Below are positions 1 to 64,000 of a stretch of 64,000 bases of DNA, piece after piece (the stretch's first letter is position 1; each line of letters opens with the position of its first letter). The notes beneath the pieces were generated by a model. The model was given only the letters and a program-made list of their open reading frames with translations. It was not told the DNA's origin and searched no databases. Source of the DNA: Ligustrum vulgare (lineage: Eukaryota; Streptophyta; Magnoliopsida; Lamiales; Oleaceae); assembly GCA_963555705.1 (NCBI GenBank), contig OY743168.1, positions 92,606,925-92,670,924 on the forward strand. The letters are read 5' to 3'. The position numbers and the translations under genes were made by a program.

Positions 1-1570
1 TTAAATCTCATAATTTTAAGAACGAAAAATGACATTCATATATAACTAGTAGCATAACGTCACGCATGTTGCTATTGTATAACTAGAACGACAAGTATGT
101 TGTTATCTAATTTATTTAACCATTCATCTATTTCGACACCCTCGAACAATATTTCAACGTCCAAAAATACCTAAACTTCATAATTATAGAAGTAAGAACA
201 TGTCTGATTGCATTTAAGTCATAATGGCATACATGTCGTTACAATATACTAGAACGACAAGTATGATGTTATCCAATCTACTTAAGTATTCTTCTATGTA
301 GACAACTCTAAATGACATTTTAACGTCCAAAAGGACCTAAATTTCATAATTTTAAGAATTAGAACTTGTTTTGTTGCATTTAAAATTCATAATGGTACTC
401 ACGCTGTTAGTGTATAACAAGAACAACAAGTATGCCGTTATCTAATATACTTAAGCATTCATCTATTCTGACATCTCCTAATGAAATTTTAATGTCCAAA
501 AGTACTTAAATTTCATAACTTTAGGAATTAGAACCTGTCTTGTTGCATTTGAAGTCATAACGACAAGCATGCCGTTACAGTATGATTAGAACGACAAGTA
601 TGCCGTTATCCAATCTAATTAAGTATTCATCTATTTCTACACCCCCAAACAACATTTCTACGTCCAAAAATACCTAAATTTCTTAATTTGAGGGGTTTGA
701 ACATGTTCGGTTGCATTTAAAGTCATAACGGCATGTATGTCGTTACGGTATAACTAGAATGGCAAGTATGCCGTTATCCAATCTACTTAATCATTCATTT
801 ATTTCGACACCTCCAACAACGTTTTGACGTTCAAGAGTACCTAAATTTTATAATTTTAGGAGCTAATATCTTTTTGGTTGCATTTAAGTCATAACGGTAT
901 GCATGTCGTTACGATATAATTAGAACGACAAGTATGTCGTTATCTAATCTACCTAAGCATTCTTCTATCTTGACATCTCCAAATAGCATTTTAACGTCCT
1001 AAAGTACTTAAATTTCATAATTTTAGGAATTAGAACATGTCTAGTTGCATTTAAAGTCATAACAGCATGCATGCCATTACGATATAGTTAGAACGAAAAG
1101 TATGCTGTTATCTAATCTACTTAAGCATTCATCTATTTAGACACATCCAAAAGTACCTAAATTTTGTAATTTTAGGAATTAGAACATGTCCAGTTCAATT
1201 TAAATTAACAACGATATGCATGCCGTTATGATATAACTATGACGACAAGTATGCCTTTATCCAGACAACTTAAGTATTCATCTATTTTGACATCTCTAAA
1301 TGACATATCTATGTCCTAAAGTATCTAAATTTTATAATTTACATGTTCAATTCCATTTAAAGTCATAACAACAAGCATGCCGTTGCGGTATAACTAGAAC
1401 GACATGTATGCCTTTATCCAGACTACTGAAACATTCATCTATTTCGACATCTCCAAACAACATTTCGACATTCAAAAGTAACTATATTTTATAATTTACA
1501 TGTCTAATTCCATTTAAATTCGGACGGCATGCATGCCATTACGGTACAGCTAGAAGGATTCCATTTAAAG
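1..1570. repeat. Tandem repeat array, period about 167 bp
   Basis: About nine degenerate head-to-tail copies. The landmark AGAACGACAAGTATG recurs near 84, 251, 420, 588, 756, 922 and 1090 (spacing 166-169 bp), then near 1239, 1396 and 1552 with shorter spacing (149-157). Each unit also contains a CATAACGGCATGCATGCCGTTA-like palindrome, an ATTCATCTATTTCGACA block and a TTCATAATTTTAGGAATTAGAAC block. The array runs off the left edge of the window, so its full length is unknown. The monomer length is typical of plant satellites, but it could also be a local minisatellite or part of a transposon. Confidence 0.85.
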
Positions 1571-2649
1571 TATCAGAGACAAACAAAATTAGTAGCCAAT
1601 AACCAATTCAAATTATTAATACCAAACATCATTTTTTCCAACCAAACCCAAATTCTTAAACTCTCCGAACCAAAACAATAATACGCACAAAATCATCCTG
1701 GCACTGTCGCTCTCATTGTCCATAGATTTTCCCCTCTCAACATTGTACCACATCCTCCACATATCTTTAGTCATCTTCCCTTCTGCCAAAATTGCCACCT
1801 GCAAATGCGTCTGTGTAATCCAAACCATTGTCCTCTCCTTGCCACGCATTTGTTTACTAAACAATTACCCACTTACTCTCTCTCTCCATCCTTGATTTGA
1901 AGCTCTTCAATGGCCATCATTTGTTCACTGATTCCACCATTAAGGCTTTTAAGGAAGAAAATTGCTTCACCCAGAGGAAGAAAATTGCTTCAGTCTGGGA
2001 AAGAAAATGCTAGCAGATGAATGAAGAGGAAAAATGTTATTTTGTGTATATTGATATTAGGGATATATTAGTCAATTAACAATATATTCAATTTTAAAAT
2101 TATTTTTATTTGCTTTATTTTGGTCAAAGTCTATTTGATAAAACAATATGTGGAGGGGTGCTATTTACTGATATTCCCCTTATTAAATTGTTTTTTGGAA
2201 AATCTGGTGTTTGGGTGGTGTTGAGGGTGAAAAAATTAGAGAAAATGGATAAAATAAAACTAAAATAAAATGTGAATCAATGGAAAATTGCAGCAACAGA
2301 AGGAAAGAAAGAAAAATCGAAAAATGCGTATTAGTTGCTACAAAAAGGTAAATAGTGGTAGATGGCACAATCATCATAGATTTCATAAACAATTGTTATT
2401 TAGAAGATTCTTAGAACGAAAATTCCTTTTTCCTCATCATTCTCCAAGCACTCACGTTGAGCTCCAATACCTTGTCGGATTCGGGCAACTGCTAATTAAT
2501 TTTATTCTCCAATTCAGAGATTCACAAGGCCGCCTCCATCGCAGTGCAAGGTTTTGCATCTTTGATCAAAGCATGAAGGGGTGATCGATAAGCACTACTA
2601 AGCTGTCTGTAGTCCTTGATACTATTCTTAGCTATGTATGTGATATACA
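1571..2649. other. Intergenic stretch, no supported gene
   Basis: AT-rich sequence between the tandem array and the first hAT element. It has a short internal duplication of GGAAGAAAATTGCTTCA near 1955-1995. Short open frames occur on both strands (1616-1864 minus, 2288-2584 plus), but they show no recognisable domain, start context or splice structure. Confidence 0.5.
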
Positions 2650-2657
2650 GGTAGAGT

Positions 2658-3119
2658 CAGGGACGGATCTCTATGAGGCCCAGTGGGGGCCAAAAATTTG
2701 AGCCCAGTTTTCAGTTTGGGCTTGTTGGGGACAGTTAGGCCAAAAAAAAAAAAAATTTAATCTCTCTGTTTCTTTAAAAAAAAATGGATTAAAATTGAGA
2801 AATTTGCAACTGCGAACAATTTAGAATTGATTATTGATGATGTATTGTCATATTTGATATTTCAGATTAATAAATTATAGAGAGATATTTAATAAAAAAA
2901 CATCTTCAAGAAAATGTTGTTGAGAAGAGTTCAAATAGAGTTGAGAACAATGAGATTGACTTAAATAGAGTTTAGAATTGATTATTGATGATGTATTGTC
3001 ATATTTGCTTCGTCATTTCAATCATTTTAGTTCAAAAAAATTCCGGGGCCTCCGCCTCCCCCCTTACACCATTTGAAAATTTTGGTCCCCACTTATTCGA
3101 ATCTCTAGCTCCGTCCCTG
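2658..3119. mobile_element. Non-autonomous hAT element 1, 462 bp
   Basis: Terminal inverted repeats CAGGGACGGATCT (left) and, on the reverse strand of the right end, CAGGGACGGAGCTAG. The element is flanked by a perfect 8-bp target duplication GGTAGAGT (2650-2657 and 3120-3127), the hAT hallmark. Inside, a segment reading TAGAATTGATTATTGATGA occurs twice (near 2821 and 2971). There is no intact transposase, so the copy depended on another element for mobility. Confidence 0.93.
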
Positions 3120-3327
3120 GGTAGAGTGGTCAATTCGTTTTCTGGTTTTCATAGGGTTTGGGTGAGGGAGGAAGATGAAGTTTTCATTATTTTCTCTTTT
3201 TTTTTTTTTTGAATTTTACGTTTTTTAGTTAACTATTTTATGTAGAAAATATAATGCCCTTCTTAAAATTATTAAATTGTAGTCAAATTTAATTCTCTTG
3301 GTTTACTAACGAATTATGGATGGAAAT

Positions 3328-4051
3328 TAGAGGTGTCAAAACGGACGGGCCGATCAGACCCGTGCAAATCGGCTCGAATCGACCCGAAACCGCGGGCCTA
3401 CCCATGACCGTACGGACGGTTTACGGGTCAAGAAGTTTTGAACCACAGGTTTCGCGGGTCAAACCTTCGCGGACCCCATTTAACCCGCTGGCCCGTAAAA
3501 AAAAAAAAAAACCAATTTTATTTAATATAATGATATTGAAAATCTTCCTTCTTCTACAAACTGTAATATAACTTTTAAAGTAATATTTTATTTTTTTCTC
3601 CCTAATAGCTAAAAAACGTAACGTTCTTTAATAATAGTAATTAGAAATATATTTAGGCATTTAACATTTAATTGTTATTTGTTTATATTTTATTTAAATT
3701 TGCAAACTTAGAAGTAATTCATATAACATAAAATATAACTTTAAATTCTATATAAATATTTTATGGTATAAATATGAATTTATCATTTTAATCATTTTTT
3801 ATTTATAAACTTGACAAAATTTGTTATAAATATGAAAAAATCTATATTTGTATTTATAGGAGTCAAATCAGAATAAATCGCAACCCGCATGAGCTCGACC
3901 CTGATGGACCAGTGGACGGGGCCTGAGTTATAGTTCGAAATTTGTGAGCTGACCCAAAAGCGGCCCGTAACCCACAACGGACGAACTTTTTCAAGCAGGC
4001 CGTTATGTTGACTGACCGACTCGATCCGAACCACCTGAATTGACACATCTA
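3328..4051. mobile_element. Non-autonomous hAT element 2, 724 bp
   Basis: Left end TAGAGGTGTCAAAACGG; right end reads TAGATGTGTCAATTCAGG on the reverse strand. Perfect 8-bp target duplication ATGGAAAT at 3320-3327 and 4052-4059. Both subterminal zones are GC-rich with repeated CGGGTC/GACCCG motifs, while the centre is AT-rich. The ORFs at 3320-3571 and 3792-4048 are translations of these subterminal repeats, not genes. Confidence 0.94.
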
Positions 4052-4059
4052 ATGGAAAT

Positions 4060-4693
4060 CATCCATTTTATCTTTATTCTGCGATTATTTTAAAGGTTTA
4101 GGATTGAAGTTGAACAAATGAAAATTTTGGATAAAGTATGCTAAAAAGTAAAATGTCTGGACAATTATTCCTTTTAAATAACATTGAATATCCAAGAAAA
4201 TTTATGGCCTTTAAAAGGTCTAGATTATAATAAATGTACCTAAACTTTTTCTAAGTTCTAGAATGAATACCCCCACCCCCACCCCACCCCCCCCCCCCCC
4301 ACCCCAAAACCTTCATATTCATTGCATGGAGCCCAAAACATTGACCACTTTTACTTGATTTTTAGCCACTCAATCAAACATGAAAAAGCATAAATCATAA
4401 ATTAATTTTATATATATATGATAAACAGATATTGAATTCTTGACGTGATTAAAGTTTAATTACACCAGCTTGCGATGGTCTCGCATCGATAAATTCTTTT
4501 AAGGTATTACTTCATTTTTTTTCTTCTTAAAAGGAAAACATAAAGTGGAAAGAATGAAATTATTTAAAAAGATAATTAAAATATCCACAAATATTTATAG
4601 TTTCAGATAAAGTCATTCCTTATCATACCACCCCAGGACTGCTTCTGCTTCCAGTGATATTTCCTCTTACATATAGTCTACCAAAAAACATTA
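4060..4693. other. Intergenic stretch with C-rich tract
   Basis: No gene seen. Contains an almost pure cytosine run (about 4269-4306) and, at 4691-4693, the TTA that is the left target site of the next element. Confidence 0.5.
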
Positions 4694-5062
4694 GAGACCG
4701 TTCTCTTTGTGTTTCGATTTTGGATTTTGAATTTTGAATTTTGATTGTTAAGTTTTGGGATTGCTGAAAACATGTTTTCTTTATGATTTTAGAAAACTGT
4801 TTTTAAAAATAGAAAACTGAAAAATGCGATTACTTTGTAATTTTTTGATATTTTATATGTAAAAAATGATTGATTTGTTGAACTACATTAATTTTAACGT
4901 TAATAAATCAGTTAGTTCTCTATGTCAATAAATTCATCATTAATTTTGTTTCAGTTAAACAAAAATTTAACCACATACCAACAAAATCTTAACATGGATC
5001 TATATATAATGACAAAATAACATAAAAACTTCAAGTGAAGAAAGTCTCTCGCATTTACAAAA

Positions 5063-5098
<36 letters not shown>

Positions 5099-5234
5099 AA
5101 AATCTTAACATGGATCTATATAATGACAAAATAACATAAGAACTTCAAGTGAATGAAGTGTCTCACTTTTACAAAAATAATAATAATAATAATAAATAAA
5201 TAAATAAAATTTACAAAAAAAAAAAATCTTAAAA

Positions 5235-5271
<37 letters not shown>

Positions 5272-5715
5272 CAAAATAACATAAGAACTTCAAGTGAATG
5301 AAGTGTCTCACTTTTACCCAAAAAAAAAAAAAAAATTTACAAAAAAAAAAATCTTAATATGGATCTATATATAATGACAAAATAATATAAGAATTTTAAG
5401 TGAAGGAAGTGTCTCACATTTAAAAAATAATAAAAAAAAAATTAACATGGACCTATATATAATGACAAAATAATATAAGAACTTCAAGTGAAGAAAGTCC
5501 CACATTTACACAAAAAAAGAAAAATTCAAAACGCGCGTTTTTGACTTTTTAATACAAAATATTCAAAACGCAATAAACTTGTTTTGAGTTTCCTTTATAT
5601 TTTTTTTGGTATTTTGAAAAACGCATTTTTGAAAATGAACAAAGTGAACGCGTTTTCGATATTTTCAAAAATCGAAAACTCAAAACGGGCACAAAACAAC
5701 AATGAGAATGGGGCC
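4694..5715. mobile_element. PIF/Harbinger-like (Tourist-type) element, about 1.0 kb
   Basis: Left end GAGACCGTTCTCTTTGTG and right end (reverse strand) GGCCCCATTCTCATTGTTG form imperfect terminal inverted repeats. They are flanked by TTA at 4691-4693 and 5716-5718, the PIF/Harbinger target duplication. Both subterminal regions carry GAAAAC/GTTTTC motifs. There is no transposase. Much of the interior is a minisatellite (next entry). Confidence 0.65.
4986..5515. repeat. Minisatellite, five copies of about 90-125 bp
   Basis: The block CTTAACATGGATCTATATA then AATGACAAAATAACATAAG, ACTTCAAGTGAATGAAGTG and TCTCACTTTTACAAA is repeated starting near 4987, 5101, 5226, 5350 and 5440. Copies are separated by A-rich and AAT microsatellite spacers; the third copy has an expanded (AT)n run. 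The array lies inside the Harbinger-like element. Confidence 0.88.
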
Positions 5716-5890
5716 TTAATTTTCTAGCCATTTTCTCCGGTGACTTCATTTGCTAACTATCTCCATCTAAAGATCAAAATGAAGCTAGAAAATGAGACAT
5801 TGATAAATTTTCGACAGAGTTTCCTTACTTAATGATCCGCTGCATCACTGAATAGTGAACAAGAAAAGGATAATGCATGGACGGGACCGA

Positions 5891-7894
5891 CTAGTTCCTA
5901 TGGCAGCGAAAGCAATTGCTGAGACCGAGAGAACCCATCCTGAAATATGTACAGAAGAAAACCCGTCTTTTAGAAGTTCTTGGAGCCTGCTCAGCATGGT
6001 TTTTGGACACGCAGTTTCTCATCACTTGCGCTTTCATCTGTGAAGTTTTCAGCTTGTTCAAGATTTTGTCCATGGACGCTGATCTCTTCTTTTCAAGTTT
6101 CACCTGGATATAAGGTTATCAGAGAACTTAGTCAGCAAAAATCAGCTAATAAGCAAACTAGAAAAGATTCGCGTTCATTAACAACATCGTGGATGATGAT
6201 TGGAAGCAAGTTTGGCTGTCGAGAATCAGGGATGTTCAGATATTTTGTGTGTTTAGTGTGTACTCTGAAAACAACAGCTTTCGACTTTAATATTTATCAA
6301 GTTGGCTAGGGACGAACCTCAAGTTTTCGCATTGCTGCCTCAGCTTTTGCTTTCTGCAATTTTTCCCAAGCAGTGATCTTGGCTTCTTCTTTTTGCAGCC
6401 TGCACACAAACACAGAAAGAAAACATATCCATCACATCCTTTGCATTGGATAACAAACAATTTCCCTTTTTGACTGTTTTGTAATGTTAGTTGCAAGTTT
6501 AGAACAGAAGATAATTACTATCTGATCAAAATAGTAAATAAATTATGCCCTTGTTTGGTTCTGATTAAAATCTGATTTTAATCTCAAATCAAAGTCAATA
6601 ATTAATTTTAACCACACATCTTATAATCTATACTAAATAGAGGCTATAACTGAAAAAGGAGTACCCAACAAAATTCAGAAATGCATGTGAGAAGTATGAT
6701 TTTCTTTGCAGGATCATGTCAAGGTAAGCTTATTACCTAAACAAAAGTGCTTTTGAAACGACAGGAATCACATTTTACTGCTGAGGCACAGGTGAATATT
6801 ATCCAGGCTTGAGAGTTATTTCTACTAATTCAATGATTAAAACTCTTATGACATGTTTGGTTGAGAGGATTGGATAGTAACATACTTACTTTGACATACT
6901 ATTCGACGCCTCTGCAACGTCCAACCGCAAAGGTAAATCTGAAGCATTTGATGAACCTCTCATCTTTCTCAATCCATGTTTCTTGGACTGCCTGGCTACA
7001 GTGACACCTTTGTCTACTTGAACATCCCTGACTTCATCTTTGGCCGAATGATTGCTGTGCGGCTCCACTAAACTCGGGATTGAGAAAGGGAGACTGGAGA
7101 ACGATAACCTTCCTTTGGAAGACGAACGTGCGCTGCTTTCCGGGCTCATCTGAGTTGCCATATCCCGCCGTGAAACATCCCACGAAATTGCAGCTTCATC
7201 CTTCTTGGCGATATCGGGTTTATCATCTGATCATCCAATTCATCATAACTAGTAATAGATAAAAGCTCTACATTTACGAGATTGTACCATTTATGACAGA
7301 GGCAGTAAAGAAAAGGAAGAAGTGTATACCTTGAGAGCTTGGCATTGAAGATTCGCTTAGCATATCCGACAAGCCAGGCACGCTAGTTGATCGAGCCATG
7401 CTATTCTCAGGATTACGAGAGTTCGATTTTGCAGAAATGCCAGCACCATAATGGATTGATAAGCCATTGGGAACCAAGACCCCCGTCGTAAGTGGTGAAC
7501 TGGCCACATAATTCGTCACGCTTCCACTTTCGAGCACAGGCATGGTGGGCGAATAATTGGATAAGTAGACAAGTCCAGGTGACCCCAACGGGCCACTCTT
7601 CGACTTTGGTCGCCTCTGAGGTTGTGCAACCGATGTCTTACCAGCACCGTATCCGGAAACTGGGCTCGTGATCCATCTCTCAGCATCGTCCCATTTCGAA
7701 GGCAGTGTCCTTCCACTATTAAATGGCATATATGCAGCAGCATTAATATGCCTTCGACTACTATTGGTAGGGATCGGAACTCGTTCGGAACTCCAACCCT
7801 TGGGAATTCCCCCCACATTGTTATCACCGTATTCTGGCGTTCCAGGGCTGGTATATGCACCTGAGTTTCTTAATGAAACAGAGTTCTTCATCAT
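5891..7894 (-). CDS. Remorin family protein, four coding exons
   Basis: Plant-specific plasma-membrane scaffold protein of the long-N-terminus remorin type. Coding exons on the minus strand: 7894-7330, 7226-6890, 6399-6318 and 6103-5891. All introns are GT-AG, phases join correctly, and the total is 1197 nt (398 aa). Exon 1 encodes a disordered Ser/Pro-rich region with SSERVPIP-type, TLPSKWDDAERWI and ARSTSVPGLSDMLSESSMPSSQ-like segments. Exon 2 carries RRDMATQMSPESS. Exons 3-4 encode the coiled-coil remorin C-terminal domain (KEEAKITAWEKLQKAKAEA, then VKLEKKRSASMDKILNKL) and end in a Cys-containing tail (GLSNCFRCHRN). In this family such a Cys tail can be S-acylated for membrane anchoring; that is inferred here. 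The first ATG after the spliced acceptor at 7897 was taken as start; a second ATG follows directly. An additional upstream coding exon cannot be excluded. Confidence 0.9.
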
Positions 7895-8420
7895 CACTGT
7901 CAGTTTAGTTCAACATAGGCCACATTGCTTCCTTAATTGTTCCAAATTGAAAAACTTGTCCTTAACCTAATTGATTCAATTGTAAAATAGATACAGAGTG
8001 AGCAAAACTCTTGAAAAATCAGAAACTTTGTGTCGGCAACTGTCTAAATAACTAAATATTTTTTTTTAAATTTTTTAAACCCTAAAAAATCATTTTCAGG
8101 AATGCACAAATGACAAAACCCCCGCCTTTCATTTTCAACAGAGCTATCCTATTAACATTATCCCTTCCCAAAAAATCAAGAAATTCCAGGTTCAAACACA
8201 ATATACTTAAACAATGAAACAGGAAAATAATAAAAAAAAAAATCGAGAAAATGAAAATATATGGATCAGAACTTACCTGATTGGCCAAAAATTTATAAAA
8301 ATTGAAGCTTTTGAAGTCTTTCTTGTTTAAACTTTGTGATTCTTGCTTTTTGTCTTTCTTCTTGAAGACTTTATTGTTTGCACTTTATGAACAAGGATAA
8401 ATGTATAAAGTATAAGCAGA
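7895..8420 (-). promoter_or_regulatory. Remorin 5' region with probable leader intron
   Basis: On the minus strand a strong donor (CAG then GTAAGT) lies at 8277/8276. A matching acceptor (ACTGACAG) ends at 7897, two bases before the start codon. This suggests an untranslated first exon ending at 8277 and a leader intron of about 380 bp (7897-8276). A TATA-like TATACTTTATACATTTAT stretch sits around 8400-8420 upstream. Transcription start not determined. Confidence 0.55.
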
Positions 8421-8935
8421 ATGGGATGGATTAACTTTTTTCTATTGTTGATCAAAAGAGAATTTTGCTTATTCAAAGAAAGTTGTTCCGGTGTGAAAGC
8501 TCAGAATTGTGGAAATGTGTACGACTCAGATTTGAAACACTTCTTCCATTTGAAAATGGTGAATTAATGGTGAAGGAAAATTGGGTCAGGTTTTGTCCAT
8601 GTGATATGAGACTAAAGTCGAGTTGGCAGAGGTTGTCTGAGACTAAAATGCGGGGTCATGTGACAAAAACTTGGGGTCCCTAACGGGATATCGTGTGGAT
8701 TCTTGTGGAATTCGGTGTTTATAATGCGAGTAATTTTGGAGAAACATTATTTGATAATTTTTTAAGTAATATTGTGACATGACACAGATTCATTAAATAA
8801 TGAAAATAATTATGTTCACTTACTTTTTCACTATTCAATAAATGTGTGTCATAGTGTCACTTAAAATGTCTTTCTTGAATTATTGTTATAACATTGACCT
8901 TAGAAATGCAAATTGGAAAATTGACAAAATCCTTA
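8421..8935. other. Intergenic stretch upstream of remorin
   Basis: No gene supported. A 72-codon open frame at 8465-8683 has no recognisable domain. The region probably holds distal promoter sequence of the minus-strand remorin. Confidence 0.4.
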
Positions 8936-9111
8936 GCCCCTGTTTGGCCCTCACTTTCTTTAAACCAAATTTATTCAATACTCAATTTCAACCATCTATT
9001 TTAATTAAGTTTACCATTTTTTACTTTTCAAATATTTTTTAACCATACATCCTCCCAAAAATACTATTTCAAACCATAATTTTTCCTGAATAATGGGTCT
9101 TAAACAAGGGT
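8936..9111. mobile_element. Tourist-like MITE, 176 bp
   Basis: Ends GCCCCTGTTTGGCCC and, on the reverse strand, ACCCTTGTTTAAGACCC. TTA target duplications at 8933-8935 and 9112-9114. The same terminal motif appears in the MITEs at 59397-59510 and 62012-62196. Confidence 0.78.
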
Positions 9112-9713
9112 TTAGTTAAGAGCTGCCCATGTTTGTACTGTTCATTACTTTTGTCCTCTCTAACTAAAACGACGTAGTTTGAACGTGTTGTAACATGAAA
9201 TTACATAGCTTTGATTTTGGATGAAACGGTGTCGTTTTTCTCCATGTATATGAGCATTGAGTTAGGGTTTTGTGCATAAAATATTTTCTTTCTCCGATCG
9301 TCTTCCAGCAATTCTCTCGTCTCTCCTTCGTCCCTGTCATCGCCTCTAACATTTCTATCGCTTCTTCTACGTCTGTGCCGCCGCATCTAGCATTTCTCTC
9401 GCTTCTTCGTTGTTTGTGTCTCCACTAGCATTTCTCTCGCTTCGCGTCCATCTAGGATTTGGTAGAAATCGTCTATCTAGGGTTTGGGAGAAACCGATCC
9501 TTTCTTTGAACTTGAGTTGATGAATATTTGCGTTCCTTTGTCCGACTGTGTATGTGTTGCCTTCTCTATCGTCGCACGTTTAACTAGGGTTTGACAAAGT
9601 TGCTCCAACTGCCTACCCCCATCGAATCAGGGCATAACTACTTCAGCCACTACCTACGTTTTCTCTCTTCTAACCCCTTTCGCGAGTCCATCCATATGAA
9701 TATTGTCGCACCT
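9112..9713. other. Non-coding stretch, possible retroelement leader
   Basis: Contains AAACGACG and ACGGTGTCGTTTT motifs that are frequent in plant promoters and LTR elements, then C/T-rich sequence with TTCTCTCGCTTCTTC repeats (about 9300-9440). No open frame with family similarity. It abuts the LTR-like repeat at 9714 and may have belonged to the same element on the minus strand. Confidence 0.35.
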
Positions 9714-10987
9714 GTAAACAGAAAATAAGTATTTAGACTCTTCGAGTAGGAATGACAACGGGGGGCGGGGATGCATTTCTCCATCCCCACAACATTAATA
9801 ATATTTTCATTAATAATATAAGGAAACATTCAGGAACAATCATAACATTTTCTAAATCAAATAATTTTTACACATTATTTAGACATTAATTGAATATATA
9901 TATGCATCTTTGTTTTTTTCTTTATTTTATATTTGATTAGATGAGAAAATACAACTCGATAAGCTTAATGACTAATAATCAGTAACTTTTTCAAAAAAAA
10001 AGTATTTAAAGTTTATAACTTGATAAGTAATAAATTTTTTGTGAAAGAAATTTTGACTTCATAGGACTTTTTAATAGATAATATAGGACTTTTTTTTTAG
10101 CTTTTTAAATTTTAATGAAACTTGTTAATTAGGGATTGGGACAGGGCAGGGATGGGAATAAGACGTTCATCTCCTTCCCCGATTCGAGGATGTTTTTTCA
10201 TCCTCATCCCCGCTCCATCCTCGTCTTTGTCGGAGATTCCCCGCCCCGTTCGAGGCGACTCCCCGTCGGGTTCGGATATTCCACGCCTCGTTGCTATCCC
10301 TATCTTCGAGGGGGTTGAGTCCTCCTAATACCAGATTTGGATAAATTCTCGATAACTTTTCATTCCAAATAACAACTTAAATAACATTATAAATAACCAA
10401 CAGCCTACTGACTTAAACTTATGGAAATAAAGCCATAACTAACAACCCACTACTTAAGGAAATAAAGCAACAATTATCTATCCATAATTAATTGCCCAGA
10501 CTCACTAACTACCCAAAGACTCGGACACATTACATCCTAACTACTAAAAGAAATTAAAATCCTAACAGTAAACAGAAAATAAGTATTTAGCCTCTTCGAG
10601 GGGGCTGAGCCCTCCTAATACCAGATTTGGATAAATTCTCGATAACTTTTCATTCCAAATAACAACTTAAATAACATTACAAATAATCAACAGCCCACTA
10701 ACTTAAACTTACGGAAATAAAGTCATAACTAACAACCCACTACTTAAGGAAATAAAGCAACAATTAGCTATCCATAATTAACTGCCCAAACTCACTAACT
10801 ACCCAAAGACTCATCCTAACTACTAATAGAAATTAACATCCTAATATAGCCATAACTAACAACCCGCTACTTAAGAAAATAAAGCAACAATTAACTATCC
10901 ATAATTAACTGCCCCGACTCACTAACTACCCAAAGACTCGGACACATTACATCCTAACTATTAACAGAAATTAACATCCTAACAGAC
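9714..10987. repeat. Tandem LTR-like repeat, two full units and one partial
   Basis: A unit of about 275-290 bp begins (T)GTAAACAGAAAATAAG, continues through TCTTCGAGGGGG and CCTCCTAATACCAGATTTGG, and ends ATCCTAACA. The TGT..ACA-type ends are LTR-like. Unit 1 is 9714-9746 plus 10311-10567 (interrupted by hAT 3). Unit 2 runs from 10568 to about 10843. A partial unit 3 runs from about 10844 to 10987. Direct abutment of LTR-like units without an internal region is odd; it could be an LTR array produced by recombination or a non-LTR tandem repeat. Confidence 0.8.
9747..10302. mobile_element. Non-autonomous hAT element 3, 556 bp
   Basis: Left end TAGGAATGACAACGGGG; right end on the reverse strand TAGGGATAGCAACGAGG. 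Perfect 8-bp target duplication TCTTCGAG at 9739-9746 and 10303-10310. The neighbouring tandem unit has a single TCTTCGAG at the same position (near 10599-10606), giving a paralogous empty site. GC-rich subterminal repeats, no transposase. Confidence 0.95.
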
Positions 10988-12497
10988 TCATGACAAATAT
11001 TACTTGAGGAATTTTTTTGAAGAATTTTCCACATTTGGGCTCCTGATTTTGAATATGGGTTTCCAAAGATTTTTTTTTTTCGTAAATGATATTATGTGCA
11101 CATACCAATTGCTTATTTTTCTTTGTCTAATTAATTTTTGTTGATTTTCGCCATTCATGATGAGGATTTTTGTTTTCTTTTTTTCCTGGCTTTCACGTTA
11201 TCTCGAACAAAGCATGATTTTTCTTCAATTTTTCTTGGGTTTATTTCACTTCATTTATAGATGTTATTTCATTGTATTTTATAAGAAATTTCAACTGGTA
11301 TTAATTCCGATGATAATTGTTGTGCATGAACATATATATTTGGGGAAAAATATACTTTACTATCTTTTCTTGTTTATGTTTTCATTTTAATTTTGTCTTT
11401 CTATGCAGGTTATTTGTCTGTTCTTTGAAATCTTAGCAAGTGTATTTATCCCATATTAGTCTCTACTCGTGTTAGCATAGAGAAAAGAACACATGAAAAT
11501 TTGGTTAAGGAATTAAGAAATTATACAAAAATTCTGTTTAAAGCTCTTTCGTGCTCCTTCGACATTGTTCATCTCTTAAATAATTAGCTTATTTCGTTAC
11601 TATATGTTACTTATTTTTACAAGATTATCTTACATTTGTTGGTTGTGTGAAAGTTCGATGTTGATAGAGAAGAAAATGAACATATAGATAATTCTGCAGT
11701 CATGTGATTTCTTACACAAATATTTGTATTCTAGGCATTTCTTGTACTATTCTCAATTTATAACCCAATATTTAAGCATGTGGCATAGAAAAATTCATGA
11801 GCACTTTGAAAGATACAAGGATACAAGTAATATGTTGCTATACTTTCCTGAATGCTGTTCTTTTGTTTTTCACTATGCTATGACAAACTTTTCGTTATTT
11901 GGCAACTATTAAACTTACATTTTCATAAGCTCGCCTCAAACATTCTTGTGTTCAGGTCTTATTGTACCAAATGTCCATATGGAAAAGACAGAAATATGGA
12001 GAAAGTAAAAGCTTTTAATAACAACTAATATTTACCAAGAGCAATGAACGAAAGTTGTTTTCCGCAATATCTATTTCGATAAGTATTCGTAAAGTATTAA
12101 TATTTTTATATAATCAAAATAAATAAAAAATGCATAAAATAATAATATTCTATTACAATAACTACTAAAATTTAAAAAACAATACCCCTATTTGGTAGGA
12201 AATAAAATCATATTTTTAGTAGATTTTGATAAAAGTTGATAGAATGTTTGATTGAAGGACATACGAAATGTGTAGTTAAAATTAATAGTTAACTTTGAGT
12301 TATACTTTTATTTACAAAATCAAGAAGTTAAAATAATAATTAAGAAAAATCTTCAATTATTATCGTGATATAACAATCGGATAACGTGGGAGATCAATAA
12401 ATTATATCGAAAATCTTATATCATATAATATTTACACAGTTATTAAAATTAAGAAGAATTCAAAATATTAGCATCCATTAGATAACTTTGTCTATGA
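10988..12497. other. AT-rich intergenic stretch
   Basis: No gene supported. Short plus-strand frames at 11157-11390 and 11724-11912 translate to hydrophobic or unremarkable peptides with no domain. Confidence 0.4.
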
Positions 12498-12845
12498 ATT
12501 TATTTACAGATAACACATCTTTCACTCGCTTTTTAACTGTACTCAATTTTTGAAATCATTTTTCAACCACGTATTTTATCTAAAAAAACAAAAATATTTT
12601 TGTTTATAAACAAAAATAAAGTCTTTGAATGGAGGTTTTAAATTATTAAATAGTTAATAATAATATATATAAATTTATTTATAGAAAACACATCTTTCAC
12701 TCTCTTTTTAACAATACACATTTTTTAAACCATTTTTCAACAATGTATTTTATTTCGAAAACAACAATATTTTTATTTATAAATAAAAACAAAGCACTTG
12801 AACGGATGTTTTAATTTATTAAATAGTTAATAATAATATATATTT
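12498..12845. repeat. Direct tandem duplication, period about 173 bp
   Basis: Two consecutive copies start with AATTTATTTACAGATAACACA (12498) and AAATTTATTTATAGAAAACACA (12670). Both run through CATCTTTCACTC, TTTTTAAC, CATTTTTCAAC and TTAAATAGTTAATAATAATA. Similar motifs recur at 33360-35100, suggesting a dispersed AT-rich family. Confidence 0.75.
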
Positions 12846-13734
12846 TAGAAAAATATGATTTATTATTTAAAGGATAATAAATATTATCTACACGGATTTT
12901 TATTTTATTTTATTTTTATTTTAGTTATTTTTTCCCAAAATTGTAATTGCATTTTGGGGAGAAAATGACATTTAATGATTCTCTCTCATCACTTCTACTT
13001 TTATATCTATATATATAAAAACAAAGTAGGAGTTACCAAAAATACACACACTTTCTCGCAGAAAATTAATCGCTAAATTTGGAAAGTTTTTGCAACAGAG
13101 AGAGAGAAATATTCATTAAAGTGCAACGGGAATTGGAACTATTTAAAATATAAAGATTGAACAATCCAAACTTCAAAGTGTAATAATTGCAAATTTGAAT
13201 TATATTTTTGTTGTAGTTAAATTTTATTTTTTTTTAGAAAAAAAGCAAAGTATAGGATGTTTTCGAGGTAAAAATTAGTGGTTGAAAAATTGAAAGGAAA
13301 ATGTAGCGACCAAGAATTTTTACGCAATTTAATAATTATTTCAAAGTTTCGAAAATCGTGCCGCTGCGATCTCACTCATTTTTAAGTTAACGTCACGACG
13401 CGTTCGTCTAGCCAAGTCGAGAAATATCGAGTCAATTCGATTTTAATTAAATTCCGAAATTCTAAAATTCTATTATTTTAATTAATTATTTAAATTATTA
13501 TTTTCAAAATCATTTTAAATTTCCAAGTTCATCGATCTCATTTTATCAGTTTCATTCTTCCGACCCAGTTGATTTCGGTGCGAATTTTCCTCGAACTACG
13601 TGCAATACTTGTCTAGGTTTTCACACCACCAACCTCCATCCATCACATCAATCCCATACCCTATCTATACTCATACTCTACATCACCAACTCACTTCATA
13701 ATTCATCCTCAACACCATTTCCCAACCCCTCTTT

Positions 13735-14501
13735 ATGCATCACCTCACCACTCAACCACTCATCCCAGCCTCTCCTCTCAGCAAACCAAACCACGACTTC
13801 CATCATCTCCAGCACCTCCATTCAGCAGCAACTCATCACACCATCACGCCACTCACCACCATCATCATCACCAATCCACGGCCACGGCCAACCACCTCCA
13901 CTACCATAGCCAGAATCAAACTCACCTCAATAACAAACCACCATTCAGTCATCGCCTACACCGCCATCAACACACACAGCACCAGTCCGCAACCTTCCAG
14001 CCACCATTGTCAAACAACCATCACCACCTCCATCTCCATCCCAGCCACTGCAGCTGCCAAACCCAACCACCTGCACAACCCCTTCAACCTAGTCAGTCAA
14101 CCTACCTGCAACTACCGCCACCATCATCATCATCATCATCACCTGCCACCTCAATCACCACTGCCCAAGCACAACCCACTGGCACCACCATCATCACCAC
14201 CGCACAACAGCCCAGTCGCAATCCCCTCCAGTCCCAAACCAACCCCAAATCAAACCCAAAAATCAAACCCAAAACCCCAAACACAACTTACCCAAGCTAC
14301 TCACCTTCGACCGCCAATGCTTCGATCGGAGATTCACCAAAAATCTGCACTCCCAAATCGCGAACTCAGCCTCGGTGTCGCACCCAATCAGCCCCAGAAC
14401 CTAGCCTATTTGCACCCTCACCGCTTGCCGCTCACTGTGCCGGCGTTGTGCCAGCCGTTGCGCCAGAAAGGGCGCCGGTAGTGCGCCACCGGGAGAGGTG
14501 A
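13735..14501 (+). other. CA/CAC-rich low-complexity block with overlapping ORFs
   Basis: Strongly strand-biased sequence (very few G on the plus strand) keeps two plus frames open: 248 codons from 13735 and 164 codons from 14007. The products are rich in His, Pro, Thr, Ser and Asn and contain a (CAT)n-encoded His run near 14115-14145. It lies inside the TG..CA element. Composition explains the open frames; no protein domain is visible. Confidence 0.7.
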
Positions 14502-14518
14502 GTCCTCTCCCTCTCACC

Positions 14519-14540
14519 CGTCTCTCTCTCTCTCTCTCTC
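14519..14540. repeat. (TC)n microsatellite
   Basis: Uninterrupted TC dinucleotide run inside the TG..CA element, directly after the CA-rich block. Confidence 0.9.
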
Positions 14541-14599
14541 AAAAAGGGAATGAAGGAGAGAAGTATATGATTTTGATTTTTGGAAAATTGCAGCCTAGT

Positions 14600-15125
14600 C
14601 CCCCTCCTTTTTAAAAGTGTTTAATTCAGCCTTGATGTTTTAAAATGTTTTAAAACAGCCCCCTTCGTTTTTAAGTTCAGCCCATATTTTTTTAAAGTTA
14701 TTCAATTCAGTCCTTATAGTTTTAAAACTTATAATTTCAGTCCTTAAGTCTTTAAATGATTTTATTCAGCCTTCATTTTTAAAATCGATTATTTCGATCC
14801 CCACAATTTAATATTCATTTTGAGTTGCAACCCAACTTTTGAAAATTTAAACTTTAGTCCCTCAACTTTCAAATTACTCATTTTAGTCCCTCAACTTTAA
14901 AAGTATTCATTTTAGTCCTTCAACTTTCAAATTACTCATTTTAGTCCCTCAACTTTCAAAGTATCCATTTTAGTCCTTCAACTTTCAAATTACTCATTTT
15001 AGTCCATCAACTTTCAAAGTATTCGTTTTAGTCCTTCAACTTTCAACTTACTCATTTTAGTCTCTCAACTTTCAAAGTATTCGTTTTAGTCCCCGAACTT
15101 TCAAAATCAGTAATTTCAATCCCTA
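14600..15125. repeat. Short tandem repeats of a TTTAGTCCCTCAACTTT motif
   Basis: Many copies of (A/T)TTTTAGTCC(C/T)TCAACTTTCAAA, spaced about 31-33 bp and alternating in a higher-order unit of about 62 bp (AAATTACTCAT versus AAGTATTCAT/CGT), especially 14860-15110. Degenerate CAGTCCTTA and CAGCCTT versions precede it. Confidence 0.85.
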
Positions 15126-17145
15126 AATTTTAAGTAATCATTTTTAAACTATAAATTTCAAAAGACTAATTTTACTTAATCTTCTAATTGGCTAGACGAA
15201 GCGTACGGAGAATTAAAGAATTGAAGTTGTTTCCCGCTCAACTTTGCACTCGTCAAGTTTAAGGTAGACTCGCCCCTATTAATTGATTTAAATTATGATT
15301 GCATGTGAATGTGTATGTTATGTGACTTATGTGAAAGTCAATTTTATTAAAAGAGACGAGAATGTATTTCTTCGAAAATAATTATGCTGTTATGCTTGTC
15401 ATAACTTACTTGCTTAAATGCATGAGAAAGAAAGAAGAGAATATCTTGCAAGATAAATGATGATGTTATGCATAACATACGTGCCTTAAGTGCACGAAAC
15501 GAGACTACCCACACCCGATTATTTTAAAGAGCCTATGATTTTTCAAAGAGAATTCTCGTGTTTTAATGCACAAGAAGAGACTACCCACACCCTATGTTTC
15601 TAAAGAGCCTACATTTATGTGTTCAATTATATTGTAGATTAATTAATGGGCTATGAGTCTACTGATTATTTCTATGAAATGCTCATGTTTATTTTAACAA
15701 CATTTGCAGATTTCGGAGAGGGTGGCAAGTGATGGATGATTGTAGTAATAGACGTTAAATTGTTGAAAACCTTATTTTAATGATTTCCGTATTTTCAAAC
15801 ATTGGATAATTTTGAGAATTTCAGTTATTTGAGAAATTATGACATTGTCAATTGCTTTACAATATTAATGGCTCGATTTATTATTTCGAATTGTTTCATA
15901 AATATTTTCAATTTTATCGACCATTATAGTTTATTTAATGTTGTCAAAAAATGAATTTTAGTCATTTCTTCCGCTAAATATTATTTTAAAATTTAAACCA
16001 GAAGATGACGTGGTGAACTGGGTATTTAAAACTCGGGGCGCTACAGAAAATATGTGTGATTAAAGTGTAGTTTAAAAATGTGTTGTTTAAAAATATTTTA
16101 TCAAACAAAGATACTTCGTTCCAATTAAAAAAAGGACTATTTGAAATTATTTTTTTATTTTTCTTGAAAAAAAAAAACAACTGTGTTTCTAATTGTTAAA
16201 CAGAGATGCTTCTTCTTTTTTGTGTGAAAAAAATGTGGAAAATTTACATCAAAAGCATCATAAATCTAATTTAAAAAATATATAGATAATTTTCGATTGT
16301 TATAAAAAAATATTCAAAATCCGTAATTTAGAAATTTTGTTAAATTTATTAAAAAAATATTATTCAAAAATATTCTGCTTAATCAAAGTGTAACTAATAT
16401 GGTAAAGTAATATTAAATTATTTCTAGAAATATATAAAAATATATCTATATATAAAAAACAAAGTAGCTATCACAAAAAATATACACATTTTCCCGCCGA
16501 AAATTACTTATTAAATTTGGAAAGTTTTTGCAAAAAAGAAAAAAAAGACTCATTAAAGTGCAATGGGAATAGTAACTATTTAAAATGTAATGATTGAACA
16601 ATACAAACTCCAAAGTGTAATAATTTCAAATTTGAATTCCACTTTTGTTGTACTTGAATTTTTTTAAAAAAAAAAAAGAAAAGAAAAGAAAGTGATGTTT
16701 TTGAAGTAAAAATTAATGGTTGAAAAATTGAGAGAAAAATATGTATGATTAAAAAGTAGTTTAAAAATCTGTTGTTTAAAAACATTTTACCGAATAGAGA
16801 TGCTTCGTTTCAATTAAAAGAAATGGACTATTTGAAATTATTTTTTTATTTTTCTTGAAAAAATAAATGTTTTTAATTGTTAAACAGAGATACTTCATTC
16901 TTTTTTTTTTTTTTTTTGGGTGAAAATTTTACATCAAAAGCACCATAAATCTAATTTAAAAAATAAATAGATAATTTTCGATTATTATAAAAAAGTATTC
17001 AAAAATTCGTAATTCAGAATTTTTGTTAAATTTATTAAAAAAAGATTATTAAAAAATGTTCTGCTTAATCAAAATGTAACTAATTTGGTAAAGCAATATT
17101 AAATTATTTTTAAAAATATATAAAATTATATTATAAAATATGTTG

Positions 17146-17462
17146 AAAAACATTTAAATAATCCAAAAATATTTTGGTTTAAAGAAAGAAAAATATTTTA
17201 GATTAACGAACTTAATAACATTCCTTATATTGTATATTTTATAAGTTTTCCAATTAGATTATATAGAAGAAAAAAAAACTAAATGACTAATCCAGAAATT
17301 TTCTTCTAAATTAAATAATCTCATACTTGAATATAATTTTCTTTCAAATTGAATAATTTCATACTTGATTGAATATTTTATAGATATATTTTTTGAAATA
17401 CCGTGTTCATTTATATTATTCTTGATTTTTTTTTTTTTTTATTTTTATTATTATTATTATTA

Positions 17463-17506
<44 letters not shown>

Positions 17507-17922
17507 GCAATGACAATGTTTTAATTTGGAAAACACTATTAAAAATTCTATAAAATTATATGAAAGCAATATATTAAAAAATAAACTTCATCAAGAGTTA
17601 AAATATTTGTTTGGAATCAAATTAACTAAACAAATTTTTGTTTTTTGTTTTTTGTTTTTTTTTTGTTTTTTTGCATTGTTATTAAAATTTTACTTTGATT
17701 GAGCATATATGCATTGACAATTAACGAGAAGTTTAATACAAGATAACATGTGAGAGCAAATTATAAACACTTTGTCCATAAAAAGTCACAGAGATCAAAT
17801 GTAAAAATTTATTATATATATTTTATTTTTCTTTAATATCTCATTCATTTTAAATTATATCATTTAAGTTACATAATACTAAGTATTCCGAAAACATAAA
17901 ATCAGTCCGATCCGAAAAAAAG

Positions 17923-17981
<59 letters not shown>

Positions 17982-18002
17982 CTCATGCATCGCATCGGTG
18001 AA
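17146..18002. repeat. AT-rich stretch with (ATT)n and (AT)n microsatellites
   Basis: (ATT)n/(TTA)n at about 17445-17507 and (AT)n at about 17924-17978. Remaining sequence is AT-rich Helitron-family-like DNA without coding signal. Confidence 0.85.
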
Positions 18003-19844
18003 AATATTAGTATATATAAAAGGAGAATAACCGTCATCAAAATACACACATAGTTTCCTGCCAATTATTTTTTCTAAATTTGGAAATTTTTTTTTACTAA
18101 AATTAGTATATTAAATATTTTAGCAATTATTATTTTACATGTGTCATTAATTGCCTTGGCATCTGTGCTATGCTATTAATAACATCAAAATGTTATTTTT
18201 TCTATTTTATTATTATTCTTTTAATAATTATTGTATTATTTTGAAATCGAAAAATATTTAATATGTGTGTCAAATTAAAGATCACGTTGTGAAGTTTAAT
18301 GCAAACTAACAAGTGAGAGAGAATTGTAAATATATTATCCGTAAAATCATATCAAAGATTAAAGGTAAAGTTTTATTTTTATTTTTTATTTTTCCTCAAT
18401 ATCTAATTCATTTCAAATTATATCATTTATTTAAGTCATATAATATTATCTATAATTAGTTAACTAAATTCATTTTAGTCATAGATGATTAATTTATGTT
18501 TTAATTTTTTCTTATCAAATTAAAATAAATAGTAACTATAGAATTTTTAAGGCAAATCCAATTAAATTGGGTTAATTTTACAAATTTAAAATTTCTTCAA
18601 TTCATTCATCGTTTTCACATTATTTTTATTTATTTACTGATTTTGTTTATTTTTCCATTTTTCATTCTAAATTTAAATAACTAAAATATGCAAAAATATA
18701 TTACAAATTTTAACAATTACTTCATATAATTTCTATTAAACAATTGATCGATCAGTAATTTTTATTAAAATAATAATGTAACAATATAAATAAAGAAATT
18801 GTTAGTATGAAGAAAGAATAATCGATTAATGTAACAATATTTATTAAAATTAATGATTATTTTTTTAAAAAAACACTTGAAATTAATAATTAATGCTTAA
18901 AAAATCAAATTATACCAAAAAAGTCTATCATACACCTCTTTTTGGAAAGAATATGATGAAAAACAATATATGAAAAGAAAAGTTGATCTTAAGGGGAACA
19001 TATAAGTTGAGTTTTGCACATGTATTGTATAAGCCTAATTTTGTACTTCAAAATTTTTTTTAAAAAAGAAAATTTCGTTTATTGAACGTTAATTCCAGAA
19101 AGGTGCATGGTTGATATGTTCACGGTACAATCTCTAAAACACTTAATTCATGACCTATTTTTCTGTAAAAAGATAAAACAATTCAAAGGTTTACAATTTT
19201 ATTAAAATATTAAAAAAAATAATTATATGCCGTAAAAAATGGTGAAACTTTATTTCTTAATTTTGTTATCATATATAGACAAAAAGACTCACTATATATA
19301 TTTTATTTATATTTTCATTAATAATTTTTTTGTTGACATATAATTAAATATGCATTTAATTATGTTCAATTTAATGTATTGCATTTAAAAATAAAAAATT
19401 ATTAATCGTGCACTACAAATCTTGTGGTTGATTTTCAATTTCGTGCATCGTTAATATTGCTTAATTTGTTAAATTTATTTATATATAAGACCGCATATAT
19501 TTAATTTGTTACAATTACTTTATTTTATGTAAATTATAATATATTTGAAAATTTTCGTTATTTAATTTGAATTTTATCAATTGTTAAAATATGGTTTGTC
19601 TATATCAACTTTCGTGTATCACACGGGTGTGAGTAACTACAAACTGTACAAACAATGTATTATTTAAAGAGATTTTTCAAAATTGATGAGAATTGTAATT
19701 TATTTCTATTTTGAACATTCGTTGACAGTTTATATCATTAATCAAAATAAATTATGTTTTCAATTTTTTTCCTACTTTGTAATGATATATACAGTAAAAT
19801 CATTTCATATTTTTCTTACATGTAATGCACGGGTGTGATACTAG
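18003..19844 (+). mobile_element. Helitron (non-autonomous), 3' end well defined
   Basis: The 3' end TGCACGGGTGTGATACTAG (CTAG at 19841-19844, followed by T) matches the plant Helitron terminus. The 5' boundary is uncertain: the TATATATAAAAGGAG sequence near 18010 resembles the 5' ends at 13006 and 16445, and either of those could be the real partner. A second hairpin, CGTGTATCACACGGGTGTGAG at 19613-19633, suggests an inner, older Helitron. No Rep/helicase ORF. Confidence 0.6.
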
Positions 19845-20378
19845 TATGTATAAATATAGATAGATATAGATGTGTAGATGTGGAATAGTTGGTTTCAAAC
19901 TTACTAATTTTGCTGTTTGTTTGAGCTCTGTAAAGTTGCATTTTTTTTTTTTAACATTATTTACTTACATACTTGCAAATTAGCCATCTGGCTTAAAACT
20001 GGTGACAGAATACTTATTTAAGATTATTTACTGTGCGTGATAGTCTTGATATCGTGAATATGTTGGTGGATTATTTTGATCGATTTTGTTTAATCTAAAA
20101 ATTGTAATTTGTGGTTTTGGGAAGGAAGGTTTTTCCTCTATCTTGTGGCCTATTGGACATACCAACATTAATGGAAAAATATCTAATCACGTTAGATGGG
20201 GCTGCAAGTTATAATGGTCTATGGAGTATTCCTTGAGAAAAAGGCGTATATTCTCGGGAAATAATGTATCTCTCAAAGAGTAGAGTACAATAATCAGTTC
20301 AGTACTTGAAGTATTTACATGGGCACTCTTATGAGTTGGCACATTTTTGAGTCGTTTACTTCTTGATTGTTACATCAC
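19845..20378. other. Stretch left of the copia insertion, no complete gene
   Basis: Probably degenerate remains of the tryptophan synthase alpha pseudogene's introns or upstream sequence. I could align only the last codons (next entry). Confidence 0.4.
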
Positions 20379-20396
20379 GTGATGCTTACAACACCC
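20379..20396 (+). pseudogene. Tryptophan synthase alpha pseudogene, part left of the copia insertion
   Basis: The last codons read V-M-L-T-T-P and stop exactly at the copia 3' LTR. Removing the retrotransposon and one target duplication joins this in frame to T-T-P-V-R-R-M-K-A at 32234, reproducing the conserved L-T-T-P-T-T-P motif of the enzyme. The piece is very short; identification rests on the join. Confidence 0.55.
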
Positions 20397-21012
20397 TTTT
20401 GAAAATATAGTGTAAGAGAATGAAGAAAATGATAAAAACAACAAGAATTGATGAAGGAAATATAAGGCTCAAATACGTAAAACACATTGTCCTCAAACTA
20501 TATTTGCGCCCACCAGGATCAAGTTTGCTTTTGGGATTATTGCAAATAGGTTTGTAGGATTAATCAAGTCTTCCCTTCAAGTTCAAACAAAACAAAATAA
20601 GAACTTGAAATAAACAAGAACACTAAAATTGGGAATGAAGAAATGGATATTTTTTTGGATATCAATCTTTGATGTAAGAATGTTTTTCAAGTGTCTTGGA
20701 ATGAAATAAGATCACTTATTTATAGATATCCAAACACCAATCACGAATTGGTGTCATCTTTCCATGAAAATGTGGAATGTTTCTCCAAAAGGTGTCAAAT
20801 TCAAACAATTAACGGTCAAAATTTTATACCGTGCGACCGCGCGGTTAAATCATCGCGCGGCCGCGCTGTTCTGCAATAAATTACACGTCAAAAATCGACG
20901 TGTGGCCGCACGATTTTTGTACCGAGCGGTTATATATTTGATGCCACCTTTGATTTTTTTCATTTCCGTTTCTTTTCAAAATCATTCCTTTATTTATCAT
21001 TAATCATTTTGA

Positions 21013-21045
<33 letters not shown>
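20397..21045 (-). repeat. 3' LTR of copia 1 (main part)
   Basis: Closely similar to 31574-32228 along its whole length. It ends at the (AC)n(AT)n tract where the Helitron 3' end (CTAG, 21046-21049) begins. The missing LTR tip TGTTGGATA is found across the Helitron at 27060-27068. Confidence 0.92.
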
Positions 21046-22012
21046 CTAGTAGACATACACGTGCACAGCACGTGACGTCTAATATTTGTGTTGATTCTCG
21101 TGGTATTGTGTTTTGAAAACCTGTCATTTTCACATAATCAATTTATGTAATGTTAAGGATTTTGAGGCAAGTAAAAGGGAATGAAACGCATTGTATTTAA
21201 TTAAATTCTTGTGGCCTCATATATTGTCATAAGCAATATAGAATTGATAGTCTCAAAGAATATTATGAAATAGAAAGAGCAATTCTCAATCCAATGTTTC
21301 CTATGGCTACACCAAGATGTGCAGGCAGTGAAATGACTAAAATCAGTGAACATGGCTTCAATACCTTTAATCACAGAAATTTTAGCTATTGGTTAAAAAC
21401 TTGAGGCTTCTCATTTCTTTGATATAACTATAACTATTAAAAGGAAGACCAAATTTTATCCAAGTACATTGAGTAAATTGTTTTTCAGCGTGATAAACCA
21501 AAAATTTCATTTTTTTTCTTTTATTCCAAGTAGAGAAACACCAGGTCACAGATTTTACATACATGTTATGGAAAGGACACCTCTAAGTGAAATCCATCCA
21601 TATTTTCCAATTTCGCTGAACAATTGAATGATATTATGCGGAGAAACAAAAAATAAATTAAGAAAATATATATTGGGATTCCAAAATATTGTATTACACA
21701 GCCCAATGGAAAAACTGATATCAATATTGTAATAACGACTGGTGAGCTCTTCTTTGTCACACATCCACAAATGGTCAAATGATATTTAAATTCCTGATAG
21801 AAGTAATAAATTTCACCTGCCTACGATCATTTGTTCGAGATTTTCACTTCAAGTTAGCATATATTTGTTGACAACTCAAATTTGTAACGCTTATCGAAGA
21901 CACATTTCTACTTAAATGCCTCAAGTCTTCCAGTTGTAACTCGTATCCACTCCAATATCAACACATTGAAGTAAATCGAATACAACTTTGAATAATTAGA
22001 AAATCTATTTAC

Positions 22013-22078
22013 CTGATCATCCTTCAGGAAAAGGTTGATCTTGGTTCCCCTGCCAAGTTGCTTTCCTTGGCAACCCTT
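22013..22078 (-). pseudogene. Captured exon fragment resembling HSP90
   Basis: Minus-strand reading G-R-G-T-K-I-N-L-F-L-K-D-D-Q is followed exactly by a GTAAAT donor (CAG end at 22013). The GRGTKI..LKxDQ pattern is that of the HSP90 N-terminal/middle boundary. Only about 14 residues match, so the assignment is tentative. Lies inside the Helitron. Confidence 0.45.
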
Positions 22079-22388
22079 ATAACAGTGCATAAGCCTCTAG
22101 CTTGAGATTCCCATATGTATTACTCATCATTAAATTTGCAATTGCTGGGTTTAATAGAAACAAACACCTGTTCTCGAAATTTTTTGTGAAAACTGATTAT
22201 TTCATCTAATATCCACAGGGACAACAAAAGAGTATTTTTATGGTCTGAAGAAATGCTTTCCAAAATATTTTCATCGTTGGTAGGACCTATACGTCAATAT
22301 ACCATGTAACTAATATCTTTACTTAGACCTATCTTATGAACAGGTTCATCTAATGTCTATAACATTCTTATGTTTCAGAAGTTATTAC

Positions 22389-22486
22389 CTTGTGTTGATG
22401 ATGCGGGTGATCACTTTGCTTGATCACTTGGACAACTACTCTTTCGTTAGGAAATGGTAAAAGTTTGTCCCAGTAACTAATATTGC
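22389..22486 (-). pseudogene. Captured exon-like segment, source gene unknown
   Basis: Open 98-nt segment bounded by a good acceptor (TTTGTCACAG) and donor (CACAAG then GTAATAAC). It encodes NISYWDKLLPFPNERVVVQV plus a His-rich end. Balanced amino-acid composition unlike the flanking AT-rich DNA suggests a real exon. I do not recognise the family. Confidence 0.45.
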
Positions 22487-24309
22487 CTGTGACAAAGGAG
22501 ATTGTAACTGTGCAAATGGAAGCTCCGAATACTACTCTACAAAACAAGCTTTAAGATCAAAAGAAATAATGCCTGGAGAATACAATTTTATGTGCATTCA
22601 GGTTATATTTCAGTTTACCAAAGACCATTGAACCGTCTAAATGAAAGGTTTTCAAATGTAGTCTTTAACCTTAACGTAGATCATTGAGGGCTCATAGTTG
22701 AAGCGAACTATCTATGCAGCAACAATAAAACATTATTGTGCAATACTTACATGCTATTAGCCCATTAGTATATACTATTTGAATGAGATACATATATTGC
22801 TCAAAATAAATATTTGGTTTTGGAATGTAGCTTTGTCTTTTGTTTTAATGGGAGTTATAGTTGCATTTGTGTCTCATATATTTTTATTTTCTCCATAATC
22901 AATTTATACACAAACAATGACATCAGGATTTCACCTTCTAAATCTCTCTAAACATATCGTTAAATGCCCACAAAAAGGTATAGGATAGTCTATTAGCAAG
23001 ACATAGAACGAACTATTGAAGACCTCCACATTCACAATATAGATAACAACAAGGGAATACTGAAAAAGTAGAATAATTCTATAGAAATTGAGTTGAAGGT
23101 CCTAATAAATCGATGTATACCTGCAGAAGCCGGACTTCAAATGTGACCATATTAGCAGGGCCACGAGCCTATTAGTAGAAGCATCAATCGCTTGTTTATG
23201 ATAATATCTTTCGCCTTTTCCACATTCACATCCGTCATGTACCTTCATAAAAAATATCAAAGGCATCAATCATCTAATGTTATAAATCAGATATAAATTT
23301 TATTCCATAATTATAATATAATCAAAACAAACCCTAAAGCTGAAGTTTACTTGAAGGAGTAGCTTAGTAGGTATGGCTGAAAGCAATTGTTTACGAGTGT
23401 ATATATATAATTTTAGGAGTTTCCTGCAATTTTTTTTTTTTAACAATGACCAGTCCCCAAAGTTTGACCCCTTTGCTTTCTATTCCTAACCTTGTTTCCT
23501 TTGCATTTAAATCAACAACCTTCCATTTTAGGTGCACTTCATCCCCTACTCACAGTTCGCCCCAGCAAAACTGTCAAGATGGTATGGAAATTTACCCTCA
23601 ACTTTAAAAAGTAAAAAAAATAAAAATAAATAATAAATATATAAGAGAAAACCAACTTCTTCACCATCCCCATTCCATGCAGCCTCCAATCTTTTCATCA
23701 GTTATTTTTATGGTAGTGGCCTATGCAAGAGAAAGATGAAAAAAGTCAGACTCCACCACCACCAATCAATCTCTTTAATTTTCATGGAGATTTTCATTAA
23801 AATTGGCAGCCATGAATTAAAAAAAAAATTGCACCATTTAAATCCCATGTCGTTGCTAACTGGAGATGACAATAATAGTACATTCTCTCCACAAGTACAA
23901 AAGACAAGAGTGGAGGCTATTGGGCTAGGATTGTAGGGTTGAGGTGGGAAAAGATAGTCTTTTCTAGTTTTCTACTTTTTCTTTGGGTAAAATGAAACAA
24001 TAATACCCCTAAAGAATTTGTTTTCACGTCAACTTATCAAGATGATAACCAGAGGTGAACATGCACCTAAATGAACTATCAATGAGCTAAAGGCCAACAA
24101 AAAAGGTTGGGGATAAAATTGCAAAATGAGTAAAATAATAGGGACCACAGGTGCATTACGCCCTCTTATTTTTTTCTAAATGGATGAGTCATGAGAGGGA
24201 TGAAGTACAAATATTGAAGCATTATAACGAAAAACTACGATCCTTTTTCCAACTCAAAGATAAAGAGTAGAAAACTTCAGTAGAAGAGTAAATTGGTATT
24301 CATACTAAC

Positions 24310-24714
24310 CTGCTGGCGAGCTGTAGCTAGTTTTAATAGTTCATCGGCCTTGGAGAAATTGGTAAACCACTGGGCAAGGGGACTATTTTTGATGTCACCC
24401 CTCTTCCTATTGTCAACATCCTCCATCAGCACTATAGACAAGTAAATAAATAAAATAATAGCATACAAAACAATAGTAAATAGGGAAGTCCTTTGATAAC
24501 AAAAAAGACAGAACATACCAAGAGGCAAAGAAAAGTCATGGGGTAGTCTTAGTCTAGGCATAATAAAGGCAGGGTGATTTTGCACAGGTGCAAGGAAACC
24601 CTCTGAAGGCTTGGAAAACACAACTTCATCGTATGATTCCACAATAGGCTTCTTCCTAGACATGGAACCAGACTCCTCCGAAGGGTATAACTTATAAGCA
24701 TATTCTGTCAATCT
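24310..24714 (-). pseudogene. Two captured exons of one unidentified gene
   Basis: Exon a (24714-24519) encodes RLTEYAYKLYPSEESGSMSR, then KKPIVESYDEVVFSKPSEGF and a segment ending DFSLPL. Exon b (24431-24310) encodes VLMEDVDNRKRGDIKNSPLA, then QWFTNFSKADELLKLATARQ. The intervening 87-nt intron has GT-AG ends and joins in phase 1 to make an open frame; exon b ends at a donor (CAGCAG then GTTAGT). The first acceptor is weaker. Splice-compatible neighbours imply capture of a genomic segment from one gene. Source not recognised. Confidence 0.55.
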
Positions 24715-24785
24715 CTTAATCATAAATACACAACAGGAAAAAATACAGAGTTTTAGGAGAAAATGAAAAAAGAAAAGGAAAGACC

Positions 24786-24880
24786 AGTTGTGTGTGCTTT
24801 GATAGGCCAGGTCTACTACCTTTGAAATCATTAAAGACTTCGTCTACAGTTCTTAGTATTGGCTCGGGAATTCCTTCCAT
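24786..24880 (-). pseudogene. Captured first exon of an ALFIN-like PHD-finger gene
   Basis: Starts with ATG at 24880: M-E-G-I-P-E-P-I-L-R-T-V-D-E-V-F-N-D-F-K, the characteristic ALFIN-LIKE N-terminus. It continues G-S-R-P-G-L, after which one base appears to be missing relative to the family's GLIKALTT, then similarity stops. ALFIN-like proteins are nuclear readers of methylated histone H3K4 through a C-terminal PHD finger, which is absent here. Non-functional fragment inside the Helitron. Confidence 0.75.
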
Positions 24881-25315
24881 GTCCTACTACTCCTTCTGAC
24901 CAATTTTCAATCCCTATTGTTCTATTATTTGACAAACAACCACACAAAACCCCCCAAAATTAAATGCTTTTCAGGTGAAATTGAGCACATAATAGTAAGA
25001 ATTAGGGGTTTGCTGATGTCCTAGGTTTCTTCCTATACTCAACTTAAACAAATTCTGTAAAAAAAAAATAAATAAATTTACCGGAGACACAAAAACTGGC
25101 TGCAAGTGAAGGATCAGAAACCTGTGAAGAAGTAAATCAACTTAAAAAAAAACCCATCAACATGGTCCTTATCCTTAACTCAATGCTGCATAAAAAAAGT
25201 CATTCATATACACTTGCAGAAGAATGTCAATGAAGCAAACTGGAATAGGATATCTTGTATTGGTAAAGAAACTAATAGTGAACACAATAAACACAAAAAA
25301 AGATTACATTCTTAC

Positions 25316-25389
25316 CACATTGCAGATCCTGTTCCTACCCCAAAATCCAACACTTTAGCCGGCGTAAAATCTGGCACTCGTCTCCTTAC
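25316..25389 (-). pseudogene. Captured exon of an Rsm22-type methyltransferase-like gene
   Basis: A 74-nt exon between acceptor TTTATAG and donor GTAAGAATG. It encodes V-R-R-R-V-P-D-F-T-P-A-K-V-L-D-F-G-V-G-T-G-S-A-M-W. The FxPxKVLDFGxGTGSAxW pattern is the SAM-binding motif I of the mitochondrial ribosome assembly protein Rsm22 family. Only one exon is present in the Helitron. Confidence 0.7.
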
Positions 25390-27059
25390 CTATAAAACTT
25401 TACAAATAAATAAGAAGAGGATAAAAATGTAGACATTGATAGCGATAAAAATTCCATGTTCTTTAGCTAACCATCAATCATCAATAGTAACAAAAGGAAT
25501 ACATGGGTTGCCACGTTAACTTAAAATGGGAAAAAAAAGTATAGCTTTTATATTTCATATTTCATATTCATGCAACATTCAGACTACGCTCAATGCCTCT
25601 TCTATCCTCCCTTTTGTACCCTTGCTCCTTGTAGACTGAGTTTGATGAATTAAAATGTGACAGCAATATATAGGCACAATCAAAGCTCAGTATTTGATAC
25701 TAAGACCAATATGAAACTCTCAACATAAATAATTTCTTAACTTTATCTAATTTAAGCAGAGCTAACCAAATCAATAGCACAAATTAGACTTTTTTTGGTA
25801 AAGGCAATGCATTTGATTAATTTTATGCAAGCACTGTCATTGTTGAATTTATTCTCATCTAATAGTTAAGCATGTGGTATATTTATTTCTAGAATAAGAC
25901 TCTACAACCAATGTGAATCATGTCATTTTGTACATTCTTCATGGCTATCACACGTGCATCACAAAAGGAGACAATACAAACTCCTACTCATATTCCAACT
26001 AAAGAAACAAAGCAAGGGTAGAATTTATGGCTATATACCGATGCTTCCTAGAAAAATCATATGGTTAAGCTCCGAAATAAGCAATACACAAAAGCATACA
26101 TTTTATTAGTTGTATCAATATTATTGCTTATGTGCTCGATGTATCTATATTTTCACCTCATTTTGTTGTTGTTGGAACATAGTATGTACCAAAATAATTT
26201 TGATTTTTTTTTTGGTAGCACCAGGGACATCAAAAAGATAAAAGAAAACTAATGACTGGGCTTTAATTCAAGAGAAAGAACACACCTGGTACATGGTACA
26301 TGCACAAGTCTGACATTCCTTCGAGTCTTCAGCCTCCACTCAAAATGTACGCAATTCTCTTCATGTTTAGAATCCAAATCTTTCGTTCACCTCTACTTGC
26401 AAAGTCAACAAAAACAATGATCATACCTAAATTATTAGAACTCAGCATATCTAAGAAAATAAAAAATTATAAGGGAACCTTCAAAAAAAAAAATCTGTAA
26501 AGAAATTCACTAAACCCATGAGTTAAAACTTCTTTACAAAAAATTAATTCTTTAAGCTCTAGAACCACAGAGTGAAACCCAAACACCATACTTTCGATTC
26601 ATAGCGAAAATCTTCATTTACTTACCAAAAAAACATGCTTAAATCGTTCTCTCGATAAATCTCTTTCTCGATTATGAAAGCTACAAACCTAAGCAAAAGA
26701 AAACAAAAACAGAGGTTCAAAATTTTTGGGATCGTTAGAACCAGAAAGCTTCGACGAAATAAACCAGTATACGAAGAAAATCATGGGAGAAACCAATTGA
26801 AAACAGAAAAGAAAAAAGGAAGAGCTGGGTCGTCAGGTGGAGAAGTGGAGTAAAAGGCATGGGTTCTTGCGTGTTGTCAACAGAAGAAATGGGTCTCTGA
26901 AGATGAAGAAAGTGAAAATTCACATGGTGTCGGATATTTTGTTCGAGTCAGAAACGTGTGTTGCCCGTCAAAATGAAAGCGTCGTTCTCTATTGAACCAA
27001 AAGCGCATTTGTGCCTTGTGAATAGTGATTTTAGAAGTGATTCTTATATATAGTAGTGA

Positions 27060-27612
27060 TATCCAACAATCCCCCACTGTTCAAAATGCATCTTTGATAA
27101 TTTTTCAATACTTATGCATAAGGAATAGATATCTTTCGATTTGAATCTATCCAAAGTGTAATCAATCACAAGGTATCATTGAAATCCTAGGTGGCATAAA
27201 AGCTTTGAACATATTATTCCTTTGTAATGAAACCGATGAGATTACACACACAAGTATCATTGTGTTCTATGTTTTTCATAACACGCTTAGTACTTTTATG
27301 GCCTTGTGCTCATCCTATTTATGAATTTTTAAGAGAGAAACTTCGAACTCTCTATCGAGACGGCACTATCTCTAAATTCATATAGGTAAAGTTCTTCCAA
27401 TATCTTTGTCATATTTACAGATACTTGATCCTATTGATCCGAACTTCATTAAAAGTTTAAAAAACTTATCCCTCATTTTCTATGACAACCAACACTTATT
27501 TTGTAAGTGTTGAATACTATCCACTTATCGAATGACTTGTTTTTACCCTTTGAACCTAAAATGTACTTTTTAGTAAGTTTAGGTAGGGTTGCCATTATTG
27601 GTGGATCTTTAA
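27060..27612 (-). other. Copia 1 3' untranslated region, polypurine tract and LTR tip
   Basis: 27060-27068 is the first 9 bp of the 3' LTR (TGTTGGATA on the minus strand), cut from the rest by the Helitron. Immediately upstream in element sense lies the purine-rich AGTGGGGGAT, the second-strand primer. The remaining 530 bp has no ORF. Confidence 0.8.
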
Positions 27613-30600
27613 TTAAGATGTTTTTAACCCCATCCTACTTGATGTGGTCCTCACTAATTCCTTTGTGAGTGGTTTTGTTAGTGGATCCGCTAAATTATCA
27701 CTTGATTTTACATAAGTGATTGAAATTGTTCCATCTTTGATCAATTTCCTTACATAGTCGTGTCTTAGACTAATATGTCTAGACTTTCCATTGTATACTG
27801 CATTGTAAGCTCTTTCTAAAGTGGCTTGACTATCACATAGTATAGGAATAGAATTTAAATTCTTATCTCCTATTGGAATTTCATACAAGAGATCACTTAA
27901 CCACTCAGCTTCTTTTTTGACTTCTGCCAATGCTACAAATTCGGATTCCATTGTTGAGTGTGTTATTCATGTTTGTTTCTTGGATCTCCAAGAGACTGGT
28001 GCTCCTCCAAGAGTAAACACCCAACCTGAGGTGGATTTATTCTCACCTGTACTAGATATCCAACTTGCATCGGTAAATCCTTCTAGGATTGCCGGAAACC
28101 GGGAATATTGGAGACCTATATCTTTGGTTTTCTTTAAATAACCAAGAACTCGTCCAATTGCCTTCCAATGTTCCTTACTTGGGTTACTAGTAAACCTACT
28201 AAATTTACTAACTGCAAATGCTATATCTGGTCTAGTACATTGGACCGCATACATTAGAGATCCGATAGCACTTGCATATTCAAGTTGTGCTATTGCTCTT
28301 CCATCATTTTTTACAAGTTTAATACTTGCATCTAATGGGGTGTTTTCTTCTTTAATGTTCAAATGTTTGAACTTATCAATCACATTCTCAATATAATGTG
28401 TTTGATTAAGCATAAAACCCTCATTTCTTCTTGTGACCTTGATACCTAATATGGTATCCACTTGCCCAAGATCTTTCATTTTAAATGTGGAAGATAGAAA
28501 CATTTTTGTTTCATTTATGTCTTCCATGTGATTACTTATGATCAACATATCATCCACATAAAGGCATATAATCACAACATATTTTTCATGTTCCTTCGAA
28601 TATAAGCAATTATCAACACTATTGTGTTTGAATCTAAATGACATAATTTCCAAATTGAACTTCTCAAGCCAATTTTTCGGTGCTTGCTTTAAACCAAATA
28701 ATGATTTAACTAATTTGCATACTTTCTTTTCATTTTCGGGGAGAACAAAACCTTCAGGTTGTTCCATATAAACCTCATCATCAAGGTCCCCATTCAAGAA
28801 AGGTGTTTTAACATCCATTTGGTGTATATGCAAATCATAAATGGAAGCTAAGGCAAACATTATTCTTATAGATGTAATGCGTGCCACGGGTGCATATGTG
28901 TCAAAATAATCTATTCCTTCCTTTTGTCGATATCCTTTGGCTACTAGTCGAGCTTTAAAGGTATTAGGAGTACCATCCGCATTGTACTTCTTTCTAAATA
29001 CCCATTTACACCCTATAGGTTTAGAGCCATTTGGTAAATCAACAAGTTCCCAAGTATTGTTAGACATTATTGAATTCATTTCATCTTTTATAGCATCTTT
29101 CCAAAAAATACTATCTCTTGATGACATAGCCTCTTTATAAGTTTTAGGATCCGTTTCGATTTGCAGAACATATGGTGTTGTTCTAATGACACTCTTTATA
29201 TTTCCTTCAATAAGATAAAAGAGAAATAAGTTGATAGTGTATTTCATCCGGTCCTAATACTTTTTCTTTTCGAGTTCTTTTGCTTCTACGAAGTTTATTA
29301 GGATCATTAACACCTTTAGAGGATGTTTCTTCAAATGATCTTGTAGAGTTTGGAATCTCTTTATTTGATTCCTTAATATTTTTATCCGAAGATAAAGAAT
29401 CCTCAAATAACTTTACTTCTCCTGATTCAATTATCACATTGGCCTCCAAATTCAATAATCGATATGCTTTACTATTTGAGGCATATCCAACAAAAACACA
29501 TTTGATCCCTCTTGGACCAAGTTTTGTTCGTTTAGTATCGGCGTTTTTGCAATAAGTAAGACACTCCCACACTTTGAAGTAACCAATATTTGGTTTTCTT
29601 CCTTTCCATAATTCATATGGAGATACTTTTGTAAATTTTGAAGGAACTCTATTTAATATATGACATGCACTATGTAATGCTTCACCCCAAAGATTAAATG
29701 GCAATTTAGAATATAACAACATTGCATTAATCATTTCAACAAGTGTCCTATTTTTTCTTTCCGCCAAAGCATTTTGTTCGGGTGTTCTAGGTGCACTACA
29801 TTGATGAATTATGCCATGTTGTTCACAAAATAAGTTAAAATCACTAGAGAAGTATTCACCTCCTCTATCACTCCTAAGAATTTTTATTTTCTTATTCAAG
29901 TGATTTTCAACTTCATTTTTATATGCTTTGAAAGTTTCAAAAGTCTCATCCTTATGTTTTAATAAATAAACATAAGTAAATCTAAAACAATCATCAATAA
30001 ATGTTATGAAATATCTATTTCCACCCCTTGTTAACATACCATTTAATTCACATATGTCGGTATGCACAAGATCTAATAATTGATTTGTTCTAGTTACACT
30101 ATGAAAATGTTTCTTAATCATCTTAGATTCTACCCAAGTCTTGCATTTATAAATTTTGTTTTCATCATAAGATATTAAGTCACACATTTTCATTCTTTTC
30201 ATAGTATTATTGCCTATATGCCCTAATCTACCATGCCACAAAGTAAAGGAGTCAAGCATATAAGCAGAATTCACTTTATTCATATTTTTATTGTCAACGG
30301 TATACAGTTTGGCCATTCCATCACAAGAATAGGCCTTTCCAACAAAGATCCCATTACGGGATAATACAAGTTTACCGGATTCATAAACACTTTTGATTCC
30401 AGGTTTTCCCAAAAGATCACCACTAACTAAGTTCCTATTCATGTTCGGAACATGGAATACATTAGTGAGAGTAACGATTTTTCCGGATGTGAAGATGATG
30501 TCTACATGTCCTTTTCCAACCACTTTGGAGCGGCCTTCATTACCCATGTGTATTTCATGTCCATCTTCCAAGTCATGATAAGTTTTAAATAAAGACTTAT

Positions 30601-31555
30601 CATAACACACATGTATGGTGGCACAAGTGTCATACCACCATCCTTGAACCTTTCCTTTTATAGTGTTGACTTCACATATTGTAGCCACGATGTTGTCATC
30701 TTCAATGGAGTTTATTTTATGTTCACCATTGGATTTCTTCTTATGCCTACACACATTGGCCCAATGACCAGATTTTCCACAAATATAGCATGGCCCCTTT
30801 GGTTTTGGTTTAAACTTCCCTTTGTCCTTTTTGGGACCAAGGGGATTAAACTTTTCCTTGTTGGAGTGTTCGGCATTTTCAATAGCATTTGCTTTTGATT
30901 TTGCTTCATAAGAATTCTTATTCTTGTCCCTCATTCTCGATTCTTCTTCAATGCGTAGATGCTTTTGTAATCGTTCCAAAGTAAAGTCTTCGGAGTTATG
31001 AAGAATCTTCTTCCGGTATCCTTTCCAAGCACTTGGAAGTTTGGCAATAATTGCCCCCACTTGAAAGGATTCCGGGAGTTCTATTTTGACCGCTTTCAAT
31101 TTGTTGACAAGTACTTGTAATTCATGTACTTGAGGGAGAATATGAATATTGTCCAAAAATTTAAAATTAAATTTTTTTGTGATTAAAAATTTCTTGGTAC
31201 CTTCTTCTTCCGCCTTGTATTTGTTTTCCAATTCGTTCCAAATATCTCTTGCCGAAGAAGTGTTGATGTAGAGATCATATAACCGGTTCGACAAAGCATT
31301 CAAAATATGTCCACGACATATTAGTTCATCCTCTTGTCTTTTCTTCCTCTCGGCCCTTATTGCCTCCGTGTCTGTCTCCATTGGTTCCGCTAAAGGTTCC
31401 AAATCCGGATCCAAAATGTAGAAGATCTTCAATGCGGTGAGTAGAAATTTTAACTTGTCTTGCCAACGCGTAAAGTCTGTTCCATCAAATCTATCGAGCC
31501 TCACAAGATCTTGGTTCATCAATTTGATAGTTGCAAGAGTCGTTTCATTCTCCAT
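27613..31555 (-). pseudogene. Copia 1 gag-pol polyprotein, one frameshift and one stop
   Basis: Start ATG at 31555 (MENETTLATIKLMNQDLVRL). Order: gag (WQDKLKFLL region), zinc knuckle C-Y-I-C-G-K-S-G-H-W-A-N-V-C, protease region (WWYDTCATIH), integrase (GHIG..., then APRTPEQNALAERKNRTL), reverse transcriptase ([23 protein letters not shown]), RNase H (DSQATLERAYN, KSRHISLRHDYVR). The frame to 29207 and the one from about 29247 differ by one base, so there is a frameshift between integrase and RT. At 27967-27969 a TGA interrupts SKKQT-stop-ITHSTMESEF where related elements have a sense codon, commonly Cys. Otherwise the domains are well preserved. Confidence 0.93.
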
Positions 31556-31573
31556 GGCAATATAGTTTGAGAT

Positions 31574-32228
31574 TGTTGGAAATATGGTGTAGGAGAATGA
31601 AGAAAATGATAAAAACAACAATAATTGATGAAGGAAATATAATGCTCAAACACGTAAAACACGTTGTCCTCAAACTATATTTGCGCCCACCGGGATCAAG
31701 TTTGCTTTTGGGATTATTGCAAATAGGTTTGTAGGATTAATCAAGTCTTCCCTTCAGGTTCAAACAAAGCAAAATAAGAACTTGAAATAAACAAGAACAC
31801 TAAAATTGGAAATGAAGAAATGGATATTTTTTTGGACATCAATCTTTGATGTAAGAATGTTTTTCAAGTGTCTTGGAATGAAATAAGATCACTTATTTAT
31901 AGATATCCAAACACCAATCACGAATTGGTGCCATCTTTCCATGAAAATGTGAAATGTTTCTCCAAAAGGTGCCAAATTCAAACAATTAACGGTCAAAGTT
32001 TTATACCGTGCGACCGCGCGGTTAAATCATCGCGCGGCCGCGCGGTTCTACAATAAATTACACGTCAAAAATCGACGTGTGGCCACACGATTTTTGTATC
32101 GTACGGCCGCGCGGTTATATATTTGATGCCACCTTTGATTTTTTCATTTCCGTTTCTTTTTAAAATCATTCATTTATTTATCATTAATCATTTTAAACAC
32201 ACACACACACACATATATATATCCAACA
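31574..32228 (-). repeat. 5' LTR of copia 1, 655 bp
   Basis: TG..CA ends in element sense (TGTTGGATATATATA at 32228, TTTCCAACA at 31574). Contains an (AC)n(AT)n tract near its outer end and a CpG-dense palindromic block at about 32003-32115. No obvious tRNA-iMet primer site follows it (ATCTCAAACTAT instead of TGGTATCAGA). Confidence 0.92.
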
Positions 32229-32425
32229 AACCCACCACTCCCGTACGTCGAATGAAAGCCATCCTTGAAACTTCAGCAGGATTCGTCTACCTTGTGAGTT
32301 GCTTATCTTCCTTTTCTTAATTTAGTTATGCAGGTGAGCATAGTTGGGGTTACGGAGGCTCGTGCATCTATCGGTGATTAAGTCTAGTCTCCCATCCATG
32401 AAATTAAAGCTCTTAGCAAATTCTT
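32229..32425 (+). pseudogene. Tryptophan synthase alpha pseudogene, part right of the copia insertion
   Basis: Reads T-T-P-V-R-R-M-K-A-I-L-E-T-S-A-G-F-V-Y-L, then a 40-nt GT-AG intron-like gap (32294-32333), then V-S-I-V-G-V-T-E-A-R-A-S-I-G-D followed by in-frame TAA (32379) and TAG (32385). Similarity continues as S-P-I-H-E-I-K-A-L-S-K. The pattern matches the family's ERMKAI..(S/A)EGFVYLVS..GVTGARAS..DKV..L..EIK. The enzyme converts indole-glycerol phosphate to indole in plastids. Two stops and no upstream exons: a dead fragment, split by the copia element. Confidence 0.8.
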
Positions 32426-33755
32426 GAGTATTCATATTTTCTCGTTAACCAGTCTTTTATTTTACATTTCACTTTTTCTTTTTTCCATCAATCATATAAC
32501 TTCATAACTTCTTCACTTCAAAAAGGACACTATCATGAAATTTTTCCTGTGAACTTCACAAAACAAGAGCCTGCATGCATGCATGTCTTCCCTGTTGACA
32601 TCTTTGAGTAAGCACTATATGTTAACAAATTCATTTATTTCTGCGAAAGACAAAATCATTTAGATACTATACTAACATTCTTTTTCTGGTATCTTTGAGA
32701 CTTCTAAAACAATATATAGATCACTTCTTTACGCTTTGTTCATAAAAAAATAAACGAACTTCTAATCTGCAAAATAGGATGAAAAAACAAGTCATTTAAA
32801 TTTCAACCACAAGTCTAAAAAGGCTATACGGACGCTGAAAAATGAGAATTCCATGAGAAAGATATCGATAAAGAAAATGAAAAGCGAATCATGGATGAGG
32901 AGGATGATCAGCTATACATTCTTGCCTTCTTGGACTGTAGCAAAATGGTAACAATTTTGATAGAAGACCATTTGAAGGTAATTGAATTTTTTTATAAAAT
33001 AAAGGTGACCTATAATTATTATTCTATAATTTTCATAATTGTATTATGTATATGTGAAAGGGAAGATAGTTTCATGATGATTTAGATTGGGAGTTTATTT
33101 GTATTTTTGGTGCTTTTTGTGAATGGTTGAATAACTAGATTTTCCTCACTTGCGATACACGATATTAAATATAAAAAATAATATTATATTAAAATATCTA
33201 TTAAAATTTTACAAACAATATAATTAATTCAAATTATAATAGCTTCTTTGAATAGAAAAAGTCCATTTACTTATTTAGTTAAATAATAAATGACGGTTAT
33301 TTACATCTCGTAATCATAATCAAAATATACAAATAACAATAACAATATTGTTTAATGGTACTCATTATTCAAAACATCATTTTTTTTCAAACTTATTTTC
33401 AATCACATACAATAAATAAAATAATGTACACATAAAGTTAAAAATAATACAAAATAAAGAACAAAATTTTTTATATTTTTGTATTAAATTAGATTCTTTT
33501 TTCTTTTATAAAATAAAATGTTCATTGAATTTTTTATTTAAATTAAATTCATTTATGTTTATTCAATTTTAATTTTTTGTTCAAAGTTGAATTTTATTCT
33601 TTTGTTAATAATCATCAATTTATTAATTTTATTCACGCTTGTGTTGAAAACGGTATTTAAAAATTACATTCAAAGTAATTTATACAGAAGTAAATATGAT
33701 AAATGATTTTTTTGCCTCTCATATTTAGCATTTTTTTTCAATTTTTTTTCAAAAT
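32426..33755. other. AT-rich intergenic stretch
   Basis: No gene supported. A 64-codon frame at 32891-33085 begins MDEEDDQLYILAFLDC but has no family similarity. Confidence 0.4.
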
Positions 33756-35130
33756 TTATTCTATTACCGTAATTATTAAAATTTAAAAAACAATATAATC
33801 AATCCAGATTATTAAAAATTTATTTCGATAGTAGATGCTAATTTATATATTTAAATAATAAACGATCGTAGATTTCAATAATTTTTATACATTATTATTT
33901 TTTGTTTGCAAATTTCTATATACAACTACAAACCCACCCCCAAATCCCCCCCCCCCTAAGAGAATCGAACTCAAGATCTCAATTTTGGTAAGGGGTGTCC
34001 CCCCACTTGGACAGAGCCCTTGTTCTCATTTTTTATGCATTATTGTTAACTTTATTGAAAATGAAAATTTACACACGCATTTGACTCTTATATTTAACAT
34101 TTTTTTGTTTTTTAGTTTTTAATAAAAAATTTAGCACAATAATTATAAATGTGTGTCGTAAATTTTTTTAGCCTCTGTTTGACAAATTCAAAAAAACATG
34201 TTTTTAAACAACACAATTTTTCAAATTATTTTTTAACCGCACATATTTTTTCTCCATTTTTCAATCATACATCTTACCTCGAAAACATAACAAAATATTT
34301 TTAATCATGAATTTTTTTACAAACAAATCTGTTTGAGAAATTTTGTGATATTGTGTAAAAATGTCTATAATTTTTTTTTTAAAATTTCATTAAAAAAACC
34401 AATCACAATAATAATATATAAGATATATAATAATTCATAAAATATGATTTGTAATAACAAATGATAATAATCAAAACATAATTTTAATACTAACTATTAC
34501 ACATATAATTTATAATATTAAGAATAACAAATAAATAAAATGCTTATAATAATAATATTCTATTACCATAATTATAAAATTTAAAAACAACATAGTCAAT
34601 CCAAATTATTAAAAACTTATTTAGTTAGTAAATGTCAATTTGTATATTTAAATAATAAACGATCGTAGATTTAAATAATTTTTATGCATTATTTTTAACT
34701 TCGTTGAAAATGAAAATTTACATAATTTTTGACTTTTATATTTAACATTTTTTTTAGTTTTCAATAAAAAAAATGTAACACAATAATTATAATTGTGTGT
34801 TTGGAAAAATGTATGTTGTAATTTTCCTATTTGTCAAATCAAAAAAAAATCATGTTTTTAAACAACACAATTTCCCATATTATTTTTTTAACCACACATT
34901 TTATCTTCATTTTTTAACCACACATTTTATCTTCATTTTTTAACCATACATCTTACATCGAAAACATAAAAAAGTAAAAAAACATATTTTTAAACACAAA
35001 ACTTTTAACAAACAGATCTGTTTGAGAAATTTTATGATTTATAAAAATGTCTATAAATTACTTTTTAAAATTTATCGAACACATGTTTATCTATATCAAA
35101 TATTCAAATGAAGAAAAAATTATAGAAAAC
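33756..35130. repeat. Direct duplication, period about 797 bp
   Basis: TATTCTATTACCGTAATTAT, CAATCCAGATTATTAAAAA and AATAATAAACGATCGTAGAT (from 33756) are repeated in order from 34553. Both copies go on to TTTTTAAACAACACAATTT and CATACATCTTACMTCGAAAACATAA. A weaker third relative lies near 33180. One copy contains the SINE below; the other provides its empty site. Confidence 0.8.
33897..34029 (-). mobile_element. tRNA-related SINE, 133 bp
   Basis: Flanked by a 15-bp target duplication with one mismatch, TTTTTATACATTATT (33882-33896) and TTTTTATGCATTATT (34030-34044). The paralogous block near 34678-34693 has this sequence once. On the minus strand the element begins with a Pol III A-box-like GGCTCTGTCCAAGTGG, then a B-box-like GAGTTCGATTC, a G-rich run, and ends with AAACAAAAAAT. 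Confidence 0.72.
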
Positions 35131-36000
35131 GTGGCTTTCAGTTGACAACCACACGTTTTTGAATTGGTTGTAAACCTTTTGATTGGCAGGCCAATTTTTT
35201 TATTTTTATTTTTTTTCTCTAGCTTGGGCGTGAATTTTAGGGGGCCGGGGGAAATTTTTTTTGCACTAAGCTCCTTTTATATGGTAATAATATAAGAATA
35301 AGAATAAGATATAAGATAAGATATATAAGATATAAGATAGGTAGGAATAAGATAAGATATATATTAATATATAAGATATAAGATAGGTAGAAATAAAAGC
35401 TTGGAAGGAAGGATGGTCTATATTGAAAATTAGACACGAGTAACTTTATTTATATTCACCTCTTATATAGGTCTTTTCCTTCTACCTTTAAACATTTTCA
35501 TTTTGTAGCCATTTATAGATTCAAGATATCAAAATCTGTAGTGCATTTGTTCTCTCTTTACTTCTCAATAACTCATTTTACCTTAAAAATATAAATAAAT
35601 CATTTATAATTATTACAGTAAACAGAACCAAATGTCAAATAAATTACTTTAAAACTCATTTATTACCTTCTCATTTTATTACGCCAAGCACCAAAATGTA
35701 AACTCAATGTTATAAACAAACCATTTAAGATAAGAAAAAGAAAAAGAAAATATTTCATATATATAGAATTAATCTGTTTGTACATCCCATTTGTCCAAAT
35801 TGATTTACCAATGATGTGTTGGAGATTTGATGGCTGTTGATTTAGAAGATAGTGTAATGGAAGAAATATATATATATGTATATATATATATAGAGGTAAC
35901 GTGCCCCAATTTTCTCCACATGTAGCATTAATTTGGAAGAATCATAGATATTCCATCATTATAAAGACTTCACGATAATGGTTGATAATTATTTATTTTT
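35131..36000. other. AT-rich stretch with GATA/AGATAT repeats
   Basis: 35275-35400 holds a low-complexity AAGATATAAGATAGGTAGRAATAA repeat (two clear copies). (TA)n is at about 35868-35893. No gene. Confidence 0.5.
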
Positions 36001-36235
36001 TGTTGTGAAACTATCAAAATTCTAAACACAAGAATTAGAGAGAGATTGAGAACTAGAGAGAAGGAGGAGAATTCTTTCTTGATCAAGAATTGGTGTACAA
36101 ATTCAAGGAATTCCTACCTCTATTTATAGGGAAGGAAAAGTCATTCATATCAATTATTTACAATATATATTGGGTGGAAATTAGGTATAAAATTAGTGGT
36201 GGATTTCTTAATAATTTCCATAATTATTTATAACA
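36001..36235 (-). repeat. Left (3') LTR of the 36-kb element
   Basis: Matches 42354-42588 with only a few substitutions (for example AAGGAATTCC against AAGCAATTCC). Followed to the right by CTCCCCCTTGAATG, the complement of the polypurine tract. Confidence 0.93.
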
Positions 36236-36267
36236 CTCCCCCTTGAATGACTTATTGCTCAATAGCT

Positions 36268-37082
36268 CAATTGTCTGCCTCGTTAAAACCTTGCTAAGAA
36301 AACCCAGTGGGATAAAACTTGAGCGAAGGAAAAAGAGTACAGCTGCTCCCCCTAATGTTGGTCATCATTAATCATTGAGTCTAATATCCAAAATGACATC
36401 AATGATAAGTAGTACAAATCATGTACTGGAAACTTCGAATTATGAAGTGCTGAAGTGTTTCATTGCTTTATTGCTTCAGTGCTTTTAGTGCTTTAGTGCT
36501 GCCTTGCTTTAGGTCTTTAGTGCTGCCTTGCTTTAGGTCTGCCTCGTTAAAACCTTGTCGGTAAAACCCAATGGGACAAAATCTGAACGAAGGAAAAAGA
36601 GTACAGCCGCTGCCTCGTTAAAACCTTGTCAGGAAAACCCTGTGGGACAAAAACCTGGACGAAGGAAAAAGAGTACAGCATGATTCTCCCCCTGAAGTGT
36701 GCAATCAAGTATTCATGAACCTTTTGAATAATGATATCATCTTTCGTCTGGAATATGTATATATGAAAATCTTCTTGTGTGTAGCCAATATCATAACATT
36801 CTTCATAAGATGTCTATGATTTTCTTCATTTGTTGATATCATTCCAGCACAATTTAAAGAGAGAGCTTGTTGTTGAATTATTACTTGCAGATAGCTGTGA
36901 CAATGTCTCAAAAACCTTGCTAGGAAAACCCTGTGGGACAAAACCTTAGAGAAGGGAAAAAGAGTACATTATTCTCATTGATACGCCATAATTGTTCCAT
37001 AATTGCTGCCTCATTAAAAACCTTACTAGGAAAACCCTGTGGGACAAAACCTCAGTTAAGGGAAAAAGAGTGCAGTGCGTAT
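36268..37082. repeat. Five copies of a 70-bp 3'-UTR repeat
   Basis: CTGCCTCGTTAAAACCTTG, (A/C)GGAAAACCC(A/T)GTGGGA, CAAAACCT and GAAGGAAAAAGAGTACAG recur from about 36270, 36540, 36611, 36905 and 37009. Between the first two copies lies a TTTAGTGCTGCCTTGCTTTA-type microrepeat (36420-36535). This repeat is common near the 3' end of plant copia elements. Confidence 0.88.
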
Positions 37083-39179
37083 TTGTTCCCTTCATAGGAA
37101 TATCATAAGTATATTAATGCAATCTCAAATCATTTCATCAAACATATAGTTTGTGATGAACTTTTATAAGTAGTTTATAACTCATTTATAATGTCATAAC
37201 TCATTTATGATGTATTGAACATGCTATACCAAGCAATGTTTAGTTAGTTAACTGATTGCATTACTCAAATCTAGAATTGATTCACTTCTATCAAAATCTA
37301 GAATTTGTTCTGATGAATAATTAAATATTCATTTTCAAATTCACTTCTAGTGAATATTCATTTTCCGATGGATAATATAATTTTGCATATTGAAAATCAA
37401 TTGCATGCCCAAATATTCAAATATAATAATAGTACACTCCAATTTCATTTTCAACATATTATATTATGGGGTTATATGTATCATATCATTCTTCATGTGA
37501 TTTTATTTTAAGAATCACATTTCATTCTATAATTATATTATTTTTGGGCAAATTGAATCTTTCAATGATTTATACATGTACGTTCTTGCACTTTATAAAC
37601 TGCAATTTCTAATTTGTAGGAGCATAATCAATCATTGAAATAGATATCAATTTCGACATATAATCTATAATCATTTAGCTTGAAATCCCAACGTACCGCG
37701 ATCAACTGGTACATCAAAGAAAACTCCCAAAGTACCGAGATGAGAATCACACTTTTTGATCTCACTCATTGGTATATCAAAGAGCTCAAACTAGTGAATG
37801 TAGACTATAGTCTATCCACCATATTTCATGCCAGTTTTATGAAAAATTTTGGGCACAACGAGTCGTCTTTTACGACTGTGAAATATTTTTCATTTGTACA
37901 TATAATTACTGGCTTTACACATTTAAGTGTTTTGGACTTCAGGACCTATAACAAAATCCCTACATTGGGATTTTATACTTGGCCAAAGTATTATAATTTT
38001 ATCAACCTCATTTTCATAAGAGGGTTGTATGTATGCAGTCGACTTATTTATCGATTCCATTTTATATCATAATATAGAGAGATCTCTTTATATTTTTATC
38101 ATCAGGCCTGAATCTCTTACATTTAGTTATATCTCTTTTACTCACCATGAGTATTTATCCTCAAATGGATCATTTCCATTATTCAAGAGATATTTGTTTT
38201 TGGAATCGATTGTCATTATGCTTCAGACATAATTACGCTTTCAGCTTGATCACGCTTCATGCGTGTTATTGTTTAATTTCCCCATAATATTCAAGAATCT
38301 TGTATTATATCAGTCGGCTAACAATGCCGCAACACATGTCATATGTAATTATGGATATAATCACAATATTATATATAAGTGTGTTTTGTTGGAGTGTATA
38401 TAGATATCGCACTTTTTAGAAATCATAAAGCTTTACAAGCTAATCTTTATTTCATCTTATTGACATGTTTTTATGTAAAATATTGCTGCATAAGAAATAT
38501 TTATATTCAAATTGTTCTCATAGCAAATAACTTGAGGCTTTTAACCTGCTAAATCATTAGCAATATAATATTCTATTATCTCAACTAATTCGTAAAATCA
38601 TTAATGACTTTAAGATATATTCATGCTAGCATTTATTACTTTGCTCGTAATATCATTACTTGAGCAAATAATCAGTCATTCATTTTTTTAGTGAGATAAT
38701 TAATTTGCTTTTCAGAACAAGCAGCAATGATAACTTGTTAACCTGAACAATCTTCTGGTTCTTTAATGAATGCCATTTTGCATTCTCAATAAATCTCATT
38801 ATTGAATTGGAATCTAACCAATCATTATAGAACTTCTGGTTTAGCAAGATATTTCATTTGTACATATGTATGAACTTCTGGTTCAATACAGTATTCATTT
38901 AATCAGTACGTATTTCTGTATAGTTCAAATCAGTATACTTTTATTACTTTTAGTATATCGAAAAAATCAGGTACAATATCCAAGAAAATATCTCATGATC
39001 TCAATCTTGTTGTCAAATCTTCCCTTATTTCGAAAAAGGTAATGACGCATTATCTCATTGTTCCCACCTTTTTAATAATTTATTCCATTATTTCTTGATG
39101 GAATCGATATTGCTGACACGCGGAGCGCTCCTTTACGCGTTTAAATATATCATTTGGGAAGGGATTAGATCCATAAAAA
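37083..39179. other. Internal AT-rich region of the 36-kb element
   Basis: No gag-pol remnant recognised. A 130-codon plus-strand frame at 37680-38072 has no similarity. Short recurring phrases AACTTCTGGTT and AATCATT occur through 38570-38930. It could be 3'-UTR-like filler or decayed captured DNA. Confidence 0.4.
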
Positions 39180-39704
39180 ATGGATGTTATATTATCAAAT
39201 ATTCGCAAATATTATTCTAATCTTCCGGTAAATGTTTTGAAAAAGATTTACCGAGTTCGACTTGAAAGATTGAGGCTGTTAATGGATCAAGGCTTTCCAG
39301 AAGATGTTCGTTGGTTGATCGAAGCAAAAGTTCGATTAGCTGGTGAATTACCAGATTCATTTTCTAAACACATGCCTGGTTTAGGTAAGAGTACTTTTAC
39401 AAAGAAACGAAGAGCAAAAAGGCTGAACGGTTGTTACAAATGTGCTCGTTGGACATGTGATACTCGTTGCAAATCAGTAGGATATTCTTCTAGAAATCGG
39501 GATGATAAAATCGATTTCATTAAGGGTGGACTGAGTAAGGAGTCATTGGATGATATCCGATTAACTCTTGAGACGCACCCAAGTGGGTATGTGCAACGTG
39601 AACTCCTTTCCTTATATGCTCAATTTAACGAGGATAAAAATCGTTATAGTCTTGAAAATATAGTAGCAAAAGATCCTGTTTGCCAGGCTGTTAAAAAACA
39701 ATGA
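39180..39704 (+). CDS. Antisense ORF: basic Cys-rich protein resembling plant-virus nucleic-acid-binding protein
   Basis: Intact 174-aa ORF, ATG after an A-rich leader (CATAAAAA), TGA stop. Residues 1-60 look helical and charged. Residues 69-81 are a Gly-Lys-Ser then Lys/Arg cluster (GKSTFTKKRRAKR). It is followed by C-X2-C-X4-C-X3-C (Cys 85, 88, 93, 97) and then DDKIDFIKGGLS. A G(R/K)S-basic run-Cys finger-FI..G order is the layout of the small 3'-proximal nucleic-acid-binding/silencing-suppressor proteins of carlaviruses and vitiviruses (Betaflexiviridae). The C-terminal half (ETHPSGYVQRELLSLYAQFN) is extra. Assignment is by pattern only; a plant or retroelement origin remains possible. It lies 301 bp upstream of the LOG-like ORF, in antisense to its host LTR element. 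Confidence 0.6.
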   Translation: MDVILSNIRKYYSNLPVNVLKKIYRVRLERLRLLMDQGFPEDVRWLIEAKVRLAGELPDSFSKHMPGLGKSTFTKKRRAKRLNGCYKCARWTCDTRCKSVGYSSRNRDDKIDFIKGGLSKESLDDIRLTLETHPSGYVQRELLSLYAQFNEDKNRYSLENIVAKDPVCQAVKKQ

Positions 39705-40005
39705 TGTTTTGGCTATGCAGCATTAATATAAGGTAAATCATTTGATATATTGTGTGTATATATTTGCACATAAAATATTTTCATATTTCATTTCTCGAGT
39801 ATTGATAAAGTGTTTTGAAAAATCACCGAAAGGTAAGCTTTATCAAAAGTAGTGTAATTTAGTCAGAATTAGGTTTTCACTTTTTCAAAAGATGAGCAGT
39901 AAATAGTGAAGTTTTTCAAGTTTAAAAAGTCAATGATTTTCACAGTTTCATGCATCCCAAAATATCATTTTCTTCATAATTTTTTTCTTCCTTATTCTCT
40001 CAAAG
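39705..40005 (+). other. Spacer between the two antisense ORFs
   Basis: AT-rich 301-bp spacer with no ORF. A pyrimidine-rich TTTTTTCTTCCTTATTCTCTC lies just before the LOG-like ATG and could be a leader of a captured cDNA. No clear TATA box in a convincing position. Confidence 0.4.
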
Positions 40006-40572
40006 ATGGAAGGACCAAAACTTCGACAGATCAAAACTATCTGTGTATTTTGTGGATCAAAAGTAGGAAAAGGTTTTGGGTATCTAGAAGCAGCCGTGGA
40101 TTTAGGAAAGAAGTTGGGTGAGAAAGGTATCACTCTCGTGTATGGAGGAGGTAGCAGTGAATTGATGGGTTGTGTTTCCCAATCTGCTCAAGCAGAAAAA
40201 TCAAGAGTGATAGGTGTTATACATACTCCTTTAGCTGATATCACAGGCAAAACACGAGGGCATGAAGTACAAACCTTATCTATCCATGAACGCATAACTT
40301 GCATGTTATATGGTTCTGATGCCTTCATTGCCATGCTTGGAGGTTTTGGTACTTTAGAGGAAATCTTTAATATTACCTCCTGGGCTCATTTAGATCTCCA
40401 TACCAAGCCTATTGGGCTTTTAAATGTTAACAATTTCTTTGATGGTTTGCTAACATTTCTTGATTATGCTGTGGAACAGGGATTCATCTCTCCATTTTCT
40501 AGGAGAATCCTTATTTCTGCTCCTACTATCGAGGAACTGCTGGATAAGCTGCAGGCATATATCCCCATATAA
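40006..40572 (+). CDS. LOG-like cytokinin riboside monophosphate phosphoribohydrolase, intronless
   Basis: 188-aa intact ORF. LOG enzymes release active cytokinin bases from riboside 5'-monophosphates. Family landmarks: ICVFCGSKVGK (12-22), LVYGGGSSELMG (44-55), VIGVIHTPL, DAFIAMLGGFGTLEE (105-119), TSWAHLDLHTKPIGLLNV (124-141), EQGFISP, ISAPTIEELLDKL. The catalytic motif PGGxGTxxE reads L-G-G-F-G-T-L-E-E: Glu119 and the glycines are kept, but Pro is replaced by Leu111. The HxRK motif is H-E-R-I, so Arg96 is kept and Lys is lost. Host LOG genes have several introns, so this looks like a retrocopy or captured cDNA. It is slightly shorter than usual (about 200-220 aa). The start is the first ATG, in good context (AAAGATGG). 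Activity is uncertain because of the motif changes. Confidence 0.85.
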   Translation: MEGPKLRQIKTICVFCGSKVGKGFGYLEAAVDLGKKLGEKGITLVYGGGSSELMGCVSQSAQAEKSRVIGVIHTPLADITGKTRGHEVQTLSIHERITCMLYGSDAFIAMLGGFGTLEEIFNITSWAHLDLHTKPIGLLNVNNFFDGLLTFLDYAVEQGFISPFSRRILISAPTIEELLDKLQAYIPI

Positions 40573-40654
40573 GATCCAGCAGAAGTTAAGATAGATTGGT
40601 CGCAAGGAAGGGGAATTAAGTGAAAATGGAGTCCGGTTAATGTAAACTTAACTT

Positions 40655-40880
40655 TGTGAACCCTAGAATAGATGGTGGTAGAGTACGGAGTATTCTTACT
40701 CTTGAGACACACCTTAAATTTCTAGGATTTTATCAATGTTTAATATTGTGTACCTCAAAGATAGGTGGTAGAGTACAGAGTATTCTTACTCTTGAAACAC
40801 ATCTCTTTGAGTGTTTCTTTATGTCCTCAAAAGTTCAGAGGTGGTAGGATACGGCTACTCCCGAAACACATCTCTCATTT
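40655..40880. repeat. Three tandem copies of a repeat after the LOG-like ORF
   Basis: GGTGGTAGAGTACGGAGTATT then CTTACTCTTGAGACACA recurs at about 40674, 40766 and (degenerate) 40850, period 80-92 bp. Confidence 0.8.
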
Positions 40881-42353
40881 TGAGGATCATAAATGTTTCC
40901 TCCCTTTTGTATGACTTGTTTTATGCTTCTTCAGGAGCAATAATAATATCATTTCAGCATATGATAATTTTTACTTATTCTGGTATAAATATGTACTTCT
41001 TCTGGAATACATAATTGCTCGTGCAAGAACTTTTTCAAATACTTATCATCTAATATTCATCTCATAATATACTGATGAGATTATTTTCACATTAGCTATG
41101 TCCATGCTATCATGTGATATTATCTTATCATACATCAACATTCTCTTGTTGAATAATTCATTTTTCATCTATCTTTTCAATACAGATAATGGTAACTTTT
41201 GGTACCGTTTGATAAAATATTTTTATTAACATTTATCAACTTCTTATCAATATTTACCAACTTTTGGTAATGATAACTTCCGGTATCATTTGATAAAATA
41301 TTTTCTAACTTTAGTATTGATAACTTCTGGTATCATTTAATGAAATATTTAATAACAATAATATTGTATATATATTAACAATAATAATACTGGGGTTTTA
41401 CCACCACGTATATATGTTGAAAACATCCTCTAATATGTTAGAATTAACCAACAACTGAGGTGTTTCTGAAATAATATAAAACTTGAATATACGTAAAGTA
41501 TTCCGTAAACCGACCATATATGCGGTGTCTACATAATGAAATAATTATCTTTCATGAGTGAGCGAGTCATATCCTCCAGTCAAGGTATTCATAATAGTGA
41601 TCAAGTCATATCGTCAAATCCAGTCAAGGTATAGTGATCGAGTCATATCGTCAAATCCAGTCAAGGTACTCATAATAGTCCAATCCGTTGTGATATAAAT
41701 TCAGTCCATAATAACTCAATCCGTCACGGTATGACAATGATTATTTTTAATTATACTTTGTTTAAAATCTTTAATTTATCTTGTTGATCACATATTAATC
41801 GTTAATTTTCGATTAATTTATTTTGGTCCGAAGTTCAAAATCCCGTCGGAAGTGCTTCAAAAACGGTTTTTAAGAAAACCACCACGTTCGATCGCCGGAA
41901 AATCTCAAAACTGCACAAAACAGAAAAGTAAGATCATAGAAAAATCAAGATCGTCGATATGAACAAACTTCCTGTTGACGTCGTCGCCTGATTCCGCCGC
42001 ACGCGCCGCCTTGACGTCTGCGCGTGGTCTTCACGCGCCTCACGCGCCGCCGCGTCGGTTCCGGTGACGTCGACACGCGCCGGTTCGGAAGAATCGTCCG
42101 GTCTCCGTGGTCATGGATCTGGTCTCCGATCATCATTTGGATATACGGTTTGGCGTGAATTTGGTTTGGAAGTTTCGGATTACACAATTTCTTCAATTTT
42201 TCTATGTATTTGGAATTGATCTTCTAATCTATGATGTATAAATGATGATTAATAATAATCTGGTTTCTGATACAGAGGTTCATCATTTAGATGCAACTGT
42301 AGAGCATACTCCCGTCATATTACTCAATAGGCTAGAGGCTCGTGCTGATAACG
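40881..42353 (-). other. 5' untranslated half of the 36-kb element
   Basis: Contains short repeats ACTTCTGGTATCATTTGATAAAATAT (41200-41350) and three copies of ATCGTCAAATCCAGTCAAGG (41600-41670). A GC-rich zone with many CGCGCC motifs is at 41990-42090. The minus-strand primer-binding-site region CGTTATCAGCACGAGC ends at 42353. No gag start could be identified. Confidence 0.5.
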
Positions 42354-42588
42354 TGTTGTGAAACTATCAAAATTCTAAACACAAGAATTAGAGAGAGATT
42401 GAGAACTAGAGAGAAGGAGGAGAATTCTTTCTTGATCAAGAATTGGTGTACAAATTCAAGCAATTCCTACCTCTATTTATAGGGAAGGAAAAGTCATTCA
42501 TATCAATTATTTACAATATATATTGGGTGGAAATTAGGTATAAAATTAGTGGTGGATTTCTTAATAATTTTCATAATTATTTATAACA
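42354..42588 (-). repeat. Right (5') LTR of the 36-kb element
   Basis: TGTTGTGAAAC to TTTATAACA, 235 bp, near-identical to the left LTR. Confidence 0.93.
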
Positions 42589-42775
42589 TTTTTCGTTTTC
42601 TCCCCATTCTTTGTTCTATGCTTTTTTTTTTTTCCTAGGGTGGGCCAACATAATTTATTAAACTTGGGATAATCCAAAAGTTTGAGATTGATCGAAGAAT
42701 TTCCCAACATGCCTTTCTATCACAATATACTGTGAACAAATGCTCTATTTTTTAAAGTCAAAGTTAAAAAACCTT

Positions 42776-44543
42776 GGGAAATCGGCGCATTTAACCCCTA
42801 AACGTTGGCCTCTTTATATAATGGATCCCTAACTTTTCATTTTTGGTGTTGAAGTCCTTAAAGGTTACATTCTTTGATGCAAGAAGTCTTTTTGGATGAT
42901 TTCTTTTCATTTAATGATAAAAATTTTGAAAAAGACGAAAATGCCCTTATACGTAATTGGCGCAATTAGTCCCTGAACTTCATATTTGGTGCAAGTGGTC
43001 CCTAAACTTAAGCATTATTTAGCGCAATAAGTCCTTAACCTTTCAATTTGGTGCTTAAGTCCCAAAATGTTGCATTATTTAGCGCCACGTATCCTTTTAA
43101 ATGGTTTTCTTCCATTCCATCTTTAAAAATTTAATTTAAATTTTATAAAAAATATTAAAATGCTCTTATAGTAATAAATATGCCTCTTTTGGCAACTTAA
43201 AATTTTGCTTTGTTAGAGTCTCTTCTGTTGTTTCAATTGGGCTTCCTGTAAAGATTTTTTTACTGCGCAGATGAGCTAACACAAATTTTTCAATTCACCA
43301 TTTTTAAAAATTCAATTTTCATTTTTATACAAAAAAAAAAAAAAAAGGATACAAAAAGAGGCTTTATTTATTTGTATAAGAAAATTGATTTTAGTTAAAT
43401 TTAGTTTTTTTTCCTTTTTTTATATAAATTTCATTTTTACTTCTAAAAGAAAATTGATTTTAGGATGCGTTTGAAATGATTTATTTTCCATGGAAATCCT
43501 CATTTTCCTTCCTCTTTTCCATCTTTGGTTGTTTGTTTGCCATTTTTTCAAAGGAAACCATGTCCTTCTTTTCCTCTCATGTTTGATCATTTTTGTTGTT
43601 ATTAATCGATTTATTTTTTTGTCAAAAATTAACATTATTATTATTAAATACCAATGTGAGCAAAATATAAAATAGTTAAATTTTGCTTTATTTTTCATGA
43701 AAAATAATGTCAATCAAACAACAAAAGTTAAAAAATTTTCCACTTTTTTCACCTAGAAAATTAAACCAATCAAACACATTAAATTTTCAATTCTCAGAAA
43801 TTCAATTTCTTCAGTAGCAAACATGCTCTTATCTAAAAAAAAGAAAAAAAAATAAATTTGTCTAAAATAAATTTTCTTAATTAAACAAATAAATAAAGCC
43901 TCTTTTTGTTTTTATTTTTTATTTTTTGTATAAAAGGAAATTTAAATTTTTAAAGGTGGTAAATTGGAGAATTTGTGTGAGCACACTAAAAACCTTTATA
44001 GAAAGCACAATTGAAACAACAGGAGAGATTATGACAAAGCAAGAAACAGAAATTTTAAGTTGCCAAAAAGGGACATATTTGTTTATTTATTAGTATAAGA
44101 ATATTTTAATATTTTTTTGACAAGAGAGGATTTTAATATTTTTGATAAAAATAAAATTGAATTTTTAAATATGGAATTGAAGAAAACCATCTAAAAGGAT
44201 ATGTGACACTAAATAATACAATGTTTGGGGACTTAAGCACCAAATTGAAAACTTAATGATTTATTGCGCTAAATAATGCCTAAGTTTAGAGATCGCTTGC
44301 ACCAAATTGAAATGTTAGGGACGCAAGCACTAAATATGAAGTTTAGGTACTAATTGTGTCAATTATGTATAACGGCATTTTTCGTCTTTCCTGAATTTTT
44401 TAACATTAAAATGGAAGGAAATCATCCAAAACGATATCTTGCACCAAAGAATGTAACGTTTAAGGATTTCAGCACCAAAATAAAAAGTTAGGGACCCATG
44501 TATAAAGAGACCAACGTTTAAAGACTAAATGTCCCAATTTTCC
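42776..44543. mobile_element. Long-hairpin (foldback/MULE-like) element, 1.77 kb
   Basis: Arms of roughly 650-700 bp (about 42776-43430 and 43850-44543) are inverted repeats of each other along their length, for example GGGAAATCGGCGCATTTA against GGAAAATTGGGACATTTA on the reverse strand, and AACGTTGG(C/T)CTCTTTATA in both. Flanks AAAAAACCTT (42766-42775) and AAAAAACTTT (44544-44553) suggest a 9-10 bp duplication with one mismatch, as in Mutator-like elements. No transposase. Transcripts would fold into long double-stranded RNA. Confidence 0.8.
43463..43828. mobile_element. Tourist-like MITE nested in the hairpin loop
   Basis: Ends GGATGCGTTTGAAAT and, on the reverse strand, GAGCATGTTTGCTACTG. 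TTA on both sides (43460-43462, 43829-43831). Accounts for most of the unpaired loop of the hairpin element. Confidence 0.62.
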
Positions 44544-45140
44544 AAAAAACTTTAAAGTGTAAACCATAGCCCCAATGCACCGCCCCTCCCGCACTAACTA
44601 GCAATTGCAATTAATATTTGGGTGGCTATATTACTACCATAAAAATTATTTTCTACACCACAATTTTAAATATTTTCTTTATTTACAAAAATAAATATAA
44701 TTAAAATTACATGAATAACATTTTTAATTTTCTCTAATTTTTTATACGTACACCCATCTGTTATCTTTGAAGTTAGACTCGAAAATCTGAAATTTTATTT
44801 TATTTTCTCTCATGCCTCTTCTCCCTCCTACTCCAATCTCTGTTACTTTTGAAACCAGACCTGGAATTCTATTTTATGTTTCTCTTTTGCTTCTTCTTCC
44901 TCTTACTCCAATCTCTGTTACCTTTGAAATTAGACCTGGAATTCTCCATTTTCTTCTTCAAATTTCTCCTTTAAACTCATAATATGATCACTATATTTTC
45001 TGCAACATGGAATCACTAACACAGATCTACAGCAGAACCAAAAAATTAGCCGCACCAAACCACTAACGCTCATAATGCTGCCAATGAGTACTAAAAACGA
45101 AAAAACACGGGTCGTGTAATTTTGGGACTGCTATTGAATT

Positions 45141-45829
45141 TGTTGGAAAATTGGACAACAAATAGTAATGCCAAAAATTTCCTCCAAATTTCGTGTGATT
45201 AAAATAGGAAATCAACAACTCAAACAAGTCAATCACAAACAATAGAATATCGAACTTATAAATAACAAAAACGATAACACCAATAATTATTTAACGTCGT
45301 AAAATCCTCCAATGAGAAGAAAAAATCGACGGGGCAAACCGACAATTCCACTATTATCAAATAATAGGAATACAATATTTTCTTCCATAGATTTTTGCCC
45401 TAAATCTAGATGTAACCAATACACACCTTCAAGAATTAATCTTGACACCCAAAAATATACATCATCTAATACAATAGATAGAACTCCAACAATATCAACA
45501 ACAATAATGGAGATAAATAGGCACCTTTTATTCTATCCTCGTTGTCTGCGTGTGTGAAGAAATCTGCCAAGAAAATAAAAGAACTCACTGCCTTTTTCTT
45601 TTCCAGCAACCTCTGTGTGTATATTTCTCTCTCACAGCCTCTGTTGCGTAAATTGAATTGTCTCAGCTCCTTCCTTTTTGTTTGCAATTCAAATCATTAG
45701 GTTAGTAGCTAAGTTAATTGATATTGCATAAAAGGTCCCCAAGCTCCAATTAATAATTAAATGGAATATCCAAGTGAATAATAAATGGGCTGGACCCAAA
45801 ACATTAAAATTAAATGTTTAAGTCCAACA
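45141..45829 (-). repeat. 3' LTR of copia 2
   Basis: Compared with the other LTR it lacks about 110 bp between GATAAATAGGCACC and TTTTATTCTATCC (around 45525); the junction has GCAC/TTTT microhomology, consistent with a slippage deletion. Confidence 0.9.
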
Positions 45830-45873
45830 ATCTCCCCTCCAGCCCATGAGGGAGGTACACTCCAATACTCCAA

Positions 45874-48800
45874 TCACTTGAAATTCATTCCGGCCTCTTC
45901 GGCACAAAACTCAAGCTTCTGCTTGGTAACAACCTTGGTCAACATATCAGCAATATTCTTATCAGTGTGAATCTTTTCCAACTGCATCAATTTCTCATCA
46001 ACCGCTCCACGTATCCAATGATACCTCACTTTAATGTGTTTAGTACGTGAATGAAAAGTAGAATTCTTACTTAGCTCAAGAGTACTGTGACTATCACAAT
46101 AAATGGTGTACTCACCTTGCTTCACGTTGAGCTCCTCAAGAAACTTTCTCATCCATATCATCTCTTTACCTGCTTCGGTAACTACAATATACTCAGCCTT
46201 AGTTGTAGACAAAGTCACATATTTTTGCAATCTTGACTGCCAAGAAACAGCTCCCCCTACAAAAGTAAACAAGTACCCAGATGTAGACTTTTATGTTGTC
46301 AAGATCTCCTGCCATATCTGCATCCGTATGCGCTGTCAAAACTGGCTGAGCTCCCCCGAAAACCAAACACAAAGTAGAAGTTCCCCTGAGATACCACATA
46401 ATCCATTTACTGCTTCCCAATGATCGTTGCTCAGATTAGACAGAAATCTACTTACCACACCAAGTGCATGTGCAATATTTGGACGAGTACATACCATAGC
46501 ATACATCAAACTACCAACTGCTGAAGAATAGGGTACTGATTCCATCTTCTTCTTCTCTTCACTAGTTGAAGGACAAGGTCTTTTGGTAAGTTTGAGATGA
46601 CCCCTAAGAGGTGAGCTAACTGGTTTAGCTCATTTCATACTGAACCTTTCAAGAATCCGGTCAATAAATTTTTTTTGTGATAACCACAACCTCTTAGATT
46701 TTCTGTCTCGAATAATCTCCATGGCCAATATCTGTTTAGTTTGCCCAAATATTTCATATCAAATGACTTATGTAAGGCTTCTTTCAATTTCTTGATCAAC
46801 CCCACATCTTGGCCAACTATAAGAATATCATCAATATAAAGTAGTAAAATAATAAATTTGTCACCTGAAAAAAAATCTGATATAAATACAAGAATCTGTT
46901 GTCATCCTTGTGTATTCTTAACTTACCATAAAAGCATAAAACTTTTTATACCACTGTCTTGGTTCTTGCTTGAGCCCATACAAACTCTTCTTCAATTTGC
47001 ATACTAGGTGTTCTTTCCCCTTTTGTTCAAAACTCTCTGGTTGAAACATATAAATCTCTTCCTCCAAATCACCATGTAGGAAGGCAGTCTTCACATCAAG
47101 TTACTCCATTTCTAGGTCTAGACTAGCTGCTTACACCAAAACAACTCTGATGGATATCATTTTCACAACATGAGAGAAAATCTCATCAAAATCAACACCA
47201 TATTTCTGCCCAGAGCCTTTAACAACCAAACGAGCTTTGTACTTCATCAAATCACCATTGTCTTCTCATTTGATTTTATACACCCATTTATTTCACAATG
47301 TTTTCCTGCCCTTAGGAAGATTCATCAAGTCATAAGTATCGTTCTTCTTCAAGGAATTCATTTCTTCTGTCATTGCTTTCATCCACTGAACTTTATCCCT
47401 ATCAGCCTGTGCCTAAGAAAAACTTTCTGGCTCTCCATCAGTAGTAAGCAAAATATAGTCAGAGTAGGATACCTAGTAGATGGCCTGTGATCTCTGGTAG
47501 ATCTTCTGACATGTGCTTCTTCATCTTCTTCTGTTTCAGGTATTTGCTCCCCCTCATTAGCATTCTCATCTGCTATTATATCATCATGAGCAATGTCATC
47601 AAAATTCTCATCAGTAGGAGTTAAATTCTCTTCAACAATAGGCTGTGATATTGAAGTGGTAGTAGATACGAGATCAGGAACAACTGTAGTCACTCTAAGC
47701 TGCTCCAATTTATCCAAATCTTCAATGATTTGGTCTTCATGAAAGACCACATCTCTGCTTCTCACAATCTTCTTTTTCTCTGAATCCCAAAATTTGTACC
47801 CAAACTGTTCATCACCATAACTGAGAAATATACAAGGAGTAACTCTATCATCAAGCTTCGATCTCTGTTCCTTAGGCACGTGCACAAAAATTTTGCATCC
47901 AAGCACCTTCAGATGAGAGTAGGAAACATCTTTGCATGTCCAAACTCTTTCTAGAATATCAAAGTCCAAAGGAACAGATGGAGATCTATTGATCAAATAG
48001 CAAGCAGTCTGAACTGCTTCACCCCAAAACATTTTTGGTAGCTTGGATGTCTTCAACATGCATATGACTCTGTCAAGAATGGTACGGTTAATTCTTTCTG
48101 CTTCACCATTATGTTGAGGAGTACCTGCTTCTGTAAACTCATGTCGAATCCCAAATTTTGAGCAATAATCCCTAGACTCTTGTAAAGTTTATTCTACAAC
48201 CATTATCTGTTCTGAAACATTTCAAGGACTTCCCTGTTTCTTGTTCTACTATGGCATGAAACTGTTGAAAACTTTGAAATACCTGATATTTAGATTTCAA
48301 CATATAAACCCAAAGCTTCCTAGAATCATCATCAACAAATGTGAGGAAATACTTATTTCCACCCAAAGAAGTTACATCACTAGGAGAGCACACATCAGAA
48401 TGCATAAGTTCCAAAATATCATGTTTTCTTTTAAATGAACCACTAAAAGAAACTCTGTACTGTTTACCATATAAACAATGATCACATTGGTTTAAAGACA
48501 TACCTTTGGCTAAGGGAATAGATGTCTTCTTAGCTGGAACCTGTAAACCTTTTTCACTCATGTGACCAAGCCTCTTGTACCATAAATTAGGAGAAGTATA
48601 TTCAATTACATTCACCTCAATTTTACAAGCTTTTACATAAGTCTTGTAGAGCGTGCAACAAGCTTTTCCTTTGGCGACAATCAAAGTATCATTTGACAAT
48701 TTCCAATTCAAATAATCGAATTTGTTATAATAACCCTATCTTTCAAGAGCCATAACTGAAATTAGATTGATGTGCATATCAGAAATATGCCTCACATCAA

Positions 48801-49859
48801 TCAGTATCAACGAGTAACCAAGTTCTGTTTGCAAGTATATATCACCAATCCCAACAATCTTAGATTGGCTATTATTTCCCATCTTTGAAATACCAAAATC
48901 TCCAATTGTATAATTTGCAAACAAGTCCATGTTAGAACAAACATGGTAGGAAGCATCACTCTCAACAATTCACTCAGTACTAGGATCACCCACATGTAGG
49001 CAATGACCATCTACACGAGGAAGTACTTCATCACTTGTAGAAACAATAGCTGTAGTGTTCTTTTCATCTTCCTTCTTCTAATTGCTACCTTTCCATTGCT
49101 CTCACAACCAAATCCAACAATTTATTTTAATGTGGCCCACATTACCACAATGATAACAAGCTGACTTTTTGTCTTTTGATTTTGACCAATTTCTTGACTT
49201 GCTGCGACCTTTATGCCATCTATTTCGATTTCTTCCCCCGTCCTCTAAAACAAGAGCATGTACGTGATTTGACCCTGTATGTACACCTGAGGACTTCCTT
49301 CTTGATTCCTCATTCTGCATATTGTCTTTCATAGACTCCATAGTCAAAACACCATTGGGAGCAGAATTACTGATAGTCACAATAAATGTCTCCCAACTAT
49401 CTGGTAAAGAACTCAAAACTAGTAAAACTTGCAATTCATTTTCTAGTTTCATACCCATAGTAGTCAACTGATTTACAATATTCTAGAAATTGTTCAAGTG
49501 CTCTGTCACACCCATGCCATATTTGTATTTCATGTTGACCAAGTCTCTAATCAGAAAAGACTTCCTAGATGCAGTCTTCATCTCAAACATAGACTCCAAT
49601 TTCGTCCACAATTTCTATGCGTCGTCTCCTGTGCAACATGATGAAACTCACTGTTATCCACCCACTGTCTTATAGTTCCGATAGTTTTTATATTATGTTT
49701 GGTCCAATCATTGTTTGACATATCCTTTGGTTTAGCTGTGTCACCCTCAACGGGGTCATGCAAATCCTTGCAATAAAGGATATCCTCCATTCTAGGCTTC
49801 CAAATTACCCAATTATGATTAGTGAGTCTAATCATAGCACAACCAATCGGATCCTCCAT
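45874..49859 (-). pseudogene. Copia 2 gag-pol, multiply disrupted
   Basis: Gag starts at 49859 (MEDPIGCAMIRLTNHNWVIW). A zinc knuckle C-Y-H-C-G-N-V-G-H-I-K-I-N-C is near 49110-49150. Integrase pieces (LGHMSEKGLQ, CDHCLYGKQ, GGNKYFLTFVDDDSRKLWVY) are at 48711-48172; the integrase C-terminal part (MLKTSKLPKMFWGEAVQTAC) is at 48059-47379. RT (47380-46560) is in pieces. RNase H (VTLSTTKAEYIVVTEAGKEM, IYCDSHSTLELSKN) is at 46272-45874. At least six frame breaks or stops separate these blocks; no function possible. Confidence 0.92.
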
Positions 49860-49895
49860 TTTAATCCACACAATCCAACCTCTCTCTGATACAAC

Positions 49896-50702
49896 TGTTG
49901 GAAAATTGGACAACAAATAGAATTGTCAACACAAATAGCAACGCCAATTTTTTTTCCAAAACTCCATGTGATTAAAATAGGAAATCAACAACTCAAACAA
50001 GCCAATTACAAACAATAGAATATCGAACTTATAAATAACAAAATAGATAACATCAATAATTATTTAACGTCGTAAAACCCTCCAATGAGAAAGGAAAGTC
50101 GAAGGGGCAAACCGACAATTCCACTATTACCAAATAATAGGAATACAATATTTTTTCCCTAAATTTTTGCTCTAAATCTAGAAGTAACCAATACACACAT
50201 TCAAAAATTAATCTTGACACCCAAAAATATACATCATCTAATAAAATAGATAGAACCCCAACAACAACAACAATAATGGAGATAAATAGGCACCTAAACA
50301 ATTCTAAGATAATACCGAGAGAAACTCAACATTGGAGGAGAAGAATACATCAATAATCAACACTTTCTTCCCCAAAGTATATTGAAGAAAATAGCACATT
50401 TTATTCTATCCTCATTGTCTGCATGTGTGAAGAAATCTGCCAAGAAAATAAAAGTACTCACTGCCTTTTTCTTTTCCAGTAGCCTGTGCATGTATATTTC
50501 TCTCTCACAACCTCTGTTGCGTAAATTGAATTGTCCCAGTTCCTTCCTTATTGCTTGCAATTCAAATCATTAGGTTAGTAGCTAAGTTAATTGATATTGC
50601 TTAAAAGGTCCCCAAGCTCCAATTAATAATTAAATGTAATACCCAAGTGAATAATAAATGGGCTGGACCCAAAACATTAAAATTAAATGTTTAAGCCCAA
50701 CA
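49896..50702 (-). repeat. 5' LTR of copia 2, 807 bp
   Basis: Full-length version of the LTR; adjoins the primer-binding site at its left edge in window coordinates. Confidence 0.9.
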
Positions 50703-51497
50703 GAATTGTTGATGCCAGTGGTTATCTCCAATTTATATGATGGCATATAGACACCTATATCATAACATAAAATAATTTAGGTCATTTGAACCTAGGTATA
50801 CTTTTAAGACAACAAACAATTTCTAATGAACTCTTATCTTAAACTTTAATGTAAAACCACAATTCACTAATATACCTCTACAAAAGTCACATACATGTCA
50901 AACCACAAATCCTTCCTAAATTAGTTTAGTACATATCAACACAACAACCATTACCTTAATTTGTGAATAATGCACCAAAAAAATGCACTAAATCATTGCG
51001 AGTGAGAGATCAAACACGATATGAACAATTCCACAATAATCATAATACATCTAAATAAGCTGGATTTGTATACTCTTTCATGTAAAGAAACACAAAAAAT
51101 ATCAAAAAGTGTCACGTGAGCTTAATTTTTAAATTAAAAATGTTCGGTTCTTGATTCGGTTTTCGATTTTCAAATAAGAACCGATTGATTTTCGGTTCTC
51201 CATTTTTCGATTTCGGTTCGGTTTCGATTCTCATTTTTCTACTAAAAAATCGATCGGTTTCGATTTTTTTTGTTTGGTTCCGAATCGGTTCTCTCGGTTT
51301 CGATTTTTTTGTCCACCCCTAATAAGAGAACACCACAAATACAATAATGTAATTTTTTATTTAAGTTTTTATTGTGTCAAGGTTATAATTGTAAATTTGT
51401 TGTTATGTATTTATTGAAAACATATTAATTGTAGTGTGATTATAATGTAGTGTAGGAATTAAAATTTGTTGTGACAATATATTTACCCTTAATATTT

Positions 51498-51822
51498 AGC
51501 CATTGTTTGGTTCTCATTATTTAAAACTTTATTTTTTTTTTTCAAAAATCATTTTCACCAACATATTTTGTTAATAAATAAATTACATATAAACTCAAAA
51601 AAATTCTCTACTTTTTAACAATGCGTTCTTTAAAAATTTACTATTACAGGTCACATAATTTGAAACACTTAAGATTAGTTATTACTTAATAAAATGTAGG
51701 CATGAATTAGCACTTACTCAATGGGATTGACTAATTGATCTTGTTTTAGGCCTTTTTTAATCCAGAATTTGGTGTCTTTTCGCACTTGTATGGAGAAAAT
51801 AATTAGAAGATATAAGAAGTAA
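51498..51822. other. Short spacer between MULE elements A and B
   Basis: 325 bp; includes the TTTGGTTCTCATTATTTAAAAC motif common to small MITEs, and the left target site AAGAAGTAA at 51814-51822. No gene. Confidence 0.4.
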
Positions 51823-53050
51823 GGGTAATTTTATTGTCACTACAATAATTAATTTCTACACCACATTATAATTATACCGCAACTAAAAATATAATTTTTA
51901 TAATTACACTATAATAAGTTTGCAAATATATCCCTAATATAATTAAAACAACAATTAAAAAAATATATGTACACCACAATCCACCGATCTCTTCATTTCC
52001 CCATTCTCTAACTCTCCTTCCTCACCCCCACACCCTTTCTCGGTACCATGGATGCAGATGGAGATTCACCACCATTCTGGTCACTGATTCTCAGCCCAAT
52101 ACCATTATACCACCAGATTCTTTAATCCTCACCGACGTTGCAAGCAGCCTTCTTCAATGCCAGCATTTTTGTGAATTCGGTGTTTCCTTATAATGGTTGC
52201 AATTTCCAAAACATAAGATCCATGGTCAAATCTATAGAATTAATAAAAACTTATTTTTTTATTCTTCAATCCCAGCATTCTTGTTTGTGTTGTTTGCAAT
52301 TATTTGTGGAGTTTGGCTAGAAGAAATGATGAGGTTCCACCCTGTGATGACATCGATTTACAAGACTTAAAATGTTTCGCTGGTTCTTGATTTTGCTAGG
52401 AAGCAGCAGTCGATGAGGGAATCTGCTTCAAATTCTTAGTGGTATGGATTTTCCGAAGGTAATATTATTAGTACTCCAGTTGGAGGTGGGGGTGGTGCAC
52501 GGCTAAGGAGGAACTCTTCTTATCCTGATATGACGCAGGAGTCTCTATGGAAAAATAGATATAATGGTAATCAAGTTTTATGATGATTTTGAGGTGAAGT
52601 CTTATCTGACATCCCCGGTGATTAAACATGTTCACCGTCGTGCTCGACGGAGTAAGTTGGTGGGTGACGAGCCCGAGGCGCTGTGAAAGTGATACCGTTG
52701 AAATCAAACAACCCACGCTCGGTAGTCTCTAATGGCGGGGGGCGCTGCATACTCCTCAACCTTTGTGGGGGTGAGGGTGGCGAGTGGCGACTTCATGAGC
52801 TCATATCTATTCTTCCCAATGTTTTGATGATTGAATTTAGCATCTTTAGCCATTGTTTGATTAACTTAACAGGGAAGAAAAAAAAACAGATGAATCAAGA
52901 AACTAGAATTTTTGAACAGAAAATTGTGGTGTGAGAAAGAAAGTAAAAATGATATTTATGTCTTTTTATTCATGTATATTTTTGTAAACGAAAATAATAT
53001 TTAAAATTATGGTGTAGAAATTAAATTTTGTGATGGCAATATAACCATCC
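51823..53050. mobile_element. MULE-type element B, 1228 bp
   Basis: Left end GGGTAATTTTATTGTCACTA, reverse-strand right end GGATGGTTATATTGCCATCA, both followed by AATTTCTACACCA(C/T). Perfect 9-bp target duplication AAGAAGTAA (51814-51822 and 53051-53059). No transposase; the interior (52020-52760) has short gene-like segments with GGTGGxGG sequence that may be captured host DNA but carry no recognisable domain. Confidence 0.94.
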
Positions 53051-53059
53051 AAGAAGTAA

Positions 53060-53902
53060 ACGAGGTGTTAAAGTGTGATATATATGCTATACATGGCATT
53101 TGCTAATTGATTGGTTCTTTTTCCGTTGCTCTTGTTTGGTCCATTTTTCAACTACCTATTCTTTTGGTAACACTATTTCGTTTATAAATTGTTTTATTTA
53201 TGATTTTGAGGTAAAAAGATAGTGGTTGAAAATTAAAAAAAAAAAATGTGCCTAGTTAAAAAGTAAGTTAAGAAATAGTGTAATTTAGTTTATAAATCAG
53301 TTTATTTAGTTTACCAAACGGATGCTAAATGTGTTCTTTATAGACATATTATACTATGAATAATAAAAAACAAAGGCCACAACCGTCCATATATAGAATG
53401 GAAAAGAAAAGAAAGAGAGATGGACAAGAATTTTCATAAATGTACTAATGTAGTAAGATTATTGGTGATTGATAAGTTTTGGGGGACAAATCAGATTTAT
53501 CTTCTTAATCAACCAATAAATGATTTTTAACTCACAATATAGAATCCAAACAGAAAAATTCAAAATACAGAGGAAAAAAAAAAAAAAAAAAGCACCCACA
53601 ATATGAGCCAACACGTGTCTAGATTCTTTGAGTGCTGATTAATGCAGATAGGCCACAAGAGCGTGCCACATGGCTATGAAATCTGCATCTTTGGTGCAGC
53701 TTCTTGTCTTAGGATTGGCTCCCAATTGCTGTGGCCGCACCACTACCGTCAGTGTCACTGAACAAAACCGTGAGAGTGGAGGGAGAGGAGGAGACTCCAG
53801 TTTATTTTCTCTTCACGTTCTTTGTCTATTCCATCTTGATCTTGCTGCAATAAATCTTCCAAGATTGTATTTTTCTACAGCTTTGTTTTCAAGAACAATA
53901 AA
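53060..53902 (+). promoter_or_regulatory. ZEP promoter and 5' leader
   Basis: Contains a G-box/ABRE-like CACGTG at 53612-53617 (ACACGTGTC), a CCACATGG at 53667-53674 and a CATATATAG TATA-like site near 53388. A 78-codon upstream ORF (53670-53906) ends in a TGA that overlaps the ZEP ATG (ATGA). The 20-bp ACAGCTTTGTTTTCAAGAAC occurs here (53877-53896) and again inside the first exon (53942-53961). Transcription start unknown, so the upstream ORF may or may not be in the mRNA. Confidence 0.5.
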
Positions 53903-56900
53903 ATGATTTCACCTGTGCTCTATAATCCAGTAAATATGTCAACAGCTTTGTTTTCAAGAACCCATCTGGGCATATCCAAACCAGCACCACTGCATGATTC
54001 TTTGTACAACAAGTTCTATTCAAGAACCCGAGAAAATGGATATATAAAGAAACTGACAACAGTGAAGGCTACTCTGGCTCAAGTTCCAAAAGTGGAACCG
54101 GATGAAACTGATACAAATTCAAGGCCACCGGAAAGAAAGCTGAGGATTCTGGTGGCTGGTGGTGGTATAGGCGGCCTGGTTTTCGCCTTGGCGGCGAAGA
54201 AGAAGGGATTTGATGTGGTGGTGTTTGAGAAGGATTTGAGTGCCATCAGAGGGGAGGGACAGTACAGGGGTCCAATTCAGATACAGAGCAATGCATTGGC
54301 TACTTTGGAAGCTATTGATATGGATGTGGCTGAAGAAGTTATGAGTGCCGGCTGCATCACCGGTCACCGGATTAATGGCTTGGTTGATGGTATTTCTGGC
54401 AATTGGTAAGTCTGTTAGTACCTAATTGATGGATGGCATGGCTCAACTTAAATTTAGACCTATGCCTAACTCTAAATAAGACAGTTATTACTAGACGGTA
54501 CTTCTTCAAATATATCCCAGAAGTATGGGCTTCACTTTTTTTAATTTTAGCACACGACTTATTTATTTATTTATTTAAGCCTTAAATCAGATTTTTATAG
54601 ATTCTATGAAATGAGCGTGGTTAAAATTAATGGTTGATTTTGACTCGTGATCAGAACCAAACCTGGATTAAATTGAGTCTCAGCAAACCCATCACGAATA
54701 AGGTAGATTGATTCAGTAGTTTCATTAACGAGTTAGCAATTGCTTGTATAAGTATGTCTGCAGTCTTTGTCTATTTTATTCTTATTTATTGTAATTTGGT
54801 TTGTGTGTGGATATTTAATTATCTAGCATTTTTTGCATAATTAAAAATTGCGTTTGAGGAATATGATGAATTTTGACTCAAAGGATAGTTATTGGTTTCG
54901 TTTGTTACTAATGATTTCCTCTTTCTGGCTGTGCTGAAACTGTGCCAGCTAAGATTTTCTTGGGTTAAACGGTAGAGAAAATTCGCAAGATGTGTGATTC
55001 ATCTCTCTTCATCCATCTGTATGTGATTTTGTTTATGCTAGCTAAGATGTGGTGGTGATGGGCATTTTAAGGGGATAACTAGAGCTAATAACTGAAGGTA
55101 AAAATTGCCTTTCACCGCCTTAGCCTTCCTCGGTCCAGTTGAGATTTGAGCCAAAGGGCAATAGTGATCAATATCAATTACTGCAAGCACATGAAATTTT
55201 GAACGAAATTGAACAGAATAACAGATTTTGATGTTAAAATCAATGTGTGCATGTTTTAACTTCCATTGATTCACTGGAGATTGAATTATCATCATTTGTG
55301 AGATAGCTGATATGCTAGAGGAGAGATATGAAAAAGTGCATTATATCAGTAACTCCGCTGTCGAGGCTTTCGTAAATTCTTTTCTAAATGTGGTGGAGCA
55401 CCACACCGGGCATGAATTTAAAATTTGAAATTTCATTTTTCTCGCGTAAGCTTCTTATGTTTTTTATGAAGCCCCTGTATTTTTTCTTTTAACATTCTCA
55501 GCATGGCTTCTCTCTGTCCTATATCCTAAGTTGTCATCCTTCTTGCCTGCCCCAATCCAGCCTAGATGCATGCATCTAAAATTTGACTCGTGTAACACAT
55601 AGCACTGACACGTAATGATTAATGTTTTCTTTTGGAAATTATATTTTGTATACTGTCACAGAATCGCAGCTATCAACTTTTTGTTCTTGATTAAGTGAGG
55701 TGTGTCAAATTTCAAGTGTATTTCTTTGTTTTCATTTATTTTGGCATGTGGAGAACCCATGAGCAATCTGATTCAGTTTCACTGTCAATTAAAAGAGAGG
55801 TAGAGAGGGCCAGTATACAGTAACTGAAATTAGGCACTAATGACAATAATATGTTGGATAATGTACAATACACTATAAACTGTATAAGAATTTTTAATTC
55901 TTATCTTGTGTCCTCCTCTAACTGGTATCAGAATAATTTTTACAATGATTAATTAGTTGATTATCAGGTACATCAAGTTTGATACATTCACTCCTGCAGC
56001 AGAACGGGGACTTCCAGTCACTAGAGTCATTAGCCGCATGACATTGCAAGAAATCCTTGCTCGTGCGGTTGGAGAAGATATCATCATGAATGAAAGCAAT
56101 GTAGTAGAATTCGAGGATGATGGTCAAAAGGTATTTTTATCTACTCTGAACTTCTCGTTTCTGTAAATCTTGGTTTTTCACCTTCGTACTCCATGCTCTG
56201 CAAATTCAGGTTACCGTGATACTTGAGAATGGACAGCGTTATGAAGGCGATGTTCTAGTTGGGGCTGATGGAATACGGTCAAAGGTACCTCTCCTCCTTT
56301 TCCTTTGCTATGTGTATTACTGTATTCTGGTTAAAATTTCTGTATTGGAAATCTGTTGGTGATGGATTATTAAGTGAAAATGCTCACGTGCATTATGTTG
56401 TTTCTAGACCATAATTTGCATTGGAATTTGATTGTCTCTTAACTCTGACATTGTGGATGATGAGTTTCACATAGGTGAGGAGAAATTTGTTTGGACCTAC
56501 AGAAGCCATATATTCGGATTACACTTGTTACACTGGAATTGCAGATTTTGTTCCTGCTGATATCGAGACTGTTGGGTATGTTGTATATGCTTGAAATCTT
56601 GCATCTTATCATTGTATATATAATATACCGGTTGATTTAGGCTGTGTATTCTGAGAAAAGAGGCTCATATTTTTATTTCTGTTAAAGGTACCGAGTATTT
56701 TTGGGGCATAAACAGTACTTTGTTTCTTCTGATGTGGGTGGAGGAAAGATGCAGTGGTATGCATTTCACAATGAACCAGCTGGTGGTGTAGATGTTCTGC
56801 ATGGTAGTTACTCTTTGGAATGCTTTTCTCTTGACGATTTAAGATTAATAGATAAAAGCTAATGTAACAGTTGCAAAGCCCTCTAAGGCACAATTCACAG

Positions 56901-59900
56901 AGCTTTGTGGTGTTGAATCTCGCATGACATTTCATTGACTAAAAAATGACAAGATTATTTTTCCGCAACTTTTTGCAAAACGGAATGCTGGTTTATATAC
57001 GGACCTAAACATAATGTCTTTCACTTGTTATGTGGCCTTTTTTTTTTTCCCTTCTTTCTTTTTTGCTAGTATTTGGACTAAAAGAGTTGCCTTTTTCCTG
57101 AAGTGAAATTGCATTTTCTCTTAAGAGTTTAACTGCAAATGTAAGTACAAATGACAAATATATATTCTAGATTACATATAATCATTGTATGCAGTAATCT
57201 CCTAGAGGATTAAGATGCATGAAAGAAAATTCATCAAAGTATTATAACTTCACTCAAAAAGTATTTTAATGTATGATTTTCCTGTTCTCCCCTTCAATTT
57301 CAGGTAAAAAGGAAAGGTTGCTTAAATTATTTGAAGGTTGGTGTGATAACGTAATAGATCTATTGCTAACCACGGATGAAGATGCAATTCTTCGACGTGA
57401 CATATATGATAGGACACCAACCTTTACTTGGGGAAAGGGTCGTGTAACCTTGCTTGGAGATTCAATCCATGCTATGCAGCCGAACTTGGGTCAGGGGGGA
57501 TGTATGGCCATTGAGGTACACTATTTAGCTATTTTAGTTTTTCCGTCCTTTTGCTTTATAGTGTTTTGCCACTTTATGCTATTAATTGGACATTGTAGAT
57601 TCAATTTCTTATGATTGGACTTGTATGTTAATAGTTGTCTCTCCCTTTTGCAACTGTATGCATTCAATAAAACACACTATATTTATATCTGCTAATTTAT
57701 TTAGTTCACTTGGTTATATTTAGCGTTCTTTCCATCTCCGAACTAGAAGTCGTATCAAATTAATTTTCTCCATGGTGCAGGATAGCTATCAATTGGCACT
57801 GGAGCTGGATAAAGATTGGAGAAAAAGTGTGGAGTCCAGAACCCCGACTGACGTCGTCTCCTCTTTAAAGAGGTAAAACATGATTTTATTTGCTGTTATT
57901 GCTGTCTAGCTAACTTTATTAAAGTCGACTATGGGGTTTTTTAAAGTAATGAATTGATCAAAATCTGTAGGATTTAAGAACCTAAGGTTTCTTATGAAAT
58001 AAACTTACTTGACTAACAATGGCTATGAAGGGAAAATATATATTGGAGATTGAAGTTGACAGGCATGTGATTACTTCAGGTATGAGAGCGCTCGAAGGCT
58101 ACGAGTTGCAATTATTCATGGACTAGCAAGGATGGCTGCAATTATGGCATCAACATACAAGGCATATTTGGGTGTGGGACTTGGTCCATTATCGGTAAAA
58201 ATATTTGCCATTCCAATTTCAAAATTCTAATAACTAGAAATAATCCAGTTTGGCATGCAAGTTTGCTGCAGTTTCATTGCAGCCTATTGTTTGTTTATGT
58301 AGTTCTTGACGAAGTTTAGGATACCACATCCTGGAAGAGTTGGTGGTAGAGTCTTTATCGACGTCGGTATGCCTTTAATGCTAAGCTGGGTTCTTGGCGG
58401 TAATGGGTGAGATTATATCTGACTTTTAAGAATCTGCCGTCATTTTCTTCCATTAAACTACAATAGTGATTCACAGTTAAAAACTGATCGATATTTCGTG
58501 TAATAATTACTTATTGGAAAATGAGTCCTTTCACACCATGAAATCTTGATACTCAGTAGAATAATTTACTGGAATTTGATAGGTTAGACAATTAGTTTTA
58601 CTAAGTTTCATACAGAAAATCTCCTTGATAGTATAAGCTTTATTTTTCATGACTCTACCTTTTGCAGATCAAACCTTGAAGGAAGATCGTTGCAGTGCAG
58701 ACTCTCAGACAAAGTATGTAGCTTAAGAAACTAAACGCACGATCAGCATACTCGGAAGTTAATTTCACTATATGCTCGTTAAAAAATGGTTCATCGTCTG
58801 AGAGCTGATTTTGTGTTTTCTAATCTTTGTAGGCCGATGATCAATTACGGAGATGGTTTGCAGATGATGATGCCCTTGAGCGCGCACTTAATGCAGAGTG
58901 AGTACGGCATTTGATAAATTTATGTCATTGTTTTCCTTAAATTTAAAAGTCATCTACTTGTGTTCAACAAGCTAAATGTTGATGGATTTGATGGTCATTT
59001 GTAGTTGGTTTCTGTTTCCTATGGGAAATTCAACTGCTGCATCTGAAACATTCTTCTTAAGCAGAGACGAGAAGAAACCATGCATCATCGGGTATGCCTA
59101 TGGTTTCGATACTATTTACGTATATGAAGCCAGATACAATTAAACCATTTTATTCATATAGCTTCTATAAGATACACTGTACTAAAGTTACCTACAGCTC
59201 TAAAATGTTTATTTATGCATTTACCGCACGAAAACTGTAATGTTGCTAAAACATACTTTTCTGATCTTAGGAGCGTGTCGCATCCGAACTTTCCTGGAGT
59301 ATCAATAGCTATATCATCCCCTCAGGTGACATGGCTAATTGCATCTGTGTCCTATAAAATATTTCTTGAAGTTCATATTTCTATATTTTTCACTTACCAC
59401 CTGTTTGGAGAAACGAGTATGGTTAAAAAGCTGTGGGTCCCATAAAATATATGGTTGATATTAATTGTTGACTTTGACTTAAATTAAAATAATCCTTACC
59501 AAACAGGGGCTTAGTTCTTCATAAAAAAAAGTTCACTTTATTGCAGGTCTCTAAAACACATGCTCGGATAAACTACAAAGATGGAGCATTTTTTGTAACT
59601 GACTTGAGAAGTGAACATGGCACCTGGATCACTGAGTAAGTAACGGGAAGATAAATCTTGAGAAGACAGTTTTCTATTCGATAATTTAATTATATGAATA
59701 TGATTGTTGTCGTTGGTTCACGAAGATCTTCATCTTATGGGGAAAATATAATTTTGCAGTAACGAAGGCAGGCGATATAGGGCATCTCCCAACATCCCTG
59801 TTCGTTTTCATCCATCTGATGTAATCGAATTTGGTTCTGATAAAAAGGTTAATTTTCTTCTTTCTACCACCCTTGTTGCATGCATACATCCCTTAAAAAT

Positions 59901-60110
59901 GTCATCTTGGATTGAGAAATGTGGATCCATTTACTTCCGTTTCACTGTCATTTTTCATTTTTCTTTCGAATTCACAAAATACAGTGTGTTTATATGCATC
60001 GAACTCGTTCGCTGTGCATTTTGCAGGCAGCTTTCCGAGTAAAGGCGATGAAGTTTCCGCCAAAGTCTACCAACGCGAAGACAGACAGTGACGTTCTTCA
60101 GACTGTTTGA
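53903..60110 (+). CDS. ZEP: Zeaxanthin epoxidase, 16 exons, chloroplast
   Basis: FAD-dependent monooxygenase converting zeaxanthin via antheraxanthin to violaxanthin (xanthophyll cycle, abscisic acid precursor pathway). Exons: 53903-54405, 55968-56130, 56210-56284, 56475-56575, 56688-56803, 57304-57515, 57781-57872, 58080-58194, 58303-58406, 58668-58713, 58833-58897, 59005-59091, 59271-59325, 59547-59635, 59760-59847, 60027-60110. All junctions are GT-AG and phases agree; 1995 nt, 664 aa, the usual family length and exon number. The N-terminus (about 70 aa) is Ser/Thr/Lys-rich, fitting a plastid transit peptide. Then [20 protein letters not shown] (FAD-binding GxGxxG), GADGIRSK, and [20 protein letters not shown] (second FAD motif). 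The C-terminal FHA domain has [20 protein letters not shown] and HGTWI. No damaging change seen. Start is the first in-frame ATG; an ATG 12 codons later is the alternative. Confidence 0.97.
59397..59510. mobile_element. Tourist-like MITE in ZEP intron 13, 114 bp
   Basis: Ends CCACCTGTTTGG and (reverse strand) GCCCCTGTTTGG. TTA target duplications at 59394-59396 and 59511-59513. Leaves both splice sites of the intron intact. Confidence 0.8.
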
Positions 60111-60654
60111 TGATTATACTCATACATTGATTTAACAGAGAATTGTACAGCATTTATACTCAGCAGCTAAGCTGCTACATTTTGTTGAGTGCAGTATATG
60201 AACTCGCAGAGGTTTATAAAAGAAATAGCTAAAATTCTGCCATGAGAATGTATTCTATAAATAGAAATATATTTACATACATGTAAAGAAATCTTGTTCA
60301 ATATATTCAATGATTTCTTCCCCATAATTCATCTGTCTGTCCCTTTAGCGGTTGATCAAATTTCTTTTACCAGGAATTTAAATATCATGCCACTACTTAT
60401 TGTAATTACTGTAAAAGTTAAGAACCGAGGGCTTCATCTGATTTGCAGATTGTTTGAGTGTGTGGTGGCGGCGGAGGAAGAAGTCGATGAATTTTTATTT
60501 TTATTTTTTTGGTTTATTTATATAATATGATTTATATATAAAGTTACCATTCTACTCTTCAAAAATAGTTAAAATGTGGTCAAAAATATTTTGTTGGTGA
60601 ACTAACAGAATCTTTAATGGGTTTTATCCATTTGGGCATCCACAACAATCTATA
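60111..60654 (+). other. ZEP 3' untranslated region and downstream flank
   Basis: Follows the ZEP stop codon. AATAAA-like signals are weak; A/T-rich ATAAATAGAAAT near 60255 could serve. No further gene; the 78-codon frame at 60294-60530 has no similarity. Confidence 0.45.
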
Positions 60655-60867
60655 TCTATATATATATAAACAGAAGTGTCGTCAAAAAAATTTTCCCGCC
60701 CATTTTCAGTTTCTATTTTTGGAAAAAAAAAAAATTCAATTGAATTTCCGGAATTAGGAAATGAGTTGTTGACAATTAATGAGACATTTAATGTAGGAAA
60801 GTGTGTAATGTATTGTAAATAGCCACTTGACTACATGTATTGAATGCTAATAATTTGTCTATTCGTA

Positions 60868-60906
<39 letters not shown>

Positions 60907-62869
60907 CTTCCTGCAATTTTTATGGATCCTACAAGAAATAATTGTTGACATAACATTTATTTATATTCCAATTCATTCATTTCACTCATTAATCCATCCA
61001 AATTTGTAATTGTTTTAACACCGATGAATCATTTCATTGTACGTGTTTTTCATAGTTTGAAAATCAAACTAATTATATTTAGGTAACAATATTCATACAA
61101 CACATTTTTTTAAATTTACACCATAGTTTAATTGCAAGATAGATCTTCGGTGTTTGTTTAGTTTTGCTTTTATATCCTTAACTTTTTTTAATCGCATTGT
61201 TATTTATAACATTCAATTAATTAATAAATTTTATTTCTAATCACAAATTCTATTCAAATATTCTGCTAATTTGCATTGAAAGGATGTGCAAATATTTTTT
61301 TTAACTTTTGTATTAATTATTTATTTTGATTATTTAAAAATATGAGAGATAAATAAGTGTTTTTCGCCAACAAAACAAATATATTGAATAAAAACCGTCT
61401 CAAAAGACAAGATGTGAAAATTAATAAAGAGTTGATGATAAAAAAATTACAAAAATTTTTAATATAACTATTATAATTTGAAGTAGTTTTATTGTTTGTT
61501 CTTTTTTGTTTAGTTAAAAATATTAGTGACAAATAAGTTTGTTTGCATTAATATTCATCATTAATTGCTTTATAAAAAATAAATTTTATAAAGAAATTAA
61601 TACATTTGGAAAACTACACATTAACTTTGAAAAACAAAAATAGCTTTACTTTTTCATGCATTATTTGTGCATTAATTAGATTAATATTTTATTAAACTTT
61701 AATATTTGTTCTTTTTTGTTTAGTTAAAAATATTAGTGACAAATAAGTTTGTTTACACTTCTTAATATATTTTTTTTCCAAAAAACGGTAAATTTTTTTT
61801 TTTTTTAAGAAAATGGTGACTATTCATTTTTTTTAATTATTTGAATTAAACTTGCTAAATCAACGTAAGATGCACTGATGATAATTAATAATTTATTGAA
61901 ACAAACTAATTATTATGTCATCACATTAATAAAATTTGAATGGTATTATAGAAATCATTTTACGTAGTGAAATTAATTACTATGTTATGGATGGCATGTT
62001 GACTGTATTTGGCCCCTGTTGGAGACCCATTATTTGGAATAATGTGGTTTGAAATAGTAATTTTTTTGGAGATGTGTAGTTAAAAATTGGAGAATATTTT
62101 TGGACTTATGTGTAGATTATTTTATTGGTATAATATGTGGTTGAAAATGAGTTTTTAAAAAATGAGATTTAAAAATAATAGGTACCAAACAGGGGCTTGA
62201 TGATGCGTTTAGTGCAATGGGAAATGAAATTGAAATTTTTAAGGATGTTCATTTTAATACTTAACAACGCAACTCCAAACAATGTGCAAATATCTGTTAT
62301 TTTCGATAAAATAATATCAATTTTTTCTTGAACAACATCTTCAATTTTTTATTTATTTATTTTTTTTTGTGAAAAAATTTGGAAAACTTAATAATCATTT
62401 ACTACTTAAAATCAATGATTTTTTTTTTTTTTTTTTAATTCGTAAAGATAAAAAAAAACTTTGTCAATATCGTATAAATATTTTTATTTAAAAATAGAAA
62501 ATGAAAAAGCATAAAATAAGAACGTTCGTCAATCTATATTTCTTTTTCTTTACCTTTTCGTTTTAATAAAATTCTGAGCATATATCACAGATAAATCTAT
62601 TTTTTCCACTTATTACAAATTTTATTTAAATGTAATTTTTCTTTTCCATTTTAAGTTTTAAATCAATTCAAATTACAATATTTAAAGAAATTTCTGGAAC
62701 GATAAACATACGAGTCGTAAAAAAAATTAAGTTATGTGTAATGTACATTTGTAATTAATTGTCTTCATTCATTTCTCATTTTTAATTAAGTATTAATTTC
62801 ATATGTTAAAATATAAATTTGATATATGTAAGTAACAAATGACCGTGCATCGCACGGGTGTAACACTGG
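60655..62869 (+). mobile_element. Non-autonomous Helitron, about 2.2 kb
   Basis: 5' end TCTATATATATATAAACAG near 60655 (an alternative TC is at 60649). The 3' end has hairpin CGTGCATCGCACG (62844-62856) followed by GGTGTAACACTGG then T (CTGG at 62866-62869). AT-rich, no Rep/helicase. Contains a (TC)n(TA)n microsatellite at 60868-60906 and the nested MITE at 62012. Also has a direct repeat of TTGTTTAGTTAAAAATATTA, GTGACAAATAAG (61505 and 61718). Confidence 0.75.
62012..62196. mobile_element. Tourist-like MITE nested in a Helitron, 185 bp
   Basis: Ends GCCCCTGTTGGAGACCC and (reverse strand) GCCCCTGTTTGGTACC. TTG on both sides (62009-62011, 62197-62199), a variant of the TTA target. Related to the MITE at 8936-9111 (shared TAATGGGTC/GACCCATTA). 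Confidence 0.7.
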
Positions 62870-63026
62870 TAGTTATAAAATTTTGAGGTGACAGTTGCAA
62901 CAAAACGAAACTTATGGTAAAAACCTGAAAAATGTTTGAAAGATTTGGATCTCAGATGCAATTCTCCCTTATTCTTAACTCATTTTTTTCTACGGTACTC
63001 AAAAAGCACCTTATAATAATAAAATA

Positions 63027-63600
63027 TTAGTTTCATACCAGCGCGTTGCACGAACATATTCAATTGATAAAGTATAATGTACTGACAAGATCAACGGAAA
63101 AAAATGAAGAAAATATAACAAATGCGAGGGTCAAATTAGATAATAGTAATAGTTCTGTTCTGAAGAGTATTATAAATTTTGGAAAACCTCATTATACACA
63201 TTAATTGTCACATTTGTTGAGTTCTCATCGTCATCGCATAACAATAAGTAACTCTCGACACTGTTGTATACAACTAACCACGGATGAAAACCGGCATTTT
63301 AGGAATAGTCCTTCACGCGAAAGTGATTGACCTAGACTTTTATTGATGGTCATAACGTACGATACAATCAACGAAAACTGTCTTCTTCGAAACTTAAAAG
63401 GTAATATCGCATATGATGGGGTCAATGACATCCTTGGGAGCAGTACTTTGTTCCCTGCATTACTTCTAGAGAAGAAAATAGCAGTTAGTAATTCAATTTC
63501 TTGCCTAAAAAAACTCAAAAAATGGATTGATGCATTCATGTTGTTTGTACATAATTTCTGTAATTACTGAAAATGGATGTGTGGAAACTAATTACCCTTG
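63027..63600 (-). mobile_element. Remnant of a coding Helitron, 3' end and helicase tail
   Basis: On the minus strand the 3' terminus is CGTGCAACGCGCTGGTATGAAACTAA followed by T (CTAA at 63030-63027), with a CGTGC..GCGCG hairpin. The helicase C-terminal coding remnant lies 200 bp upstream in element sense, as expected for a protein-coding Helitron. The upstream boundary is not visible. Confidence 0.75.
63231..63539 (-). pseudogene. Helitron helicase (PIF1-like) C-terminal fragment
   Basis: Minus-strand frame reads NAGNKVLLPRMSLTPSYAIL, then PFKFRRRQFSLIVSYVMTIN and KSLGQSLSREGLFLK, the conserved tail of the PIF1-type helicase in Helitron RepHel proteins (PFKFxRRQFP, MTINKSxGQSL, GLxL). After GLFLK the frame breaks (SSVVSCIQQCREL where the family has a GQLYVAxSR motif). 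Upstream domains are absent from the window. Non-functional. Confidence 0.85.
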
Positions 63601-64000
63601 ATTAATCCTAGAAAATAGCGTGAGATTTTTATAATTATGGTTGTTAATTATTTGACAACGTGCAAAAGAAGTTCTTACCATAACGATCGAAATTTCTAAT
63701 GTTGTAATTCAACCACTACATTGTTACCATTTGTTGTACAAATCGTATGAATTTTTATTTTTTTTTTAACCCCCAACATGAATGCATATACACTTAAGTG
63801 TGTGTTTGGAAGGGCTTTTGGGAGGTATAAAATAACTTTTAAAATGCCCAAACCAATAAAAATTATGTTTTACCAAATAAACAACTTTTTAAAACTATTT
63901 GAAGAAGCTCATTTACAATATCTTCTCCATAAAAGAACATTCACAAAAAGTTGAAATATTATATTTTATTAATTAATAAAATATGAAATCTATATTATTT
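63601..64000. other. Right-edge stretch
   Basis: No gene. From about 63797 a GTGTGTTTGGAAGGGCTTTTGG sequence resembles a MITE end that would continue beyond the window. Confidence 0.35.

Follow-up and report, generated by a model that had tools for sequence, protein, structure and literature searches.

Non-autonomous LTR elements, LARD and TRIM among them, have LTRs, a primer region and a polypurine tract without working gag-pol, and we know of no selected accessory ORFs in LARD/TRIM-type elements. Conserved antisense ORFs have been described in the plant LTR elements Grande, RIRE2 and Retand TRP28, where they are placed 3' of pol, ahead of the 3' LTR, in elements that have gag-pol, though in some incomplete; the available parts of these reports describe their origin and function as unknown (PMC7264820, PMC11963269). 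LOG/YgdH domains occur in RT-bearing Ty3/gypsy elements of Citrus and Populus, according to the available part of PMC9289625, where Steinbauerova et al. 2011 is cited, so that the presence of LOG in gypsy elements of plants has already been published.

The element described here lies in a window of 64,000 nucleotides of Ligustrum vulgare DNA, and carries two antisense genes, one for a protein like viral nucleic-acid-binding proteins (NABP) and one for a LOG-like protein. It resembles LARD/TRIM elements in its LTRs, polypurine tract and putative primer region and in the lack of working gag-pol. With the Citrus and Populus elements it shares a LOG-family domain as an added gene, but those were detected through a reverse transcriptase marker and are gypsy only, whereas here RT is absent and LOG is antisense and paired with NABP; in its available part, PMC9289625 names no NABP, pocket change or tail. 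As in Grande, RIRE2 and Retand TRP28, antisense frames are retained in most family copies. Contrary to those ORFs, for which the available parts of PMC7264820 and PMC11963269 give no likeness to known virus genes, both genes here belong to named families, and gag-pol is absent. The NABP/LOG cassette belongs with the conserved antisense ORFs by its conservation and its presence in most copies; a position behind pol is inapplicable, as pol is absent. In the literature accessible to us, which excludes most subscription papers, there was no report of the NABP partner, of the LOG tail or of a cassette under selection in a family that lacks RT, and searches on Viral_NABP/Carla_C4 (PF05515/PF01623) returned only papers that, judging by title, concern methylglyoxal detoxification genes.

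Anatomy of the Element

The LTR element occupies 6,588 bp on the minus strand of the window and is bordered by a TTTTT target-site duplication (Table 1). Its LTRs are 235 nt each and 99.1% alike, start with TGTT and end with AACA; by its direct LTRs, TG..CA ends and short target duplication it is an LTR retrotransposon. The element reads leftwards, because its polypurine tract adjoins the LTR on the left and its primer region that on the right. The preliminary description had called the LTRs near-identical and had placed the element on the minus strand from the same features and from 3'-UTR repeats; both statements stand. The 58-nt repeats are also seen in other copies of the family. It had also noted the lack of gag, integrase and RT, in agreement with the internal region of this copy, where the longest stop-free frame in element sense has 92 codons. 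Both long frames lie on the opposite strand. ORF1 has an altered end here, and the shortness of ORF2 relative to the family form means that its C-terminal tail is missing, therefore the earlier view that both ORFs are intact does not hold for the window copy, even though the frames are maintained in the family. The sequence TTTAAATA was found 40-42 bases 5' of the NABP start in all six Ligustrum vulgare copies checked. Scanning the window for Rfam families and for tRNA genes gave no hit.

Table 1. Features of the element (positions are those of the window).
Feature	Position	Strand	Basis or remark
Target-site duplication, left copy (TTTTT)	35996..36000	.	read from sequence
3' LTR (TGTT..AACA)	36001..36235	-	LTR comparison
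Polypurine tract AAGGGGGAG, element sense	36236..36244	-	read from sequence; adjoins left LTR
58-nt repeat, five diverged copies	36284..37074	-	repeat family D2
GC-rich block and TTTAAATA (39140-39147) ahead of NABP start	39115..39147	+	candidate antisense promoter
ORF1, NABP-like, antisense to element	39180..39704	+	174 codons vs 181 in family
ORF2, LOG-like, antisense to element	40006..40572	+	188 codons vs 217 in family
41-nt repeat, two copies 93% alike, 3' of ORF2	40674..40804	+	repeat family D7
Putative primer-binding region adjoining 5' LTR	42340..42353	-	read from sequence; conserved in family
5' LTR	42354..42588	-	LTR comparison
Target-site duplication, right copy (TTTTT)	42589..42593	.	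read from sequence

The Family in the Ligustrum vulgare Genome

Exact 22-mers from the two ORFs occurred 2,025 (NABP) and 2,270 (LOG) times genome-wide, and a word across the LTR junction at the primer region 243 + 247 times; the reversed controls gave 0 in both cases. When the first 100 NABP places were checked, 69 had the LOG word 3' of NABP on the same strand, and none had it on the opposite strand. We read 32 other copies, of which an ORF match had led us to 26 and the primer region alone to 6, and both genes were present in every one; the six primer-picked loci all had the RT-less cassette layout with both genes. Perfect 5-bp target duplications flanked 18 of the 21 copies having an LTR pair. 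LTRs were identical in six copies, and the youngest copies combine identical LTRs with intact ORFs. Intact frames were commonest among the youngest copies and old copies were broken: NABP was intact in two and LOG in three of the six primer-picked copies, and in three and two, respectively, of seven copies picked by NABP 22-mers.

No element-sense frame exceeded 151 codons in 11 copies, window included, from several subfamilies; neither RT nor integrase was present in the copies read, and no gag-pol partner element was found among the six primer-picked loci. The family is non-autonomous and recently amplified, its anatomy and gene pair recur throughout, and in the copies read its sizeable coding capacity is the antisense NABP-then-LOG cassette only. 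The preliminary description had proposed a search for further copies, and those found share both genes. Its alternative that other members carry gag-pol was not borne out in the 11 copies, and a one-off or chimeric copy is rejected by the thousands of copies. The suggestion of a recent capture has to be abandoned, as the gene pair is fixed in a family of this size and has relatives in other eudicots. Likewise, retrocopies that landed in a single gutted element are rejected, since the two genes occur together across the family.

Selection on the Two Frames

In a codon-model scan over fixed values of omega, with kappa of 2, 3 and 4, omega was 0.194 for NABP and 0.245 for LOG, and setting omega to 1 cost 43 and 34 log units, respectively. 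The comparison of dN/dS between copies, also proposed earlier, gave values well below 1 between subfamilies (NABP 0.20-0.21, LOG 0.12-0.13, at dS of 0.17-0.44). In the youngest group the NABP ratio was 0.80, from 12 nonsynonymous and 4 synonymous changes in 10 pairs, and an excess of third-position changes was absent between the LOG of the window and that of a near relative, L021 (5/6/4). Certain non-coding stretches were conserved to the same degree as the ORFs. Both frames are under purifying selection in the family, which suggests that the two proteins help the element to spread.

ORF1 Resembles Viral Nucleic-Acid-Binding Proteins

The viral likeness of ORF1 and the LOG likeness of ORF2, both proposed in the preliminary description, were confirmed by Pfam matches above the cut-offs. 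ORF1 matched Viral_NABP (PF05515) with an E-value of 6.8e-8 and 33.2 bits (cut-off 23), and Carla_C4 (PF01623) with 7.4e-5 and 23.1 bits (cut-off 20.9). Of the 120 NABP relatives listed (out of 276), 110 had the zinc-finger cysteines and 110 had a basic patch. ORF1 shares these matches, the cysteines and the patch with the cysteine-rich proteins of carlaviruses and allexiviruses, but it is longer (181 aa in the family), has a conserved C-terminal part (from about residue 121 on) beyond the Pfam match, and is borne by a retroelement. According to the available part of PMC12172455, viral cysteine-rich proteins of the NABP type act as silencing suppressors, and a transcription factor is among them. 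The structure model of NABP had a mean pLDDT of 59.8, too poor to settle ancestry; its four best BFVD matches were viral NABP-type proteins with E-values of 0.56-4.0, none reaching 0.001. IMG/VR scans and a PLSDB scan with NABP returned no relative.

ORF2 Encodes a LOG-Like Protein; Element-Type LOGs Have an Altered Pocket and Mostly an LxLxL Tail

ORF2 matched PF03641 with an E-value of 1.9e-31 and 109.4 bits (cut-off 27). Arg99 and Glu122, the catalytic pair, were both kept in 112 of the 120 element-type relatives listed (120 of 805) and in all 20 rows of the Ligustrum vulgare genome. Judged from its profile match and catalytic pair, ORF2 belongs to the LOG enzyme family. It shares the fold family, the PGGxGTxxE region and the catalytic Arg and Glu with plant LONELY GUY enzymes (AtLOG3 and kin), from which the element-type LOGs differ in pocket, tail and clade. 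The cytokinin-specific LOG pocket comprises Met96, His97, Lys100, Glu125 and Trp129 (PMC4979012, available part). Element-type LOGs do not have this set of residues: Lys100 and Glu125 were both replaced in 118 of the 120 listed and in 0 of 120 canonical LOGs, by Ile and Asn in 20/20 Ligustrum vulgare rows. Moreover, the phosphate-contact Ser19 is Lys and Met96 is Ile in 20/20 of these rows, and because both residues are lost, enzyme activity is doubtful in Ligustrum vulgare.

Additionally, the element-type LOGs have a basic C-terminal tail. After eight of the 120 rows (<195 aa) were left out, strict LxLxL was found at the C-terminal end in 87 of 112 element-type LOGs (24 clusters at 70% identity, 15 with LxLxL) and in 0 of 120 canonical LOGs, a control confined to one single 70%-identity cluster among the groups of plant LOGs. 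In Ligustrum vulgare the tail reads VxLxL, not strict LxLxL. In EAR-motif repressors, LxLxL binds TOPLESS. The element-type LOGs formed their own clade in the LOG tree (99/96, the bootstrap not having settled). An IMG/VR scan with LOG returned no relative.

Relatives of the two genes, among those listed, were found in Orobanche, Striga, Populus, Acer and Xanthoceras, and other plant families have relatives of the same length. In one foreign contig, NABP lies in sense, behind a gypsy-type integrase.

Interpretation and Alternatives

The explanation that we tentatively prefer is that the window element has decayed slightly and is one member of a high-copy, non-autonomous family of plant LTR retrotransposons with a selected antisense NABP-LOG cassette acting on the host. 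The earlier proposal that a non-autonomous LTR element carries both a gene like silencing suppressors and a gene like LOG is upheld. An autonomous LTR element would mobilise the family RNA in trans, and an internal promoter would drive the cassette in the direction opposite to the LTR transcript; pairing between sense and antisense RNA could supply siRNA production. The cassette products would act on the host. NABP would be a nuclear nucleic-acid-binding protein blunting RNA silencing. The LOG-like protein would likewise be nuclear, a phosphoribohydrolase with changed specificity, and its basic LxLxL tail may bring in a co-repressor of the TOPLESS type. Under their joint action the cell would tolerate transposition more readily. 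Against this explanation speaks that a copy does not obviously profit from a product that acts in trans, and also the lost Ser19 and Met96, the VxLxL form of the tail, the NABP ratio in the youngest group, the missing third-position excess in LOG and the well-conserved non-coding stretches.

Selection might instead act on a rarer autonomous master with gag-pol and the cassette, the 6-kb copies being deletion derivatives and passive carriers. The RT-bearing LOG/YgdH gypsy elements of Citrus and Populus (PMC9289625, available part), the contig with NABP behind integrase and the intact frames of the youngest copies all fit such a master, but gag-pol is missing in 11 copies of several subfamilies, the RT-less layout recurs at 6/6 primer-picked loci, and the sole gypsy NABP known to us is in sense whereas the cassette here is antisense; we consider a master unlikely, though worth keeping in mind. 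It is quite improbable that NABP serves the element's own cycle by chaperoning RNA or by standing in for a nucleocapsid, the LOG-like protein being a bystander or moonlighting. The lack of gag and the cysteines and basic patch of the NABP relatives would suit this role, but the NABP gene is antisense, and the RNA that is packaged is therefore not the NABP mRNA; moreover, LOG is also under selection, and a donor capsid would still be needed.

That the frames are passive cargo, captured and open only through the youth of the copies, is very unlikely: the broken state of old copies in both the primer-picked and the 22-mer-picked sets agrees with it, but the codon tests already disfavour it, as do the low dN/dS between subfamilies at appreciable dS and the same-length relatives in other plant families. 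Host domestication, in which the plant retains the genes for its own use, could draw on some relatives whose annotation is that of an ordinary gene, LOGL10 of Diospyros and Populus for example, but thousands of dispersed copies with target duplications are not one conserved gene; we reject it as the main reason and give it hardly any credence.

The preferred explanation of a selected cassette acting on the host can be extended, although we hold the extension to be doubtful: a retroelement-borne effector cassette, made of a virus-like silencing suppressor and a LOG rebuilt as a nuclear, TOPLESS-recruiting phosphoribohydrolase, may occur throughout the eudicots, in gypsy as well as in RT-less LTR elements, and be selected for reprogramming the host toward transposition. 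Both cassette genes fall in named families, selection on them has been measured, and they yield specific predictions, namely silencing suppression, a changed substrate and co-repressor binding. Surveys based on RT markers, such as that in the available part of PMC9289625, would overlook RT-less elements with selected genes. If the extended reading is true, the cassette would resemble the effectors of pathogens, the host being reprogrammed for transposition as it is for infection.

The element family and its antisense cassette

The LTRs of the window element are 235 nt long, 99.1% alike and end in TGTT..AACA. TTTTT flanks the element at both ends, a GGGGGAG tract lies at the left LTR and the primer region at the right one, in agreement with the near-identical LTRs and minus-strand orientation of the preliminary description. 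The two ORFs said there to resemble a viral nucleic-acid-binding protein and a LOG were likewise recovered on the opposite strand, as a Viral_NABP/Carla_C4-like gene (NABP) and a LONELY GUY-like gene (LOG), together the cassette. However, neither is intact in the window copy, contrary to the same description, if an intact frame is one with a Met start and an end within 2 codons of family length. The longest stop-free frame on the element-sense strand of this copy has 92 codons.

Features of the window element and of the foreign contig L046
Feature	Location	Strand	Remarks
LTR element	window 36001-42588	minus	carries LTRs, TTTTT duplication, GGGGGAG tract and primer region
ORF encoding Viral_NABP/Carla_C4-like protein	window 39180-39704	opposite to element	
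ORF encoding LOG-like protein	window 40006-40572	opposite to element	
L046	DAIEQH010000041.1		3,330 bases; filed under a GTDB-held Nomurabacteria MAG

The window element belongs to a family. The genome assembly searched (1.385 Gb, 51 contigs) gave 8,794 first-look candidates with the NABP protein and 9,239 with the LOG protein, and 150/150 scored candidates matched for each. Exact 22-mers occurred 2,025 (NABP) and 2,270 (LOG) times in it, and the reversed-22-mer control 0 times. Among the first 100 NABP places on contig 1, the LOG word lay 3' on the same strand at 69, mostly at a distance of 902-976 bases; none had it on the opposite strand up to 5 kb away. Besides the window copy, 32 others were read, in three sets. 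Protein matches supplied 19 (L013-L032, where L023 and L024 are the same copy), NABP 22-mer places supplied 7 (L039-L045, read over the cassette only), and the LTR-primer junction, as sole criterion, supplied the other 6 (L033-L038). Every one of the 32 carried traces of both genes in identical order and orientation, which bears on the preliminary proposal to search the genome for copies sharing both LTRs and the ORFs. The subfamilies diverge more in LTRs than in ORFs.

LOG matches were regularly spaced at C2:24821734-24846566 (6132, 6132, 6132 and 6050 bases), C17:243997-256293 (5966 and 5944 bases) and C11:32533948-32548484 (7082 and 7068 bases); these are tandem arrays, perhaps of elements with common LTRs. 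At C1:55459975-55467003, five tandem NABP copies are spaced by 1629 bases, less than the element length.

The family is not autonomous and has been recently active. Gag-pol in other members, which would have spoken against the initial reading, was not seen: no stop-free frame exceeded 151 codons on the element-sense strand of 11 copies, the window copy included. The long antisense frames of the 11 copies span, stop to stop, 175-193 codons for NABP and 211-244 for LOG. An LTR pair was found in 21 of 27 stretches examined, with a perfect 5-bp duplication in 18 of these 21 copies and identical LTRs in six. Of the 32 further copies, a set enriched for good copies, 23 had an intact NABP, 22 an intact LOG and 18 both; the corresponding counts for NABP and LOG were 2 and 3 in the six primer-picked copies, and 3 and 2 in the seven picked by the NABP 22-mer.

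The two long frames of a Ty1/copia element elsewhere in the window (27967-31621, minus strand) encode gag, integrase and RT domains, but this element is not evidently the donor, because the primer word of the studied element is absent from it. A 168-nt tandem repeat occupies window 77-1497, with about 6.4 copies at 77-1151 and longer related arrays to 1497-1518.

Selection on the cassette

The dN/dS comparison between copies that had been proposed gave, between subfamilies, 0.20-0.21 for NABP (dS 0.43-0.44) and 0.12-0.13 for LOG (dS 0.17-0.20). Within the older subfamily the ratios were 0.24 and 0.26, respectively; the NABP ratio of 0.80 in the youngest group comes from changes too few to judge. 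The codon model returned an omega of 0.194 for NABP (21 unique intact sequences) and 0.245 for LOG (16 sequences), and setting omega to 1 lowered the fit by 43 and 34 log units. Between the window copy and L031, changes at codon positions 1/2/3 numbered 17/8/43 in NABP and 7/5/26 in LOG, with one deleted base in NABP as the only gap in either frame. Against the near relative L021 they were 3/0/7 and 5/6/4; the absence of a third-position excess in LOG is as expected of a copy decaying after insertion. Conservation alone proves nothing, since parts of the non-coding sequence equal the ORFs in this respect (93-98%); it is the codon pattern that shows selection on the ORFs.

Across window 39180-40572 compared with L029-L032 (two main subfamilies), dS was about 0.44 in NABP but 0.17-0.20 in LOG, a hint that subfamilies have recombined within the cassette.

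The changed LOG-like protein

In a 52-row tree, 30 element-type LOGs, relatives of the element LOG, formed one group (99/96; bootstrap not fully settled), separate from 20 canonical LOGs and AtLOG8. With residues numbered as in CgLOG, whose Lys100 and Glu125 line the adenine and prenyl pocket according to PMC4979012, both of these were substituted in 118/120 listed element-type LOGs. The catalytic Arg99 and Glu122 were both present in 112/120, and all four residues were kept in the 120 canonical LOGs. In all 20 rows from this genome the phosphate-contact Ser19 is changed to Lys and Met96 to Ile, which counts against an active LOG enzyme here. Among element-type LOGs of at least 195 aa, LxLxL lay within the last ten residues in 87/112 and a basic cluster within the last 22 in 99/112, versus 0/120 and 1/120 in the canonical LOGs, a narrow control set. 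In intact copies of this genome LOG mostly ends in IKRKWSPVNVNLTL or IKRKWSPVNVNLSL, a VxLxL form. The tail may serve as an EAR motif and as a nuclear signal.

Relatives in other plants

NABP relatives (120 listed of 276) were 51-91% identical and included Orobanche, Striga, Populus, Acer and Xanthoceras; LOG relatives (120 listed of 805) included Diospyros, Populus, Reevesia, Primulina, Melia and Orobanche. NABP and LOG pieces are fused in three Orobanche gene models (P0014, P0020, P0112), and 2 of 19 long NABP contigs equal in size one of 20 long LOG contigs (8,723 and 4,511 bases), which indirectly suggests NABP-LOG linkage in other plants.

Contig L046 is apparently plant retrotransposon DNA contaminating the bacterial MAG. 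It has a gypsy-type integrase frame containing H2C2 and rve domains, followed by NABP in sense; none of five queries with LOG and NABP detected LOG there. Thus, in another plant NABP occupies the position that env would have in a gypsy-type element, and it lies antisense in an RT-less element in Ligustrum vulgare. As a splice-acceptor-like TTTCTCTGCAG (1651-1661) precedes NABP in L046 and a G-rich polypurine-like stretch (2601-2610) follows it, NABP may be expressed there from spliced RNA, like env.

Antisense ORFs of plant LTR elements are a known kind (PMC7264820, PMC11963269), and LOG/YgdH in gypsy elements of Citrus and Populus is already reported (PMC9289625). The literature search turned up no earlier account of a retroelement with an NABP gene, of the NABP-LOG pairing, of the LOG tail and altered pocket, or of an RT-less family whose accessory cassette is under selection.

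Proposed mechanism

A serious rival explanation is that selection acts in an unseen, rarer autonomous gag-pol master carrying the cassette, the 6-kb copies being passive derivatives. We consider it most likely that the RT-less family obtains gag-pol in trans from an autonomous element and that the cassette itself would be transcribed from its own candidate promoter; TTTAAATA lies 40-42 bases upstream of the NABP start in 6/6 copies examined in this genome. Among carlavirus CRPs, which are suppressors of silencing, CVB p12 additionally acts as a hyperplasia-inducing transcription factor (PMC12172455, citing Lukhovitskaya 2013; PMC8742542). In the mechanism proposed here, the cassette products would be two host-directed nuclear proteins, one acting against RNA silencing and the other on nucleotides or transcription.
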